This document shows positions 1 through 55,551 of a stretch of 55,551 nt of DNA, piece after piece. This stretch comes from Verrucomicrobiales bacterium (lineage in GTDB: Bacteria > Verrucomicrobiota > Verrucomicrobiia > Verrucomicrobiales > DEV007): contig JARGOP010000005.1 of the NCBI GenBank assembly GCA_029233965.1, forward strand, positions 68,431 through 123,981, in the 5' to 3' direction. The notes under the pieces are model-generated. The model did not search any database and was not told the DNA's origin. It saw nothing but the letters and a program-made list of their open reading frames with translations. Each line of letters begins with the position of its first letter. Position 1 is the first letter of the stretch. The translations under genes and the position numbers were made by a program.

Positions 1-286
1 TGTGCGCTTCGACATCTCCTTCCGCTTCGCCTTCAGGGCCGCCTTCGTAGCCACCCTCGTAGCCGCCCATGGGCGCCCCGCCGGTGTGGATCTGAATCAC
101 GACCTGACCGTTTGTGCCGGGAACAGGCATTCCCCGGCCCGGGCCGGGGCCAACCGGTCCTTCGGTCGGACCAACGCCCGCATTGCCGAGTTTCTCTTTG
201 ATCTGGTCCGCCGGGATGAGAGCGCTTTCGAGCTGCTCGTCTGCGACTTCGTAGAACTTTCCGTCACTACTTCTAAGTATAGCCAT
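1..286 (-). CDS. Gly/Pro/Glu-rich RiPP precursor-like peptide (partial, C-terminus beyond window)
   Basis: This short gene on the minus strand begins at ATG 286 with an AAGGA-type ribosome binding site about 10 bases upstream and stays open to the window edge, giving 95 visible codons. The N-terminus (MAILRSSDGKFYEVADEQLE...) is charged and leader-like. It is followed by a Pro/Gly-rich stretch, a short aliphatic stretch containing QVVIQIH, and a repetitive tail with GGYEGGYEGGPEGEAEG. It has no signal peptide or membrane segment. It lies 89 bases downstream of, and in the same direction as, the radical SAM/SPASM maturase. Known maturases of that kind act on small precursors encoded beside them, so I infer that this is the substrate. 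The layout recalls the multiple-cyclophane precursors named AmcA, but I cannot confirm family membership. The end of the peptide, where modified residues usually lie, is not in the window. A plus-strand reading frame over the same bases is a shadow. Confidence 0.6.
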   Translation of the reverse strand, partial: MAILRSSDGKFYEVADEQLESALIPADQIKEKLGNAGVGPTEGPVGPGPGRGMPVPGTNGQVVIQIHTGGAPMGGYEGGYEGGPEGEAEGDVEAH

Positions 287-375
287 TGTATTATTTCTTT
301 CCTTGGTTTTGGTCTTTGTTTTTGTGGTTGATGGCTCGCCTCGTGAAAAGTCAGTCGGCAACAGCCAGCAAAGGG

Positions 376-1665
376 TTAGACGCCTTCCGGCCCGGGTAAC
401 CGGATAAGCGGGGACTCGGTCTCGGTGATGCCGTGTTCGTTCTCGAGATCTTCGAGCACAATCTGCATGGGCATCTGCACGGTGGAGATGCACTGATGGG
501 ACTCGGTTGAATCGAAGGTGCCGTTCTCGTAGTATTTGTTTGAGGGCGAAGCACCGCCGCAGTATTGATAAAATTCGCACTGCTCGGAACACTTCTTGTT
601 TCCCGCCTCGATGTCGGCGAGAACCTGCTGGAAGGATTCGTTCACCGTCGCATCGAAGAGTGAACCGCTCAGAAGGCTGCCGAAGCTGAACGATCCATAT
701 TTCTCCGTAGGCTGACCGAGCAACTCCGGGGAGAACATCGAGAAGTTCCCGAAGCAGTCGACGTTGATCATGCCGAACGGATCGGCCTCCTGGTTGTAGT
801 AGTCGCCATCCGGCCTGGAGCACCAGCCCGGCTCCAGAATGTTTCGCTCGGCATTCTGAAACTCCCTCACATTGAGTGGGAATCCGTCCGCTTTGTTGCG
901 CAGGTAGAACTGCTTGAGGAAGGAGTAGATGCGATCCCGCCCGTCTTTCGACTGATCCAGGGAGGAGGATTCGTTCGCGCCCTCGACTTCTTCGATATTG
1001 AAACCGATTCCCGTGATGCCGTTGTCCCGGTAAAATTCATACATTTCATCCGGATGATCGACGGACACGTCGGAGATCACGGAGACGACACCGAAAGGAA
1101 CATTGTTTTTCTTGAGGCATTCGGCCCCGCGCATCGCTTTCTCGAAGGTGCCCTCCCCCTTGCGGGTCTTGCGGTGGTGATCATGGATGTGCTGAGGACC
1201 GTCGATGCTGATCCCGACTTCCACTTCATGTTCGTTGAGAAACTTGCACCACTTGTCATTAATAAGCGTACCGTTCGTCTGCACCGAGTGAATCACGAAC
1301 TCCTTTGCCCTCGGGTAGCGATTGATGATTTCAAAGGCCTGCTCATACCACTTGATCGGAACCGCGAGGGGCTCACCGGCGTGCCAGAGGAGGCTGAAAG
1401 GGTTCATGACCAACCCGCTCTCCCAGACCTTGTCCATGACCTTTTCGAGGACCGCGAAATCCATGCGGCGGGTGTCGGTGCGGTTGGGTAGATAACAGTA
1501 GTCGCAGTTGATATTGCAGAACGGGCTTGGCTGGATCACGAGCAACCCCATGGAGAGACGCTCGGAGTTTTGAGGAGTCAGCTTCGGGATCGTTCCGGTA
1601 ACGTGTCCTTCGGAAACGTTCCGTGAGGGAGCGGTAGCTGGGGTGGCTTCAAGGGTGGTTGTCAT
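376..1665 (-). CDS. Radical SAM/SPASM peptide maturase, GrrM/OscB/AmcB-like (cyclophane-forming type)
   Basis: The 429-residue protein carries the radical SAM motif CNINCDYC (C50, C54, C57), which binds the SAM-cleaving 4Fe-4S cluster. The surrounding signature IQPSPFCNINCDYCYLPNR and the later WHAGEPL and FSPELLG motifs are typical of peptide maturases of the GrrM/OscB/AmcB type. They are less like anaerobic sulfatase maturases, which the sulfatases in this window might otherwise suggest. A C-terminal SPASM domain is shown by C359, C363, C369 and C392 plus earlier cysteines in GWCSRP and VDCFGN, enough for auxiliary clusters. Enzymes of this class form carbon-carbon crosslinks from aromatic rings to neighbouring side chains in ribosomal peptides. 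The precursor-like gene follows on the same strand and an ABC exporter diverges upstream. The ATG at 1665 lacks a strong Shine-Dalgarno sequence. The fold is clear; the exact chemistry is inferred. Confidence 0.85.
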   Translation of the reverse strand: MTTTLEATPATAPSRNVSEGHVTGTIPKLTPQNSERLSMGLLVIQPSPFCNINCDYCYLPNRTDTRRMDFAVLEKVMDKVWESGLVMNPFSLLWHAGEPLAVPIKWYEQAFEIINRYPRAKEFVIHSVQTNGTLINDKWCKFLNEHEVEVGISIDGPQHIHDHHRKTRKGEGTFEKAMRGAECLKKNNVPFGVVSVISDVSVDHPDEMYEFYRDNGITGIGFNIEEVEGANESSSLDQSKDGRDRIYSFLKQFYLRNKADGFPLNVREFQNAERNILEPGWCSRPDGDYYNQEADPFGMINVDCFGNFSMFSPELLGQPTEKYGSFSFGSLLSGSLFDATVNESFQQVLADIEAGNKKCSEQCEFYQYCGGASPSNKYYENGTFDSTESHQCISTVQMPMQIVLEDLENEHGITETESPLIRLPGPEGV

Positions 1666-2033
1666 GATGCAGAGGTGACGGTTGGTAAATTTGATGCATG
1701 AAAATTTTCTGAATCTTTTTCAGGATTATTGTTTTGCTAGACCTCGAAAGCCCGGGGACGGTCATTCCTCTTTTCGGCGCGGCGCTTCCGAACAAGATCA
1801 ATGCGATACTGAAGCGGCTGCCTGGCGCGGACTCCGACACGGACGGAGCGAATTCGGTCGTGGAGAGTGGAAGTATTCATGGGAAAAGAGTGCCTGAAGT
1901 TTTGGATGGGTGATCGAGCCTGACAGCAGGAAAGAACTGCCACGGTTTTGCTCTTGAAATTCGAGGCGAACCGAATCACGCTCCCCCGAGAGACGGCCGG
2001 GATCGGCTTCTTATGCAAAGGGATCTCTAATTG
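1666..2033. other. Divergent intergenic region, peptide maturase / ABC exporter
   Basis: These 368 bases separate two divergent genes and must hold both promoters. I see an AT-rich patch near 1690-1735 but no convincing operator, hairpin or coding region. The short reading frames here have no protein-like composition. Confidence 0.4.
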
Positions 2034-3815
2034 ATGGCGAACGACCAGTCCTCACCTCCTCCGGTTCCCGGCGATGACGGCCCTCCAATCGGCGGACCGG
2101 AGGGACCGCCGCCCGGCTACGACCTCGATCCGAAGGAGATGCGACGGCACTGCTTCCGCCTCATCCGCGAAGTCATTGGAAGCCTTGGCTGGAAGTACAA
2201 ACTATGGATTCCAGCAGCGATGCTGCTCTCGGCGGTCCATCTCCTCCCACCGCGCTTTCTCCTTTTCTTCACTGAGCGAACGCAGGCGCTCTCGGAGACG
2301 GGAGCGGACGACTTCATCAAAATGCTCCTGATCTTCGGGGTCGCGATCGGCGTCTGCCAATGGCTCGCACTCGTCTTCGACAGTATTCTCAGCGAATGGC
2401 TTCGACTCACTGTCAGCATTCGCATGAAGCAGGATGCCGTCGACAGCCTGAGCCGTACCCGCATTGATTCCCTCGACTCCGCGCAGCGCGGAGACTGGAT
2501 GACCCGCCTTTCGAGTGACATCTACAACGCCGAGGAATTTCTCACCGCTTCCCTCCCCGGCCAGATCACGAACTTCACGATGATGGTCGGCTCGGCGGCG
2601 CTTTTCTTTTACTACTCAGGTCCCATTGCCTTCATCCCCCTCGCCGCCGCGCTTTTCCTCGGCTGGTTTAATATTGCCGTACAACGAAAGATGGGCCCTG
2701 TCCTTTCGCGGGCCCGAATGCTTGAAGGCGGCGTTTTCCAGTCCATGATCGAAACCTTTGAAGGTCTTCGCACGATCCGCAGCTACGGAGCCGAAAGATT
2801 CACCCGCCGCAAACTAACCGGCCAGTTGAACGAGGTGTACGACGTGGGAATGAGCATCACCAAATCCATGGCTCTGCTCATCGGAGTGACGGAGTTTGTC
2901 GGACAGCTCATCGTCACCGGCCTGCTCACCCTGGTTGCCTTTCAAGTCATCGGGGAAACTCTAACAGCCGAGGATGCACTGGTTTACCCTTTTTACCTGA
3001 CTCTGTTTCTCGGCGCGGCAAAGGGGCTTGTCGGGTCCGCCTACGATTGGAACCGGTTTTTCATCGAGGGGGGGCGCCTCGCTACCCTGCTCTATGATGA
3101 TGACAATAAAGAGGCGGATCGCGAAAAACTGTTTGGTACTTTCGAGTCGGAGACCGCCCTCGTGAAACACTTTTCCGCTGAAGGGGTTTTTATCGCCTAT
3201 GGAGACAATCCCCCCGTGATTCGTGATCAGTCCCTCGAACTGAGTCGCGGAGAGATCGTCGCGCTCATGGGGGAATCCGGCTGCGGAAAATCGACCCTGA
3301 CGGAATCCTTCGCCGGCCTTCGACAGGCCAATGCGGGCTCGTTCACGGCGGCCATGGAATCCGGCGAAACGAGGACCTTTTCGCAGGCACCTCCCTACCT
3401 GGCTGCCTTCGTCGAGCAGCAGCCTTATCTCTTCGTCGGCAGCATCCGGGACAATATCACCCTCGGAGCCGATGGGGTGACGGACGAGGATGTCCGCGCC
3501 GCTCTCGCCGAAGTCGGACTCGACGAGATCGTTTCACGTCGGGGCGGACTCGATCATGTCCTCACGGATCGCGGCCGCAACATGAGCGTCGGCCAGCAGT
3601 ATCGTCTCGCACTCTGCCGTGCCCTCGTCTGCGGTCGCCCTTTCCTCCTCATGGACGAACCCTTTGCCGCTCTCGATGTCGAATCCGTCGAGCGGGTCGT
3701 CGAGGCGATGAAAGAGGAGCGCTCACGGGGAACCGGCATCCTCCTCATCACCCATTTGCTGCCCGAAGGCCTCGACGCTGACCGCCTCGTAGAGTTGGTT
3801 GCGCGCCGGGATTAG
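2034..3815 (+). CDS. ABC transporter, fused membrane and ATPase domains (peptide exporter type)
   Basis: This is a half-transporter of about 593 residues. Its N-terminus (about 1-40) is soluble and Pro/Gly-rich (GGPEGPPPGYD). About five or six hydrophobic segments follow between residues 55 and 335, then an ATPase domain with Walker A GESGCGKST near 413-421, a Q-loop VEQQPYLF, a divergent signature MSVGQQ near 516, Walker B FLLMDEP near 540 and the H-loop LLITH. It lacks an N-terminal C39 leader peptidase domain. ATG 2034 is preferred over TTG 2031 because an AAAGGG sequence lies about 11 bases upstream. It diverges from the radical SAM maturase, so export of the modified peptide is the natural inference, although the substrate is not shown by sequence. 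The MSVGQ signature instead of LSGGQ is a mild deviation. Confidence 0.85.
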   Translation: MANDQSSPPPVPGDDGPPIGGPEGPPPGYDLDPKEMRRHCFRLIREVIGSLGWKYKLWIPAAMLLSAVHLLPPRFLLFFTERTQALSETGADDFIKMLLIFGVAIGVCQWLALVFDSILSEWLRLTVSIRMKQDAVDSLSRTRIDSLDSAQRGDWMTRLSSDIYNAEEFLTASLPGQITNFTMMVGSAALFFYYSGPIAFIPLAAALFLGWFNIAVQRKMGPVLSRARMLEGGVFQSMIETFEGLRTIRSYGAERFTRRKLTGQLNEVYDVGMSITKSMALLIGVTEFVGQLIVTGLLTLVAFQVIGETLTAEDALVYPFYLTLFLGAAKGLVGSAYDWNRFFIEGGRLATLLYDDDNKEADREKLFGTFESETALVKHFSAEGVFIAYGDNPPVIRDQSLELSRGEIVALMGESGCGKSTLTESFAGLRQANAGSFTAAMESGETRTFSQAPPYLAAFVEQQPYLFVGSIRDNITLGADGVTDEDVRAALAEVGLDEIVSRRGGLDHVLTDRGRNMSVGQQYRLALCRALVCGRPFLLMDEPFAALDVESVERVVEAMKEERSRGTGILLITHLLPEGLDADRLVELVARRD

Positions 3816-3866
3816 GAAACACGCAGCGAAAGAGGTCACTCTTTCGTCGGATGCAGGGCCAACGCC

Positions 3867-3886
3867 CGAAGCTGTGACCAGCTTCG
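3867..3886. terminator. Hairpin between convergent genes, terminator-like
   Basis: CGAAGCTG and CAGCTTCG form a perfect 8-bp stem with the loop TGAC. It sits between the convergent ends of the ABC transporter (3815) and the dehydrogenase (3919), where a two-way terminator would be expected. Neither strand has a T-run, so intrinsic termination is uncertain and it could be a dispersed repeat unit. Confidence 0.35.
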
Positions 3887-3918
3887 CTACAGGCTACCGC
3901 GTTCGTGCTTCCCGTCGC

Positions 3919-4869
3919 CTAGCCGTTCACTACATTCCTCGTCTCACCTGCCTGCCAGGCTTTGACATTATCCACCACTTCATCAATGAGACGCGTCCTC
4001 GCCTCAAACGTCGCCCATGCAATATGCGGCGTGATCAGACAATTCTTCGCAGTGCGGAGCGGGTTCCCTTTCGTCATCGGCTCTTTGCAGAGCACATCAA
4101 GACCGCCCCCGCCGAGATGCCCGCTGTTGAGCGAATCAGCAAGAGCAGCCTCATCGACGAGAGGGCCGCGCGAGGTGTTGATGAGCCAGGCCCCATGCCT
4201 CATCGAAGCGAGACGTTCCGCGTTCATGAGATTGTCGGTCTCCGGGGTGAGTGGACAATGAAGGCTCACGATGTCGGAGGTCGCGATCACTTCCTCCATC
4301 GGCGCATAAGCGAAGTCGACCACCTTTTCGCGAGTGCGATTGTAGACGACCACCTTCATCCCGAGCGCGGCGGCGCCCCTGGCAGTGGCCTGACCGATCG
4401 CTCCGTAACCGATGATCCCCAACTGCTTCCCGGCAAGTTCCATGACCGGTGAGGTCGTGAAGGAGAAGTCAGCGCAGTTCTCCCACGCTCCCTCAGCCAC
4501 GGCGCGACTGTGGTCCCCCACCCGGCTCGCGAGCTCGAGAATCAGGGCCAGGGTCAGCTGAGCAACCGATTCGGTGCTGTAGCCGGGAACGTTTGTGACG
4601 ACAACACCGGCCTCTTTCGCCGCTTCGAGATCAACGATGTTCACCCCCGTGGCAATCACGCCAATGTATTTCAAGTCCGGCAGCGCGCGAATCGCCTCCG
4701 CGGGAAGAAGCGCCTTATTCGTGAGGACAATCTCCGCCCCGGCACAGCGGGCCACGACCTCTGCCGGCGAGGTCCGCTCATGAATTTCCACTTCTCCGCA
4801 TGCGTGAAGTCCGTCCCAGCTGAGGTCGCCGGGATTGGCGGTGAAGGCATCGAGGATGACAATTTTCAT
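3919..4869 (-). CDS. D-isomer-specific 2-hydroxyacid dehydrogenase (glycerate/hydroxypyruvate type)
   Basis: This 316-residue protein is of normal length for NAD(P)-dependent D-2-hydroxyacid dehydrogenases, which interconvert 2-keto acids and D-2-hydroxyacids in the cytoplasm. The dinucleotide-binding loop GYGAIGQ is at 154-160. The catalytic triad of the family is visible as R234 (NTSRGPL), E263 (CKEP) and H282 (TPHIAW). The IATGVN and GYSTESVAQ segments match glycerate or hydroxypyruvate reductases better than formate or lactate dehydrogenases, but the substrate cannot be fixed. It starts at ATG 4869, 64 bases after the DUF1501 gene on the same strand, and may be the last gene of that operon. 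Its housekeeping character also allows an independent promoter. Confidence 0.88.
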   Translation of the reverse strand: MKIVILDAFTANPGDLSWDGLHACGEVEIHERTSPAEVVARCAGAEIVLTNKALLPAEAIRALPDLKYIGVIATGVNIVDLEAAKEAGVVVTNVPGYSTESVAQLTLALILELASRVGDHSRAVAEGAWENCADFSFTTSPVMELAGKQLGIIGYGAIGQATARGAAALGMKVVVYNRTREKVVDFAYAPMEEVIATSDIVSLHCPLTPETDNLMNAERLASMRHGAWLINTSRGPLVDEAALADSLNSGHLGGGGLDVLCKEPMTKGNPLRTAKNCLITPHIAWATFEARTRLIDEVVDNVKAWQAGETRNVVNG

Positions 4870-4933
4870 TCGGCACTATCCCGAGAATGAAGGGAATTCC
4901 AAGACGGAATTCGGATCCTGCCGCTGAAAAGTA

Positions 4934-6427
4934 TTACGCCATGATGTCTTTGATCACATGGGCTTCCTCCACCCCGGTGAGTCGCTGGTTCAAGCCGCGG
5001 AATTTGAAGGTAAAGCGCTGATGATCGATCCCGAGGAGATGCAGGATCGTCGCATTGAGATCGCGAATGTGCACCGGATCCTCGGCAATATTGTAGGCGT
5101 AGTCATCGGTCGTGCCGTAGTCATAGCCGGCCTTTACGCCTCCCCCGGCCATCCAGGTCGTGAAACAACGCCCATGGTGGTCACGGCCCGAGGTCGGAGC
5201 CCCGAACTGCCCCTGACTGTAAACGGTGCGGCCGAATTCCCCGCCCCAGATCACGAGAGTGTCATCGAGCATCCCGAGACGCTTCAAATCAGTCACCAGC
5301 GCAGCCGAAGCCTGATCGACATCCTGACATTGACGCGGCAACTGCGAGCGAATCGAAATATGCTGGTCCCATCCCCGGTGGAAAAGCTGCACGAAGCGGA
5401 CTCCGCGCTGAACCATGCGTCGTGCCATAAGACAGTTCGCGGCGAAAGTGCCGGGACGACGGGCTTCCTCTCCATACAGCTCGAAAGTGGACTCGGGTTC
5501 ATCCGAAAAGTCCGTCAGGTCGGGAACCGATGTCTGCATCCGATAGGCCATCTCATAGGCTTCGACACGGGCGAGTGTTTCCGGGTCTCCCGCTGCCTCG
5601 GCCTGCTGACGGTTCAGGTCGCCAAGGGTGTCGAGAAGGCGGCGGCGGGCGTCGCGGGAAACGCCGGGAGGATTTTTCAGATAAAGAACCGGATTCGCCC
5701 CGGGACGCAGCATGACACCCTGATGGCTCGAGGGGAGATAGCCGCTGCCCCAGAGGCGGGAGAAGAGCGGCTGCCCCGGATTCTTCCCGGTCCCCTGACT
5801 GAGCAGGACCATGTAAGCGGGGAAGTTTTCATTCTCCCGCCCGAGGCCGTAGCTGAGCCACGCCCCCATCGAGGCGTGCCCCATCTGCTGGGAACCGGTA
5901 TTGATGTAGGTGACGCCGGGATCGTGATTGATCGCCTCGGTCCACATCGAGCGAATGATCGTCATGTCATCGGCGATGCCCTGCATGTGCGGGATGATGT
6001 TGCCCATCCAGGTGCCCCGCTCACCACAGCGCTTGCCGCCCCAGAGTGAATTGACAACGGGAAAGCTCGCCTGCCGGGCGGTCATGCCGGTGAGGCGCTG
6101 ATTGCCCCGCACCGAGTCCGGCAGGTCACTCCCGTGATGCTTGTCGAGGAAGTCCTTCCCGTCAAAGAGGTCCACGTGACTCGGGCCGCCGGATTGAAAG
6201 AGGTAGATGACCCGCTTTGCCTTCGGCGCAAAGTGCGGTAGACCCGGTATGCCATTCTGCGAAATGGGTCTCCCTGCGTCGAGGAGGGCACCCTGCCCTT
6301 CCTGCGCCATCATTTGTCCGAGGGCGACACCGCCGAGGCCGGCGGCGGTCTTCCCGAACAGGGAGCGCCGCGTCATTTGCTGACGCTGCATTTCGTCAAA
6401 GGTATGAGTGAGTGGAGTTCTGATCAT
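4934..6427 (-). CDS. DUF1501 secreted protein with Tat signal
   Basis: The 497-residue protein starts with a short tail and a twin-arginine signal (RR at 20-21, RRSLFGKTAAGLGGVALG), so it is probably exported folded. The body matches DUF1501, an alkaline phosphatase/sulfatase-fold family common in planctomycetes and verrucomicrobia: FQSGGPSHVDLFDGK, GAWLSYGLG, the FGRT motif in GGEFGRTVYSQG, GRDHHGR and a C-terminal ATILHLLGIDH. The biochemical function of DUF1501 proteins is not established. They are typically encoded beside DUF1549/DUF1553 cytochrome proteins, as here. The start codon overlaps the stop of the upstream sulfatase by four bases (ATGA), so the two are translationally coupled. 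The organisation points to joint action in the periplasm on a sulfated polysaccharide. Confidence 0.92.
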   Translation of the reverse strand: MIRTPLTHTFDEMQRQQMTRRSLFGKTAAGLGGVALGQMMAQEGQGALLDAGRPISQNGIPGLPHFAPKAKRVIYLFQSGGPSHVDLFDGKDFLDKHHGSDLPDSVRGNQRLTGMTARQASFPVVNSLWGGKRCGERGTWMGNIIPHMQGIADDMTIIRSMWTEAINHDPGVTYINTGSQQMGHASMGAWLSYGLGRENENFPAYMVLLSQGTGKNPGQPLFSRLWGSGYLPSSHQGVMLRPGANPVLYLKNPPGVSRDARRRLLDTLGDLNRQQAEAAGDPETLARVEAYEMAYRMQTSVPDLTDFSDEPESTFELYGEEARRPGTFAANCLMARRMVQRGVRFVQLFHRGWDQHISIRSQLPRQCQDVDQASAALVTDLKRLGMLDDTLVIWGGEFGRTVYSQGQFGAPTSGRDHHGRCFTTWMAGGGVKAGYDYGTTDDYAYNIAEDPVHIRDLNATILHLLGIDHQRFTFKFRGLNQRLTGVEEAHVIKDIMA

Positions 6428-7740
6428 GGCCGGGGAAAGGTCTGGTTGAGCGTGGCTTGAAAGCGTTTCACGAGATCGGGATGCTGAGCGGCTACATTTA
6501 TGGTTTCGTCAGGGTCTTTACTGAGATCAAAAAGTTGCACCGGGACGCGATCCCAGTCATGCACGGTGAGGTATTTCGTCGTGTCGATTCCATCGTGGCG
6601 GCGGAGAAATTTCCAGTTTCCTTCCCGCATCCACGAATACTGGAGCGTCTCAAAGGGTTTCCCCGGGGTCATGTTGTGGATCGAATAGGCGGCGCCTTCG
6701 ACCTCCGTTCGGGTCTCTGTCGTGAGATCAATTCCCGGCAGTCCTTCGGGAGCTTCAAAGCCGCAAAGACTGAGGATGGTGGGGAAAAGGTCGAGCGAAC
6801 TCGCGAATCCGTCGGCGCGCTGCGGCTCGATCTTTCCCTTCCACGAAAAGAAGATCGGGGTTCGAATCCCCAACTCGTAGGGCGAGCCTTTCGACTTCGG
6901 CGCGTAGTCCGGCCACCATCCTTCCGGAAGCGGCATTCTCGAATCGTCCGCCGCGAGCCAGCCATTGTCGCAGACGTAGACAAAGAGCGTGTTTTCTTCG
7001 AGGCCGCGGCGCTGGATCGAGGCAATCAGTTCGCCGCAGGTCTGATCGAACCACTCACACATCGCGTAGTATTTCGCGGTGCCTTCGGTGAGTCCTTTGT
7101 CCGCGTAGCGAGCCAGAATTTCCGCGGGAGGATTGTGCGGGGTGTGCGGCAGGAACGGCGCATACCAGAGAAAAAACGGCTTCTCCTCTGCCTGCGCCTC
7201 ATCGAGAAAAGCTTCGATCGGCGCGAGTCCGTCACGGCCAATCTTGAGGCCGAGATCCCCGTGTCGTCCTCCTTTCGCGGGATCCCCGTGGGTCATCCCG
7301 TGAGTGAATCCCCCGTCCTTTGCGGAGCCCTCCCACCACTTTCCTGACTGATGCGCGAGGTAACCTTTTTCGACGAGAAAACGAATCAGACCCGGGTGTT
7401 CATGAAACGCTTTTCGAACAGGTCGATCCTCCGCGTCGCGCGCCAACTTTCTGGCGGGGCTGACATCATTCCCGACGACGCCATGCTGATGTGGGGGCAG
7501 GCCGGTGACCATCGATGCCAGTGAGGGACGGCACAGCGGCGAGACGACATAGCCTTTTTTAAAAAGCAGGCTCGTTTCCGCGAGGTCGTCCAGATGAGGG
7601 GTCTGGACGACCTCATTGCCCATAAAGCCATAGTCCTCCCAACCCTGATCGTCAGAGAGAATGAAGACCACGTTCGGCGGCTCCGCCTGCGCGAGTAGAG
7701 GAAAAAGGAGACCGAGAAAGATGGAGAAAAGTCGATTCAA
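6424..7740 (-). CDS. Secreted S1 sulfatase with CRPSL variant of the formylglycine motif
   Basis: The protein (438 residues) starts at TTG 7740, one base after the stop of the large cytochrome protein, and has a signal peptide ending near LAQA (residue 19). The sulfatase N-terminal signature PNVVFILSDDQG provides metal-binding aspartates. The nucleophile region is SPLCRPSLASMVTG with C70, so the motif reads C-x-P-S-L where the S1 consensus is C-x-P-S-R. Other sulfatase landmarks are SGKWW, the DNGWLA metal site and a C-terminal QLFDLSKDPDE. It hydrolyses sulfate esters, most likely on a polysaccharide. It is the third gene of the sigma-factor operon and overlaps DUF1501. The Leu for Arg change may define a subgroup or alter maturation. 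No sulfatase-activating enzyme is encoded in the window. Confidence 0.93.
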   Translation of the reverse strand: MNRLFSIFLGLLFPLLAQAEPPNVVFILSDDQGWEDYGFMGNEVVQTPHLDDLAETSLLFKKGYVVSPLCRPSLASMVTGLPPHQHGVVGNDVSPARKLARDAEDRPVRKAFHEHPGLIRFLVEKGYLAHQSGKWWEGSAKDGGFTHGMTHGDPAKGGRHGDLGLKIGRDGLAPIEAFLDEAQAEEKPFFLWYAPFLPHTPHNPPAEILARYADKGLTEGTAKYYAMCEWFDQTCGELIASIQRRGLEENTLFVYVCDNGWLAADDSRMPLPEGWWPDYAPKSKGSPYELGIRTPIFFSWKGKIEPQRADGFASSLDLFPTILSLCGFEAPEGLPGIDLTTETRTEVEGAAYSIHNMTPGKPFETLQYSWMREGNWKFLRRHDGIDTTKYLTVHDWDRVPVQLFDLSKDPDETINVAAQHPDLVKRFQATLNQTFPRP

Positions 7741-7741
7741 A

Positions 7742-10700
7742 TTAAAGTCGTGTCAGGGTTTCACTGAGATTGAAAAGAAGGCTCGAGACTTGCGTCCAGA
7801 CCGCTTGATCCACCGCCGGGTGGGATCGATTCACGGGAGCCTCCCCCACCGCGATCAATGCCTCGGCGGCAGCGGGATCGCTCTCGTAGCGGGCCCGTTC
7901 ATCGGTGAGAAAGGAATCGAGCGCATTCAACTCGGCGGCAACCGGCGGACGGCCTGTCACTTTTTCAAAAGCAAGATTCAAGCGTTCCCGGTTGTCACTA
8001 CCCGGGGTGGCGTCGAGGAGGCGGGCCGCGAAGACCCGTGAGGCCTCCGCGAACTGGGGATCATTGAGCGTCACGAGCGCCTGCAGCGGTGTGTTCGTAA
8101 CCCCGCGCTCCGTGATGCACATCTCGCGGTTCGGCGCATCAAAGGCGGACATGCTCGGGTGCGGGCTCGTCCGTTTCACGATCGTGTAGAGACTGCGTCG
8201 ATAGAGCTTCTCTCCCCGGTCCTGGACAAAGACCTGCTTCGTCGCCGGAGTGCTCCCGAAGTGACTGACCTCTTTCCAGAGACCGGCGGGCTGATAGGGC
8301 TGGACGCTCGGTCCGCCGATTCGGGGAACGAGCAGATCACTCACCGCGAGCGCCTGGTCCCGCACGAACTCCGCGGCGAGGCGGAAGCGCGGGCCACGAG
8401 CGAGGAGCCGGTTATTCGGGTCTTTCTCACGCTGCTCCGGATTCGCCGATGAATCCTGACGATAGGTCGCACTGCTGACGATCTGTTTGATGAGTGCCTT
8501 TTGGTCCCAGCCGCTTTCCATGAACTCGACCGCGAGCCAGTCGATCAATTCAGGGTGACTCGGCCACTCACCCTGCGAGCCAAAGTCAGCCGTCGTCGCG
8601 ACAATTCCGGTCCCGAAGAAAATCTGCCAGATCCGGTTCACGGCGACACGGGCGGTGAGCGGATTTTCAGGATCCACCATCCAGTTTGCGAGATCGAGGC
8701 GCGTGGCCCTGCCTTCCGCTTTTATAGGAAGGAGGACGGCCGGGGTCGCGGAACTCACCTTCTCCGTCGGCGCATCATACTGCCCCCGGTCGAGGACGAA
8801 GGTTTCCCGCGGTTTCGGTGCGGTATTCATGACAAGGACGGAGTGGGATTCGGTCAGGACCTTGATTCGCTCTTCGAGATTGGCGAGGCGGATCCGGTCC
8901 CGCTCAAGACCGGGCGCTTCGTCGCGGAAGGCGGCAAGCACCATCTCACGCTCTTCGGCGGACCACTGCGCTTCGTCCTTCCCCAGAGCCGTCACCAGTT
9001 CCCGGGGAAAGCGGCTCTCCGTGTCGCTGCCAGTGAAGGCGTCGATGCGCCACTGAAAAGGCAGAGAGTTCGATTTTCCGTAGAACACCATCACCGAGAT
9101 GTAAGGCGTTTTTGCCGGATCGATCGGCTCGTTGAAGGTTACGGTGAGGTGAGGGTTTCCATCCGACGCATCCGGCTGCCACCACTCCAGGTTGCGCTCG
9201 TCGAGAACGTGAGTCGGTCGATTGATCCCGTCGAATGAGCTGGCCGTCGCCCGCGAAAGATCGAGCTGATTGTAATACTCGACCTGCTTCGCCGCCTGGG
9301 TTCCCGCAGAGACGAGAACGGTCGTCACTTTCGGCGCATTGTCCGCATGAGGGGTTAGCTTGCCCGTTTCCGGCTCGGGAATGATGTGAACCCGGATCCC
9401 GTTCACGGACTCCACCTCAGGCAATTTCAAGGCATGACTGAAAGCGTTCAGGCCACCGCTTGGCTCCATGACGACGACCGAACCATCTTCAGCGACTTCA
9501 AACGGGCCGGGGCGGTTCGGGCTGGAAGCATCGAGCGTCTCAAGGGAGTGCAGTTTGAATGCCCGGCCGCGCTCTTTTTCCTCTGATTGCGCAAGCGCGA
9601 GCCACTCCTCAAATCCCTCGGTACTGCTCCCGAGCTTCGCCTTGAGGTCGGCGAGTTCCTTCCGGAGAGCCGACAGTTCATGTCCGGGGATCACGGTCTG
9701 TGCCATCAGGCTCGGCTTCGCGTTGACGCCGCCGTTGCCGTCAAGTCCCCGATCATCCAGCTCATTGAAAAAGGAGAAAAACTGGTAGTATTCCTTGATC
9801 GAAATCGGGTCATACTTGTGGTCGTGACACTGGGCGCAGGCCATCGTCAGGCCGAGGAAAACTTCGCTCGTCGTTTTGACGCGGTCGGCGGCGTAGTTCG
9901 TCAGATTCTCTTCGGGAATCGTTCCGCCCTCGTGAGTGATCATGTGATTGCGGTTGAATCCGGTCGCCGTGATCTGCGCAGGAGTCGCGTTGGGGAGGAG
10001 GTCTCCGGCAATCTGCTCGGTCGTGAATTGGTCAAAGGGCTTGTTCTCGTTGTAGGCCTGAATGACCCAGTCGCGCCAGAGCCACATGTCGCGCCCGCCG
10101 TCGATGGAGTAGCCGTTCGTATCCGCGTAGCGCGCCTGGTCGAGCCAGGGCACCGCCATGCGTTCTCCAAAGTGAGGCGAAGCAAGGAGCCGGTCGATCG
10201 TCGCCGTCCAGGCCGCCTCACTATCTTTTGCATACCCGGCGACAAACCCTTCCACCTCGTCATGCGTCGGAGGAAGCCCGGTCAGGTCAAAGGTGAGTCG
10301 ACGAATCAAGGTGCGGGGATTGGCTTCCGGCGAAGGCTCCATCCCCTCCTCTTTCATCCTTGCGAAGGTGAAGGCGTCAATTTCATTGCGTCCCCAGTCC
10401 GCAGTGGGAACTTCCGGACGGACCGGTGACTCGTAGGCCCAGTGGCCTTCATACTCCGCGCCTTCTTCGATCCAGCGTTTGATGAGCTGCTTTTGTTCTT
10501 CGGTCAGGACGAGGTGTGACTCCGGCGGCGGCATGAGCTCATCCTCATCCTCTGAAATGATCCTCCACCACGCCTCGCTTTTGGTAAGATCACCGGGAAC
10601 AATCGCGACGGTTCCACCGAGATCTTCGGTCGCTCCCTCGAGAGAATCGAGTCGAAGGTCAGCGCGGCGACCATGCTCGTCAGGTCCATGACAGTGAAAG

Positions 10701-11266
10701 CAGGTTTCGGAAAGGATCGGGCGAATGTCGCGATTGAACTTGATCGGGCGGTTCGGCGCGACGACGGGCATCGGCTTGTCTTTCAAACCCGGATGTTGCA
10801 CCGAGCCGGTCGCATTGATCACTTTCCAGGGATCGCGCTCGCGAGGTGCCTCATTGGCCGCGAGATCGACCGTCTCCACGGGCACGACTTCCGCCGTCTC
10901 CCCGCCCTCCCCCGGGACCACCGCCATTTCCTCTGCCCCGGGATCGCGATCCGAAACCACGAAGCGACCCGCGACAATGAGAAGCACGAGCACGGCGACA
11001 GCGGCAAGAACCCACCGCTTCGCGGCCGGATGCGTGCCCTCCAGTTCGGAACGGACCGCGCTGAAAGCCTCAGGCATTTCCCTGTTCACCGAAATCCCGT
11101 CCCCGGCCGCCGCGAGCCAGGTTTCCATTTCGCAATGATCGAGGTAGCGGTCCATCGCTTCCGGTGAACGACGCAGGAGCGCTTGAAACTCCTCCCGTTC
11201 GGTCGCGGTGAGGGGGCGCTCACTGAGGATGACGAGCCATTCGTCGAGTTGCTGTTGATCGGTCAT
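7742..11266 (-). CDS. Anti-sigma-like N-terminus fused to c-type cytochrome, DUF1549 and DUF1553 domains
   Basis: This 1174-residue protein has an unusual architecture. Residues 1-55 (EWLVILSERPLTATEREEF, then LLRRSPEAMDRYLDHCEMET) resemble the cytoplasmic anti-sigma region that precedes FecR in this phylum. Residues 85-104 form one membrane helix. After a linker comes a planctomycete cytochrome c domain with CFHCH at 189-193, then DUF1549 (about 292-500) with FDLTGLPP and a second haem site CAQCH at 477-481. A middle region with a possible discoidin-like sandwich (FDGINRPTHVLDERNLEWWQPD) leads to DUF1553 (about 865-1130) with NRIWQIFFGTGIV. The start lies one base after the sigma-factor stop, so the pair is almost certainly co-translated. 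Partner and start position support a membrane anti-sigma or sensor role, which is inference. DUF1549 and DUF1553 have no assigned activity. Confidence 0.88.
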   Translation of the reverse strand: MTDQQQLDEWLVILSERPLTATEREEFQALLRRSPEAMDRYLDHCEMETWLAAAGDGISVNREMPEAFSAVRSELEGTHPAAKRWVLAAVAVLVLLIVAGRFVVSDRDPGAEEMAVVPGEGGETAEVVPVETVDLAANEAPRERDPWKVINATGSVQHPGLKDKPMPVVAPNRPIKFNRDIRPILSETCFHCHGPDEHGRRADLRLDSLEGATEDLGGTVAIVPGDLTKSEAWWRIISEDEDELMPPPESHLVLTEEQKQLIKRWIEEGAEYEGHWAYESPVRPEVPTADWGRNEIDAFTFARMKEEGMEPSPEANPRTLIRRLTFDLTGLPPTHDEVEGFVAGYAKDSEAAWTATIDRLLASPHFGERMAVPWLDQARYADTNGYSIDGGRDMWLWRDWVIQAYNENKPFDQFTTEQIAGDLLPNATPAQITATGFNRNHMITHEGGTIPEENLTNYAADRVKTTSEVFLGLTMACAQCHDHKYDPISIKEYYQFFSFFNELDDRGLDGNGGVNAKPSLMAQTVIPGHELSALRKELADLKAKLGSSTEGFEEWLALAQSEEKERGRAFKLHSLETLDASSPNRPGPFEVAEDGSVVVMEPSGGLNAFSHALKLPEVESVNGIRVHIIPEPETGKLTPHADNAPKVTTVLVSAGTQAAKQVEYYNQLDLSRATASSFDGINRPTHVLDERNLEWWQPDASDGNPHLTVTFNEPIDPAKTPYISVMVFYGKSNSLPFQWRIDAFTGSDTESRFPRELVTALGKDEAQWSAEEREMVLAAFRDEAPGLERDRIRLANLEERIKVLTESHSVLVMNTAPKPRETFVLDRGQYDAPTEKVSSATPAVLLPIKAEGRATRLDLANWMVDPENPLTARVAVNRIWQIFFGTGIVATTADFGSQGEWPSHPELIDWLAVEFMESGWDQKALIKQIVSSATYRQDSSANPEQREKDPNNRLLARGPRFRLAAEFVRDQALAVSDLLVPRIGGPSVQPYQPAGLWKEVSHFGSTPATKQVFVQDRGEKLYRRSLYTIVKRTSPHPSMSAFDAPNREMCITERGVTNTPLQALVTLNDPQFAEASRVFAARLLDATPGSDNRERLNLAFEKVTGRPPVAAELNALDSFLTDERARYESDPAAAEALIAVGEAPVNRSHPAVDQAVWTQVSSLLFNLSETLTRL

Positions 11267-11267
11267 A

Positions 11268-11846
11268 TCAGGAAAGTTCAGTCAGATTGTCGTGATCGAG
11301 TTGCTGGTGGGATTCCTTGCGGACGCAGTCGATAAGATTTTGCCGGGCCCGGTGCAGGAGCTGGGCCATCGCGTTTGCTTTGCGACCGACCTCGCTGCCG
11401 AGTTCTTCAAGCGATTGCCCGGTGAGATAATACCCCTCAACCGCGTCGCGCTGGCGGTCGGGGAGTTTTTCCAGGCAGATCTGAAGGAGGCGTCGTTTGC
11501 GAGTCTCCTCCTGCTCGCGCTCTTCGTGGCGGGTCTCGACCATTTGCTCAAGGTCGGAATCGAGGAGCGGGACCGTTTCACGACTCTGCCAGCGCCGCGC
11601 CGCGTTGCGATAATGGTTCTGCGCAATCTGTCGCATCCAGGCGACGATATTCGAGCCGGGTTCGTAGCTGTCTCGCTTCTCCCAGGCGGTCAGATTGGTC
11701 ATCTGAAGGAGGTCACGTGCCTCCGGGAGATTTCCGGTGAGCCTGACGAGATACCCGAGAACCGGCACCTGAGCCCGTTCCATCTCCGCTTCGAGGGGAT
11801 GTTCGTGTTGATGTTGCAAAGCCTTCACTCCGTAAATGGATGTCAC
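11268..11846 (-). CDS. ECF sigma factor, Rhodopirellula/Verrucomicrobium type
   Basis: The 192-residue protein has the two regions of an extracytoplasmic-function sigma factor. Region 2 (ARDLLQMTNLTAWEKRDSYEPG and NIVAWMRQIAQNHYRNAARR) binds core polymerase and melts the -10 element. Region 4 (LEKLPDRQRDAVEGYYLTGQ and SLEELGSEVGRKANAMAQLLHRAR) is the helix-turn-helix that reads the -35 element. The SNIVAWMRQIAQN segment is typical of the subgroup abundant in planctomycetes and verrucomicrobia. The start is probably GTG 11846; I see no upstream ATG with a convincing ribosome binding site. It is the first gene of a four-gene operon with the anti-sigma-like fusion, a sulfatase and a DUF1501 protein, so it probably activates its own operon and perhaps related sulfatase genes. 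Confidence 0.9.
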   Translation of the reverse strand: MTSIYGVKALQHQHEHPLEAEMERAQVPVLGYLVRLTGNLPEARDLLQMTNLTAWEKRDSYEPGSNIVAWMRQIAQNHYRNAARRWQSRETVPLLDSDLEQMVETRHEEREQEETRKRRLLQICLEKLPDRQRDAVEGYYLTGQSLEELGSEVGRKANAMAQLLHRARQNLIDCVRKESHQQLDHDNLTELS

Positions 11847-12221
11847 TCCCGGAGAGCAGCTTACGGTTTTTGGGGAAATGACCGGTTACTTGATCGCGTG
11901 AGGGATGCGGTCACTCAGATAAAACATAGAGTAAAGCAATCCACGCCGACAACTTGCTCACCGATCTCAAGAAATGGATCGCTCGTTTTCAGGACGACTT
12001 GCGGGAGCCATGCAAGGAAACGGGGTCGGGAACGATTCCCGTATCCAGACAGCTACATTCGAACTTCTTCATCCACGCCCGAACCTCCGGTGGGATTTCC
12101 TTCTCTGGTCGGGCGGAAAGTTTCCGCACTTGTGCCGAAACGTTTTCCCCACTGCGCAATCCGATCCGGGTTTAGTTTCGTTTATTTGCGCTGAACGATC
12201 TTCGTTCAGCCGTTGCATTCC
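11847..12221. other. Intergenic region upstream of the ECF operon
   Basis: These 375 bases lie between the end of a sulfatase gene (12222) and the start of the sigma factor gene (11846), both on the minus strand. They should contain the promoter of the ECF operon. I could not pick out a convincing -35/-10 pair by eye. The only clear structure is the hairpin at 12190-12210. Confidence 0.4.
12190..12210. terminator. Hairpin just after a sulfatase gene
   Basis: GCTGAACG and CGTTCAGC form a perfect 8-bp stem with a five-base loop, 12 bases past the stop of the sulfatase gene that ends at 12222. The position fits a terminator for the 18769-12222 gene string. There is no T-run after the stem on the minus strand, so the call is tentative. 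Confidence 0.35.
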
Positions 12222-13697
12222 TCACTTTCCTTCCGCTGCCATCTTCTTCATCCAGGCAATGTTGGCCTCAAGAATCGCGAGCTTGTCGGGATCTTTCCGA
12301 TTCGTAGACTTCGAGAGATACGGGGCCATGTCTGAATCATACATTTCCTCTGTCTCCGGGGTCTGTCCCTGATCGCCGGTTTCCTCTATCCAGTTATCGA
12401 GCAGACCGCGCAGTTCCGCCAGCTTGGCGGCATGAGCCGGGTCATCGGCAAGGTTATGGATTTCGTCCGGATCAGCAATGACATCGTAGAGCTCTTCCGG
12501 CGGGCGCGTCTCTCGCATGATGAGTGACTGCGCCTCGTCCAGCTTTCCGGCGGCATGCCATTCCCGCATTGCGATGACGATGACCTTGGTATCTTTGTAG
12601 GCATTGGGCTGGAGGTAGGGTCGTTGCGGGAGAAAGTTACGGATGTATTTGAACTGCCTGGTCCGCACGGACCGCATATGTTCAACGGTTTCGTCGCAGC
12701 GGTCCCTCGCGGCGAAAACTGCCTCCCGTGGGACGTAATCTGCTGCGAGAATATCCTGTGCCTGCATCCACTCCGGAATCGGAATTCCGGCGGCGCCCAG
12801 GGAAAGCGCGGCGATATCAATGTGCTCGACGACGTCATCTCGCACACCTCCCGCTTCGATGCCGGGGCCACGGATGACCAATGGGACATGGAGTCCCTCG
12901 TCATACATGAACTGCTTCCCGCGCGCATGGCTGATCCCATGGTCGGTCATGAAGAGGATGATCGTATTGTCATACACACCATCCGCTTTCAGCTTCGCGA
13001 CGACTTCCCCGACCATGTGGTCGGTGAGGCGAACGGAGTCGAGATAGGCGGCCCAGTCTTGAACGATGTCAGGATGCTCCGGGTAATAGGGAGGCAGGGT
13101 CACGGCGTCAAGCGACGTCCGGTCTCCGAAGACCTTCTCAGCGTTGGCAGCGACCTTTTCCCATCCATCGGCATCTTTTCCGCGCAGCTTCCCCCCTGCC
13201 GTCTGAATCTGGGCAAAGAAGGGCTGCCCCTCTTTCCGCTCCGCCCAGTCGGTGCCGTCATACACGGATCGATCCCATTCAAAATTGTAGTCCGTCTTCC
13301 CGAACTTCCCGTTCCCCGGCCAGCCGGAGATCGAGGTGTGGTACCCGGCATCCTGGAAGAGCTTCGGGACGAGTTCGATCCCGTCAGGTAAATGAATCTT
13401 CAACTCCCCCCGCCCGCTGCGATGATGGTGAGCCCCGATGCTCGTCTGATACATCCCCGTGATGAAAGCAGAGCGGCACGTCGAGCAGACCGGGGCGGTC
13501 ACGTAGGCATTGGTGAACTTCACCCCGCTTGCGGCAAGCGCATCGACATGAGGTGTCTTGATCGCGGTTTCGCCATAGCAGCCGAAGTTGGCCGACATGT
13601 CATCCGGGATGATCCAGACGATATTGGGGCGGTCATCGGCTGCGACGACGATAAGAGTGAACAGGAAAAGAGTCAGAGAAGCGAATGCTGTCTTCAT
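12222..13697 (-). CDS. Secreted S1 sulfatase with CSTCR formylglycine motif
   Basis: The protein (491 residues) begins with a signal peptide ending near VVAA (residue 20), then RPNIVWIIPDDMS. The nucleophile segment is APVCSTCRSAFITGMYQ with C71, C74 and R75, so the usual C-x-P/A-S-R appears as C-S-T-C-R with Cys in place of Ser. Downstream landmarks include AHHHRSG, the metal site FMTDHG, the ARDRCDE-like segment AARDRCDETVEHMRSVRT and the C-terminal EELYDVIADPDE. The family removes sulfate esters or sulfamates from glycans in the periplasm. It resembles the sulfatase at 17342-18769 (shared YQT and HHH after the active site, ARDRC, RTxxFKYIRN, PYLQ/PYMQ), so the two are likely paralogues. 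It follows the ThuA-like gene by 43 bases and probably ends that operon. Confidence 0.93.
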   Translation of the reverse strand: MKTAFASLTLFLFTLIVVAADDRPNIVWIIPDDMSANFGCYGETAIKTPHVDALAASGVKFTNAYVTAPVCSTCRSAFITGMYQTSIGAHHHRSGRGELKIHLPDGIELVPKLFQDAGYHTSISGWPGNGKFGKTDYNFEWDRSVYDGTDWAERKEGQPFFAQIQTAGGKLRGKDADGWEKVAANAEKVFGDRTSLDAVTLPPYYPEHPDIVQDWAAYLDSVRLTDHMVGEVVAKLKADGVYDNTIILFMTDHGISHARGKQFMYDEGLHVPLVIRGPGIEAGGVRDDVVEHIDIAALSLGAAGIPIPEWMQAQDILAADYVPREAVFAARDRCDETVEHMRSVRTRQFKYIRNFLPQRPYLQPNAYKDTKVIVIAMREWHAAGKLDEAQSLIMRETRPPEELYDVIADPDEIHNLADDPAHAAKLAELRGLLDNWIEETGDQGQTPETEEMYDSDMAPYLSKSTNRKDPDKLAILEANIAWMKKMAAEGK

Positions 13698-13740
13698 GGG
13701 ATTACGGGGGAACTCAAAGCCGTGGCGGAAGTATCACAGC

Positions 13741-14778
13741 TCAGGGCTTCTTCTTCGAACCCATGTTGTTGTTCGCGGGGATGGGACTTTCAAAGCCCGC
13801 ATAATCCTCCGGCTTGATCCCGATCGCATATTCCCTTCCCGTGAAGGTGTTCGGCTGATAGGGACCGACAAAGTCGATGCATGACTCCGCCTCGATCTTT
13901 TCTTCAAGACCGACGAGCCAATAGGAAGCGTTCACCAACATGCGTCGGTAGCCGGGATTGAGGAGATCCTCTGAGGCTCCGTAGAGTGAGGTGAAGACAC
14001 GTCCTTTCGTGCCGTCCGCTCCGGTATATTCGCGGGTCCACTCGGAGGCTTTCGGCGGCTTCGTCGCGTCCGGCTCACCATCGAACTCCATGCTCATGAG
14101 CGGCTGTGCCATTGTGAGGATCGTCCAGTCGTCCTGTGGCTCGGCATTGTAGCCGCCGCACTGCACGTGGATGTCTTTCACGCCGGTGAGAATCGGGTGC
14201 GCCGCCTCATCCGGCACGATCGTGATCCGGGTGCTCTGCTGGTGGTTTTTCCCGTAGTGCCCGACCCAGCTTTGTCCGAGGACCTGATGGCCGAATCCGC
14301 CCTCATACCCCTCGACTTCCGACTTCCAGTCATATTTCCCAAAAGAGGTCCCGGCATTCTTGAATTGAAAAGCGTGGGTCGAAGTTCGCAGCCCCATGAC
14401 CGGACCGCCGCGGCTGAGATAGGCATCGATGTGCTTCATCTGCTCATCCGGCAGCGCCTGAAAGCGGGTGAAAATGATCATCCCATCGGCCGATTCCAGC
14501 GTTTCGAGGCCGGGAATATTGGAGACCCCCGCCTCGATCTCGCCGTTTCCATCAATGCCAATCAGGACCGTGCAGTCGAATCCATGATGCTTTGCGAGAA
14601 TGCGAGCCAGCGCAGGAATGGTCTCTTCACTGCGGTATTCATGATCACTGGCAATAAGGACAAGATGCTTTCCCCTGGCCTTGTCAGGATTTCCTTCGTA
14701 ATGGATCGGCCCGGCGAGCGCAGCACCGGTGAAGGCCAGCGCGGTCAGGGCTGTGAACATGAGGGGAGTTTTTTTCAT
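13741..14778 (-). CDS. Secreted ThuA-like (GATase1-like) protein
   Basis: The 345-residue protein has a signal peptide ending around AGAALA (residues 17-22). The fold is the trehalose-utilisation ThuA/class I glutamine amidotransferase-like domain, seen in LVLIASDHEYRSEETIPALA, IIFTRFQALPDEQMKHIDAY, PVMGLRTSTHAF and, near the C-terminus, GRVFTSLYGASEDLLNPGYRRM. ThuA-like proteins occur widely in carbohydrate gene clusters of this phylum, but their reaction is not settled; a role in sugar binding or oxidised-sugar metabolism is usually assumed. It lies between the PhoD-like gene (61 bases upstream) and a sulfatase (43 bases downstream) on the same strand, suggesting one transcript. The Lys-rich end (GSKKKP) is unremarkable. 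Confidence 0.85.
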   Translation of the reverse strand: MKKTPLMFTALTALAFTGAALAGPIHYEGNPDKARGKHLVLIASDHEYRSEETIPALARILAKHHGFDCTVLIGIDGNGEIEAGVSNIPGLETLESADGMIIFTRFQALPDEQMKHIDAYLSRGGPVMGLRTSTHAFQFKNAGTSFGKYDWKSEVEGYEGGFGHQVLGQSWVGHYGKNHQQSTRITIVPDEAAHPILTGVKDIHVQCGGYNAEPQDDWTILTMAQPLMSMEFDGEPDATKPPKASEWTREYTGADGTKGRVFTSLYGASEDLLNPGYRRMLVNASYWLVGLEEKIEAESCIDFVGPYQPNTFTGREYAIGIKPEDYAGFESPIPANNNMGSKKKP

Positions 14779-14839
14779 AGGAAGATACTGAGGTGGATGG
14801 AGAGAGATTCACCAAGTAATGGAGATTTCCGGCGGAAAC

Positions 14840-16267
14840 TCACTTCTTAATTTCGTAAAGAAGCGTCCCTTGATCATCGTAGAACTTCACTTCCAGATTC
14901 TCACCGGCGCTGAGGTGCAGAAAGCCGCCCCCCGGTTTGGGTGAAGTGTAGGGCTGTTCGATAAGCGCTTCGGGGTCCGTTCCCTTCTTCGATCCGGGAT
15001 TGACGCCCATGCGGGAATTCTCGTCATTGAGAGCCCCGCAGGCGAACTCCTCGACCCCGGAGGGATGAATGCTGTGGTACTGCCAGTGCCGGTCGCCGCA
15101 GATCGTGAAGAAGTTTTCGATCTCATTCTCATCGAGCCAGGCAAAGAACTCATCCGCCTCATGACGGAAGCCGCCAAGATTGGTGTGGTTGTCTTTCTTG
15201 TAGGCGTCGTCCGGACCGACCATGGGAGTCGGAGTGATGAGGATTTTCCACTTCGCGTCGCTTTCTTTGAGAGTCCGTTTGAGCCAATCACGCTGTTCCG
15301 TCCCCCACTGGGTCTTTCCGGGGCCGTCCTCCATGAGATTGTCGGAGCGATAGTCGCGGCCTTCCGTCATCCAGATTTGGAGATCACGGCTCACGCGATG
15401 GGTTCGGTAAGTCGGAGCATCGGCGTCATCCATCGGGGCAATGGGAAGCTGTTCTTTGAAGAGTCCGATCCCGGTGTCCGACATGGGGAGACGGTCCGAG
15501 GAGTTATCAGAGTCATTGTAGCGGAAATCGTGATCGTCCTTCGACCAGTAGGTCGGCACTTCGCGGAAATAGTCGATCATGCGGGGAAAGCGGAACTGCT
15601 CGTGCCAGCAGCGGCGAAGCTCCGGAAGCGTCTCGGCCATCCGCATCGGATTGTCGTAGTAGACGATGTCGCCGGTTCCAACGAAGAAATCGGCCTCGAG
15701 CTTTTTCATCGCCACAAAGGCGGGAAATCCAAGTCGCTTGTCGTCCTCCGTCGCGGTGACGGGACCACTGGCCCGGCCCTTCTTCCCGTGCATGAATTTC
15801 ATGTAGTTCATGCAACTGGTGACAATGAAATTCACGCGGGTCTCCGCAGTCGCACCGGGAAGGGTTTTGAAGGTCGCGGTGTCTCCGGTTTGCAGCGCCG
15901 TTACTTTCGGCCCATACTGCGGACGGAAGAAGTATCGAGTCCCCGCCTTCAGTCCGGTCAGTGCTTCGCGAACGATGAAGTCATGCTCCGCCTTCGCCTC
16001 CCCCCCTTCGGTGAATGAGGAGTCCGTGAAATCTTCGCGCTCACTCCATTCGAACCGCACCCAGCCGGGAGCACCGGGAAGATCGCCGTTCTCATCCAGT
16101 TCCATGGCCGTGGTGAGTCGCGTCTGCACGAGGACAGAGGAATCGGTCACCTCGCCTGACAAGACGCCCTGACCGAGATGCAGTTCGGCGCCCGTCGCCG
16201 AGAGTGCCGGCGCCCCGCTCAGAACGAGACAAAGGCCGGGAAGGAGGAAGTGCCGGGGGTGAATCAT
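14840..16267 (-). CDS. PhoD-like metallophosphoesterase (alkaline phosphatase D family), secreted
   Basis: The 475-residue protein has an N-terminal signal peptide (LPGLCLVLSGAPALSATG). A fibronectin-like N-terminal domain (about 30-140, ending YFFRPQYG and TATFKTLPG) precedes the catalytic domain. PhoD landmarks are VNFIVTSCMNYMKF, the metal-binding ADFFVGTGDIVYYDNP, VPTYWSKDDHDFRYNDSDN and the distal histidine segment ENFFTICGDRHWQYHSIHP. The family hydrolyses phosphomono- or diesters in the periplasm using calcium and iron. Its start overlaps the stop of the isomerase-like gene by four bases (ATGA), which implies translational coupling. Here, among sulfatases, it may act on phosphate or related esters of the same glycan, which is inference. 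Confidence 0.88.
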   Translation of the reverse strand: MIHPRHFLLPGLCLVLSGAPALSATGAELHLGQGVLSGEVTDSSVLVQTRLTTAMELDENGDLPGAPGWVRFEWSEREDFTDSSFTEGGEAKAEHDFIVREALTGLKAGTRYFFRPQYGPKVTALQTGDTATFKTLPGATAETRVNFIVTSCMNYMKFMHGKKGRASGPVTATEDDKRLGFPAFVAMKKLEADFFVGTGDIVYYDNPMRMAETLPELRRCWHEQFRFPRMIDYFREVPTYWSKDDHDFRYNDSDNSSDRLPMSDTGIGLFKEQLPIAPMDDADAPTYRTHRVSRDLQIWMTEGRDYRSDNLMEDGPGKTQWGTEQRDWLKRTLKESDAKWKILITPTPMVGPDDAYKKDNHTNLGGFRHEADEFFAWLDENEIENFFTICGDRHWQYHSIHPSGVEEFACGALNDENSRMGVNPGSKKGTDPEALIEQPYTSPKPGGGFLHLSAGENLEVKFYDDQGTLLYEIKK

Positions 16268-17151
16268 GCGTTGCTACGGAAAATTTGATGAAGTGTGCGG
16301 AAGTTTTTCTGATAGGCGTCGACGACATCCGCGCCCTTCGGCATCGCGCCTTCGATGATGAGCCAGTCCCCGTAGCCCGCCGCATCGAGAGATTTCTTAA
16401 ACCGTGGAAAATCGATCACGCCATGGCCAAGAAGTTCGCCATTCTCCTTGCAATGCACCTGGCAGATTCGCTCACCTCCGATCCGGATGAGCTCTTCGTA
16501 AATGTTGTAGCCCATCCTGTCTGAATTCGCGGAGTCGTAGTAGACCTGGATGTTTTTTGATCCCACCCCGTCGATGATCCTCACATGATCCTCCGCCGAA
16601 AGAAGTGATTCGATCCCCAGGATAACTCCGTGCTCCTCCGCTTTGGTTACCACAGTTTTCAGCTTTTTGATCACTGCATCGATGAGTTCGGGCCGACCAT
16701 TGATGTCGCCCTTCCCGAAAAAGGCGAGAAGACAGATTTTCGGAGCTTTGTCAGGCTGCTCCTTTTGCATCGCCGCCATGACATCGACCACATCCCCAAC
16801 CCACTGGATGGACTCCGGATGCGTCGCAAGCGGCATCTGATTGAGAATGCCCATGCCGAGCGAGGCAATCTTCACACCGCTTTCCTCCACTTTCCGATAG
16901 TAGAGCCGGCGAACCTCGGCATCACGCAGATCAAAGTCCGCTCCCGGATCACTGAAACTGACCTGAACTCCCTCCAGCCCGATTTCACGGGCGACGTCGA
17001 AAGCCGCCGGGTTTTGCTTTTGTCCGATCGACCAGTCGCAGGCCCCGATCCGAAACGATCCCGTTTCGGCGGCCGCATTCGAGGTTCCGGAAAAGAGCGC
17101 TGCACCGGAGGAAGCGCAGAGGAGTTGGAGAGCAGAACGACGGGTTTTCAT
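16264..17151 (-). CDS. Sugar phosphate isomerase/epimerase-like TIM barrel with Tat-type signal
   Basis: The 295-residue protein starts with a twin-arginine type signal (MKTRRSALQLLCASSGAAL), so the enzyme is probably exported. The rest fits the xylose isomerase-like TIM barrel: IGACDWSIG at the start of the barrel, GLEGVQVSFSD, GVILGIESLLS, IQVYYDSANSDRMG with metal-ligand type Asp, ICQVHCKENGEL with His and Glu, and the C-terminal DWLIIEGAMP. Members isomerise or epimerise sugars or polyols with a divalent metal. Exported versions are common in verrucomicrobial and planctomycete glycan clusters, and their substrates are largely unknown. The stop overlaps the PhoD-like start by four bases. 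The upstream sulfatase ends 190 bases away, so a separate promoter is possible. Confidence 0.85.
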   Translation of the reverse strand: MKTRRSALQLLCASSGAALFSGTSNAAAETGSFRIGACDWSIGQKQNPAAFDVAREIGLEGVQVSFSDPGADFDLRDAEVRRLYYRKVEESGVKIASLGMGILNQMPLATHPESIQWVGDVVDVMAAMQKEQPDKAPKICLLAFFGKGDINGRPELIDAVIKKLKTVVTKAEEHGVILGIESLLSAEDHVRIIDGVGSKNIQVYYDSANSDRMGYNIYEELIRIGGERICQVHCKENGELLGHGVIDFPRFKKSLDAAGYGDWLIIEGAMPKGADVVDAYQKNFRTLHQIFRSNA

Positions 17152-17341
17152 TCGAGAAGGGATCTACAGGGGGAGCTGGGCCCGGGGCAAACTCCCCGGA
17201 CTCGCAACAAAGGGTGCCTCTATTCCGAGCGAACCCTGCAGGAAATGTCGATTCTTTTCGGTCGGCTCCCACGATCAGGCCAGTGCCTGCGCTGTTTTTA
17301 GCCCGGCGAGGCGGCGTTTCGTTTCCCTGCCCGGGCCGCTA

Positions 17342-18769
17342 CTACTTCAATCCCAACTCCTGCGCCCACCAGTCGAGATACTCGCGATCGGGCGTGTCTC
17401 CGGACAGCCCGCGCTTTTTCATGTTCCGCTCGTAGGCGTCCCATTTCTCTTTCATGACTGCCTCGAGGTCGACGGTGAGACTTTCATCGACCGCCCCGAG
17501 GTCGCCGGATTCTTCGATCCAGGTATCGACAGCGGTGCTCAGCTCCGCGAGCTTTTCGGCATAGGCAGGGTCGGCAGCGAGATTGGTCATCTCCCAGGGA
17601 TCGGACTTCAGATCGTAGAGTTCCTCTTCGGGCTTCGTCGCCGCCATGAAGGGGGAATCCCATTTTCCTTCGGCATGAAGCACCCGCATCAGCGTGTCGA
17701 CCGGATAGCCGGCCCGCTTGTAACCGCTGTGCTGCATGTAGGGAATCTCGGGATGGTAGTTGCGAATGTATTTGAACGCATGGGTGCGGGCCGAGCGGAT
17801 CCTGTCCGGAGCGTCGCCGCAGCGATCACGGGCCGCAAAGAGGACTTCGTGCCCGTTGAAGGACGGATCGAAGAGGTCTCTCCCCACAAGATTATCCGGC
17901 GCCGCCACTCCACCGGCGGCGAGGGTCGTCGGCATCAGATCCGTCAACGAAACGAGACGATGATCCGCTTTCCCGGCTTCCACCTTCCCCGGCCACCGCA
18001 CGATGAGAGGGACGCGGATTCCTCCATCGTAGAGCCACTGTTTTCCGCGGACGTGAGGACGTCCGTGATCTCCGAAAAAGATCACCATCGTGTTCCCGGA
18101 GAGCCCCTCGTCGTCGAGACGGTCGAGAAGAAGGCCGACCCGCTCATCGAGCACTTCGATGCTCGCGAGGTAGTTGGCCCAGTCTGCTGTCGTCACAGGA
18201 TGTTCGGGATAGTACGGAGGGATCGGAGCGTTCGGGTATTTCTTCTCCGTTTGCACAAAGGTCCGATGCGGCTCTTTGAATTGAATCTGGGCAAAGAAAG
18301 GCTGGCCTTTCTCCCGTTGCGTCCAGTCGTTCCCGTCGAAGAAAGTTTCGGGATCATAGATCCAGTTGAAATGGGATTTCGCGAGGCGCTTCCCCGGTTC
18401 CTTCTCTCCCCTTCCGTTGCTGACGAAGTAACCGGCCTTCCGCATTTCTTCAGTGACCGTAGTTGCCGACGCGACGAGAGGCTTCTTATCACGGGTATCG
18501 TGGTGATGCCCTCCGAGGGTGGTCTGATACAGTCCCGTTTGGAAAGCGGTTCGCGAAGCGGAACAAACCGGGGAGGTTGAAAAAGCCCGGGTGAACCGGG
18601 TTCCCTCCGCCGCGAGTCGATCCAGATTCGGAGTCGCGACATCAGGATAGCCATAGCATCCCAGCTCGGGACTGAGATCATCAGAAATGATCCAGATCAC
18701 GTTCGGTCGATCCTCGGCAGATAGCTGGAAGATGGTTAGGCAAAGCAGGGAAAACAGGATCGCTTTCAT
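17342..18769 (-). CDS. Secreted S1 sulfatase (CSASR motif)
   Basis: The 475-residue protein has a short signal peptide (cleavage near LSA, residue 18), then RPNVIWIISDDLSPE with the metal-binding aspartates. The formylglycine motif is SPVCSASRTAFQTG with C69 followed by S-A-S-R, an accepted variant of C-x-P/A-S-R. Later landmarks are LGGHHHDT, FFGDHGRPHVRGKQWLYDGG, ARDRCGDAPDRIRSARTHAF and the C-terminal EELYDLKSDPWEMTNLA. It resembles the sulfatase at 12222-13697 more than the other sulfatases here. It is first in a same-strand string of five genes. Substrate cannot be told by reading; a sulfated polysaccharide is likely given the neighbours. Confidence 0.94.
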   Translation of the reverse strand: MKAILFSLLCLTIFQLSAEDRPNVIWIISDDLSPELGCYGYPDVATPNLDRLAAEGTRFTRAFSTSPVCSASRTAFQTGLYQTTLGGHHHDTRDKKPLVASATTVTEEMRKAGYFVSNGRGEKEPGKRLAKSHFNWIYDPETFFDGNDWTQREKGQPFFAQIQFKEPHRTFVQTEKKYPNAPIPPYYPEHPVTTADWANYLASIEVLDERVGLLLDRLDDEGLSGNTMVIFFGDHGRPHVRGKQWLYDGGIRVPLIVRWPGKVEAGKADHRLVSLTDLMPTTLAAGGVAAPDNLVGRDLFDPSFNGHEVLFAARDRCGDAPDRIRSARTHAFKYIRNYHPEIPYMQHSGYKRAGYPVDTLMRVLHAEGKWDSPFMAATKPEEELYDLKSDPWEMTNLAADPAYAEKLAELSTAVDTWIEESGDLGAVDESLTVDLEAVMKEKWDAYERNMKKRGLSGDTPDREYLDWWAQELGLK

Positions 18770-18929
18770 GAGACTGGTAAAAAGTCACGATGCATTCTCC
18801 CCTGGATTTGAAAATGGACGTCTTTCTGCCTGTCCAGTTTTGAACAGGCCGAGTCTCATTCAGCGTAGCTTTCCCTTATTGCCTTCAACTGCCGCGATCC
18901 TTCTCCGGAATCAAGTCGTAAACTTTGCA

Positions 18930-20843
18930 ATGAAAACGCCTTCCTTTCTTGCCTCAATTCCGGTTTTGTTGATCACTTGGGGGTCTTCCTTGTCGGCTTC
19001 CGAAGCTGACAAAGCGGAAAAGCCCTGGGCCTGGCGGGGTCAAACTATCGCGGAATTCGATGAAGGCGAGTTCAAGGGCCCGGACTGGGTCATCGTGAAC
19101 GATGGCGTCATGGGCGGGCTTTCCAAAGGAAAGGTCGAGATTTCCAAAGAAGGGATCATGAAGTTCTCCGGTAATCTCTCCCTCGAGAACAACGGAGGTT
19201 TTTCTCTCGTGGAAAGTAACGAGATCGATCTGAATTTGAGCAATGACCTCGGTGTTCTCCTCCTCGTCAAAGGCGATGGCCGCGAATATCAGGTCCGCTT
19301 CGAATCCGACGCGACCTTTCGCGGCCAGCCGGTTTCCTTCTCCGGAACCTTCGCAACGAAAAAGGGCGAGTGGCAGCAGGTGAAAGTTCCCTTCTCGGAA
19401 TTCAAGGGAGGATGGCGTGGACGTGATCTGCCGGACGAAAAGCTGAATCCTGCCGTAATCGGACGCGTTGGAATCATTATCGCTGACAAAAAGCAGGCTC
19501 CGTTTGAACTCGAAGTCGACTGGATTCGCACCTATGGCAAGGATCAGGGTGAATACTCGGAGAGAAAAGCCAATGAGAAACCAAAAGCTGACGGTCCCGA
19601 ATCGCTGATCGCCACCGCCGTCGCTGACGGCCGCTTCACCACCCTGAAGGCAGCCCTCGACGCAGCTGGACTGACGACCTTCTTCCAGTGGGACAACAAG
19701 CTCACGGTCTTCGCCCCCACCGATGAGGCCTTCGCGAAGCTTCCGGAAGGCACCGTTGAAGAACTGCTTCTCCCTGAAAATAAAGATCGTCTCGTTGCCA
19801 TTCTTTCCCATCACGTCCATCCCGGATCGATGGCGCTCGCCGCCGCACTCAGCGAAGGCACAGTCAAGACGATCGAAGGGACGCCGCTGAAAGTCACTTT
19901 CGACAAGGGCAGCATCAAAGTGAACGACGCGTCACTCATCGACGCTGACATCGAGTGCGCTGACGGGACCATCCATGTCATCGACACCGTCCTCATCCCC
20001 GAACCAAAACGGAAGACGCTGCTCTCAACGGCACAGGGAGCCGGGACATTTTCCACCCTGCTCGCCGCCGCGAAGGTAGCCGGGCTCGCTTCGGCTCTCG
20101 AAGGCAACGACGACCTCACCGTATTTGCCCCCACGGACGAGGCCTTCGCTGCGCTCCCCGAAGGAACGGTAGCGGGACTCCTGAAGAAGGAAAACCGGAA
20201 GCAGCTGGTTGAACTCCTCACCTCCCACATCGTCTCCGGAAAGGTCTCAGCCGGGGACGCTCTCAACGCCGGCAAGGCAAAGTCGCTCAGCGGATCCGAA
20301 CTTCAGTTTGCGATTCAGGATGGACGGTTCACCGTGAACGGATCCGTGATCCGTACCGCGGGAATTGATGCCGGGAATGGGACAATTCACATCGTCAGTT
20401 CGGTCATCGGATTCGCGGAGAGTGATGAGTGTCCTGCCACCGGATGCGGTGCCGGAAAATGCGGGAAGAGTTCCTGCGAGAAAGATTCCTGCGAAAAATC
20501 AGCCTGCCCTGCTTCAGCGAAAGACAAGACAACTCAAACGACGAAGTCCGAAGACGAGACAGGATCGACCGCAAGCGTGAAAGATATCAATGCCGCCGAA
20601 CTCATCGTCGCGGCGATCGAGCGTGGCGTCCCTCTCTACAATAGCGGCAACATCGCTGAGTGCGCTGACGTGTACGAAAACTGTCTCGTCGCCCTCTCGG
20701 AAAGCGAACGACTCGATCCACGGACACGCGATATGCTCGGTAAAGTCGCCGAGGCAGGAAAGCAGAAAGATCCTGACAGTCGCGCCTGGTTTTACCGAAG
20801 TGCCCTCGATCGCATGATGCAACTTCTCTCTGCCCGGAGCTGA
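18930..20843 (+). CDS. Secreted CIA30 plus two fasciclin (FAS1) domains, Cys-rich segment and helical tail
   Basis: The chosen start is ATG 18930, which begins a clear signal peptide (MKTPSFLASIPVLLITW); the longer frame runs back over the divergent sulfatase start. The 637-residue product has a CIA30-like sandwich at about 38-205 (PDWVIVNDGVMGGLSKG, WQQVKVPFSEFKGGWRG, VGIIIADKKQAPFELEVDWI). Two FAS1 domains follow (about 222-355 and 360-495), each with LTVFAPTDEAFA and a GTIHV/GTIHI motif. A short Cys-rich stretch (ECPATGCGAGKCGKSSCEKD, then further Cys) near 505-530 could bind metal or form disulfides. The tail is helical (LIVAAIERGVPLYNSGN) and may be TPR-like. FAS1 domains mediate adhesion or matrix contact. 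CIA30 domains outside mitochondria have an unclear role, probably carbohydrate or protein binding. Confidence 0.85.
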   Translation: MKTPSFLASIPVLLITWGSSLSASEADKAEKPWAWRGQTIAEFDEGEFKGPDWVIVNDGVMGGLSKGKVEISKEGIMKFSGNLSLENNGGFSLVESNEIDLNLSNDLGVLLLVKGDGREYQVRFESDATFRGQPVSFSGTFATKKGEWQQVKVPFSEFKGGWRGRDLPDEKLNPAVIGRVGIIIADKKQAPFELEVDWIRTYGKDQGEYSERKANEKPKADGPESLIATAVADGRFTTLKAALDAAGLTTFFQWDNKLTVFAPTDEAFAKLPEGTVEELLLPENKDRLVAILSHHVHPGSMALAAALSEGTVKTIEGTPLKVTFDKGSIKVNDASLIDADIECADGTIHVIDTVLIPEPKRKTLLSTAQGAGTFSTLLAAAKVAGLASALEGNDDLTVFAPTDEAFAALPEGTVAGLLKKENRKQLVELLTSHIVSGKVSAGDALNAGKAKSLSGSELQFAIQDGRFTVNGSVIRTAGIDAGNGTIHIVSSVIGFAESDECPATGCGAGKCGKSSCEKDSCEKSACPASAKDKTTQTTKSEDETGSTASVKDINAAELIVAAIERGVPLYNSGNIAECADVYENCLVALSESERLDPRTRDMLGKVAEAGKQKDPDSRAWFYRSALDRMMQLLSARS

Positions 20844-20923
20844 GGTTGTGCGAGCAATTTCTACCAGCAAATACGCCATCGGAATGGCTTTCCGTCTCAG
20901 GCAGGACGCTGTTTCATGGGACT

Positions 20924-22795
20924 ATGAAGACCTTCGCGCTTTGCGCACTCCTTCTCGTTACCTGCTCTCTCCTGCCTGCGAATGAGCGACCGAATTTCGT
21001 CGTCATCTTCATCGATGACATGGGCTACGGGGATATTGAGCCCTTCGGTTCAACCGTAAACTCGACGCCTCATCTCAATCAGATGGCGGCGGAGGGAATG
21101 ACCCTGACCAGCTTCTATGCCGCTCCGGTTTGCTCGGCCTCCCGGGCCCAGTTGCTCACCGGATCCTATGCACCGCGAGTCTCCGTCCCCGGAGTCTTCT
21201 TTCCCCGTCAAGCGGAAGGACTGAACCCGGAAGAGAATACGGTTGCTGATTACCTGAAGGAAGCGGGCTACGCCACGGCCTGCATCGGAAAATGGCATCT
21301 CGGGGATCAGGCTGAATTTCTCCCCACGCGACAGGGATTCGACTCCTACTTCGGGATCCCCTACTCCAATGACATGCAGCGCACCGCCACCGAAAGCGGA
21401 AAGAAGGTCACGCCATTGCTCCGTGATGAACGGGTCGCTGAACTTCTTGAAGATGAAGACCAGCGCCGCGTGACCCGCGAGTACACCGAAGAAGCGGTTC
21501 GCTACATCCAGGCAAAAGCCGCAGCGGAAGAACCATTCTTTCTCTATCTGCCGCACACTGCCATGCATGTCCCCCTGTTCCCTCACGAGAAGTTCGCCGG
21601 GACATCAGGCAACGGGATCTATGGCGACTGGGTCGCGGAAGTGGACTGGTCCGTCGGTGAGATCCTGAAGTCCATTGATGAATCGGAGATCGGTGAGGAA
21701 ACCCTCGTGATTTTCACGAGCGACAATGGACCCTGGGCATCGAAAGGAGATCAAGGGGGTGTCTCCGGTCCTTTGAGAGGAAGCAAAGGCGGAACCCTTG
21801 AAGGTGGAGTCCGCGTCCCGGCGATTGCACGTTGGCGGGGCAAAATCAGCCCGGGCTCCACTTCCGATGCGATCGTCGGAACGACCGATATTCTACCCAC
21901 TTTCACGGCCCTTGCCGGAGTGGAACTGAATCCTGAGCGGCCGATCGATGGGGTCGATCTCACGGCAGTCCTCACAGGCGGGGCTGCTGAGTCGACCCGC
22001 GAAGCCTGGTTCTATTTTGCAGGATCCACACTCCAAGCGGTCCGGGAGGGCCCCTGGAAACTCGCGGTCACCCCACAGCGAATCGGCATGGGTTTCGATG
22101 AAGGGCACGAAGATCTCCAGCGCCCCGGGAGACTCTACAATCTTGATGAGGAAATCGGTGAGCTCACAGATCTCTCTTCGAGCCACCCTGAGATCGTGGC
22201 GAGATTGCAATCGCTGGCCGGAGCGAAAGGAGAGGAGATCAAAGCCAATGCCCGCCCTGTCGGCCTCGTGGAGAACCCTGTCATGCTTTACCCTTCCGAC
22301 GCGCCGGTGCGCGGAACCAAGAAACCGACCAAACCGGCCCAACCCATCAACTGGGAGGAGGTCCAATCCGGCATGGTCTACCCAAGCGCCTCAGCACCCG
22401 CTGTTGCGGGAAAGTCTTTTTCGATTCTCGTCAACATTTCCGGAGACAATCTCTCCGGTCCCATTATTGCTCATGGGGGCTCAGCGGTCGGCTATGTGCT
22501 CTACGCCAAGGACGGTGAACTCACCTTCGCCATGAGCCATGGGAAGAGGGTTGATCGGGTTTCCCTGCCAATCACAGATCAAGCGTTGCCCTATACGATC
22601 ACTGCAACCGAAGACTCCATCTCGATCCTTCAGGGGAAACGAACCGTTTCGGCGAAGAGCAAACCTCTAACAAGACACCCGCAGGAGGACCTTTGCATTG
22701 GCTTCGATGACAAGAACCCCGTCGACCCGAAGGCTCCGAACGGTCACTTCTCCGGTATCATCGAAAGCCTGAACGTCAGCCTGTCCCCTCATTGA
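20924..22795 (+). CDS. Secreted S1 sulfatase with C-terminal sandwich-like domain
   Basis: ATG 20924 begins the signal peptide MKTFALCALLLVTCSLLPA; in-frame codons upstream look non-coding. The 623-residue protein has NFVVIFIDDMGYGD, the formylglycine motif APVCSASRAQLLTG (C70), IGKWHLGD and FTSDNGPWASKGDQGG, all standard for S1 arylsulfatases. The sulfatase fold ends near residue 440 (RLYNLDEEIGELTDL). The remaining 170 residues, from about INWEEVQSGMVYPS to GIIESLNVSLS, look like a beta-sandwich domain of LamG or carbohydrate-binding type (SFSILVNISGDNLSGPI, HFSGIIESLNV). Such additions may anchor the enzyme to its substrate. It lies 80 bases after the CIA30/fasciclin gene on the same strand, so co-expression is plausible. 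Confidence 0.93.
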   Translation: MKTFALCALLLVTCSLLPANERPNFVVIFIDDMGYGDIEPFGSTVNSTPHLNQMAAEGMTLTSFYAAPVCSASRAQLLTGSYAPRVSVPGVFFPRQAEGLNPEENTVADYLKEAGYATACIGKWHLGDQAEFLPTRQGFDSYFGIPYSNDMQRTATESGKKVTPLLRDERVAELLEDEDQRRVTREYTEEAVRYIQAKAAAEEPFFLYLPHTAMHVPLFPHEKFAGTSGNGIYGDWVAEVDWSVGEILKSIDESEIGEETLVIFTSDNGPWASKGDQGGVSGPLRGSKGGTLEGGVRVPAIARWRGKISPGSTSDAIVGTTDILPTFTALAGVELNPERPIDGVDLTAVLTGGAAESTREAWFYFAGSTLQAVREGPWKLAVTPQRIGMGFDEGHEDLQRPGRLYNLDEEIGELTDLSSSHPEIVARLQSLAGAKGEEIKANARPVGLVENPVMLYPSDAPVRGTKKPTKPAQPINWEEVQSGMVYPSASAPAVAGKSFSILVNISGDNLSGPIIAHGGSAVGYVLYAKDGELTFAMSHGKRVDRVSLPITDQALPYTITATEDSISILQGKRTVSAKSKPLTRHPQEDLCIGFDDKNPVDPKAPNGHFSGIIESLNVSLSPH

Positions 22796-22899
22796 CCCCG
22801 ATTTCCCTCAAACCGCCCGCCAGGATTCTCAGCGCCACCCGTTTCCGGAGCGGTCCTCTGACCGGTTTTGCCGCTACGTCTTTCCGGGAAATCCGATCC

Positions 22900-23241
22900 C
22901 TAAATCTGAAACGCGAACTCCTGTTTTTCCTGCGCGTCACGGTTGAGCTTATTGCAAACGAGCTCACAAATGGAAAAAACCATGTCGTCAGCAATCGAGT
23001 AAGTCACCTGATTCCCTTCCTTCTTCCGATCCAGGAGGGCGGCATCGTGAAGCAATTGCAATTGCCTCGAAACATTTCCCTGAGAACCGCCGACAGAAGC
23101 AACCAGCTCGCTGACCGTCTGAGGGCCGGACATCAGTTCCTGAATCACAGCAAGCCGCGTGGCATCCGAAAAAGCACTGAAAAGCCGCGCAATCCGCTCC
23201 AATGCCGGGCGATCCAGCTTTTGTTTTCTGTTCTTACTCAT
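22900..23241 (-). CDS. ArsR-family repressor with a Cys pair in the last helix
   Basis: The 113-residue winged-helix protein matches ArsR regulators: ARLFSAFSDATRLAVIQELM, the recognition helix GGSQGNVSRQLQLLHDAALL and the wing KKEGNQVTYSIAD. The last helix reads FSICELVCNKL, placing two cysteines four residues apart. These are its only cysteines, unlike SqrR and BigR, whose sulfide-sensing pair is split between two helices. It is divergent from a split YeeE/YedE sulfur transporter, and a 28-bp palindrome lies between the two starts. By analogy with BigR/SqrR-type systems I infer that it represses the sulfur genes, and perhaps itself, until reactive sulfur species or a metal modifies the cysteine pair. 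The ATG at 23241 has a weak, distant Shine-Dalgarno sequence. Confidence 0.88.
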   Translation of the reverse strand: MSKNRKQKLDRPALERIARLFSAFSDATRLAVIQELMSGPQTVSELVASVGGSQGNVSRQLQLLHDAALLDRKKEGNQVTYSIADDMVFSICELVCNKLNRDAQEKQEFAFQI

Positions 23242-23346
23242 TAGTCGACTCGGTGAGGCACCTCCGCCTGACGGAAAGATAGTTTTTCCAGCGCGGTTTT
23301 CAAAGACAACACGAAATCACGGGCTGAAACTTAATCACTTTTTAAT

Positions 23347-23374
23347 TTGTATATTCGCGTATACGAATATACAA
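23347..23374. promoter_or_regulatory. Perfect 11-bp inverted repeat, probable ArsR operator
   Basis: The arms TTGTATATTCG and CGAATATACAA are perfect complements separated by CGTATA. The site lies 25 bases before the start of the YeeE-like gene and about 105 bases before the divergent ArsR gene. The ATTCG...CGAAT core and the spacing suit an ArsR dimer. The AT-rich arms probably overlap the transporter promoter, so binding would block it. It is the strongest palindrome I noticed in the window. Confidence 0.8.
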
Positions 23375-23398
23375 GTAATTACAAATTGCAACCCCATC

Positions 23399-23962
23399 AT
23401 GAAAACAAAGTCTGATTCTTTTTCCCCCCGCGTTTCCTTATCACTCAAGCAGAAAGCCTGGAACCCCTATCTCGTAGGCATCGGGATTGGTGTTTTGAGC
23501 TGGCTGGCTTTCCTTCTCGTTAACAAGCCGATCGGCATGTCGACGGAGATTTCAAAATTCTCCGGATGGGTCGTCGGAATGTTTGGCGGATCCGAAACAG
23601 TTTCGAATAACGCGTACTGGGCCGGCACGGCACCGGCCTTCGGCTACAGCACCGTCTTTCTCCTGTTCACCGCAGTCGGGGCGTTCCTCAGCGCTAAGCT
23701 CGGAAACGACCTTTCGGCTGAAAAAGTGCCCGCGGTATGGGAGCAGTATCAGGGGCCGGGGGTCGCGAAACGCATGATCGCAGCCTTCCTCGGCGGAGCG
23801 ATCCTTCTCTTCGGCGCAAGGCTTGCCGGCGGATGCACGAGCGGACACGGGATCAGCGGAACCATGCAGCTGGCGCTCTCCAGCTGGCTCTTCTTCCCGG
23901 TCATGTTCATCACCGGCATCATCACCGCGAAACTTCTTTTCCGGAATAAGCACACCGCCTGA
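23399..23962 (+). CDS. YeeE/YedE-family sulfur transporter subunit, first half (PmpA/B-like)
   Basis: ATG 23399 gives a 187-residue membrane protein; the frame upstream crosses the operator and is not coding. It has about four or five hydrophobic segments (YLVGIGIGVLSWLAFLLVN, GYSTVFLLFTAVGAFLSA, MIAAFLGGAILLFGARLAGG, LFFPVMFITGIITAKLLF). The conserved cysteine motif LAGGCTSGHGISG is typical of YeeE/YedE transporters, which carry thiosulfate or other sulfur compounds by passing them along cysteines. In this two-gene form, as in PmpA/PmpB of BigR operons, each gene supplies half of the usual protein. The second half follows after 25 bases. Confidence 0.9.
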   Translation: MKTKSDSFSPRVSLSLKQKAWNPYLVGIGIGVLSWLAFLLVNKPIGMSTEISKFSGWVVGMFGGSETVSNNAYWAGTAPAFGYSTVFLLFTAVGAFLSAKLGNDLSAEKVPAVWEQYQGPGVAKRMIAAFLGGAILLFGARLAGGCTSGHGISGTMQLALSSWLFFPVMFITGIITAKLLFRNKHTA

Positions 23963-23987
23963 CCCCCAACTTTCCCCCTATACCCTC

Positions 23988-24557
23988 ATGAATCTTCCTA
24001 TCTCCACAAGCTCTACAACCGGCCTGGTCATCGCCGCCATCTTCGGAACCGTTTTCGGCATTCTCCTCAACAAGGGACGGGTCACAGACTACAACGTCAT
24101 CGTCAACCTCTTCCGGTTTCAGGATTTCACCGTTCTGAAAATCATGCTCACCGCGATCATTGTCGGAGGCCTCGGGGTCTTCGCCATGATGGGCATGGGA
24201 TGGATTGAGGAATATCACATCAAAGATGCCAATCTTGCCGCGGTTACGCTCGGGAGCGCCATCTTCGGGATCGGCATGGCTCTCTACGGGTATTGCCCGG
24301 GGACAGCTGTGGCAGCCATCGCGACCGGCCGTCTCCACGCCCTCGTCGGATTTTTCGGCATGCTCGCCGGCGGTATTGTCTACGCCTTCAGCTTTCCCTG
24401 GTTGAAAGCGAATGTTCTCTCCATCGGGCAGCTCGGCAAAGTCCGCCTGAACGATGTCACGGGAATCCCATCCGCGATCTGGTGGGTTCTTCTGACCGTG
24501 GTTGCGCTCACCGTGTTCCGGCTCATCGAACGGAAATTCAAAGTGGTATCCGCCTGA
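23988..24557 (+). CDS. YeeE/YedE-family sulfur transporter subunit, second half (PmpA/B-like)
   Basis: ATG 23988 starts a 189-residue membrane protein with about five hydrophobic segments, including STTGLVIAAIFGTVFGILL, MLTAIIVGGLGVFAMMGMG, LHALVGFFGMLAGGIVYAF and IWWVLLTVVALTVFRL. The cysteine motif ALYGYCPGTAVAAIATGR matches the second sulfur-relay cysteine of YeeE/YedE proteins. It probably pairs with the preceding half-transporter in the inner membrane and imports a reduced sulfur compound. The 25-base gap and shared upstream operator indicate co-transcription. The exact substrate is not visible. Confidence 0.9.
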   Translation: MNLPISTSSTTGLVIAAIFGTVFGILLNKGRVTDYNVIVNLFRFQDFTVLKIMLTAIIVGGLGVFAMMGMGWIEEYHIKDANLAAVTLGSAIFGIGMALYGYCPGTAVAAIATGRLHALVGFFGMLAGGIVYAFSFPWLKANVLSIGQLGKVRLNDVTGIPSAIWWVLLTVVALTVFRLIERKFKVVSA

Positions 24558-24581
24558 GTCATTCCCCTCACCCTGCCTCCA

Positions 24582-25181
24582 ATGACATTTACCGTTCTCC
24601 ATTCCCCACGCCTCCGCGCCGCCGGCACGATGATTCTGTGTTCCATGCTGTTTTCGTGCAGCAATGAAAGCACAGCACCGCTGGATCAACCGCAGATCGT
24701 AGAAACGGGAAACGCGATTTCCGATCACCTCATGAAAACGCTGGGAGGACAGCTGAAAGCGGCGCTGGAGGGAGGCGATCCGGCGGCAGCGGTTCAATTC
24801 TGCGCTCAGGCGGCCGCTCCTTTGACGGAACAAACCTCAACCACATTCGCAAACGCCACTGTGACGCGGACCTCGCTCAACTATCGCAACCCGAAGAATC
24901 GTCCCGACGAAACGGATACCGCGATCCTCGAAAAGTGGTCTCAGCTCGTCAGCGAGGGAAAGGCACTTCCCCCTCACGAATTGGTTTCCGTGACTGGAAC
25001 AACGACACGGTTCTATCGCCCCATCATGGTGCAATCCCTGTGTCTCAACTGTCATGGCGACCCGGCGACGTTCTCACCCGCTCTCACTTCCGTTTTGGCG
25101 GAAAACTATCCTCAAGATCTCGCCACCGGCTATGTGGAAGGCGACTTGAGAGGTGCCTTTCGCGTGGAGATCGCAAATTAG
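24582..25181 (+). CDS. DUF3365 (Tll0287-like) haem-binding lipoprotein
   Basis: The 199-residue product begins with a hydrophobic signal ending in a lipobox-like LFSCS, which suggests a lipid-anchored periplasmic protein. The body fits the DUF3365/Tll0287-like sensor fold, with ISDHLMKTLGGQLKAALEG, VQFCAQAAAPLTEQ, TRTSLNYRNPKNRPDE and the c-type haem motif CLNCHGDP near residue 150. Such domains act as small haem-bearing redox or gas sensors; here the role is unproven. It follows the transporter pair by 24 bases, within the ArsR-controlled string. It may link sulfur import to electron flow or sense the periplasmic redox state. Confidence 0.85.
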   Translation: MTFTVLHSPRLRAAGTMILCSMLFSCSNESTAPLDQPQIVETGNAISDHLMKTLGGQLKAALEGGDPAAAVQFCAQAAAPLTEQTSTTFANATVTRTSLNYRNPKNRPDETDTAILEKWSQLVSEGKALPPHELVSVTGTTTRFYRPIMVQSLCLNCHGDPATFSPALTSVLAENYPQDLATGYVEGDLRGAFRVEIAN

Positions 25182-25204
25182 TTTTCATAAAACCCCATTC
25201 GACA

Positions 25205-25711
25205 ATGAACTCCCCGATTCGACATCTTTCACTGATTGCCTTCCTTCTCGGGTTCGCGCTGCACCCGGCTTCGGAAGCGGATGCTCAACCTCATGGTGGA
25301 GGACGCGGAATGCCCGAAGAGCTTCACGGAGTGATTCATCAACTCTTCGCCGGGCATGAACAAATCAAGCGCTCGGTTGAATTGTCGAAAACGGGTTATA
25401 CCGCGAAAACGACATCAGAGGATCCCGAACTCGCAAAAGCACTGCAGTCTCATGTCTCCCAGATGGAGAAGCGGCTCGAAGGCGGACTCAGCGTGCGTCG
25501 CTGGGATCCGGCCTTTGTCGAATTCAGAGAACACTATGAGGACCTCAACACCGGGATCGAATATATCAAAGGCGGGGTCGCTGTTTCCGTTACCGGGACC
25601 ACTCCCGCTTCGATCAAGGTGGCGCACAACCACGCCAAAATCATCAGCGGATTCGTCAAGCATGGCGAAGAGAGAATGCATTACTCACACCCGAAAGCGG
25701 TGACGGAGTAG
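25205..25711 (+). CDS. Small secreted His-containing protein of unknown function
   Basis: ATG 25205 begins a signal peptide (IRHLSLIAFLLGFALHPASEADA) and the mature part has about 140 residues. I do not recognise a family with certainty. It is helical and rich in histidine and charge: ELHGVIHQLFAGHEQIKRSV, LQSHVSQMEKRLEGG, WDPAFVEFREHYEDL and KVAHNHAKIISGFVKHGEER. The spaced His residues could hold a metal or haem, but there is no CxxCH. It is 23 bases after the DUF3365 lipoprotein and is probably the last gene of the ArsR-controlled sulfur operon, so it may be a periplasmic partner of that lipoprotein. Confidence 0.75.
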   Translation: MNSPIRHLSLIAFLLGFALHPASEADAQPHGGGRGMPEELHGVIHQLFAGHEQIKRSVELSKTGYTAKTTSEDPELAKALQSHVSQMEKRLEGGLSVRRWDPAFVEFREHYEDLNTGIEYIKGGVAVSVTGTTPASIKVAHNHAKIISGFVKHGEERMHYSHPKAVTE

Positions 25712-25749
25712 AATGGCATGAATTTCAGGGGAATCGTTCCGCTCCCTGA

Positions 25750-25860
25750 AAACACTGGAGCGATGGCAGGTTCCGTCGTCTTTTTACCGACGAAAACTGG
25801 ACCGTCGATGAGATCTTCGCCGAGCTCACTGCGACCGGCGCGCCGGATCAAGAGGGCTAA
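25750..25860 (+). pseudogene. C-terminal remnant of an unknown protein
   Basis: A 36-codon open stretch between two stops reads KHWSDGRFRRLFTDENWTVD, then EIFAELTATGAPDQEG, and ends at TAA 25858-25860. The composition is protein-like but there is no start codon. I do not recognise the family. It is probably the tail of a deleted gene. Confidence 0.35.
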
Positions 25861-26046
25861 GTTAGTGACTCAACAGGGTGGTGCGACTGCTGCCGCCGCG
25901 AATGGAATTTTCTTTAACCTTTCCATATGTCGGTCGTAGTAAGCTTGTCGGCTCGATTGCGTTCTCTCCAAGATGATAGTTTGCCGTCTCGTTCCTTTTC
26001 ACGCTGCTTTCAGCTGGTTGGCCGTCAAGAACGGGCCGCCCCTAAT

Positions 26047-26184
26047 AGAACATCACCAGCACTCCTCACCTGTGCACTCTTCGCATCATTTGCTCTCGCG
26101 GGCGAATATCGCGATATCAGGATCAGCGAATTGGCAGAAGCTATTACGAAAGGAGACGGCGTTCTTCTCGAGGTGAACGGATCC
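26047..26184 (+). pseudogene. Truncated secreted rhodanese-like gene
   Basis: One frame reads ALLTCALFASFALAGEYRDI followed by RISELAEAITKGDGVLLEVN. This is a signal peptide end joined to the first strand and helix of a rhodanese (sulfurtransferase) domain. The frame then passes into unrelated sequence, and the catalytic-cysteine loop is missing. A start codon with a good ribosome binding site is also absent. Rhodaneses commonly accompany YeeE/YedE genes, which fits a decayed member of the neighbouring sulfur cluster. Confidence 0.45.
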
Positions 26185-26436
26185 TTGAGAAAGACTGCCA
26201 GGCCCCGCATCTACTCTTCGATCTCGAGAACGAGCAGGCAAAGCTCAATGAATGGCAACACAATGATAACCCAAACAGTCCGCACCGCTCTCCCAGGGAG
26301 ATGACTCCCCCCTTTTCGTGTCGCATTACAACACGGCAAAAAACCGGTGTCTCAGCCGGCCGGCCCCGGGGGCATGTTTCTTGAAGTAGAACTCCAACTT
26401 CGGGAGGAGCAGTGATTCGGGATCCCGTCCGCGAGA

Positions 26437-27201
26437 CTACGTCTTCGTGATCGATTCGTCAAAAGGAGGCAGGTCGTAGGCTTCCCATCCCGCCGCGATG
26501 CCTCCATCCACGGGAAGGACGACACCGGTGACGTAGGAAGCCTCGTCAGAAGCGAGGAAGAGAAAAGCGGCCGCGATTTCTTCCGGAAGAGCAAGGCGAC
26601 CGAGAGGCGTCCGCTGCGTGACGAAAGGAATCTCCGGATTGTCAGGGATATTGGTGACAAAAGGAGTCAGGACCGTGCCCGGAGCGACCGCATTCACCGT
26701 AATCCCCCGGGGTGCCAACTCAACCGCGCCGCACTTCGTCGCATGCGCAACCGCTGCCTTCGAGACGGCATAGGCTGATCCCGCCGGAATGCCTAACAGG
26801 CCAACAAACGAACTGGTACTGATAATTCGACCGCCGCTTTCCGGCATGAACCGGGGGCCATGCTTCAATCCGAAGAAGATTCCGTTCACATTGACCTCAA
26901 AGGTTCGCGTAAGGTCCTCGTAGGTGACCTCATCGAAGGTCAGCCCAAGCGGCTGAATGCCTGCGTTGTTGACGAGAATATCGATGTGGCCGGTTTGCTC
27001 AGAAGCTTTCGCGAGGACCGCTTCGATCTGGTCCTCCTTTGAAACATCCGCGACGAGAGGAATTGCCCCTTCGACACAGGTTTCGCTGAGATCAACGGAA
27101 TAGACCGTCGCCCCGGCGGCAAGAAACACTTTTACGATCGCTTCTCCGATCCCGGAAGCACCGCCCGTGACAACCGCAACTTTGTTATTGATTGTGAACA
27201 T
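26437..27201 (-). CDS. SDR-family NAD(P)-dependent oxidoreductase
   Basis: This 254-residue protein is a classical short-chain dehydrogenase. The cofactor loop is TGGASGIGEA at 13-22, and NNAG follows near 88. The catalytic Ser is in ISTSSFVGLLG, and Tyr/Lys in SAYAVSKAA about 14 residues on. The C-terminal LFLASDEASYVTGVVLPVDGG is also typical. An aspartate after the second strand (VYSVDLS) suggests NAD preference. Such enzymes oxidise alcohols or reduce ketones; the substrate cannot be told. The start lies one base after the stop of the glutamine synthetase-like gene, indicating co-translation and suggesting that the two act in the same nitrogen or amine pathway. Confidence 0.92.
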   Translation of the reverse strand: MFTINNKVAVVTGGASGIGEAIVKVFLAAGATVYSVDLSETCVEGAIPLVADVSKEDQIEAVLAKASEQTGHIDILVNNAGIQPLGLTFDEVTYEDLTRTFEVNVNGIFFGLKHGPRFMPESGGRIISTSSFVGLLGIPAGSAYAVSKAAVAHATKCGAVELAPRGITVNAVAPGTVLTPFVTNIPDNPEIPFVTQRTPLGRLALPEEIAAAFLFLASDEASYVTGVVLPVDGGIAAGWEAYDLPPFDESITKT

Positions 27202-27202
27202 G

Positions 27203-28621
27203 TTAGAGGTAATTCAGATATTTCCCGCGGTGCACTTCGTTGATGGCGTAGTAGCCTTCTGTCCACTCTTTCATCTTTTGTTCGAGGTAGATCTCTTTGA
27301 AGTCCCCGAAAACCCCGTCGATGAAGGTCGAATCTTCGTAGGCCTCGAGCGCATGGAGAAGAGTTCGCGGGAGGAGATGGACCCCGGACTCCTTCAGTTC
27401 GCTGCGTGAAAGGTTGTAGCAGTTCTCATTCAGCGGTGAGCCCGGATCGAGAGCCTGCTCGATCCCGTCAAGCCCGGCGGCAAGTTGAACCGCGGTCGCC
27501 AGATAAGGATTGCAGCCCATGTCGGGCGCACGGTTCTCAACGCAGTAGCGGTTGAGGGGAAGACGCATCATTGCCGAGCGGTTGTTGCGGCCGTAGGCGG
27601 TGAGTACAGGCGCCCAACTGATGTCAGGCATGTCCCCCTGAGCGATGAGCCCCTGGTAGCTGTTGTAACTCGGGCAGGTGACCGCCGTAATCGCCGGGGC
27701 ATTCTTCAGGATGCCGGCGACGAAGTGATAGGCGAGGTCGGAAAGAGGGATCCCGTATCGTTCGCCCAGACTCCCCGCCCCGACGCCGGGGACGAAAAGG
27801 TTCTCACCCGTTTCGAGGCTGGCCATCGACATGTTGAAGTGGCAGCCGCTCCGGAAATCATTCGCAAAGGGCTTCGGCATGAAGGTCGCCGTGGCCCCCA
27901 TCGATTCCGCAACCTGTTTCGCCATCAGTCGGAGAAAGATCATGCGATCGGCCATCGTCATCGCGTCCGCGTAATTGAAGTCGAACTCGAACTGGCTGTG
28001 TCCTCCCTCCTGGTCGAAGGAATACAATCCCCACCCTAACTCTTCCATATAATCAGCGATGGGTTCGAGGAAGGGAAGCGCATCAATCCCCTGCTTTACA
28101 TCGTATGCCACGCAAACCCCTTCGAAACGCGAGGGGTTGATCGAATGGAGTTCTCCCGTTTCCTCGTCGACTTTCACGACATAAAACTCGGGCTCGCATC
28201 CCACGTTGAGCGACAAGCCCATCGCTGCAGCCCGATCGATCTGGCGCTTCAGAATCTGGCGCGCGGCATGAGGATAAGGTGAGCCGTGGTAGTAAAGGTC
28301 TCCGAAGAAGATCGCGAGACGCTTGTCCCAGGGGCACTGGACAGCCGTGTTGAGATCGGGGACGGCGGCGACTTCGTCCTCCTGTGGTCCCACCAGCCCC
28401 ATGCCTTCCGAGGCTCCAATCGTAAACAATTCTGAACCTTTCGCCATCTTACCGAGACATGAAACGGGAGTCATTTTTGCCTTCGGAACCCCATGAATAT
28501 CGGCATAGGTCGCGAGACAGTATTTCACTCCGGCAGTCTCCAGCTTCTCGCGAAGAGAAGCCACCTGCCGTTCATCAACGTGGAAATCTTCCGGAACAGC
28601 GAAGGTGGGAGTCAGTGGCAT
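27203..28621 (-). CDS. glnT: Type III glutamine synthetase-like ligase (GlnT / gamma-glutamylmethylamide synthetase type)
   Basis: ATG 28621 is chosen over the TTG 18 codons upstream because the protein then begins like its family; this gives 472 residues. The beta-grasp start is VKYCLATYADIHGVPKAKM. Catalytic-domain motifs are LNVGCEPEFYVV (metal Glu), FDQEGGHSQFEFDFNYADA, a histidine segment SGCHFNMSMA, and NRYCVENRAPDMGCNPYLA near the C-terminus. This matches type III GlnT ligases, which join an amine to glutamate with ATP; some make gamma-glutamylmethylamide rather than glutamine. It is upstream of an SDR enzyme (one-base gap) and beside a LuxR-type regulator. Use of methylamine or another small amine is a reasonable guess but not shown. 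Confidence 0.82.
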   Translation of the reverse strand: MPLTPTFAVPEDFHVDERQVASLREKLETAGVKYCLATYADIHGVPKAKMTPVSCLGKMAKGSELFTIGASEGMGLVGPQEDEVAAVPDLNTAVQCPWDKRLAIFFGDLYYHGSPYPHAARQILKRQIDRAAAMGLSLNVGCEPEFYVVKVDEETGELHSINPSRFEGVCVAYDVKQGIDALPFLEPIADYMEELGWGLYSFDQEGGHSQFEFDFNYADAMTMADRMIFLRLMAKQVAESMGATATFMPKPFANDFRSGCHFNMSMASLETGENLFVPGVGAGSLGERYGIPLSDLAYHFVAGILKNAPAITAVTCPSYNSYQGLIAQGDMPDISWAPVLTAYGRNNRSAMMRLPLNRYCVENRAPDMGCNPYLATAVQLAAGLDGIEQALDPGSPLNENCYNLSRSELKESGVHLLPRTLLHALEAYEDSTFIDGVFGDFKEIYLEQKMKEWTEGYYAINEVHRGKYLNYL

Positions 28622-28762
28622 GATAGGAAATACTTTCGTTTTTGAAGCCGGGCACCGTGTGGTGTTCCTCGACAAAACGATGATTCCTGCGAATTCCGGG
28701 ACGCGATATAGGAAGGACGACCTATTCGGACTCGTTTTTGAGCCTTTTTCTGCCTGAAGGTG

Positions 28763-29746
28763 TCAGTTGGACTCCGACAAAGCGGCCGCGTAACGATTGC
28801 TTACGCCCAGCTTATCGAAGAGATGGTTCAGGTGATTTTTGACTGTGTGAGGACTGATTCCGAGGATCAAGGCAATCTCTTCATTGCTCTTCCCCTGACT
28901 CAACCAGTAGCGGACTTCTTTCTCGCGGGGAGTGAGCGGTGCGGTGAGACTGTTTTCCTCCTCATCCTCGGATACCAGAAGAATGGAGTGACTCTGCACC
29001 GGTAAAGATACCCGGCGGACCGAAAGCGCAGGTTGCCTCGTCGGCTCTCGAGACGGGATCACCTGATTCTCTCCCCGTCTTCGGGTCAACTCTTCCGGCA
29101 ATCGGACGGGGAGAGCCCCCGACAGATTGTAATGTCGTTCCAGAAGCGTTCTCGCCCGTGAAGTGCAGTGAACTACCGCCTCGGAATCGTCGAGAAGGAC
29201 GCAACCATGAGCCATGGTGTCGTCGATAACATTCGAAAGTTTCAGGCTGCTTCCTGACAATGCCTCCTCCGCCCATAACTCCATGGAGATGTCGACACCC
29301 ACCACTCCCAGTCCTTTTCCATCGCGAAGGATCGGAGCGACCTGGCTCATGATGAGGATGTTGGCTCCCGCGACAGGGTATCGGTAGGGCCCCGCTACCT
29401 GCATCTTCTGAGTCTGCTGCGGAATTCGATACCAGTCGGGGCCTTCCCCCTCGTCATATTTGGTCACCGGTCCGAGGCAGATATTATCCCCACGGCGTTG
29501 CCAGTAATTGATCATTCTTCCTGTCTCGTCATGTCCTTCAGCATGACGATAGAGAGAGTCGCACCCATCAAGGGCATCCGGCTCCCACACATTCCAGACC
29601 CCGATGTAGTCGGGATTATGAACGAGGGTTGACCGAAGAATTGAGGAAAAGATTTCACGATCACACACGCCCAGTTCCAGCATTTCTGAAAAGCTGTTCG
29701 CAATTCGCTCAGCAGGACGAAACTTCGGTGCACTCCTGTTATTCAT
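28763..29746 (-). CDS. Cache-domain LuxR/GerE-type transcription factor, cytoplasmic
   Basis: ATG 29746 has an AGAAGG ribosome binding site about 8 bases upstream and is preferred over ATG 29782; it gives 327 residues. The N-terminal half reads like a Cache sensor (VWNVWEPDALDGCDSLYRHA, GPYRYPVAGANILIMSQVAP, GVVGVDISMELWA), a small-ligand domain normally found outside the membrane. No membrane helix or signal peptide is visible, so here it should sense a cytoplasmic amine, amino acid or similar ligand. A middle PAS-like part (MAHGCVLLDDSEAVVHCTSR) leads to the GerE helix-turn-helix (TPREKEVRYWLSQGKSNEEI, ILGISPHTVKNHL). It lies upstream of the glutamine synthetase-like gene on the same strand and may control it. 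Confidence 0.85.
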   Translation of the reverse strand: MNNRSAPKFRPAERIANSFSEMLELGVCDREIFSSILRSTLVHNPDYIGVWNVWEPDALDGCDSLYRHAEGHDETGRMINYWQRRGDNICLGPVTKYDEGEGPDWYRIPQQTQKMQVAGPYRYPVAGANILIMSQVAPILRDGKGLGVVGVDISMELWAEEALSGSSLKLSNVIDDTMAHGCVLLDDSEAVVHCTSRARTLLERHYNLSGALPVRLPEELTRRRGENQVIPSREPTRQPALSVRRVSLPVQSHSILLVSEDEEENSLTAPLTPREKEVRYWLSQGKSNEEIALILGISPHTVKNHLNHLFDKLGVSNRYAAALSESN

Positions 29747-30072
29747 GTTCTTTAGCCTTCTTTTGCCGCAGGAAAAGATCATTCCCGGTCGTGTTCCGAT
29801 CGTGTTTTCTCCTCCGTATCGTTTATTGGGCAGAGCAATTACCGTTCCAGAGCGGGAACCCGAATTCTGAGATCCAGAGCACCGGGCCCGCTCAGCGGCT
29901 TTGCGGAACCCGAAACGATGCGGGGTCTCCAGGTTAGCTCATTTGCGAAGACGGCTGATGCTGAAGCTGCGCCAGAGTTCCTGCGAAGGGTTCAACACAC
30001 TCTCAGAATCGGGAGATAGAATCGCTCCATTTCCGACGGCCCTTTCGTGCGCGGTGTGAACTTCTGATTTGA
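29747..30072. other. Intergenic region upstream of the LuxR-type gene
   Basis: These 326 bases lie between two minus-strand genes. I see no protein-like reading frame, hairpin or operator that I would defend. The promoter of the regulator gene is presumably here. Confidence 0.35.
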
Positions 30073-31086
30073 TCAGGAATGACCGAGAGCGGGGTCCGGT
30101 CGCCACGACTGCAGGGTCTGCATGTAGTTGGGACGAACGAAGGCCGACGGCGTCGCTGAATGCTTTTGGCTGAGCGAGCCCCGCATCTGCTCGATGGATT
30201 CGTACTCATGCTTCTCCATCCAGTCGCGCGTTGCCCGGACTGTTTTATCGATCGTCTCCAGACCGTCCCTGAGGAGGGCCGAGGCCATCATCGTGACCCT
30301 GGCACCCGCCATGACCCCCTTCAGCAGTTCCTCGTATCCGTGGACACCGGTGGTAATGGCGAAGTCCGCCTCGATGCATCCGTAGAGAATGCCTGTCCAG
30401 GTCAACGGGAGTCGGAACTCGGCCGGGTCGCTCAGTGAAATCCTTGGAGCCACCTCAAGAGTTTCAAGATCAAAGTCCGATTGATAAAATCGGTTGAAAA
30501 GGACAAGTCCATCGGCTCCCGCCTCGACGAGCGTGTGCGCTACATTCGGCACCGAACTGAAATAGGGACAGAGTTTTACCGCGAGGGGGAGTCGGGTTTG
30601 TGCTCTCACTTCCAGAACTACCTCCTCGTACTGTTGCTCGATTGCGCGGCCGTCCACTTCGACGTCGGCGGGAATGAAGTAGAGGTTCAGTTCCAGGGCG
30701 TGGGCCCCCGCTTCCTCAATCCTGCCGGCGTAGTCGCTCCACCCTTGCGGGGTGACTCCATTGAGACTGGCAATGATCGGAATCTTCGTGCGTCTCCTCG
30801 CCGTCTCGATCAGTTCAAGATAACCGTCGGGGCCGCGATTGTAGTCTTCCAGTTCGGGGGCATAGCTCAGTGCCTCTCCATAGGATTCGCTCGCAAATTC
30901 AAGGTGATGATGCAAATGGCGGCTCTCGGCAATGATTTGTTCTTCGAACAATGAATGCAACACGATGGCGGAAATGCCCGCATCCTCAAGCCTCAGGATT
31001 CCGTCGATATCACCGGTCAGTGGCGAAGAGGAAGCAACCAGAGGATGGGCAAGCTGCAGTCCAAGGTAGTGGGTTTCGAGATTCAT
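30073..31086 (-). CDS. Dihydroorotate dehydrogenase-like flavoprotein (PreA-like), NifJ partner
   Basis: The 337-residue TIM-barrel protein resembles class I dihydroorotate dehydrogenases: YLGLQLAHPLVASSSPLTGD, IIASLNGVTPQGWSDYA, ELNLYFIPADVEVDG, LPLAVKLCPYFSSVPN, GADGLVLFNRFYQSDFDLET and TTGVHGYEELLKGVMAGA. The usual DHODH catalytic Ser or Cys loop is replaced by LNLYFIP, so it is probably not a pyrimidine enzyme. Proteins of this kind are often encoded with pyruvate:ferredoxin oxidoreductase, as here. The ATG overlaps the stop of nifJ by four bases. I infer a ferredoxin- or flavin-linked redox role tied to NifJ; the substrate is unknown. Confidence 0.85.
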   Translation of the reverse strand: MNLETHYLGLQLAHPLVASSSPLTGDIDGILRLEDAGISAIVLHSLFEEQIIAESRHLHHHLEFASESYGEALSYAPELEDYNRGPDGYLELIETARRRTKIPIIASLNGVTPQGWSDYAGRIEEAGAHALELNLYFIPADVEVDGRAIEQQYEEVVLEVRAQTRLPLAVKLCPYFSSVPNVAHTLVEAGADGLVLFNRFYQSDFDLETLEVAPRISLSDPAEFRLPLTWTGILYGCIEADFAITTGVHGYEELLKGVMAGARVTMMASALLRDGLETIDKTVRATRDWMEKHEYESIEQMRGSLSQKHSATPSAFVRPNYMQTLQSWRPDPALGHS

Positions 31087-34000
31087 GATGGGCTTTCCTC
31101 CGTAACTTTCGTCGCAAGGGCCTCGTAGTCGGCCCGGCGTCGCTCATTGTCGGACCGGGCCCGTTCTAGCAAGGCCGCGGCTGTATCGGGATCGGATCGT
31201 AAAAGCTGGCTGTAACGGTTTTCGGAATAGAGGTATTCCTCCAGCTTGATCTTCGGGGGCTTGCAATCGATCTGGAGCGGGTTTTCGCCCTCTTCCGCGC
31301 GACCGGGATGGTAGCGGAACAGCATCCAGTGACCGGAGTCCACCGCCAGTTTCTGCTGCCCCATGCCTTTGGACATATCAATCCCGTGGGCGATGCACTG
31401 ACTGTAGGCGATGATCAGGGACGGGCCCTTGTATGCCTCCGCCTCACGAAACGCCCGCAGGGTCTGTGCATCGTTGGCACCCATCGCCACCCGGGCCACA
31501 TAGACGTGTCCATAACTCATGGCGAGCCGCCCGAGATCCTTCTTCGGTGTGGATTTTCCACTCGAGGCAAACTTGGCAACGGCGCCCAGCGAGGTCGACT
31601 TGGAAGCCTGACCTCCTGTGTTCGAATAAACCTCCGTGTCGAGGACGAGGACATTGACGTCGTGAGAACCTGCGAGGACGTGGTCGAGACCTCCGTAACC
31701 GATGTCGTAGGCCCAGCCATCACCGCCCACAATCCAGACACTTCGTCGAACCAGGGTATCGGCAACGGCCAGAAGATCGTCGACTTCTTTTGTCCCCTCA
31801 ACTTGATGCAGTTGATCTTTCAACCGGGCTACCCGCTCGCGCTGCCGGGAGATTAATTCTTCCGAACTCTGGTCCGCTTGAAGGATTTCTTTCACGAGGG
31901 CTTCGTCCAGTTCAGGACCAATTTGCCTCAGCAGAATTTCTGAATAGCTGCGCTGGGAATCGATCGCGAGGCGCATCCCGAGCCCGAACTCTGCATTGTC
32001 TTCGAACAGGGAATTGCTCCAGGCCGGACCGCGCCCGGCATCATTCTCACTCCAGGGCGTCGTCGGAAGATTCCCCCCGTAGATACTCGAACACCCCGTT
32101 GCATTGGCCACTACCATACGATCACCAAAAAGCTGGGTGAGGAGCTTCAGGTAGGGCGTTTCTCCGCAGCCCGCACAGGCTCCGGAGAACTCAAAGAGGG
32201 GCGGCAAGAGTTGCACATCCCTGATTCGACTAGCGTCGAGCTTCGCGCCGGTTCCGTCTCCGCGGTTGAGATTGGGAAGGGTCTGGAAGAAGTCCCATTT
32301 TACCTTCTGTTCTTCAAGCAGTTCTGACTTTGAAATCATGTTCAGGGCCTTGCGGTTGCTGCGGCTCTTATCCTTTGCCGGACAGACTTCCACGCAAAGC
32401 TGACACCCGGTGCAATCCTCAGGCGCAACCTGAATCGTGAATACTTGCCCGGGCAGGTCGTGCCAGCGAGCCGATGCCCGCTTGAATCCATCAGGTGCAT
32501 CGGCCACTTCTCCGGGGGAGCAGAGTTTTGCACGGATGACAGCATGGGGACAGACAAGAACGCACTTGCCACACTGGATGCACAGATCAGGCTCCCACTC
32601 AGGAATGGAGTGCGAGATGTTGCGCTTTTCCCATCGGGCCGTCCCAACCGGGTAGGTGCCGTCCGGCGGAAAGGCACTGACCGGAAGCAAATCACCCTCT
32701 CCCCGAAGCAACGGGCCGGTGACTTCTTTTACAAATTGAGGAGTATCCTCCGGAATCAGGCTCGCCGGTTCAGGTCCACCCATCGAAACGCCGCTCGTAT
32801 CGACTTCCTGCAAACGTTCCAAGGTCGAATCGACTGCCCCGATGTTATCGTTCACGATTGTCGAGCCGCGCTTTCCGTAGGTATCCCGTATCGACTGCCG
32901 GATCGCCTCGAGGCCAGTCTCTTTTTCCATCACATCGCAAAGCTCGAAAAAGCAGGTCTGCATGATCGTGTTGATGCGCATGGAGAGATGGTGCTCCTGC
33001 GCCAGTGAATAGGCATCGATGACAAAGAGACGGAGTCCTCGCTCAAGAATCTGCTTCTGCGCCCGCGAGGGCAGGCGCTCCCAGACGGAACCGGCATCAT
33101 AGCGGCAATTCAGAAGAACCGTGGCCCCCGGGGCCGCCATCGCGAGAGGGTCGTATCGTTCGAGGAAATTGAACTGATGCACCGCCACGAAATTTGCGGC
33201 CTGAATCAGGTAGGTGCTCTTAATCCGCTCCGGGCCGAAACGGAGGTGGGAGACGGTACGGGCGCCCGACTTCTTCGAATCGTAAACGAAGTAGGCCTGC
33301 GTGTGGTTCGCGGTATACTCCGCGATGATCTTGATTGAGTTCTTGTTCGCTCCGACCGTGCCGTCCGACCCGAGTCCCCAGAAGACAGCGCGAGTTACGC
33401 TGTCCCGCTCGATCATCATGGAAGGATCAAAATCGAGACTGGTGTGGCTGACATCATCAACGATGCCAATGGTGAAGTGATTCCTCGGCGACTCCGACTT
33501 CAGTTCATCGAAAACGGCTTTGATCATTCCCGGGTGAAACTCCTTCGACGAGAGACCGTAGCGCCCGCCGAACACTTTTGTATTCATCCCGCTTTCGACG
33601 ACAGCGGTGAGGATATCCTGATAAAGAGGTTCTCCCGCCGACCCGGGCTCCTTGGTCCGATCCAGCACCGCGAGGTGTCTTACGCCGGGGGGCAACGCCT
33701 CGATACAGTGCCTCACGGAAAAGGGCCGGAACAGCCGCACCTTGAGGACGCCGACTTTCTCACCTTTCCCGTTCAGATAGCGCACGGTATCCTCGACGGC
33801 TCCGCATCCTGACCCCATCAGCACGATGACTCTTTCAGCTTCGGGATCTCCGGTGTAATCGAAGAGATGATATTGACGCCCCACGAGGGAGGCGAGTTGG
33901 TCCATGGTCTCCTGAACGATTTCAGGGGTCGCCCGGTAGAAAGGATTCACTGACTCACGCGACTGGAAGAATGTATCCGGGTTCTGCGCAGTCCCCCGAA

Positions 34001-34664
34001 TCACGGGGTGATCAGGGGAAAGGGAACGTTCCCGGTGCGCGTGGATCGCATCGCAGTCAATCAGGGCCCGCAGGACGTCGTCGCTCAGAATCTCGATGTC
34101 CTGGATCTCGTGAGATGTGCGAAATCCATCGAAGACATGGAGAAAGGGCACCCGTGATCTCAGGGTGGAAGCGTGGGCGATCAGGGCCATGTCCATGACT
34201 TCCTGGACAGAGTTGGCGAACAGCATCCCCCATCCGCTCGCCCGGGTCACCATCACATCACTGTGATCACCAAAGATGGAGAGGGCCTGCGCTGCCAGCG
34301 ACCTCGCCGCTATATGAAAGACCGTACTCGTCAATTCACCGGCTATCTTGTAGAGATTGGGAAGCATGAGGAGGAGTCCCTGGCTTGCGGTGAATGTGGT
34401 CGCAAGAGCACCGGCTTGCAGAGCTCCGTGGAGCGCACCTGCCGCTCCGCCCTCGGATTGCATTTCCATCACCTGCGGAGTGGCTCCCCATAGGTTGGGG
34501 ATACCACGGGAACTCCAGGCGTCGGCATGCTCTCCCATCGGCGACGCAGGTGTGATCGGGTAGATGCCGATCACCTCACTGACACGATAGGCAACATGGG
34601 CGGCCGCTTCGTTTCCATCTATTGCCCGAATCTGCGTGCCGGCGACATCGTATGACAGAACCAT
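31083..34664 (-). CDS. nifJ: Pyruvate:ferredoxin (flavodoxin) oxidoreductase
   Basis: The 1193-residue single-chain enzyme matches NifJ/PFOR in length and order. It converts pyruvate and CoA to acetyl-CoA and CO2, reducing ferredoxin or flavodoxin. The N-terminal pyruvate-binding part has IYPITPASPMGEHADAW. A central dicluster ferredoxin domain has CIQCGKCVLVC near 691 and CTGCQLCVEVC near 747. The cysteine motif SGACAGCGETPY near 820 serves the proximal cluster, and the thiamine diphosphate site is GDGWAYDIGYGGLDHVL with VYSNTGGQASKS near 970-1015. All expected cysteines are present. It is co-translated with the DHOD-like gene. The enzyme is oxygen-sensitive in many organisms, which suggests micro-oxic or anaerobic phases in the life of the host. 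Confidence 0.97.
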   Translation of the reverse strand: MVLSYDVAGTQIRAIDGNEAAAHVAYRVSEVIGIYPITPASPMGEHADAWSSRGIPNLWGATPQVMEMQSEGGAAGALHGALQAGALATTFTASQGLLLMLPNLYKIAGELTSTVFHIAARSLAAQALSIFGDHSDVMVTRASGWGMLFANSVQEVMDMALIAHASTLRSRVPFLHVFDGFRTSHEIQDIEILSDDVLRALIDCDAIHAHRERSLSPDHPVIRGTAQNPDTFFQSRESVNPFYRATPEIVQETMDQLASLVGRQYHLFDYTGDPEAERVIVLMGSGCGAVEDTVRYLNGKGEKVGVLKVRLFRPFSVRHCIEALPPGVRHLAVLDRTKEPGSAGEPLYQDILTAVVESGMNTKVFGGRYGLSSKEFHPGMIKAVFDELKSESPRNHFTIGIVDDVSHTSLDFDPSMMIERDSVTRAVFWGLGSDGTVGANKNSIKIIAEYTANHTQAYFVYDSKKSGARTVSHLRFGPERIKSTYLIQAANFVAVHQFNFLERYDPLAMAAPGATVLLNCRYDAGSVWERLPSRAQKQILERGLRLFVIDAYSLAQEHHLSMRINTIMQTCFFELCDVMEKETGLEAIRQSIRDTYGKRGSTIVNDNIGAVDSTLERLQEVDTSGVSMGGPEPASLIPEDTPQFVKEVTGPLLRGEGDLLPVSAFPPDGTYPVGTARWEKRNISHSIPEWEPDLCIQCGKCVLVCPHAVIRAKLCSPGEVADAPDGFKRASARWHDLPGQVFTIQVAPEDCTGCQLCVEVCPAKDKSRSNRKALNMISKSELLEEQKVKWDFFQTLPNLNRGDGTGAKLDASRIRDVQLLPPLFEFSGACAGCGETPYLKLLTQLFGDRMVVANATGCSSIYGGNLPTTPWSENDAGRGPAWSNSLFEDNAEFGLGMRLAIDSQRSYSEILLRQIGPELDEALVKEILQADQSSEELISRQRERVARLKDQLHQVEGTKEVDDLLAVADTLVRRSVWIVGGDGWAYDIGYGGLDHVLAGSHDVNVLVLDTEVYSNTGGQASKSTSLGAVAKFASSGKSTPKKDLGRLAMSYGHVYVARVAMGANDAQTLRAFREAEAYKGPSLIIAYSQCIAHGIDMSKGMGQQKLAVDSGHWMLFRYHPGRAEEGENPLQIDCKPPKIKLEEYLYSENRYSQLLRSDPDTAAALLERARSDNERRRADYEALATKVTEESPS

Positions 34665-35617
34665 GGAAGCACCATCGCGTAGCTCTTCCGATCAAGCTTT
34701 CCTCTTCTTGTCGATTACTACTCACGCGTTGCTTTCTTCCGCCGGCTTAGCTTTCGAATGGCCATCCTATTTGAACCGTGATGGATGCCCTCGAAAATAG
34801 TGGCGCCTCTTTCAGGGTTCTGCCTCGATTGGCGCAACCCGGGAAAACGAAGACCGGATCAATGATGATCTTCGGGAAACTTTCGACGGCTCACCCGGGA
34901 GCACTTCATCCGCTCACGAGACGGGCCCCGGCGTCGCCAGTGCGTTGTTCCATAACCGAGTGTGCAGGGGCCATTCCTTCACCATTTCCGGATTCACCGA
35001 GTGGGAGTGCGCCAGGTAGGCTTCCGGACGCTGCCTGAGGAAGTGCCGCAGGAGAGATTCGATCTGCTGACGAAAAGAGACCCGGTCTTCCGAAACGACC
35101 GGTTCGTCGGAGTGCCCTCGAGCCGCTTCGTCAATTCCAACGATCTCCGCGATCCGGGCGCAGCGCTCGCGCGGGTTAACAATGTCTCCGCTTGGCACCT
35201 CCGGAATCGTGTTCGCACCATCGCGACCATGCTCGCAGCAGCTGCTTACCCGGGCGCCCTCGCGTCCTCGACCGGAAACTTAGTGGCAGTCAACCCTTCG
35301 AACGGTTCGCCAGGGCAGAAGGTGTCTGGCAGCCGACGATGGCGGGGGCCCTGTGGATGAGTTCGTCATTCTCCGGGGCAGCCTCATGAAGAATGCAAAA
35401 TCCACCCACCCCACACGGTTGCTCTCAAGAATGGGATCCCCCACATGCCGACTCCAAACTGGAAGACTCTCACTCTCGCCCTCTTCAAGATCGCTGCCGC
35501 AGTCTACTGTCCATCGGGTCCCGCTGGCGAAGATTCGTCGGCAGGCTTCGGTTTGATCCTCCAGATCCGCGAGCCTGAAAAACTGCGCCGGCCAGCCGAA
35601 CACCTTGACGGAGGTTC
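34665..35617. other. Remnant-rich gap without an intact gene
   Basis: No complete gene is visible in these 950 bases between nifJ and the serine hydrolase. Protein-like but broken stretches include minus-strand 34914-35230 (IVNPRERCARIAEIVGIDEA, then SVNPEMVKEWPLHTRLWNNA) and minus-strand 35280-35660 (see the separate entry). The first stretch starts at best from a GTG and belongs to no family I recognise. Confidence 0.45.
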
Positions 35618-35660
35618 TCAGTTCCCGGGAGTAGACATCCTTCCCGTCCCGCCTGATGTG
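35280..35660 (-). pseudogene. Truncated unknown gene overlapping the end of the serine hydrolase
   Basis: One minus-strand frame reads smoothly as DVYSRELRTSVKVFGWPAQF, then FRLADLEDQTEACRRIFASG, then TRWTVDCGSDLEEGE and LPVWSRHVGDPILESNRVGW. This looks like genuine protein sequence but has no proper start and overlaps the last 14 codons of the serine hydrolase in another frame. It could be the decayed remainder of a neighbouring gene, or an extension of the hydrolase moved out of frame. The family is not recognised. Confidence 0.35.
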
Positions 35661-37246
35661 CCGGCCGCAGGAAAAGACGAAGAAGCCGAAGCAAGAAAAC
35701 TCGCCGCCTCATCACGCAGAGTCTGCAGTCTTTCGTCCTCCGGCTTTTGCTCTAATCCCTGCTTCGCGAGAGCGAGGGCCTTTTCCGGAAATCCGTTGCT
35801 GAGGCAGGCATCGGCAGCTTTGCGGAGAAGCCAGACTTTCCCGGGGGCGAGTTTGATCTCAAGTTCCATGAATTGAATCCCCTCTGCGGCACGTCCCTCT
35901 TCGATCAGCTTCTCTGCGAGAGCCATTGTCGTGCCGCCCCACGCCGCCTTCTTGCCCTTCTCTTTGAACCACTTGATCGCGGCCTCGACGCCCTCCTTCT
36001 CGACCATTGCATAAAGTCGCTGATCCTGGCTCGGTCGCGGCTTGACCGGCATCCGGTAGGGCTGTCCGGTCACGATGTGAATCAATTCCGAACTCAAATT
36101 CACAACAACGCTCCAGACCTCGCCGCTTCCGAAAGCATCGCCCTGGTTGCAGAGCACGATGATAAAAGCGTCCTCCTCGACGAGGCGGTTCTCCATCGCC
36201 CGGAAACCGTTGATCGCCCCGCCATGATTGAGGACCCTGGTTCGGTGCTTCGTGAGAGGATGGGTCCGCGTGAAAATATTCCATCCGTAGCCGTAGCGGC
36301 TCTGCGGTCTTCCCCCGGCCGCCTCCACCTCGGGCACATTGCGGTTCGGAGTGAACATCAGTTCACGGAATTCTGCGCTCAGCAACTGGTCTGTGTCGAG
36401 GGCACGATCCCAGAGAAACATGTCCTCGACCGTGGAGTAGAGTCCCCCGCCCGCTCCCGGAGATGCCCCCATGTCGAGATAGTCCGCGTTGGTGTAGTCG
36501 AAGGGGCCACGGGTGTAGCCACTCGCCCGTTTTTCGAGAATGGATTCATTGCGATCGAATCCGCTGTTCTCCATCCCGAGCGGATCAAAGATACGCTCCT
36601 TGAGGTTCTGCTCGAAGGTACGGCGGGTCACCTTTTCGATAATCCGCCCGAGAATGACGTAGCCCGCGTTGCAATACGAATAGATCGTCCCCGGTTCGTT
36701 CTGCAAATCGCCGCTGCAATACTCCCGGATGAATTCGTCCGGATCGAAGGGAAGGCGGGAGATCTTGCCACGATAGTCGAAGTTGGAAGTAAAATCCGGA
36801 AGTCCTGACTGATGCGCCATGAGATGATGAATCGTGATTCTGTCCCCCGTGTCCTCACGATAGTACGGCAGGAAATCAGAAATCGTGTCATCCAAATCCA
36901 TCCGGTCCTCCTCGACCAGCTGCATCACAATCATCGTGGCGAACTGCTTGCTGATCGAGGCAAGCCGGAACTTCGTGTCCGTGGTGTTCGGGATCATCCA
37001 TTCACGGTTCGCGAGCCCGAATGCTTCCTGGTAGATTACCTCGCCTCCGTCCGCGACGAGCACCGCTCCGGAGAACAGACCGGTCGCAGCGGTCGCCTCA
37101 CATAATTCCCGAATCGCGGTGACTTTGTCAGGGCCGACCTCACGATAGCCGTCCGGAAGCGGTGCCGCATCAACACGGGCACCGACCAGGCCCGCGATCA
37201 GCATTCCCGCCGCCGTCAGTCCCACTTTAGTCATTCGTCTTCCCAT
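35618..37246 (-). CDS. Secreted serine hydrolase, class C beta-lactamase/esterase family
   Basis: The 542-residue protein has a signal peptide ending near VDA (residue 27) and a beta-lactamase-related fold. The SxxK nucleophile motif is S97-I-S-K100 (FRLASISKQFATMI). The second motif is YCN in TIYSYCNAGYVILG near 185, and HGG lies in LNHGGAINGFRAM near 339. GLFSGAVLVADGGEVIYQEA is the typical opening. Members are esterases, peptidases or beta-lactamases; in this setting an esterase removing acyl groups from glycans or peptides is most likely. The C-terminal 130 residues (KWFKEKGKKAAWGGTTMALA, KALALAKQGLEQKPEDERLQ) look like TPR-type helices. The final 14 residues overlap a remnant in another frame, so the natural end may have been altered. 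Confidence 0.9.
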   Translation of the reverse strand: MGRRMTKVGLTAAGMLIAGLVGARVDAAPLPDGYREVGPDKVTAIRELCEATAATGLFSGAVLVADGGEVIYQEAFGLANREWMIPNTTDTKFRLASISKQFATMIVMQLVEEDRMDLDDTISDFLPYYREDTGDRITIHHLMAHQSGLPDFTSNFDYRGKISRLPFDPDEFIREYCSGDLQNEPGTIYSYCNAGYVILGRIIEKVTRRTFEQNLKERIFDPLGMENSGFDRNESILEKRASGYTRGPFDYTNADYLDMGASPGAGGGLYSTVEDMFLWDRALDTDQLLSAEFRELMFTPNRNVPEVEAAGGRPQSRYGYGWNIFTRTHPLTKHRTRVLNHGGAINGFRAMENRLVEEDAFIIVLCNQGDAFGSGEVWSVVVNLSSELIHIVTGQPYRMPVKPRPSQDQRLYAMVEKEGVEAAIKWFKEKGKKAAWGGTTMALAEKLIEEGRAAEGIQFMELEIKLAPGKVWLLRKAADACLSNGFPEKALALAKQGLEQKPEDERLQTLRDEAASFLASASSSFPAAGTSGGTGRMSTPGN

Positions 37247-37373
37247 CTTCCTTATTTCGAAGATATACGGTATTCGCGCCGAAGTCGTCCACCTTTACCT
37301 TCACCGCAGATCAGTGACTGCACGTCCTCGCTTGCTTATTCTCACCGTATCCGATTGTATGGACAGGTTCTCT

Positions 37374-39254
37374 ATGAAGCAAACCCTCACCACTCTCGCG
37401 TTTCTCATCGCGCTTCCCCTGCTCCTCTCCGCTGAGTCGGGGCCGGAGAAGGACGGAAATTTCACCCACGAAATCGCCACAGCGAGAAAGCCGTGGACGA
37501 ACCACGAGTTCCGGAATGATCCCGACAACTTTCAGTTCGCGATTGTAACTGACCGAACCGGCGGAATGCGGCCGGGGGTCTTCTCCCACGCCGTCAAGAA
37601 GGTGAACGAACTGCAACCTGAGTTCGTCATCACCGTAGGTGATCTCATCGCCGGCGGCGGCTGGCAGAAAGATGAGAAAGAGATCCGGCGCCAGTGGAAT
37701 GAGTTCAACGGCTTCATCGATGGTTTCGAAATGCCCTTCTTCTACCTTCCGGGAAATCATGATGTGAGCAACCCTCTCATGGATCGGATCTGGGACGAGA
37801 TGTACGGGGTCCGCTACTACTCATTTCTCTACAAGGATGTCCTTTTTCTCTGCCTGAATACCCAGGACGGCGAAGGCTCCAATCCCCTTCTCGGCGAAGA
37901 ACAAATCGCCTGGGCGAAGGAGGAACTCGCCGCCACCGGGGATGTCCGCTGGACCTTTGTCTTTATCCACCAGCCGCTCTGGGTTTTCGAGGAAGGCATT
38001 CCGCGCAACGTGAACGGGGAACGCGTTCTCAAAAAAACGAAGACAGGGTGGCCGGAAGTCGAAGCCGCCCTTGCCGGAAGAAAGCACACCGTTTACGCCG
38101 GGCACGTGCATCGCTACGCCAAATTCGAGCGCAACGACGCGAACTACTACACACTCGGCACGACCGGGGGCGGCAGTGCTCTCAGAGGAAACGCTTTCGG
38201 CGAATTCGACCATGCCACCTGGATCACGATGACGGACGAAGGTCCCCGCATGATCAACCTCACCCTTGACGGGATGCTTCCTGACGACGTCACGACCGAG
38301 GCGATTCAGAAATTCTCACGGGAACTCAATTTCAGCGGGAACTTCCGGGAAACCTTTCCCTTTCGCGACAAGGTCGTGACGCTCCCGATTGAGAATCCGC
38401 TCGACGAGCCACTCCTTGGTCGGATGTCATGGATCCTTCCTGCGACCGATCACTGGACCGTGTCTCCCCGTCGGCTCACCGTGGACCTTGCGCCCGGAGA
38501 AAAGACAGAAATCCAGTTCAAGATCAGCCACGAGGGCGACGTCTCGACCTACTTCCCCCTCCCCCGTCTTGACCTCCACCTACACGGCGAAGCGGGCAGT
38601 TTTCACCTCGAACGGGGAGTCCCCCTGCCGCTGGATCTGACGGATCACGTGAAGAACAATCCACAGAAAGCCGAGATGCAGTCCGTCGAAACTCCACCGA
38701 CAATCGACGGACAACTCAACGAAGCGCTGTGGCAGCAGTCACCCACAGTGACTCGTCTCATCCCGCGCCAGGCCGACGGTCACGCCCCGGTCGAAACGGA
38801 AGCCTGGTTGCGCTACGATGACACCTCCCTCTACCTAGCGGTGCGCTGTCACGAACCGCTCATGCGCGACGTCATCAGCGAAACCACGACCCGGGATGGC
38901 GAGGTGCTGGAGGATGATACCATTGAGATCCTTTTCGATAGCAATCATGACCGGAAGACCTTTCATCACTTCGCGGTAAACCCTGACGGCGCGCTCTACG
39001 ACGCCAGGCTCACCGACTCAAAATGGAACAGCACCGCCCGGGTCGGGACCGCAAGGACTGAAGATGCCTGGACCGTGGAAATGGCGATTCCTCTCGGGGA
39101 CATCGATGCCGATCTCGAACGCCAGCGGACCTGGGGCTTTCAGATGGCACGTCACCGGCCACGTCTCGACGGGAAAGAATCCTACCAGTGGTCCCCGACC
39201 TTCTGGTATGGAAACACTCTTCCGAGCTTCTTCGGGAGACTCGAGGTGCGTTAG
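37374..39254 (+). CDS. Secreted metallophosphoesterase with C-terminal CBM9-like domain
   Basis: ATG 37374 starts a signal peptide (MKQTLTTLAFLIALPLLLSA); the frame upstream is not coding. The 626-residue protein has a calcineurin-like phosphoesterase domain with the metal-ligand motifs FAIVTDRTGG, ITVGDLIAGG, LPGNHDVSNP near 125 and YAGHVHRYAKF near 243. A linking sandwich region (WTVSPRRLTVDLAPGEKTEI) precedes a C-terminal domain (about 435-626) with TPPTIDGQLNEALWQQSP, DDTIEILFDSN and FQMARHRPRL, which matches CBM9-like carbohydrate-binding modules. It probably dephosphorylates an extracellular substrate while bound to glycan; the substrate is unknown. It is divergent from the serine hydrolase, with 127 bases between starts. 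Confidence 0.9.
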   Translation: MKQTLTTLAFLIALPLLLSAESGPEKDGNFTHEIATARKPWTNHEFRNDPDNFQFAIVTDRTGGMRPGVFSHAVKKVNELQPEFVITVGDLIAGGGWQKDEKEIRRQWNEFNGFIDGFEMPFFYLPGNHDVSNPLMDRIWDEMYGVRYYSFLYKDVLFLCLNTQDGEGSNPLLGEEQIAWAKEELAATGDVRWTFVFIHQPLWVFEEGIPRNVNGERVLKKTKTGWPEVEAALAGRKHTVYAGHVHRYAKFERNDANYYTLGTTGGGSALRGNAFGEFDHATWITMTDEGPRMINLTLDGMLPDDVTTEAIQKFSRELNFSGNFRETFPFRDKVVTLPIENPLDEPLLGRMSWILPATDHWTVSPRRLTVDLAPGEKTEIQFKISHEGDVSTYFPLPRLDLHLHGEAGSFHLERGVPLPLDLTDHVKNNPQKAEMQSVETPPTIDGQLNEALWQQSPTVTRLIPRQADGHAPVETEAWLRYDDTSLYLAVRCHEPLMRDVISETTTRDGEVLEDDTIEILFDSNHDRKTFHHFAVNPDGALYDARLTDSKWNSTARVGTARTEDAWTVEMAIPLGDIDADLERQRTWGFQMARHRPRLDGKESYQWSPTFWYGNTLPSFFGRLEVR

Positions 39255-39806
39255 GAACGGCTCCGGATCTGCCTTGCGCCTTTTCCAGGCGGACGGACGG
39301 AACCGTTTTCACCTCCTTTTCTGAACCGATAGTTCGGAAAAAGACGACCAACGGATCCGGGATCGGTCTCGCATTTCGCGTATCTTTGTCTGCGGATTTT
39401 CCCACTTCAACCGGGGTCAGCTCTTTGGTCTCGATCCGCAAACTGGAGAAATCCTCTGGAGCGGATAACCCCGTGCCGGGGAAAACGCCGCCCTCCTCGC
39501 CGTGCCTGGACACGTCCTTGCGCCCACTGATCGAGGTGAGCTCCATGTTCTTCGTTCGAACCGGGAGCAGGCTGACATCCTCCACACCTACTCCGTCGGC
39601 GAGCGCGGAACCTGGACCGCCCCCGCCCTGGTCGATGATGCTCTCCTCATTAAGGACGGAGACACCCTCGTCCGTTGGAAGATCCCGACGGGGACCGGGA
39701 GTTGAAAACAGAGCAGGATGGGCTTGAAACGAAGACCAAGTGAATCCTTTTAGATCGCACGGAACATTCCTATCACAGACGTTTCCTCTTCAATCACCCG
39801 GGAGCA
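39255..39806. other. Gap holding a PQQ-propeller remnant
   Basis: This 552-base gap has no intact gene. The right part carries the remnant listed separately (39414-39705). I see nothing I can name at 39255-39400, nor at 39706-39806 before the kinase stop. Confidence 0.5.
39414..39705 (+). pseudogene. C-terminal remnant of a PQQ-binding-like beta-propeller protein
   Basis: The bases before 39470 read GQLFGLDPQTGEILWSG, a typical propeller blade, and then meet a TAA stop. In a shifted frame the sequence continues as AALLAVPGHVLAPTDRGELH, then HTYSVGERGTWTAPALVDDA and LLIKDGDTLVRWKIP, ending at TGA 39705. The order matches the last blades of a PQQ-like repeat protein. The stop, the frame change and the missing front show that the gene is broken. 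Confidence 0.65.
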
Positions 39807-41120
39807 CTACTCGTCGCTACCCAGTTCCATCACCCTCCGGTTCAGAACCTCAAACCGGTTCGACAAGGCATGGATCATCTGAGAGACCCAGGGGCTCAAC
39901 TTATCCAGCTCCGCATTCACCTCACCACTACGCATCAGGTAGACCGCTGTATCTTCCAGGGTCGTCGCCGTTGCGGTTCGGGGAAGGTCGGAAAACACAG
40001 CCAGTTCCCCGAGGACATCTCCCGGCCCCAGAATGGCGAGCACCTTCTTTGATCCTTGATTGTCTTTTGCGATTTCGATTTTGCCGGACTTAATCCGGAT
40101 CGTAAAATCCCCTGGATCCCCCTCGTGAAAGATGACCCGCCCGGCGGGAATCTCCCACAAGGGGAAAGCCTGTCCGGAAGTCTGCGCCGCCTGGAGATCA
40201 TGAAGCACTTCGTGAGCACTCTGGTAACGGTCCCCCGGTTCTTTCTGCATCATTTTCCCGATGATGTTGGAAAGCCGGATCGGGATGTCGGGATTCAACT
40301 CATGAACCGGTGGCGGAACGAAAGTTCTAACGTTTTCCACAATCTCAATGACGGTCGCAGCAGCGAATGGACGCTGCCCGGTTAGCAACTCATACATGAC
40401 CACTCCAATACTGAAAATATCAGACGTCGGGCCCAGGTCAGTGCGGCTGACGGTCTGTTCGGGTGACATGTATAACGGCGTCCCGAGGATCGCGTCCCTC
40501 ACCTCCAGTTCAATGTTCGTCTCTGAACTCTCTTTTCGAAATTTCCGGACATACTCCTCATAGAGGGACGGATTGTAGAGATATGCATTCCCCCAATCCA
40601 TGATCATGACTTCGCCATAATGACCGAGAATGATATTCTCCGTCTTCAGATCGAGGTGGATCACCCCTTTGTCATGCACGTAGGCAAGGGTCTCACAGAG
40701 TTTCGTAAAGACATTCGTGACATCGGATAAATAATTCTCGCTCACCACATCAGGCTGCTGGTGATGAGCAAGAAACTCCTGCAGGGTCTGGCCTTCTACC
40801 AATTGCATCGTGTAGCGCAACTCCTGGTCCCCCGTCAGGTGAGTATCGTAAACCGTGACCACCCCCGGGTGATCCAGGTAACTGATCATTTTGACCTCCG
40901 TAATGAAGGCATTGAGAAGATCCGGATCGGAGAGGAACTCCTCCCTCAACTCTTTCATCGCAACGATCCGGTTCAGGCAGACATCGAAACTTGTGGTCAC
41001 CCTGGAAAGTCCGCCTTCGCCGATGTTGTCAACTTTGTGATAGCGCTCCTCTGAAGAGAACGGTTTCAATAATCGTCGCACTGCTGGACTCGCGATTTGC
41101 TGGTTGTGCTTGATCAACAT
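39807..41120 (-). CDS. Soluble Ser/Thr protein kinase fused to a cyclic-nucleotide-binding-like domain
   Basis: ATG 41120 is chosen because the frame further upstream is antisense to the next gene and lacks protein character. The 437-residue protein has a bacterial Hanks-type kinase (about 25-300): glycine loop IGEGGLSRV, lysine in IVAMKEL, catalytic loop HLDLKTENIIL (L for the usual R before D), metal loop MDWGNAYL in place of DFG, and TPLYMSPEQ. A C-terminal cNMP-like domain (about 320-425) has FHEGDPGDFTIRIKSG and the phosphate-cassette-like GELAVFSDLPRTATAT. There is no membrane segment, unlike PknB kinases with extracellular sensors. I infer a cytoplasmic kinase controlled by a nucleotide second messenger or by its own sensor fold. 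A 9-codon upstream ORF overlaps the start. Confidence 0.88.
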   Translation of the reverse strand: MLIKHNQQIASPAVRRLLKPFSSEERYHKVDNIGEGGLSRVTTSFDVCLNRIVAMKELREEFLSDPDLLNAFITEVKMISYLDHPGVVTVYDTHLTGDQELRYTMQLVEGQTLQEFLAHHQQPDVVSENYLSDVTNVFTKLCETLAYVHDKGVIHLDLKTENIILGHYGEVMIMDWGNAYLYNPSLYEEYVRKFRKESSETNIELEVRDAILGTPLYMSPEQTVSRTDLGPTSDIFSIGVVMYELLTGQRPFAAATVIEIVENVRTFVPPPVHELNPDIPIRLSNIIGKMMQKEPGDRYQSAHEVLHDLQAAQTSGQAFPLWEIPAGRVIFHEGDPGDFTIRIKSGKIEIAKDNQGSKKVLAILGPGDVLGELAVFSDLPRTATATTLEDTAVYLMRSGEVNAELDKLSPWVSQMIHALSNRFEVLNRRVMELGSDE

Positions 41121-41143
41121 GGCTCGATCACCAGTCCACTCAT
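41114..41143 (-). promoter_or_regulatory. Nine-codon upstream ORF with a strong ribosome binding site, overlapping the kinase start
   Basis: GGAGG at 41149-41153 lies five bases before ATG 41143, which opens a 9-codon frame, MSGLVIEPC, stopping at TGA 41114-41116. The kinase ATG (41118-41120) lies inside this frame and has no ribosome binding site of its own. The layout suggests that translation of the short ORF delivers ribosomes to the kinase start. Confidence 0.5.
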
Positions 41144-41394
41144 TGTTTCCTCCGTCAAGGCCGACCCTCACTCTCAAACATGCCGGGAGAGGAGACGCTG
41201 ACCGGAGTTGAGCGGGCGCGGGTGGTGACGGATCTGTTGGCGCAGGCCGGCGGCAGAACTTCGGAAAAAGGGATGAATCTCCTGCCCTTTTCGCTAGAGT
41301 TTCACTCCAGGCCTCATTACGCATACCTCCGACCCGATTCCCGGGCTTCCAATCCGATTGGCGGACAGGAGCATCTCTGGTTGAATTATTCCTC

Positions 41395-43746
41395 ATGACA
41401 CCTTCGCACTTCCCCTGGTTCCTACCTGTGATCCTCCTTTCTCTTGCAGGAAACCTTCGTTCCGCCGCGCAGGAGGACAAGGCGGGGCGCCTCGATCGCT
41501 TTGGGGGGAACTCCGCCCTTTCGGGAGATGCCACCGGGTTCTTTCATCTCGAGGAAATCGACGGGCGCCACTATCTCATCACACCGGAAGGGCACGGCTA
41601 CCGCGCGCTGGGGATTAATCATTTCCACATGATGACCTCGCAGGATTTCGACGGTGCAATCGGGCAGATCCGCGACTGGGGGTTCAATGCCGGCTGCTAT
41701 CAGGGGCCGCGGTGGATGTGGGATCGCTTTCCCTACACCAAAGGGATCAATCTGGTGCCGACTTCACCCTACAAATCCACTTTCGGGTTTCGCGACGTCT
41801 TCGATCCGGAGTTCCTCGCCGGGTTGGAGGAGTCGATTCGAAAGATTGTGGAACCACAGAGCGATAATCCCTTCCTGATCGGTTACTTCTGGACCGACAT
41901 CGGCTTGTGGGAAAAGGAACGGGACGGCGAGAGCTGGCTTTCCTTTATCCAGGCGCTTCCCGTCGAGTCCGCGGGAGGAAAGGTCTGGCGGGAGTGGAAG
42001 GCGGAGAACCCGAACGCCAAAGAGAACGACTTCCTCGCAGTGATCGCCCGGCAGCTCTACTCGCAGGCGCACGCAATGATCCGCCGGTATGACCAGAATC
42101 ACCTCATCTTTGGCGACCGCTGGCATGAGCCCGACATGCCCGACCACGTCGTGCGGGAGTCGCTCCCCTACGTCGATGCGATCGCGATCCAGCCAACCAG
42201 TCCGGAGTTCAACCACGAGTTCTTCGAGCGGGTCCACGAGGAAACCGGCAAGCCGATCTACATCGCTGATCATGTCAGCTCCTTTGCGACGAAGGAGCAT
42301 CCGGTGACGATGGGGCAGAAGGCGAAGAACGCGGAGGACTACGTGGCCTACTACGAGCGCTACGTCACCACGGCCCTGTCGCAGCCCTACCTGATCGGTT
42401 TCAACAAGTGCCAGTTTCAGGACCAGGTGGGAAGCGGCGGCATGCTCAAACAGGGGCTACGGCGTCTCAACGCCCGGCCCTACCCGACCGTGGAAGGTGT
42501 CGCCGCAGCGAATCGCAGAGCGCTGGAGCTCGCTTATCCCGCCGCGCCCGCCACACAGGCCGCGACCGGGGAATCCGAAGATGCCGGGAAGCACTTCAAA
42601 GTCGCGGTCGATGCGGTCGCGAACGGCCGCTTCTCAGTGGACCCGCCGGTTCCGGAGGACGGGAAGGTCGCTGCGGGCACGGTCCTGACCCTGGAAGCGG
42701 AACCGGAATCCGGATTCGGTCTCGATTCTCTCTACTCCGCCGTAACCGGTTTCCGAAAATGGACCGTCTTTCGCGAGGCGATGGATTCACCCTGGCAGGT
42801 CACCGTCGACCGGGACATGCGGATCGGCGTCTCATTCCTCCCCCTCGCGGAATTCGAAGGCTACACCGTGACCCACGACGTCATCTATGCGCAGCCCGGA
42901 GTGAAGCCCTTGAAGTATGATGTCTTCTCCCCGGACAAAGCCGAGAGTCTCCCCGGGATCGTCATCATCCACGGAGGCGGCTGGTCGGCCAACAACGAAG
43001 ACGTCATGCGCGGGCTCGCGCGGGAACTCGTGCGCGACGGCGACTACGTCGTTTTCAGCATCGACTACCGATGGATCGGGAAGTTGGATGGCGACGGGAA
43101 GCCAAACACTCTCGTCGACCTGATCGAAGACATCTTCGGAGCGATCACCCATATTCAGGAACACGCCGCCGACTATGGCCTCGATCCAACCCGGCTCGCC
43201 GTGACCGGGGACAGCGCGGGCGGGCACCTTTCCGCCTCCGCCGCGAACATGGCCGACAGGATCGGGGATCGCGGCTACGGCACGACGGAAGGCGTCTACG
43301 AATACCTCCCGACCTACCTCCCCGATGGAATGACCGCCGCCGAAGCGCGCGAGGAAATTTCATCCGCGATCCGGGCCGCAGCTCCCAGCTACGGGGTCTT
43401 CGGAGCCGGGGACATGCTTCGGAACATGATGAAGGATCATCCGTCAGGTTGGTGGCAGGGCGTCGCCCCGATCCACACCATCCCCTACGCCACGGAGCGG
43501 ACCGTGCCGCAACTGCTCCTGCGAGGCACGAAGGACTGGATCAAGCACGAGGACATGCAGGCCTACGCCGACGCCCTCGAGGCGGCCGGGCAACGGCTGG
43601 AGTATGTGCAACCCGAGGGCGCCCGCCACGCCTTTCTCGACTGGAAGCCGGACCCAAAGGTACAGGAAACCTTTCGCGATCACGGAGTCGCCGGCGCTGC
43701 GACGATGAAGGCCTTTTTCGACTCGGTATTCTACCCGGAGCGGTAG
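41395..43746 (+). CDS. Agarase-like glycoside hydrolase fused to an alpha/beta-hydrolase esterase
   Basis: The 783-residue protein has a signal peptide (WFLPVILLSLAGNLRSAAQ). The N-terminal TIM-barrel part (about 40-385) has the agarase/GH-A-like pieces YLITPEGHGYRALGINHFHM, DNPFLIGYFWTDIGLW, HLIFGDRWHEPD and GKPIYIADHVSS; the Glu or Asp residues at strand ends suit a glycosidase, but I cannot name the GH family. A short region near 405-485 (TVLTLEAEPESGFGLDS) resembles a bacterial repeat sandwich. The C-terminal alpha/beta hydrolase has the oxyanion motif HGGGW near 526, nucleophile GDSAGG near 604, and later D and H (TKDWIKHED, GARHAFLDW), as in feruloyl or acetyl esterases. The fusion would cut a sugar backbone and remove acyl groups from the same polymer. 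It is 112 bases upstream of the sulfatase fusion on the same strand. Confidence 0.82.
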   Translation: MTPSHFPWFLPVILLSLAGNLRSAAQEDKAGRLDRFGGNSALSGDATGFFHLEEIDGRHYLITPEGHGYRALGINHFHMMTSQDFDGAIGQIRDWGFNAGCYQGPRWMWDRFPYTKGINLVPTSPYKSTFGFRDVFDPEFLAGLEESIRKIVEPQSDNPFLIGYFWTDIGLWEKERDGESWLSFIQALPVESAGGKVWREWKAENPNAKENDFLAVIARQLYSQAHAMIRRYDQNHLIFGDRWHEPDMPDHVVRESLPYVDAIAIQPTSPEFNHEFFERVHEETGKPIYIADHVSSFATKEHPVTMGQKAKNAEDYVAYYERYVTTALSQPYLIGFNKCQFQDQVGSGGMLKQGLRRLNARPYPTVEGVAAANRRALELAYPAAPATQAATGESEDAGKHFKVAVDAVANGRFSVDPPVPEDGKVAAGTVLTLEAEPESGFGLDSLYSAVTGFRKWTVFREAMDSPWQVTVDRDMRIGVSFLPLAEFEGYTVTHDVIYAQPGVKPLKYDVFSPDKAESLPGIVIIHGGGWSANNEDVMRGLARELVRDGDYVVFSIDYRWIGKLDGDGKPNTLVDLIEDIFGAITHIQEHAADYGLDPTRLAVTGDSAGGHLSASAANMADRIGDRGYGTTEGVYEYLPTYLPDGMTAAEAREEISSAIRAAAPSYGVFGAGDMLRNMMKDHPSGWWQGVAPIHTIPYATERTVPQLLLRGTKDWIKHEDMQAYADALEAAGQRLEYVQPEGARHAFLDWKPDPKVQETFRDHGVAGAATMKAFFDSVFYPER

Positions 43747-43858
43747 ACTCATGTCCATGCTTGCAGGGCACGGAATCGCGATCAGGATGGAGAGCTCCCA
43801 CGAGTAACTCACACACGACAACCAGGTTTCCGCGAAAGCTCCCCGTTTTTCCCCTACC

Positions 43859-46753
43859 ATGAAGACCCTGACAAGATCGATTCTCATCCTCGCCCTTTCC
43901 ATCGGGCTCATCCTCCCGATTTCAGTGCAGGCCGGGAAACCCGGTTCCCCCAACGTGATCCTCTTCCTCGTGGATGATCTCGGCTGGACCGATCTGGGCT
44001 GCTACGGCAGTCGCTTTTACGACACGCCGAATATCGACCAGCTGGCCAGGGATGGTGCCCGGTTCACGGATGCCTACGCCACCTGCCACGTCTGTTCGCC
44101 CTCCCGCGCCAGCATCCTGACAGGCCAATACCCGGCGAGACTGAAACTCACGGACTGGCTTCCCGGGCGGAAAGACTTTTCGTTCCAGTCACTTCAGAAT
44201 GCGCCCATCCACCCCGCCCTGCCTCTCGAGGAAACGACGCTCGCTGAAGTGCTTCAGGAACACGGCTACCGGACCGGGCATTTCGGGAAGTGGCACCTCG
44301 GGGAAGCGGAAGCCGGCCCCCTGCTTCAGGGCTTCGACGTTCAGATTCCGCAGGATTGGTTCAAGGGTTGGCCGAAGGCGGGCTATCACCATCCCTTCCA
44401 GTTGGAAGGCATCTCCGGCGAGCCGGGCGATTACCTGACCGACCGCCTCACCGATGAAGCGATCGGTTTCATTCAACAGAACCAGGACGCTCCCTTTTTC
44501 CTCTACCTCTCGCACTTCGCCGTGCACGATCCGATCCAGGGACGGTCGGACCTGGTGAGCAAATACGAGGAGAAACGATCGGCGCTCCCGGTCGATGAGA
44601 AGCCTTTTCTGCTGGAAGGCAACCCGGACGCCGGGGCCGGGTCGTCGTCTTCGTTCACCGCGGAGCAACTCGCCGGACTGGTCGACAACGAGGCCTACGC
44701 CGGACACCGGGTCCTTCCGAACCGGCTCATCAAGGTCAAGCAGCGGCAGGACAATCCGCACTTCGCGGCGATGGTGGAAAGCGTCGACGAAAGCCTCGGG
44801 CGCATCGTCGCGAAACTCAAGGCGCTCGACCTGGAGAAGGACACGATCATCCTCTTCACCTCCGACAACGGCGGCATGGCCGCCGCGAATTTCGGTCGGC
44901 CCGATCGGGTCGTCGATCCCGCGAAACTGGACGCGGCCTACGCCACCTCGAACCTGCCGCTTCGGGGAGCCAAAGGCTGGCTTTACGAGGGAGGGATACG
45001 CGTTCCCCTGATCGTCAAATCGCCCGGTCAGGTGCAACCCGGCACGGTCATCGATGAGCCGGTGACCAGTACGGACTGCTTCCCGACCCTTCTCGCCATG
45101 GCCGGACTCCCCCAGCCCGCCGATCTACCCATGGACGGCGTGAGCCTGGCCCCACTGCTGGAAGGGAAACCCACCCTCGACCGGGAGGCTATCTACTGGC
45201 ACTTCCCGCATTACAGCAACCACGGCATGCAAAGCCCCGGAGGAGCGATCCGCCAGGGCAACTACAAGCTGCTCGAATATTTCGAGAACGGCTCGGTGCA
45301 GCTCTTCGACCTCGAAGCGGATCCGGGCGAAGAGAACGACCTCGCCGAAACACAGCCGGAGGTCGCCACGGAACTTCTCGAAAAGCTGCACCAGTGGCGG
45401 GACACGGTTGGTGCGGTGATGATGAAACCCAATCCGGGGTTCAGCGGAGGAGACTCGACCTCAGGAGAGGATATACCCGCCGACCCCGAGCTGAACTATC
45501 CTGAGTATGTCTGTCAGGAAGACGACCTCGTCCTCTCGCGGAGCGACTACCACGAAAAGCTCGAGGGCTTCTGGCTGGGCCAGTGCATCGCCAACTGGAC
45601 CGGCCTGCGCACCGAGGGCGTCAAGAAGACGGCTCCCTTTCTCACCGACAAGGGATGGGGAACCAACCAGGGACGGAAGAAACAAAAGATCGAATTCGTA
45701 CTTGTGGAAGAGGGCGAGGTCTGGGGCTCGGACGACGACACCGACATCGAGTACATCTACCAGAGCATTCTCAACGAAAACAACGTGAGTCTCGCGACGC
45801 CCGACCAGATCCGGGATGGCTGGCTCCGGCACATCAAGCAGGAGGAGAACAATTTCCTCTGGGTCTCCAACGAAAAGGCCCTCCATCTCATGATCGACGG
45901 CATGAAGCCTCCGCAGACGAGCCTGCCGGAAAACAACGAGTTCTACGACCAGATCGACGCCCAGCTCACCACGGAGATCTTCGGACTGTTTGCTCCGGGA
46001 CGCCCCGGGGTGGCACTGAAGATGGCCCATCTCCCGATCCGCACCTCGGCCTACCGCGAGGCGGAGTGGATTTCGGAATTCTATGTCATCATGCACTCGT
46101 TCGCCTCCGTGGTGGATCCGGAGAAGAGTGCGAAGGAGCAGGTCGACTGGCTCGCAGCAAAGGCTCGCAAGCGGCTGCCGGACGCCTCCTACCCGGCCAG
46201 GATGTATGACTTCATCCGGGAAGAATACGAGAACAATCCCGACAAGGACAACTGGGAGCAAACCCGCGACCTACTGTATCGGCGCCACACCGGAGTCACT
46301 ACCGACGGCTACAACTACCGGAGCTGGTTCGACGCCGGAATCAATTTCGGAGCCAGCCTCATCAGCCTCTTCTACGGGGAGGGAGACTTCAAACGCACCA
46401 TTCAGATCGGAACCCTCTGCGGCTGGGATTCGGACAACCCCACTGCCACCTGGGGAGGTCTCCTCGGATTCATGTTAGGGCGCGAAGGCGTCGAACGGGC
46501 CTTTCCGGAGGCGAACCTCTCCGGGCTCTACAACATTTCGCGGACCCGAATCAACTTTCCGGATCGCACTCCCGATAAGCCGGGTGACGACTCCTTCGAA
46601 CTCATGGCACAACGCGGGATCCACGTCATCGACCGGGTCGTGATCGAGGAGATGAAAGGAGGCGTCGATCTGGAGAAAGGCACCTGGTGCATTCCGGAAG
46701 CGGATATGGCAGTTCAGCCGGCTCCGTTTCCTACCGGCGCCGACACCGAATAA
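43859..46753 (+). CDS. Secreted S1 sulfatase fused to an ADP-ribosylglycohydrolase-like domain
   Basis: This uninterrupted 964-residue frame starts with a signal peptide (MKTLTRSILILALSIGLILP). Residues 31-515 are a complete sulfatase: PNVILFLVDDLGWTD, formylglycine motif CHVCSPSRASILTG (C79), HFGKWHLG, FTSDNGGMAA and LFDLEADPGEENDLAE. After a linker of about 35 residues, residues 550-950 match ADP-ribosylglycohydrolases (DraG/ARH fold): EGFWLGQCIANWTG, the first metal motif SDDDTDIEY near 623, KMAHLPIRTSAYREAEWISE, and the second metal motif GWDSDNPTATWGGLLGF near 855. The motif order is complete, so both domains may be active. The ARH fold removes ADP-ribose or related glycosidic groups; in a secreted protein the target is probably an N-glycoside or modified sugar. 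I see no frameshift at the junction. Confidence 0.92.
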   Translation: MKTLTRSILILALSIGLILPISVQAGKPGSPNVILFLVDDLGWTDLGCYGSRFYDTPNIDQLARDGARFTDAYATCHVCSPSRASILTGQYPARLKLTDWLPGRKDFSFQSLQNAPIHPALPLEETTLAEVLQEHGYRTGHFGKWHLGEAEAGPLLQGFDVQIPQDWFKGWPKAGYHHPFQLEGISGEPGDYLTDRLTDEAIGFIQQNQDAPFFLYLSHFAVHDPIQGRSDLVSKYEEKRSALPVDEKPFLLEGNPDAGAGSSSSFTAEQLAGLVDNEAYAGHRVLPNRLIKVKQRQDNPHFAAMVESVDESLGRIVAKLKALDLEKDTIILFTSDNGGMAAANFGRPDRVVDPAKLDAAYATSNLPLRGAKGWLYEGGIRVPLIVKSPGQVQPGTVIDEPVTSTDCFPTLLAMAGLPQPADLPMDGVSLAPLLEGKPTLDREAIYWHFPHYSNHGMQSPGGAIRQGNYKLLEYFENGSVQLFDLEADPGEENDLAETQPEVATELLEKLHQWRDTVGAVMMKPNPGFSGGDSTSGEDIPADPELNYPEYVCQEDDLVLSRSDYHEKLEGFWLGQCIANWTGLRTEGVKKTAPFLTDKGWGTNQGRKKQKIEFVLVEEGEVWGSDDDTDIEYIYQSILNENNVSLATPDQIRDGWLRHIKQEENNFLWVSNEKALHLMIDGMKPPQTSLPENNEFYDQIDAQLTTEIFGLFAPGRPGVALKMAHLPIRTSAYREAEWISEFYVIMHSFASVVDPEKSAKEQVDWLAAKARKRLPDASYPARMYDFIREEYENNPDKDNWEQTRDLLYRRHTGVTTDGYNYRSWFDAGINFGASLISLFYGEGDFKRTIQIGTLCGWDSDNPTATWGGLLGFMLGREGVERAFPEANLSGLYNISRTRINFPDRTPDKPGDDSFELMAQRGIHVIDRVVIEEMKGGVDLEKGTWCIPEADMAVQPAPFPTGADTE

Positions 46754-46759
46754 GCCGCC

Positions 46760-46975
46760 TCACCGGGGGCTGTCCGGGGAAACCTTTTCCCGCCCCCGGA
46801 CTTCGCGCGAGTCGAGCACACGTCCGTCGTGGCTCTTGATCTGGAGGGTCATCTTTTCTTCACCCGTCACTTTCGTGAGGAGAAGGCAGGCACCCTCTTC
46901 GGCACAAACCCGGCCGCCGGGAAAAGCGAAGATCAGGAGAAGGATAAGCGACAGAGAGTGGTGCGAACCGGTCAT
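46760..46975 (-). CDS. Small secreted protein of unknown function
   Basis: ATG 46975 opens a 71-codon gene with a good signal peptide (SHHSLSLILLLIFAFPGGRV, then CAEE), followed by about 45 residues: GACLLLTKVTGEEKMTLQIK and a charged end. I do not recognise the family. It lies 34 bases after the Gfo/Idh gene on the same strand and converges with the sulfatase fusion gene. The longer reading frame that includes it runs into the oxidoreductase gene and is not meaningful. Its size and lack of homology evidence keep the confidence moderate. Confidence 0.5.
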   Translation of the reverse strand: MTGSHHSLSLILLLIFAFPGGRVCAEEGACLLLTKVTGEEKMTLQIKSHDGRVLDSREVRGREKVSPDSPR

Positions 46976-47009
46976 GCTGACGTCGGATGACTTCGTTGCG
47001 AATTCCGGG

Positions 47010-48299
47010 CTAGATCGTATAGGGCGCGCGGCGCTGGTAGGTGCGCAGGCGGTTGGCTTCGTCGTCGTTGATGAAGCGTTCCGTCTTCGGATCAAAGGTA
47101 ACCTTGCGGCCCAGTTTCCAGCTGATCGCGGCCGCGAAACAGGCCATGTGTCCATAGCGCACCGCGGTGGAGTTGCAGACCGGGTCTTTGCGGGTCTTCA
47201 CACAATCGAGGAAGTTGCGGACATGCAGGACAGGATCGGTGCCGCGGATCTCGTTCGCGGGCATGTCTTTCAGGAGCCCGGGACGACTCGACTCGATGCC
47301 GAGGTGATCGCCGGCTTCGACCCAGGCTTCGTCGCCCACGAAACGGACCGGACAGGTGCCCAGTCCCTTGATCCATTCCCCCTCCCCCTTGCCGGAGGAA
47401 AGCCGCATCACCAATTTAATGCCGTTGGCATAGGTCGCGTGGATCCGGCTGTCGGACTCGGCCTCGAACTCAATCGGCGTTGTGCCATCGGCATCGGCGG
47501 CCCACTGGCAGAGGTCGATGGTGTGGGACCCCCACTCCGGCAGACGCCAGGCGGAATACAGTCCCTCGTGGTTGCGCCAGCGCCCGTTGCAATATTCCTG
47601 GTTGAAGGGAATCTCCGGCGCGGGCCCGAGCCACTTGTCCCAGTCGATGATCGCCGGATCCGGCTCCGGTTGCGCGGGCAGGGGCTCGAGGTATTCCTGC
47701 AACTGCAGGATGCCGGCATGCACCTCCTGCATCTGCCCGAGTTTGCCCTTCAGGGCGAGGTCGGCCGCGACCTGGAAGTTGGGAACACTTCGCCGCTGCG
47801 TGCCCGCCTGGAAAACCCGCTCGTGCTTGCGGATGGCGTCGTCCAGTTCCCGGCATTCCTGGATGTTCATCGCACAGGGTTTTTCGCAGTAGATGTCCTT
47901 GCCCGCCCGCGCCGCATAGATCGACGCCGTGGCATGCCAGCGATCGCCGGTGGTGATGAGGACCGCGTCGATATCGTCGCGCTCGAGGACGCCGGACATG
48001 TCGTCGTAGACGACGCAATCCGTATTCCCGTAGTGCTGATCCGTCTTCTCCTTGATGAGATCGCGCCGCTCCTTCTGGGGGTCGGCGATGGCCACGAACT
48101 GACAGTCGTTCTGTGCGAAAAATCCATCGAGGACCTTCCGGCCCCGCGGCCCCAGTCCGATGCCACCGAGGACGATCCGGTTGCTGGGTGCGACTTTGCC
48201 ATTTTTCCCGAGGGCGCTGGCGGGAATAATCGCGGGCATCCCGATGGAGGCAGCGGCAGCGGTTTTGAGAAAGGTGCGGCGGGAGTTTTTGGTTTTCAT
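47010..48299 (-). CDS. Tat-exported Gfo/Idh/MocA-family oxidoreductase
   Basis: The 429-residue protein opens with a twin-arginine signal (RRTFLKTAAAASIGMPAI; RR at 7-8). The Rossmann loop is VLGGIGLGPRGRKVL near 43-55, followed by FVAIADPQKERRD and the typical EKPCAMNIQECRELD segment whose Lys contacts the cofactor. The C-terminal alpha/beta domain contains HTIDLCQWAADADGTTPIEF. Family members oxidise or reduce sugars or cyclitols with tightly bound NAD(P). Exported versions are frequent in planctomycete and verrucomicrobial glycan clusters and probably modify released sugars in the periplasm. The direction opposes the upstream fusion genes, and the small secreted protein may be co-transcribed. 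Confidence 0.93.
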   Translation of the reverse strand: MKTKNSRRTFLKTAAAASIGMPAIIPASALGKNGKVAPSNRIVLGGIGLGPRGRKVLDGFFAQNDCQFVAIADPQKERRDLIKEKTDQHYGNTDCVVYDDMSGVLERDDIDAVLITTGDRWHATASIYAARAGKDIYCEKPCAMNIQECRELDDAIRKHERVFQAGTQRRSVPNFQVAADLALKGKLGQMQEVHAGILQLQEYLEPLPAQPEPDPAIIDWDKWLGPAPEIPFNQEYCNGRWRNHEGLYSAWRLPEWGSHTIDLCQWAADADGTTPIEFEAESDSRIHATYANGIKLVMRLSSGKGEGEWIKGLGTCPVRFVGDEAWVEAGDHLGIESSRPGLLKDMPANEIRGTDPVLHVRNFLDCVKTRKDPVCNSTAVRYGHMACFAAAISWKLGRKVTFDPKTERFINDDEANRLRTYQRRAPYTI

Positions 48300-48603
48300 G
48301 AAGTGGAGAGTTTGAGGAAAGGGACTCGCGGATAGTCTACCGGATCACTTGCGATCGAGGCAATCATTCGAGCATAGACAAGCGAGGCGGATTTCCGGTA
48401 GTCGAACCCTGTTGGCACACCGACGCTACCCTGTCGAATGGATGAGAGAATGCCGGATTCGAATCGCCCGGATTCACAGGCGGGTTCTGCGGCGAACAGG
48501 GTGGCTCAAAGGGCCACCGACAGGGCAAAACAGGGAAAGAAGCCGGCATTCCCAGGAAGATGAGACATGATTCTGACACCGGGAAGGAAACGGAAGGACG
48601 ACC
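48300..48603. other. Intergenic region between oxidoreductase and sulfatase
   Basis: These 304 bases separate two minus-strand genes. The only structure I see is a 6-bp hairpin (GGTGGC/GCCACC, 48500-48518) without a T-run. The short reading frames here do not look coding. A promoter for the oxidoreductase gene is expected but not recognised. Confidence 0.35.
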
Positions 48604-49971
48604 CTACTTCGCCCCGCCCTTCTGGTGTTTCGCGTTGCTCTTCGGAAGCAGGGCTTCCAGCCTGGCCAGGGTCTCAGCATACCCGGGGTCCGAAGCGAGG
48701 TTGACGTATTCGTAGGGATCCTCCCGGTGATCGTAAAGCTCCTGTGAACCATCCCGATACTGGATGAGTCGCCAATGGTCGAGACGCAGAGCGTGATTGC
48801 GATAGCCATGGGTGGTGATGGCCGGTTCCGACCATTCGGCCTTTGGATCCTTGAGCAGGGGCAGAATGCTCATTCCCTCGAGATGATCCGGCCTGGGAAG
48901 ACCGGCAAGATCGCAGAGTGTCGGATAAATGCTCATCAGGTCGACCGGGCGATCGCAGCGTTCCCCTGCGGGAGTGACACCGGGCACGGCCCAGATGAGA
49001 GCGGTGCGGGTCGGCTCTTCCCAGAGGGCAAACTTTCGCCAGTGTTCCTTCTCACCGAACGACCAGCCGTGGTCACTCCAGAGAACGATGATGGTGTTGT
49101 CCCTGTTGGGTCCGGCTTCCAGCGCATCGAGGAGGCGACCGACGTTCATGTCGGTGTAGGCGCAGGTGGCGAGGTAGGACTGGATCGCCAGTTTCCAGGT
49201 TTCGTTCTTGACCATCTTCTCGTGGTCCTTGCTGTTCATCTTCCGGCCCGCCTCGGGGATGTCGTCGAGATCGTTCTCGAGGTGAGGGGGCAACTCGATG
49301 TCTTCGAGTGGGAAGTCCTCGTAGTACTTGCGAGGCGCCACAAAAGCGAGGTGCGGTTTGTACAACCCACAGGCGAGGAAGAAAGGTTTGTCGTGCTTCC
49401 TGCCGAGGCGCTCGATGCAGTAGTCGGCTGAGTGCCAGTCGGTGAGATCTTCATCCTTCAGGTCGTGGTCGTGCGGTTCGAAGTAGCCATCGTATTTGCT
49501 CACCCCGGGGCCGTTGGCCGAAAGGCCCTTCGGGTTCATGTACTCGGTCCACTCCGCGGGCAGATGATCCCCGATCCCGTGGTAGATCTTCCCGGCGCCG
49601 GCCACATAGTAGTCTGCCTTGAGGAACTGGGCCGCCAGTCCCTCACCGGGCATTTGGAAAGTTTTCCAACGATCGCCGTTGAGGTATGCGCCCGTTGTCC
49701 ACGGACGACGGCCTCCCATCAAGGCGAGGCGGGAAGGTTCGCAGGCAGGGACCGCGCAGTATGCGCTCGTGAACGAAACCCCCATCCCGGCGAGCCGGTC
49801 GATGTTCGGTGTCTTCGCCTGCGGGTTGCGCCCCAGGTGCCCGAGCCAGTGATTCAAGTCATCAATGGCAATGAAGAGAACGTTGGGTCGCTCGGTCGGC
49901 CGGGCCTTCGTCGGCAGCACCGGTAGCAGGAAGGCGGAAAGGGCGAGGAGGAGATTAGGGATACGGGACAT
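48604..49971 (-). CDS. Secreted S1 sulfatase, iduronate-2-sulfatase-like
   Basis: ATG 49971 begins a signal peptide (MSRIPNLLLALSAFLLPVLP); the frame upstream runs through a non-coding region and is rejected as an N-terminus. The 455-residue protein has PNVLFIAIDDLNHWLGHLG, where the DDLN and LGHLG pieces are typical of iduronate-2-sulfatase-like enzymes. The formylglycine motif is VPACEPSRLALMGG with C77 in a consensus C-x-P-S-R. Later motifs are YYVAGAGKIYHG, FFLACGLYKPHLAFVAP, LWSDHGWSFGEKEHWRK and a C-terminal QELYDHREDPYEYVN. It hydrolyses sulfate esters, probably on uronic acid-containing or related glycans. The absence of a near neighbour upstream suggests its own promoter in 49972-50258. 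Confidence 0.94.
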   Translation of the reverse strand: MSRIPNLLLALSAFLLPVLPTKARPTERPNVLFIAIDDLNHWLGHLGRNPQAKTPNIDRLAGMGVSFTSAYCAVPACEPSRLALMGGRRPWTTGAYLNGDRWKTFQMPGEGLAAQFLKADYYVAGAGKIYHGIGDHLPAEWTEYMNPKGLSANGPGVSKYDGYFEPHDHDLKDEDLTDWHSADYCIERLGRKHDKPFFLACGLYKPHLAFVAPRKYYEDFPLEDIELPPHLENDLDDIPEAGRKMNSKDHEKMVKNETWKLAIQSYLATCAYTDMNVGRLLDALEAGPNRDNTIIVLWSDHGWSFGEKEHWRKFALWEEPTRTALIWAVPGVTPAGERCDRPVDLMSIYPTLCDLAGLPRPDHLEGMSILPLLKDPKAEWSEPAITTHGYRNHALRLDHWRLIQYRDGSQELYDHREDPYEYVNLASDPGYAETLARLEALLPKSNAKHQKGGAK

Positions 49972-50258
49972 GGTAAGAGGATTGAGGAGCAACCTGACCG
50001 TGACGCCGGGCTCTTTGGATTCCGCTGCGTGCGCATTGCCTCTGCCAAAAGATCCGATCACGCCGGGCTTCAGGCTAGCACTTACGGTCTTTCTCGTCAC
50101 TTTGAAACGGCTACGATCTCGCAAAACTGCGCGCGAGAACGCCCCACCCGGCTTCAAGTCCGCGGCCACACCCTGCGGGCGGATTCTCTCTTCGAGTCGT
50201 GTGACGTTTGCCTTTGATCTCTCATCGGCTCTCATCGCCTTCTTCAAATGAAGACAAG

Positions 50259-50300
50259 TAGGGCCGGTGGGCTTCGAACCCACGACCAAGGGATTATGAG
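50259..50300 (-). other. 3' half of a tRNA-Met(CAU), probable integrase attachment scar
   Basis: Read on the minus strand, 50300 to 50259 gives the anticodon loop CTCATAA with anticodon CAT, stem strand TCCCT, variable loop TGGTC, a perfect T-arm (GTGGG, TTCGAAG, CCCAC), the acceptor strand CGGCCCT and discriminator A. The 5' half is missing: upstream bases cannot pair with the anticodon or acceptor stem. Tyrosine integrases commonly recombine in exactly this half of a tRNA gene, leaving such a copy at one end of an island. It is therefore not a working tRNA. Confidence 0.75.
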
Positions 50301-50372
50301 GGGCGGGCGAAGTCAATTCTCCACAACTTATGCATTACGAGTAATTTGTGACGATGTAGAATCCCTTGGTCG
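50283..50372. repeat. 13-bp perfect inverted repeat around the tRNA fragment
   Basis: CGACCAAGGGATT at 50283-50295, inside the tRNA fragment, and AATCCCTTGGTCG at 50360-50372 are perfect complements 64 bases apart. The sequence is the tRNA anticodon 3' stem and variable loop. The second copy may be a leftover recombination core or a rearrangement trace. Confidence 0.6.
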
Positions 50373-50466
50373 CAAGGAAATCGTGTATTTGGCTGACACC
50401 AAGCCACAAATGGATTGCTCACATTACACGGGCAATTTTCTGCGGAATCGTAGTATCCAATGTATC

Positions 50467-53139
50467 ATGAACATCCACGCTCCCCTTTTCGCCGCCCTCA
50501 CGGTTTTCGTCATTCCGCTTGTCGCCGAAGACGGATTGCTTCCCCCGGGTTCGATGCTGCTCCCTGAGTCCGCCCTGCCTGAATACGAGACAGACATTGA
50601 TCACGCCCGCCTCATTCGGGAGCATCCTAAAGCAGTCATTAAATTGGGACAGGAGACTTACCAGCAGGTCTGTCACAACTGCCACGGCGACGTGAACCTT
50701 CCCGGTTCGATTCCGAATTCGTTGCGATTCGCCGAAGGGAAGTTCCACCATGGAAATGATCCCTATACGATGTATCAAACCCTCACCCGGGGCTGGCGAC
50801 TGATGGTTCCGCAAGTGCAACTGACACCCCGGGAGAAATACGCGGTGATTCACTACATTCGGGATCACTTTCTTCAGGAGCACAATCCAGATCAACTCTT
50901 TGAAGTAACGGACGACTATCTGACGAGCCTGCCGACAGGGAAAAGCCTCGGGCCAGTTCCGGTGAAGCGCGAGCCGTGGAAGGACATGGACTATGGACCG
51001 TTCTTGATCGGCACATTTGAACTTTCCACGGAAGAGGAGCGCTCCAAGCCATGGCCAAAGGGAAGCGAGCCGGATTATGTGTCTCCGGATGCGAATATCG
51101 CCTATAAGGCAGTCGCGATCCGATTGGATTCCGGTCCCGGCGGGGTGGCAGCAGGAAGTCAATGGGTCGCTTTCGAACACGATACTTTGCGGGTGGCGGG
51201 AGCTTGGACAGGCGAAGGCTTCATCGACTGGCATGGCATCAACTTCGATGGACGCCACGTCGTTCGCCCGCGAACGGTGGGTGAGCCAGTATTCGAGACG
51301 GCTGATGGCCCGGGCTGGGCCAATCCCACGACGGGCAAATTTGATGACCTCCGCTTTGAAGGTCTCGACGGGCGGAAGTTCGGCCCGTTGCCCCGCGAGT
51401 GGGGGCGATTTGGCGGGATCTACAAGCTAGGCAATTCCGTGGTGGTGAAGTATTCCGTCGGCGATGCGACTATCTTCGAGAGTCACCAAATGTCTTCATC
51501 CGGTGGTCTTGTCAGGCAACTGAATGTCGGGAGATCGTCGAAAGATTTAACGCTGCGACTCGCTAATGCTGGTATCGAAGCGTTCGTGGAGGGAAGCACC
51601 GAAGTTAAGATCGAAACCGCGGATGGGTTCGTGATGGCTACAATTCCGGCGGCGGCGACTCCTGTGAATCTTGCCTTCACCATGGGGAAGGCCAAAGATC
51701 CGAACCCAGCGCAGCCCGAGGATCTGAGGCCCATGACAGCAGGCGGTCCGGCGCAATGGCCGGAAGTCCAGGAAGCGGTCACCATTCGCGGAGACCAGGA
51801 CGGGGCGTTCCAATGGGACAGCTTCGCCATGCCGAATGTGAATCCCTGGAAGAGTCGGCTGCGCGCAAGCGGCATCGATTTTACGCCGGACGGAAAGGCC
51901 GCTATCGTCTGCTGCTGGGATGGCGATGTCTGGCGGGTAGATGGCATCGCGGACGAGAGCGCTGCCACCGCGAAATGGCGCCGAATCGCATCGGGCCTGT
52001 ATCAACCGCTTGGGGTGAAAGTGATGAGCGGCGAAATCCTTGTCACCTGCCGGGATCAGATCGTTCGCCTGCAGGATCTCAACGGCGACGGGGAAACGGA
52101 TTTTTACGAGAACTTCAACAGTGATCATCAGGTGACCGAGCACTTTCACGAGTTCGCGATGGGCTTGCAGGGGGATGAAAAGGGCAATCTCTACTATGCG
52201 AAGAGCGGTCGCCACGCACGGCCTCCGCTGGTGGCGCATCACGGAACGTTGTTGAAGGTGAGCGCCGACGGAAAGGAAACAACGATTCTCGCGAATGGTT
52301 TCCGCGCCGCGAATGGAGTCTGTCGCAATCCGGACGGGACTTTTTTCGTCACCGACCAGGAGGGGCACTGGAACCCGATGAACCGGATCAATCTGGTGAA
52401 AGCGGGCGATCATTTCTACGGCAACATGTGGAGCTACGGGGCTCCCGAAGACAATTCCGATGCAGCGATGGAGCAGCCGCTTTGCTGGGTGGACAAGAGC
52501 TTTGACCGTTCGCCCTCGGAATTACTTTGGGTGGACAGTGAGAAGTGGGGCAACCTGAATGGCAAATTGCTTCATCTGTCCTATGGACACGGCCGACTTG
52601 AGATCGTTCCGCACGAGACCGTCGATGGTCAGGTCCAGGGAGGGCTCAGTCGGCTGCCGATTCCGGATTTTCCCACCGGCACGATGCGCGGCCGCTTTCA
52701 TCCGGGGAACGGCCACCTCTATCTCTGTGGAATGGCCGCCTGGGGCACGGCGCAGATGCAGTTGCCGGGCGGGTTTTACCGGGTCCGGGCCACCGGGAAG
52801 CCGATGCATCTTCCCATTGGACTGCGAGCTACGAAAAGCGGCGTTGAGATCACGTTTTCCGATCCCCTTGATCCTGAGTCAGTCCTTTTAGGAAGGGAGC
52901 TCATCGAGGTCCAAAGTTGGGCATTAAAGCGCTCTGCGAATTATGGATCGAAGCACTACGATGAGAAATCCCACACCGTAAAGAGTGCCACCTTGTCGGA
53001 AGACGGGACGGAGTTGGCACTGGAATTATCCGAAATGTCGCCGGTGTGGCAGATGTCAATTCGCTACCGGTTCAAAGGCGCGAACGGCGATCCTGTCGAA
53101 GGCGAAATCCAGAACACGATTCATCGATTGGCTGAGTAA
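50467..53139 (+). CDS. Secreted DUF6797-like protein with N-terminal cytochrome c and propeller-like C-terminal half
   Basis: ATG 50467 starts a signal peptide (HAPLFAALTVFVIPLVAEDG); the frame upstream crosses the tRNA fragment and is not coding. The 890-residue protein has a cytochrome c motif (VCHNCHGD near residue 75, with methionine candidates such as LMVPQVQ). A domain opening with EPWKDMDYGPFLIGTFEL follows and fits what is called DUF6797 in this phylum. The second half (ASGIDFTPDGKAAIVCCWDG, LYQPLGVKVMSGEILVTCRD, FFVTDQEGHWNPMNRINLVK) is a six-bladed sugar dehydrogenase-like propeller. A periplasmic dehydrogenase passing electrons to its own haem is a fair inference; the substrate is unknown. 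It lies upstream of the second ECF/FecR module and may be its target. Confidence 0.85.
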   Translation: MNIHAPLFAALTVFVIPLVAEDGLLPPGSMLLPESALPEYETDIDHARLIREHPKAVIKLGQETYQQVCHNCHGDVNLPGSIPNSLRFAEGKFHHGNDPYTMYQTLTRGWRLMVPQVQLTPREKYAVIHYIRDHFLQEHNPDQLFEVTDDYLTSLPTGKSLGPVPVKREPWKDMDYGPFLIGTFELSTEEERSKPWPKGSEPDYVSPDANIAYKAVAIRLDSGPGGVAAGSQWVAFEHDTLRVAGAWTGEGFIDWHGINFDGRHVVRPRTVGEPVFETADGPGWANPTTGKFDDLRFEGLDGRKFGPLPREWGRFGGIYKLGNSVVVKYSVGDATIFESHQMSSSGGLVRQLNVGRSSKDLTLRLANAGIEAFVEGSTEVKIETADGFVMATIPAAATPVNLAFTMGKAKDPNPAQPEDLRPMTAGGPAQWPEVQEAVTIRGDQDGAFQWDSFAMPNVNPWKSRLRASGIDFTPDGKAAIVCCWDGDVWRVDGIADESAATAKWRRIASGLYQPLGVKVMSGEILVTCRDQIVRLQDLNGDGETDFYENFNSDHQVTEHFHEFAMGLQGDEKGNLYYAKSGRHARPPLVAHHGTLLKVSADGKETTILANGFRAANGVCRNPDGTFFVTDQEGHWNPMNRINLVKAGDHFYGNMWSYGAPEDNSDAAMEQPLCWVDKSFDRSPSELLWVDSEKWGNLNGKLLHLSYGHGRLEIVPHETVDGQVQGGLSRLPIPDFPTGTMRGRFHPGNGHLYLCGMAAWGTAQMQLPGGFYRVRATGKPMHLPIGLRATKSGVEITFSDPLDPESVLLGRELIEVQSWALKRSANYGSKHYDEKSHTVKSATLSEDGTELALELSEMSPVWQMSIRYRFKGANGDPVEGEIQNTIHRLAE

Positions 53140-53230
53140 CGAAGCGGCGATTTTCAGAGGGAAAAAAGATTCGATAAGAGGCGGGCAATTTCTGCCGGAC
53201 GCGAAGTATCCTAAGTAGCCCGATTTTTGC

Positions 53231-53782
53231 ATGGCATCACCCGAAGACATCAACCAGGAAGATTTCGTCCGCCTCTATTCGCGACACGAAAGAAACGTGC
53301 GGGCTTTCGTGACCTCGCTGCTTCCTCGTTGGGAAGGTGTGGATGAGGTGATGCAGGAAACCAGCCTCGTGATGTGGCGGAAGTTTGACCAGTTCGATCC
53401 TGACAGACCGGGGTCGAATTTTATCGACTGGGCTTTCATGATCGCGAGGTATGAGGTGCTTCGCTATCGCCGCAAAAAGGCAACAAGCCGACTGGTGTTC
53501 AGCGAGGATGTTTACGAATTGCTGGCGACGGAAGCGGCGGAAGTGGCCGCAGATCAACCCGCGCGACATCGGGCGTTGCAGGATTGCCTGACCCGCCTGG
53601 AGCCGGCCCAATTAAAACTGATTCAGCCCGTTTATGCAGACGGGGTCTCGATCAAGAATGCGGCGGCTTTGGTTGGCCGAACCCCGACCGGTCTCTACAA
53701 GGCGCTGGCGAGAATTCGTCGTAATCTACGTCGCTGTATTGAGCTCACCCTTTCAGAGGCCCGGATGAAAGGATCAGCATGA
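53231..53782 (+). CDS. ECF sigma factor, Rhodopirellula/Verrucomicrobium type (second module)
   Basis: The 183-residue protein has sigma region 2 (FVRLYSRHERNVRAFVTSLL, VDEVMQETSLVMWRKFDQFD, NFIDWAFMIARYEVLRYRRK) and region 4 (CLTRLEPAQLKLIQPVYADG, VSIKNAAALVGRTPTGLYKA). The VDEVMQETSLVMWRK and DWAFMIARYEVL segments mark the subgroup typical of planctomycetes and verrucomicrobia. The stop overlaps the FecR-LamG gene start by four bases (ATGA), so the two are co-translated, and the downstream protein is the likely anti-sigma factor. It starts 91 bases after the DUF6797-like gene. It probably controls its own operon and possibly the cytochrome gene upstream. Confidence 0.93.
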   Translation: MASPEDINQEDFVRLYSRHERNVRAFVTSLLPRWEGVDEVMQETSLVMWRKFDQFDPDRPGSNFIDWAFMIARYEVLRYRRKKATSRLVFSEDVYELLATEAAEVAADQPARHRALQDCLTRLEPAQLKLIQPVYADGVSIKNAAALVGRTPTGLYKALARIRRNLRRCIELTLSEARMKGSA

Positions 53783-55359
53783 ATTTGGAGAAGCGACATC
53801 TTGAACTGATTGACGGCTATTGCTCGGGCTCTTTGAGTGATGAAGAATTTGCGGAGCTGGAAGAAGCTCTGCGGAAGGATGCTGCCTTGAGACGGGAACT
53901 GCTCGAATCCCGGATGCTTGAATCCGAGCTGCGAGAATATGCCGCCGTGCTGGAGAAGCAGCCGCTCGGAGATAATGAGGACGCGGCCGGGAAAGTTCAC
54001 ACGATTCGCCGTCTGAAAATCGAAGTCTGGGCGATGGCAGCCGCGATTGCTGTCCTCGTTGGCGGGGTTGCCTTTCTTGCGCTGAGGCCAGGCGATCGGG
54101 GCGAGGTGGCCGTTGCCTCTCCTGAACTCGATCCCGGGGTAGCCGTTCTCACCAGAGCCATCGACGCAAGCTGGGAAAATCGCAGTGTCCGCACGGGTGA
54201 TTCGATGCCGCCGGGAAGATGGAAGCTTTTGTCCGGCGTGGCGGAGTTTCAATTCTACAACGGTGCCTCTGTGATTCTGGAAGCTCCGGCTGATCTGGAA
54301 ATCGTCTCGGAGAACGGCGGTGTTCTTCACGCCGGAAAACTGCGGGCCGACGTGCCGCATCATGCTCACGGGTTTACCATCGCGACCGAAACAGTTGAGC
54401 TTGTTGACCTCGGAACTTCGTTCGGCATGGAGGTTGGTAGCGATTTCGACACCGAAGTTCACGTTTTTGACGGCAAGGTGGAACTCTTTGATGTAGGCAG
54501 TGAAAAGCTTCCGGGTGAGGGCCGGGAACTGCTGGGAGGCGAAGGGCTGCTTTTGCCGATATCAGGAGAAACGTCTCCAATTTCCGCCGACGCCTCCCGT
54601 TTCCTTGATCCGAGCCGGTTTGAAAAAGGAGCACGGGCGCGGTATGAGCGTTGGAAGTCCTCAGCTGAGAAATGGAAGAGCCATTCTCATCTCGTCGCCC
54701 GTTACGATTTCGAGACCGATCCAGGCCCGCTGCGGGTTCTACCGAATCGATCGTCGCGACGCGATGATGGTCTTCGCGGATCCATCATCGGCGCTAACTG
54801 GAGTTCCGGACGCTGGCCGGACAAGGGCGCGCTCGACTTCAAGCGCCCCGGCGACCGGGTGCGAATCGAAGTGCCACGAGCGGCAAAATCTGTGACCCTG
54901 ATTGCCTGGTTGCGGATCGACGGGCTCGAAAAAGGATTCCAATCAATCCTTCTCAGTGATGGTTGGGATCGTCCAGGTGCCTTTCATTGGCAAATCCACA
55001 GGGACGGTTATCTCGAACTTGGAGTCTGGCACGGCGACCAGAATGTAACGCCGAACTCGCAGGCGATCTTTGAGATGCAGCCTGCGGACTTTGGTCGCTG
55101 GATGCAGTTGGCCGTGGTCTACGATGGAGACAAAAAATCGGTGACCCACTACCGCGACGGGGAGGTGCTGGGCGAGGTGCCTTTACCGGTTGTCGTTCCC
55201 ATCGCGATTGGGAAAGCGGAGATTGGAAACTGGAGCCCACCGCCCCAGGACGCCCGCCAGATTCGTCAGTTCAACGGGCGGATCGATGAAATGTTGATTT
55301 TCGATGTCGCCCTCAATCCGACAGAAATCGGAGCTGCCTACGAGAACGGGAAACCCTGA
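53779..55359 (+). CDS. Anti-sigma FecR-LamG membrane sensor
   Basis: The 526-residue protein starts with a cytoplasmic anti-sigma-like region (LELIDGYCSGSLSDEEFAEL, about 1-60) and one membrane helix near 80-103 (VWAMAAAIAVLVGGVAFLAL). The periplasmic part has a FecR domain (about 125-235: SVILEAPADLEIVSENGGVL, ELVDLGTSFGMEV, VHVFDGKVELF) and a LamG/concanavalin-like domain (about 300-525: VTLIAWLRIDGLEKGFQSIL, RWMQLAVVYDGDK, FNGRIDEMLIFDVALNP). This is the usual design in the phylum: the outer domains sense glycan or another signal and release the ECF sigma factor. The four-base overlap with the sigma gene supports the pairing. It contrasts with 7742-11266, where cytochrome/DUF1553 domains occupy the place of FecR-LamG. 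Confidence 0.92.
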   Translation: MNLEKRHLELIDGYCSGSLSDEEFAELEEALRKDAALRRELLESRMLESELREYAAVLEKQPLGDNEDAAGKVHTIRRLKIEVWAMAAAIAVLVGGVAFLALRPGDRGEVAVASPELDPGVAVLTRAIDASWENRSVRTGDSMPPGRWKLLSGVAEFQFYNGASVILEAPADLEIVSENGGVLHAGKLRADVPHHAHGFTIATETVELVDLGTSFGMEVGSDFDTEVHVFDGKVELFDVGSEKLPGEGRELLGGEGLLLPISGETSPISADASRFLDPSRFEKGARARYERWKSSAEKWKSHSHLVARYDFETDPGPLRVLPNRSSRRDDGLRGSIIGANWSSGRWPDKGALDFKRPGDRVRIEVPRAAKSVTLIAWLRIDGLEKGFQSILLSDGWDRPGAFHWQIHRDGYLELGVWHGDQNVTPNSQAIFEMQPADFGRWMQLAVVYDGDKKSVTHYRDGEVLGEVPLPVVVPIAIGKAEIGNWSPPPQDARQIRQFNGRIDEMLIFDVALNPTEIGAAYENGKP

Positions 55360-55373
55360 ACATTTACTCAACT

Positions 55374-55551
55374 ATGAAAACGAAACTATTCATTCTTGCC
55401 GCCGTGCTTTCGGGCGCGCTGACCGCCCATGCCGAACCCGTTAACGCCCTGATCTGGGACGAACGTCAGGATCGTCAGGCGGAAGCCTATGACAATTTTC
55501 TCGGCAACGAGATTGCAAAACGTCTCGGCGAGTCGGCGGAGGATATCGAGA
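55374..55551 (+). CDS. ThuA-like secreted protein (partial, cut by window end)
   Basis: ATG 55374 begins a signal peptide (MKTKLFILAAVLSGALTAHA), followed by EPVNALIWDERQDRQAEAYD and NFLGNEIAKRLGESAEDIE before the window ends. The ALIWDERQ and NFLGNEIAKRL pieces match the start of a ThuA-type domain. Only 59 codons are visible, so the family call rests on little sequence. It follows the FecR-LamG gene after 14 bases on the same strand and is probably a target gene of the second ECF module. Confidence 0.65.
   Translation, partial: MKTKLFILAAVLSGALTAHAEPVNALIWDERQDRQAEAYDNFLGNEIAKRLGESAEDIE

What the first reader, a model, noticed from the sequence alone, without database searches (positions are those of the whole stretch)
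1..3815. Candidate radical SAM RiPP locus: precursor-like peptide, GrrM/AmcB-type maturase and ABC exporter
A small Gly/Pro/Glu/Tyr-rich gene lies directly after a radical SAM/SPASM maturase with the sequence signature of cyclophane-forming enzymes, beside a divergent ABC exporter. The visible tail repeats are Y-E-G-G. In known three-residue cyclophanes the third residue gives its beta carbon; glycine has none, so the product, if made in this repeat, would need different chemistry or different residues further along the cut-off C-terminus.
Basis: partly seen in the sequence, partly recalled or inferred. Interest (0 to 1): 0.82.

Follow-up and report, generated by a model that had tools for sequence, protein, structure and literature searches.

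The report
Cyclophane peptide locus with iron oxygenase
An uncultured Verrucomicrobiales bacterium carries a conserved gene set predicted to make and export a short Trp/Arg/Asn/Cys-rich peptide that is cross-linked by a radical SAM enzyme and probably also oxidised by an iron enzyme, a pairing not found described in the literature searched here.

Summary
In detail: the maturase passes the GrrM/OscB cut-off (433 vs 310 bits) and fails AmcB and sulfatase-maturase models; the small gene and divergent ABC exporter are where stated. The window ends at a 100-N scaffold gap inside the small gene. Past the gap the gene ends in NWCWRRNYFNNCWRRNCWRNHCRW, so YEGG belongs to a variable linker and the glycine puzzle disappears. 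Further on lie an MNIO (PF05114) with an extra C-terminal domain, a GAF gene and a QhpE-like S8 protease.

Among 74 genomes of the family, maturase and long-form MNIO occur in the same 20; the precursor is seen in 19 (the 20th is broken at contig ends), with conserved W-R-R-N, F-x-N and C-W-R-N motifs. Twelve maturases outside the clade have no MNIO relative in the DNA held; the ten precursors recognised there have W-x-N/D repeats without Cys.

Best explanation: a RiPP pathway in which a GrrM-type enzyme makes several cyclophanes, the MNIO oxidises Cys between them, the S8 protease removes the leader and the ABC protein exports a cationic 21-28-residue peptide. Chemistry and function are inferred. 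New variant of a known kind.

The parts
2..286 (-). First 95 codons of the RiPP precursor gene (conserved leader and the Gly/Pro/Glu linker). The rest, with the core, lies left of the window across a 100-N gap (L002:7772-7900). Further left, also outside the window: MNIO L002:6405-7613 (-), GAF L002:5587-6339 (-), S8 protease L002:4842-5624 (-); window position = L002 position minus 8000.
376..1665 (-). GrrM/OscB-type radical SAM peptide maturase, 429 aa; CxxxCxxC at residues 50-57 invariant in 19 aligned relatives
   Evidence: TIGR04261 433 bits, cut-off 310; 19 of 19 clade members match the model; alignment
2031..3815 (+). Divergent ABC exporter (permease and ATPase fused, no peptidase-domain match); the ATG at 2034 may be the true start
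   Evidence: PF00664 and PF00005; beside the maturase in 19 of 20 carrier genomes, the other at a contig end

Best explanation
A RiPP biosynthetic locus. The precursor has a conserved leader (MAILRS.DGKFY...). The GrrM/OscB-type radical SAM enzyme joins the aromatic ring of W or F to the beta-carbon of the residue two places on (W-R-N, F-x-N; in W-R-R-N either Arg at +2 or Asn at +3), giving several small cyclophanes. The MNIO, whose extra helical C-terminal domain may replace the usual separate partner protein, oxidises one or more Cys lying between the cyclophanes. The QhpE-like S8 protease cuts the leader, probably near the invariant His before the core, and the ABC protein exports the free cationic peptide of 21-28 residues. 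Shown: the genes, their families, conserved order, co-occurrence and the conserved core motifs. Inferred: the reactions, the order of steps, the cleavage site and any activity (antimicrobial or metal-binding).
For: Maturase above the GrrM/OscB cut-off and 19 of 19 relatives match that model. Maturase in 20 of 74 family genomes, long-form MNIO (E <= 1e-120) in the same 20 (in G022 split over two contigs). Precursor in 19 of 20 genomes, 20 precursors in all. In 20 of 20 the core keeps W, Asn, W, R, N, C, R, N columns and a His before the core; W3 is W in 18, F in 2; RN-C-[WF]-R-N in 20 of 20, F-x-N in 17 of 20. OscB joins Trp and Phe to Asn/Asp at i+2 (PMC11002830, passages). MNIO: PF05114 235 bits, fold like 3bww, TglH, MbnB, putative metal-binding columns kept. 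S8 catalytic Asp/His/Ser columns in 12 of 12 aligned. Outside the clade: no MNIO relative beside 12 of 12 maturases, no Cys inside the W-x-N/D repeats of the 10 precursors recognised, while each of the 20 clade precursors has at least 2 Cys in its last 30 residues. MNIO-bearing maturases on one side of a branch, support 100/100.
Against: No chemistry is shown. The first two motifs are mostly W-R-R-N, where i+2 is Arg, unlike the OscB precedent (Asn/Asp). Clade precursors match no NCBIfam model, GrrA included (3 of 3 scanned whole). No Pfam SPASM match at E <= 1. The MNIO C-terminal domain could not be placed. One precursor has only 2 Cys, one lacks the first Cys. The S8 gene lies outside the fetched locus in 6 of 20 genomes, in one of them only as a fragment. 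In three loci unrelated genes sit between the cluster genes. Relatives are metagenome-assembled and of one bacterial family, so co-occurrence partly reflects descent. Whether MNIO acts on Cys rather than another residue is unknown.
Confidence: 0.72

Rival explanations
1. The radical SAM enzyme uses the core Cys and makes thioether links (sactipeptide or ranthipeptide-like) rather than, or besides, aromatic cyclophanes; the Cys conservation then has nothing to do with the MNIO.
For: Cores hold 2-5 Cys and the C of RNC[WF]RN is in 20 of 20; the PapB ranthipeptide model matches weakly (105 bits).
Against: Best model by far is GrrM/OscB (433 bits; PapB cut-off 340 not reached); aromatic and Asn positions are as invariant as the best Cys, several Cys positions vary.
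Confidence: 0.12
2. The MNIO modifies a non-Cys residue of the core (for example Asn, Asp-like or aromatic positions), as some MNIOs do, and Cys serves another purpose such as disulfides.
For: MNIOs with other targets are known: ortho-hydroxylation of Phe (PMC12257519, abstract passage), Asp hydroxylation (PMC13060819, passages). Asn and Trp are more invariant than most Cys here.
Against: Cys appears in the core only in the MNIO-bearing clade; MNIOs often act on Cys (PMC13097082, section 5).
Confidence: 0.3
3. The Y-E-G-G linker is the modified repeat.
For: It is the repeat visible in the window.
Against: YEGG in 5 of 20 precursors, and 4 of 20 have almost no linker; the linker is the least constrained part (dN/dS about 0.22 against 0.07 leader and 0.16 core).
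Confidence: 0.03
4. The MNIO belongs to a separate neighbouring pathway and does not act on this precursor.
For: MNIOs mostly act with separate partner proteins in their own clusters (PMC12452194, section 18); a few unrelated genes interrupt the cluster.
Against: Same 20 of 74 genomes for both genes, the MNIO directly following the precursor in most loci; no other precursor gene was noticed.
Confidence: 0.08

Closest known systems
Triceptides made by GrrM/OscB-type enzymes with GrrA/OscA precursors (TIGR04261 / TIGR04260)
   Same: Maturase family (433 bits, cut-off 310); aromatic-x-Asn motifs in the core.
   Different: Precursor lies after, not before, the maturase; leader without the signal-like start seen by eye in the outside precursors; no TIGR04260 match in 3 of 3 clade precursors, whereas 2 of 7 outside precursors pass its cut-off; Cys in the core; MNIO, ABC exporter and S8 protease in the system.
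MNIO-modified RiPPs: bufferins/captophorins, methanobactins, biphenomycin-like peptides
   Same: PF05114 enzyme of the same fold; biphenomycin-like clusters also pair an MNIO with a radical SAM enzyme, there B12-dependent (PMC12257519, passages).
   Different: Below the HvfB (204.5 of 360), BufB (185.7 of 310), ApyH, ChrH and MbnB cut-offs; no DUF2063 match in the neighbours or the extra domain; different precursor and maturase.
qhp operon of quinohemoprotein amine dehydrogenase (QhpD/E/F)
   Same: Radical SAM cross-linking, then a QhpE subtilisin-like protease removes the leader before ABC export (PMC7876137, passages).
   Different: An analogy in logistics only: the S8 protease scores 116 against the QhpE cut-off of 165; no dehydrogenase genes among the neighbours scanned.

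Membership tests
GrrM/OscB maturases (TIGR04261) | Curated whole-protein score cut-off | tested here: met
   433 bits against 310
GrrM/OscB maturases (TIGR04261) | Radical SAM CxxxCxxC motif | tested here: met
   C50, C54, C57 invariant in 19 rows
GrrM/OscB maturases (TIGR04261) | SPASM-type auxiliary cluster domain | tested here: inconclusive
   No Pfam SPASM match at E <= 1, though further Cys (304, 359, 363, 369, 392) are invariant in 19 rows
GrrM/OscB maturases (TIGR04261) | Three-residue cyclophane formation | not testable with these tools
   Needs co-expression and NMR/MS
GrrA/OscA1 precursors (TIGR04260) | Curated score cut-off | tested here: not met
   0 of 3 clade precursors match at E <= 10; 2 of 7 outside precursors pass as a control. 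This genome's own precursor was scanned only in pieces, no match
AmcB maturase (NF041718) | Curated score cut-off | tested here: not met
   303.5 against 425
Anaerobic sulfatase maturase (TIGR03942) | Curated score cut-off | tested here: not met
   173.8 against 349.45
MNIO superfamily (PF05114) | Pfam cut-off and fold | tested here: met
   235.4 bits against 25; best fold matches 3bww, TglH, MbnB
MNIO superfamily (PF05114) | Metal-binding residues | tested here: met
   H105, E150, N151, D183, N186, H214, H230, E258 invariant in 18 rows and aligned with the same letters in 3bww and MbnB; that these are the ligands is recalled
Bufferin/captophorin MNIO systems | HvfB or BufB cut-off and a DUF2063 partner | tested here: not met
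   204.5 of 360, 185.7 of 310; no DUF2063 match in 8 neighbouring proteins or in 10 C-terminal domains
QhpE protease (NF049966) | Curated score cut-off | tested here: not met
   116.1 against 165

The most novel reading that the evidence does not exclude
A RiPP class in which cyclophanes made by a GrrM-type radical SAM enzyme alternate with Cys-derived groups (for example thiooxazole, or thioamide/oxazolone) made by an MNIO that carries its own built-in partner domain: a rigid, cationic, C-W-x-N-patterned exported peptide, possibly antimicrobial or metal-binding.
Probability: 0.45. Interest if true: 0.78.

Novelty: new variant of a known kind. Interest (0 to 1): 0.62.

Why it matters
It appears to pair two enzyme families of much current interest in peptide chemistry on one short core, in a bacterial group for which my searches found no characterised peptide of this kind. 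The system is compact (precursor, radical SAM enzyme, MNIO, protease, exporter) and comes with 20 natural precursor variants, so the rules for the modified sites, the order of action and the role of the extra MNIO domain can be tested directly. The W-R-R-N motif asks whether a GrrM-type enzyme can join Trp to Arg (i+2) or span four residues to Asn.

Tried and rejected
Considered and rejected: sulfatase maturase and AmcB (below cut-off); YEGG as core; the gap as real missing sequence (exact 55-base overlap, frame and relatives' lengths).

Led nowhere: viral contigs with the maturase gave 4 pattern matches and no relative. The MNIO C-terminal domain alone: Pfam LigA in 4 of 10 members, best E 0.0045; Foldseek best E 3.6; VIA-align best Z 4.2 at rmsd above 12: fold unresolved. 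Plasmid records: 19 with an MNIO match, none covering 80% of the query; in the 10 listed the match ends by residue 288, 9 were not listed. A phylum sample of 387 genomes gave the maturase (E <= 1e-60) only in this genome; an order sample of 288 gave 21 genomes, 20 of them the family carriers plus G217. The archaeal hit L073 (30% over 125 residues) was dropped from counts.

Papers: searches pairing MNIO, multinuclear non-heme iron or DUF692 with cyclophane, triceptide, radical SAM or SPASM, GrrM with cyclophane and Verrucomicrobia with RiPP listed no title or abstract start that reports this pairing; one search listed 25 of 42 papers. Most listed papers I saw only as listings; passages were read in PMC12452194, PMC12257519, PMC13060819, PMC13097082, PMC11002830, PMC7876137. 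The library lacks most subscription journals, and figure panels and supplements of the MNIO survey PMC12452194 were not visible to me.

Full report
Observation. The maturase, small gene and divergent ABC exporter are present at the stated places. The window is bases 68431-123981 of contig C23 of a 4.8-Mb genome, 96% complete. Its named relatives are metagenome-assembled genomes labelled Verrucomicrobiales, Verrucomicrobiia, Verrucomicrobia or Akkermansiaceae.

The cut-off gene. I took 10 kb across the left edge (L002). The window begins at a 100-N gap. The 55 bases on either side are identical (L002:7846-7900 and 8001-8055), which is what two unmerged contig ends look like (that 55 is a common assembler word size is recalled). 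Counting the overlap once gives an in-frame 119-aa protein ending VEAH-NWCWRRNYFNNCWRRNCWRNHCRW. The nearest relatives have 119 and 120 aa with the same architecture and no gap. With 100 N taken literally the frame is lost.

Neighbours. After the precursor come a 402-aa MNIO (PF05114, 235 bits), a GAF-domain protein and an S8 protease whose best NCBIfam model is QhpE, below cut-off. The MNIO model (mean pLDDT 86) matches 3bww, TglH and MbnB. Residues from about 309 on form an additional helical domain that I could not place.

Conservation. Of 74 genomes of the family, 20 carry the maturase, and the same 20 carry the long-form MNIO at E <= 1e-120 (in G022 it is split over two contigs). Eight others have more distant MNIOs: seven at E 1e-36 to 1e-42, and G065 at 1.8e-70; three carriers also have a second, ordinary MNIO. 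The divergent exporter is beside the maturase in 19 of 20 and the precursor is present in 19 of 20; the two exceptions (G031, G026) are different genomes, each at a contig end. An S8 relative is in 20 of 20: inside the fetched locus in 14, elsewhere in 6 (in G022 only a fragment of the close form was seen). More distant S8 paralogues (at most 118 bits) occur in 27 of the 54 genomes without the maturase. The GAF gene is in 8 of the loci. In three loci unrelated genes are inserted. One genome has two tandem precursors.

Core. Over 20 precursors, W1, the Asn before the second Trp, W2, R, N, C, R, N and the His before the core are invariant; W3 is W in 18 and F in 2. F-x-N and the first W-R-[RH]-N are each present in 17; the other 3 are short forms with W-R-N or W-H-N at that place. 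Cores, taken as everything after the [AP]-H pair, are 21-28 residues long with 3-7 Arg/Lys, no Asp/Glu and 2-5 Cys. Rough dN/dS over 15 long-form sequences (5 divergent or short ones left out): leader 0.07, linker 0.22, core 0.16, with synonymous sites near saturation; between this genome and L023 the core shows 12.2 changes over 73.8 non-synonymous sites against 7.8 over 13.2 synonymous ones.

Contrast. A scan of named genomes with the maturase alignment gave 32 loci: 20 of the clade just described, 11 outside it in Verrucomicrobiota (three labelled Spartobacteria), Bacteroidota and Cyanobacteriota, and one short archaeal match that I dropped. One more outside maturase is G217. None of these 12 has a relative of the MNIO, exporter or protease in the DNA held (in some the contig ends nearby). 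In 10 of 12 I recognise a W-x-N/D repeat precursor without Cys inside the repeat; in L064 and L067 none was found. Two of seven such outside precursors scanned pass the GrrA/OscA1 cut-off, while 0 of 3 clade precursors match any NCBIfam model. A tree of 31 maturases puts the 19 clade members on one side of a branch with 100/100 support; the root is the midpoint, and one of the 19 (G026) has its MNIO on another contig.

How it probably works. OscB joins Trp C7 and Phe C4 to the beta carbon of Asn (or, for Trp, Asp) two residues on, and XncB joins Trp to Arg or Asn (PMC11002830, passages). By that precedent F-x-N and W-R-N are canonical sites and W-R-R-N is open. MNIOs often act on Cys, making 5-thiooxazole or oxazolone/thioamide (PMC13097082, abstract and sections 5 and 7), commonly with a separate partner protein (PMC12452194, sections 17 and 18). 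Here no DUF2063 partner was recognised, and the extra domain is a candidate replacement. QhpE and QhpF remove the leader in the cytoplasm and export the product in the qhp system (PMC7876137, passages), an analogy for the S8 protease and the ABC protein. The activity of the product is unknown: Arg/Trp richness recalls antimicrobial peptides (recalled), Cys/His content and the MNIO recall copper binding.

Novelty. MNIO with a radical SAM enzyme is known in biphenomycin-like clusters (PMC12257519, passages). I found no report of an MNIO with a GrrM/OscB-type cyclophane enzyme, within a library that lacks most subscription journals. I therefore call it a new variant of a known kind.

Noticed in passing
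L074:1698-2882 (G065:C101): A more distant MNIO with part of the same C-terminal extension (37% identity to residue 344) follows an ABC protein on a 3-kb contig; this genome lacks the maturase at E <= 1e-30.
   Followed up: partly
L077:5690-5860 (G025:C18): A 57-residue stretch 75% identical to the end of the MNIO stands alone far from the cluster, with stop codons in the wider match: apparently a duplicated remnant.
   Followed up: no
G000:C70:44538-45254 and G000:C95:21048-21761: Two more QhpE-like S8 proteases (30-33% identity) in this genome; such paralogues are common in the family and might mark other peptide loci.
   Followed up: no
L031:5344-6166: Two tandem precursor genes with slightly different, tyrosine/glycine-ended cores in one cluster.
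   Followed up: no
window 4934-7740: Two adjacent minus-strand genes that by eye look like a DUF1501-type protein and a sulfatase (recalled from the translations, not searched).
   Followed up: no
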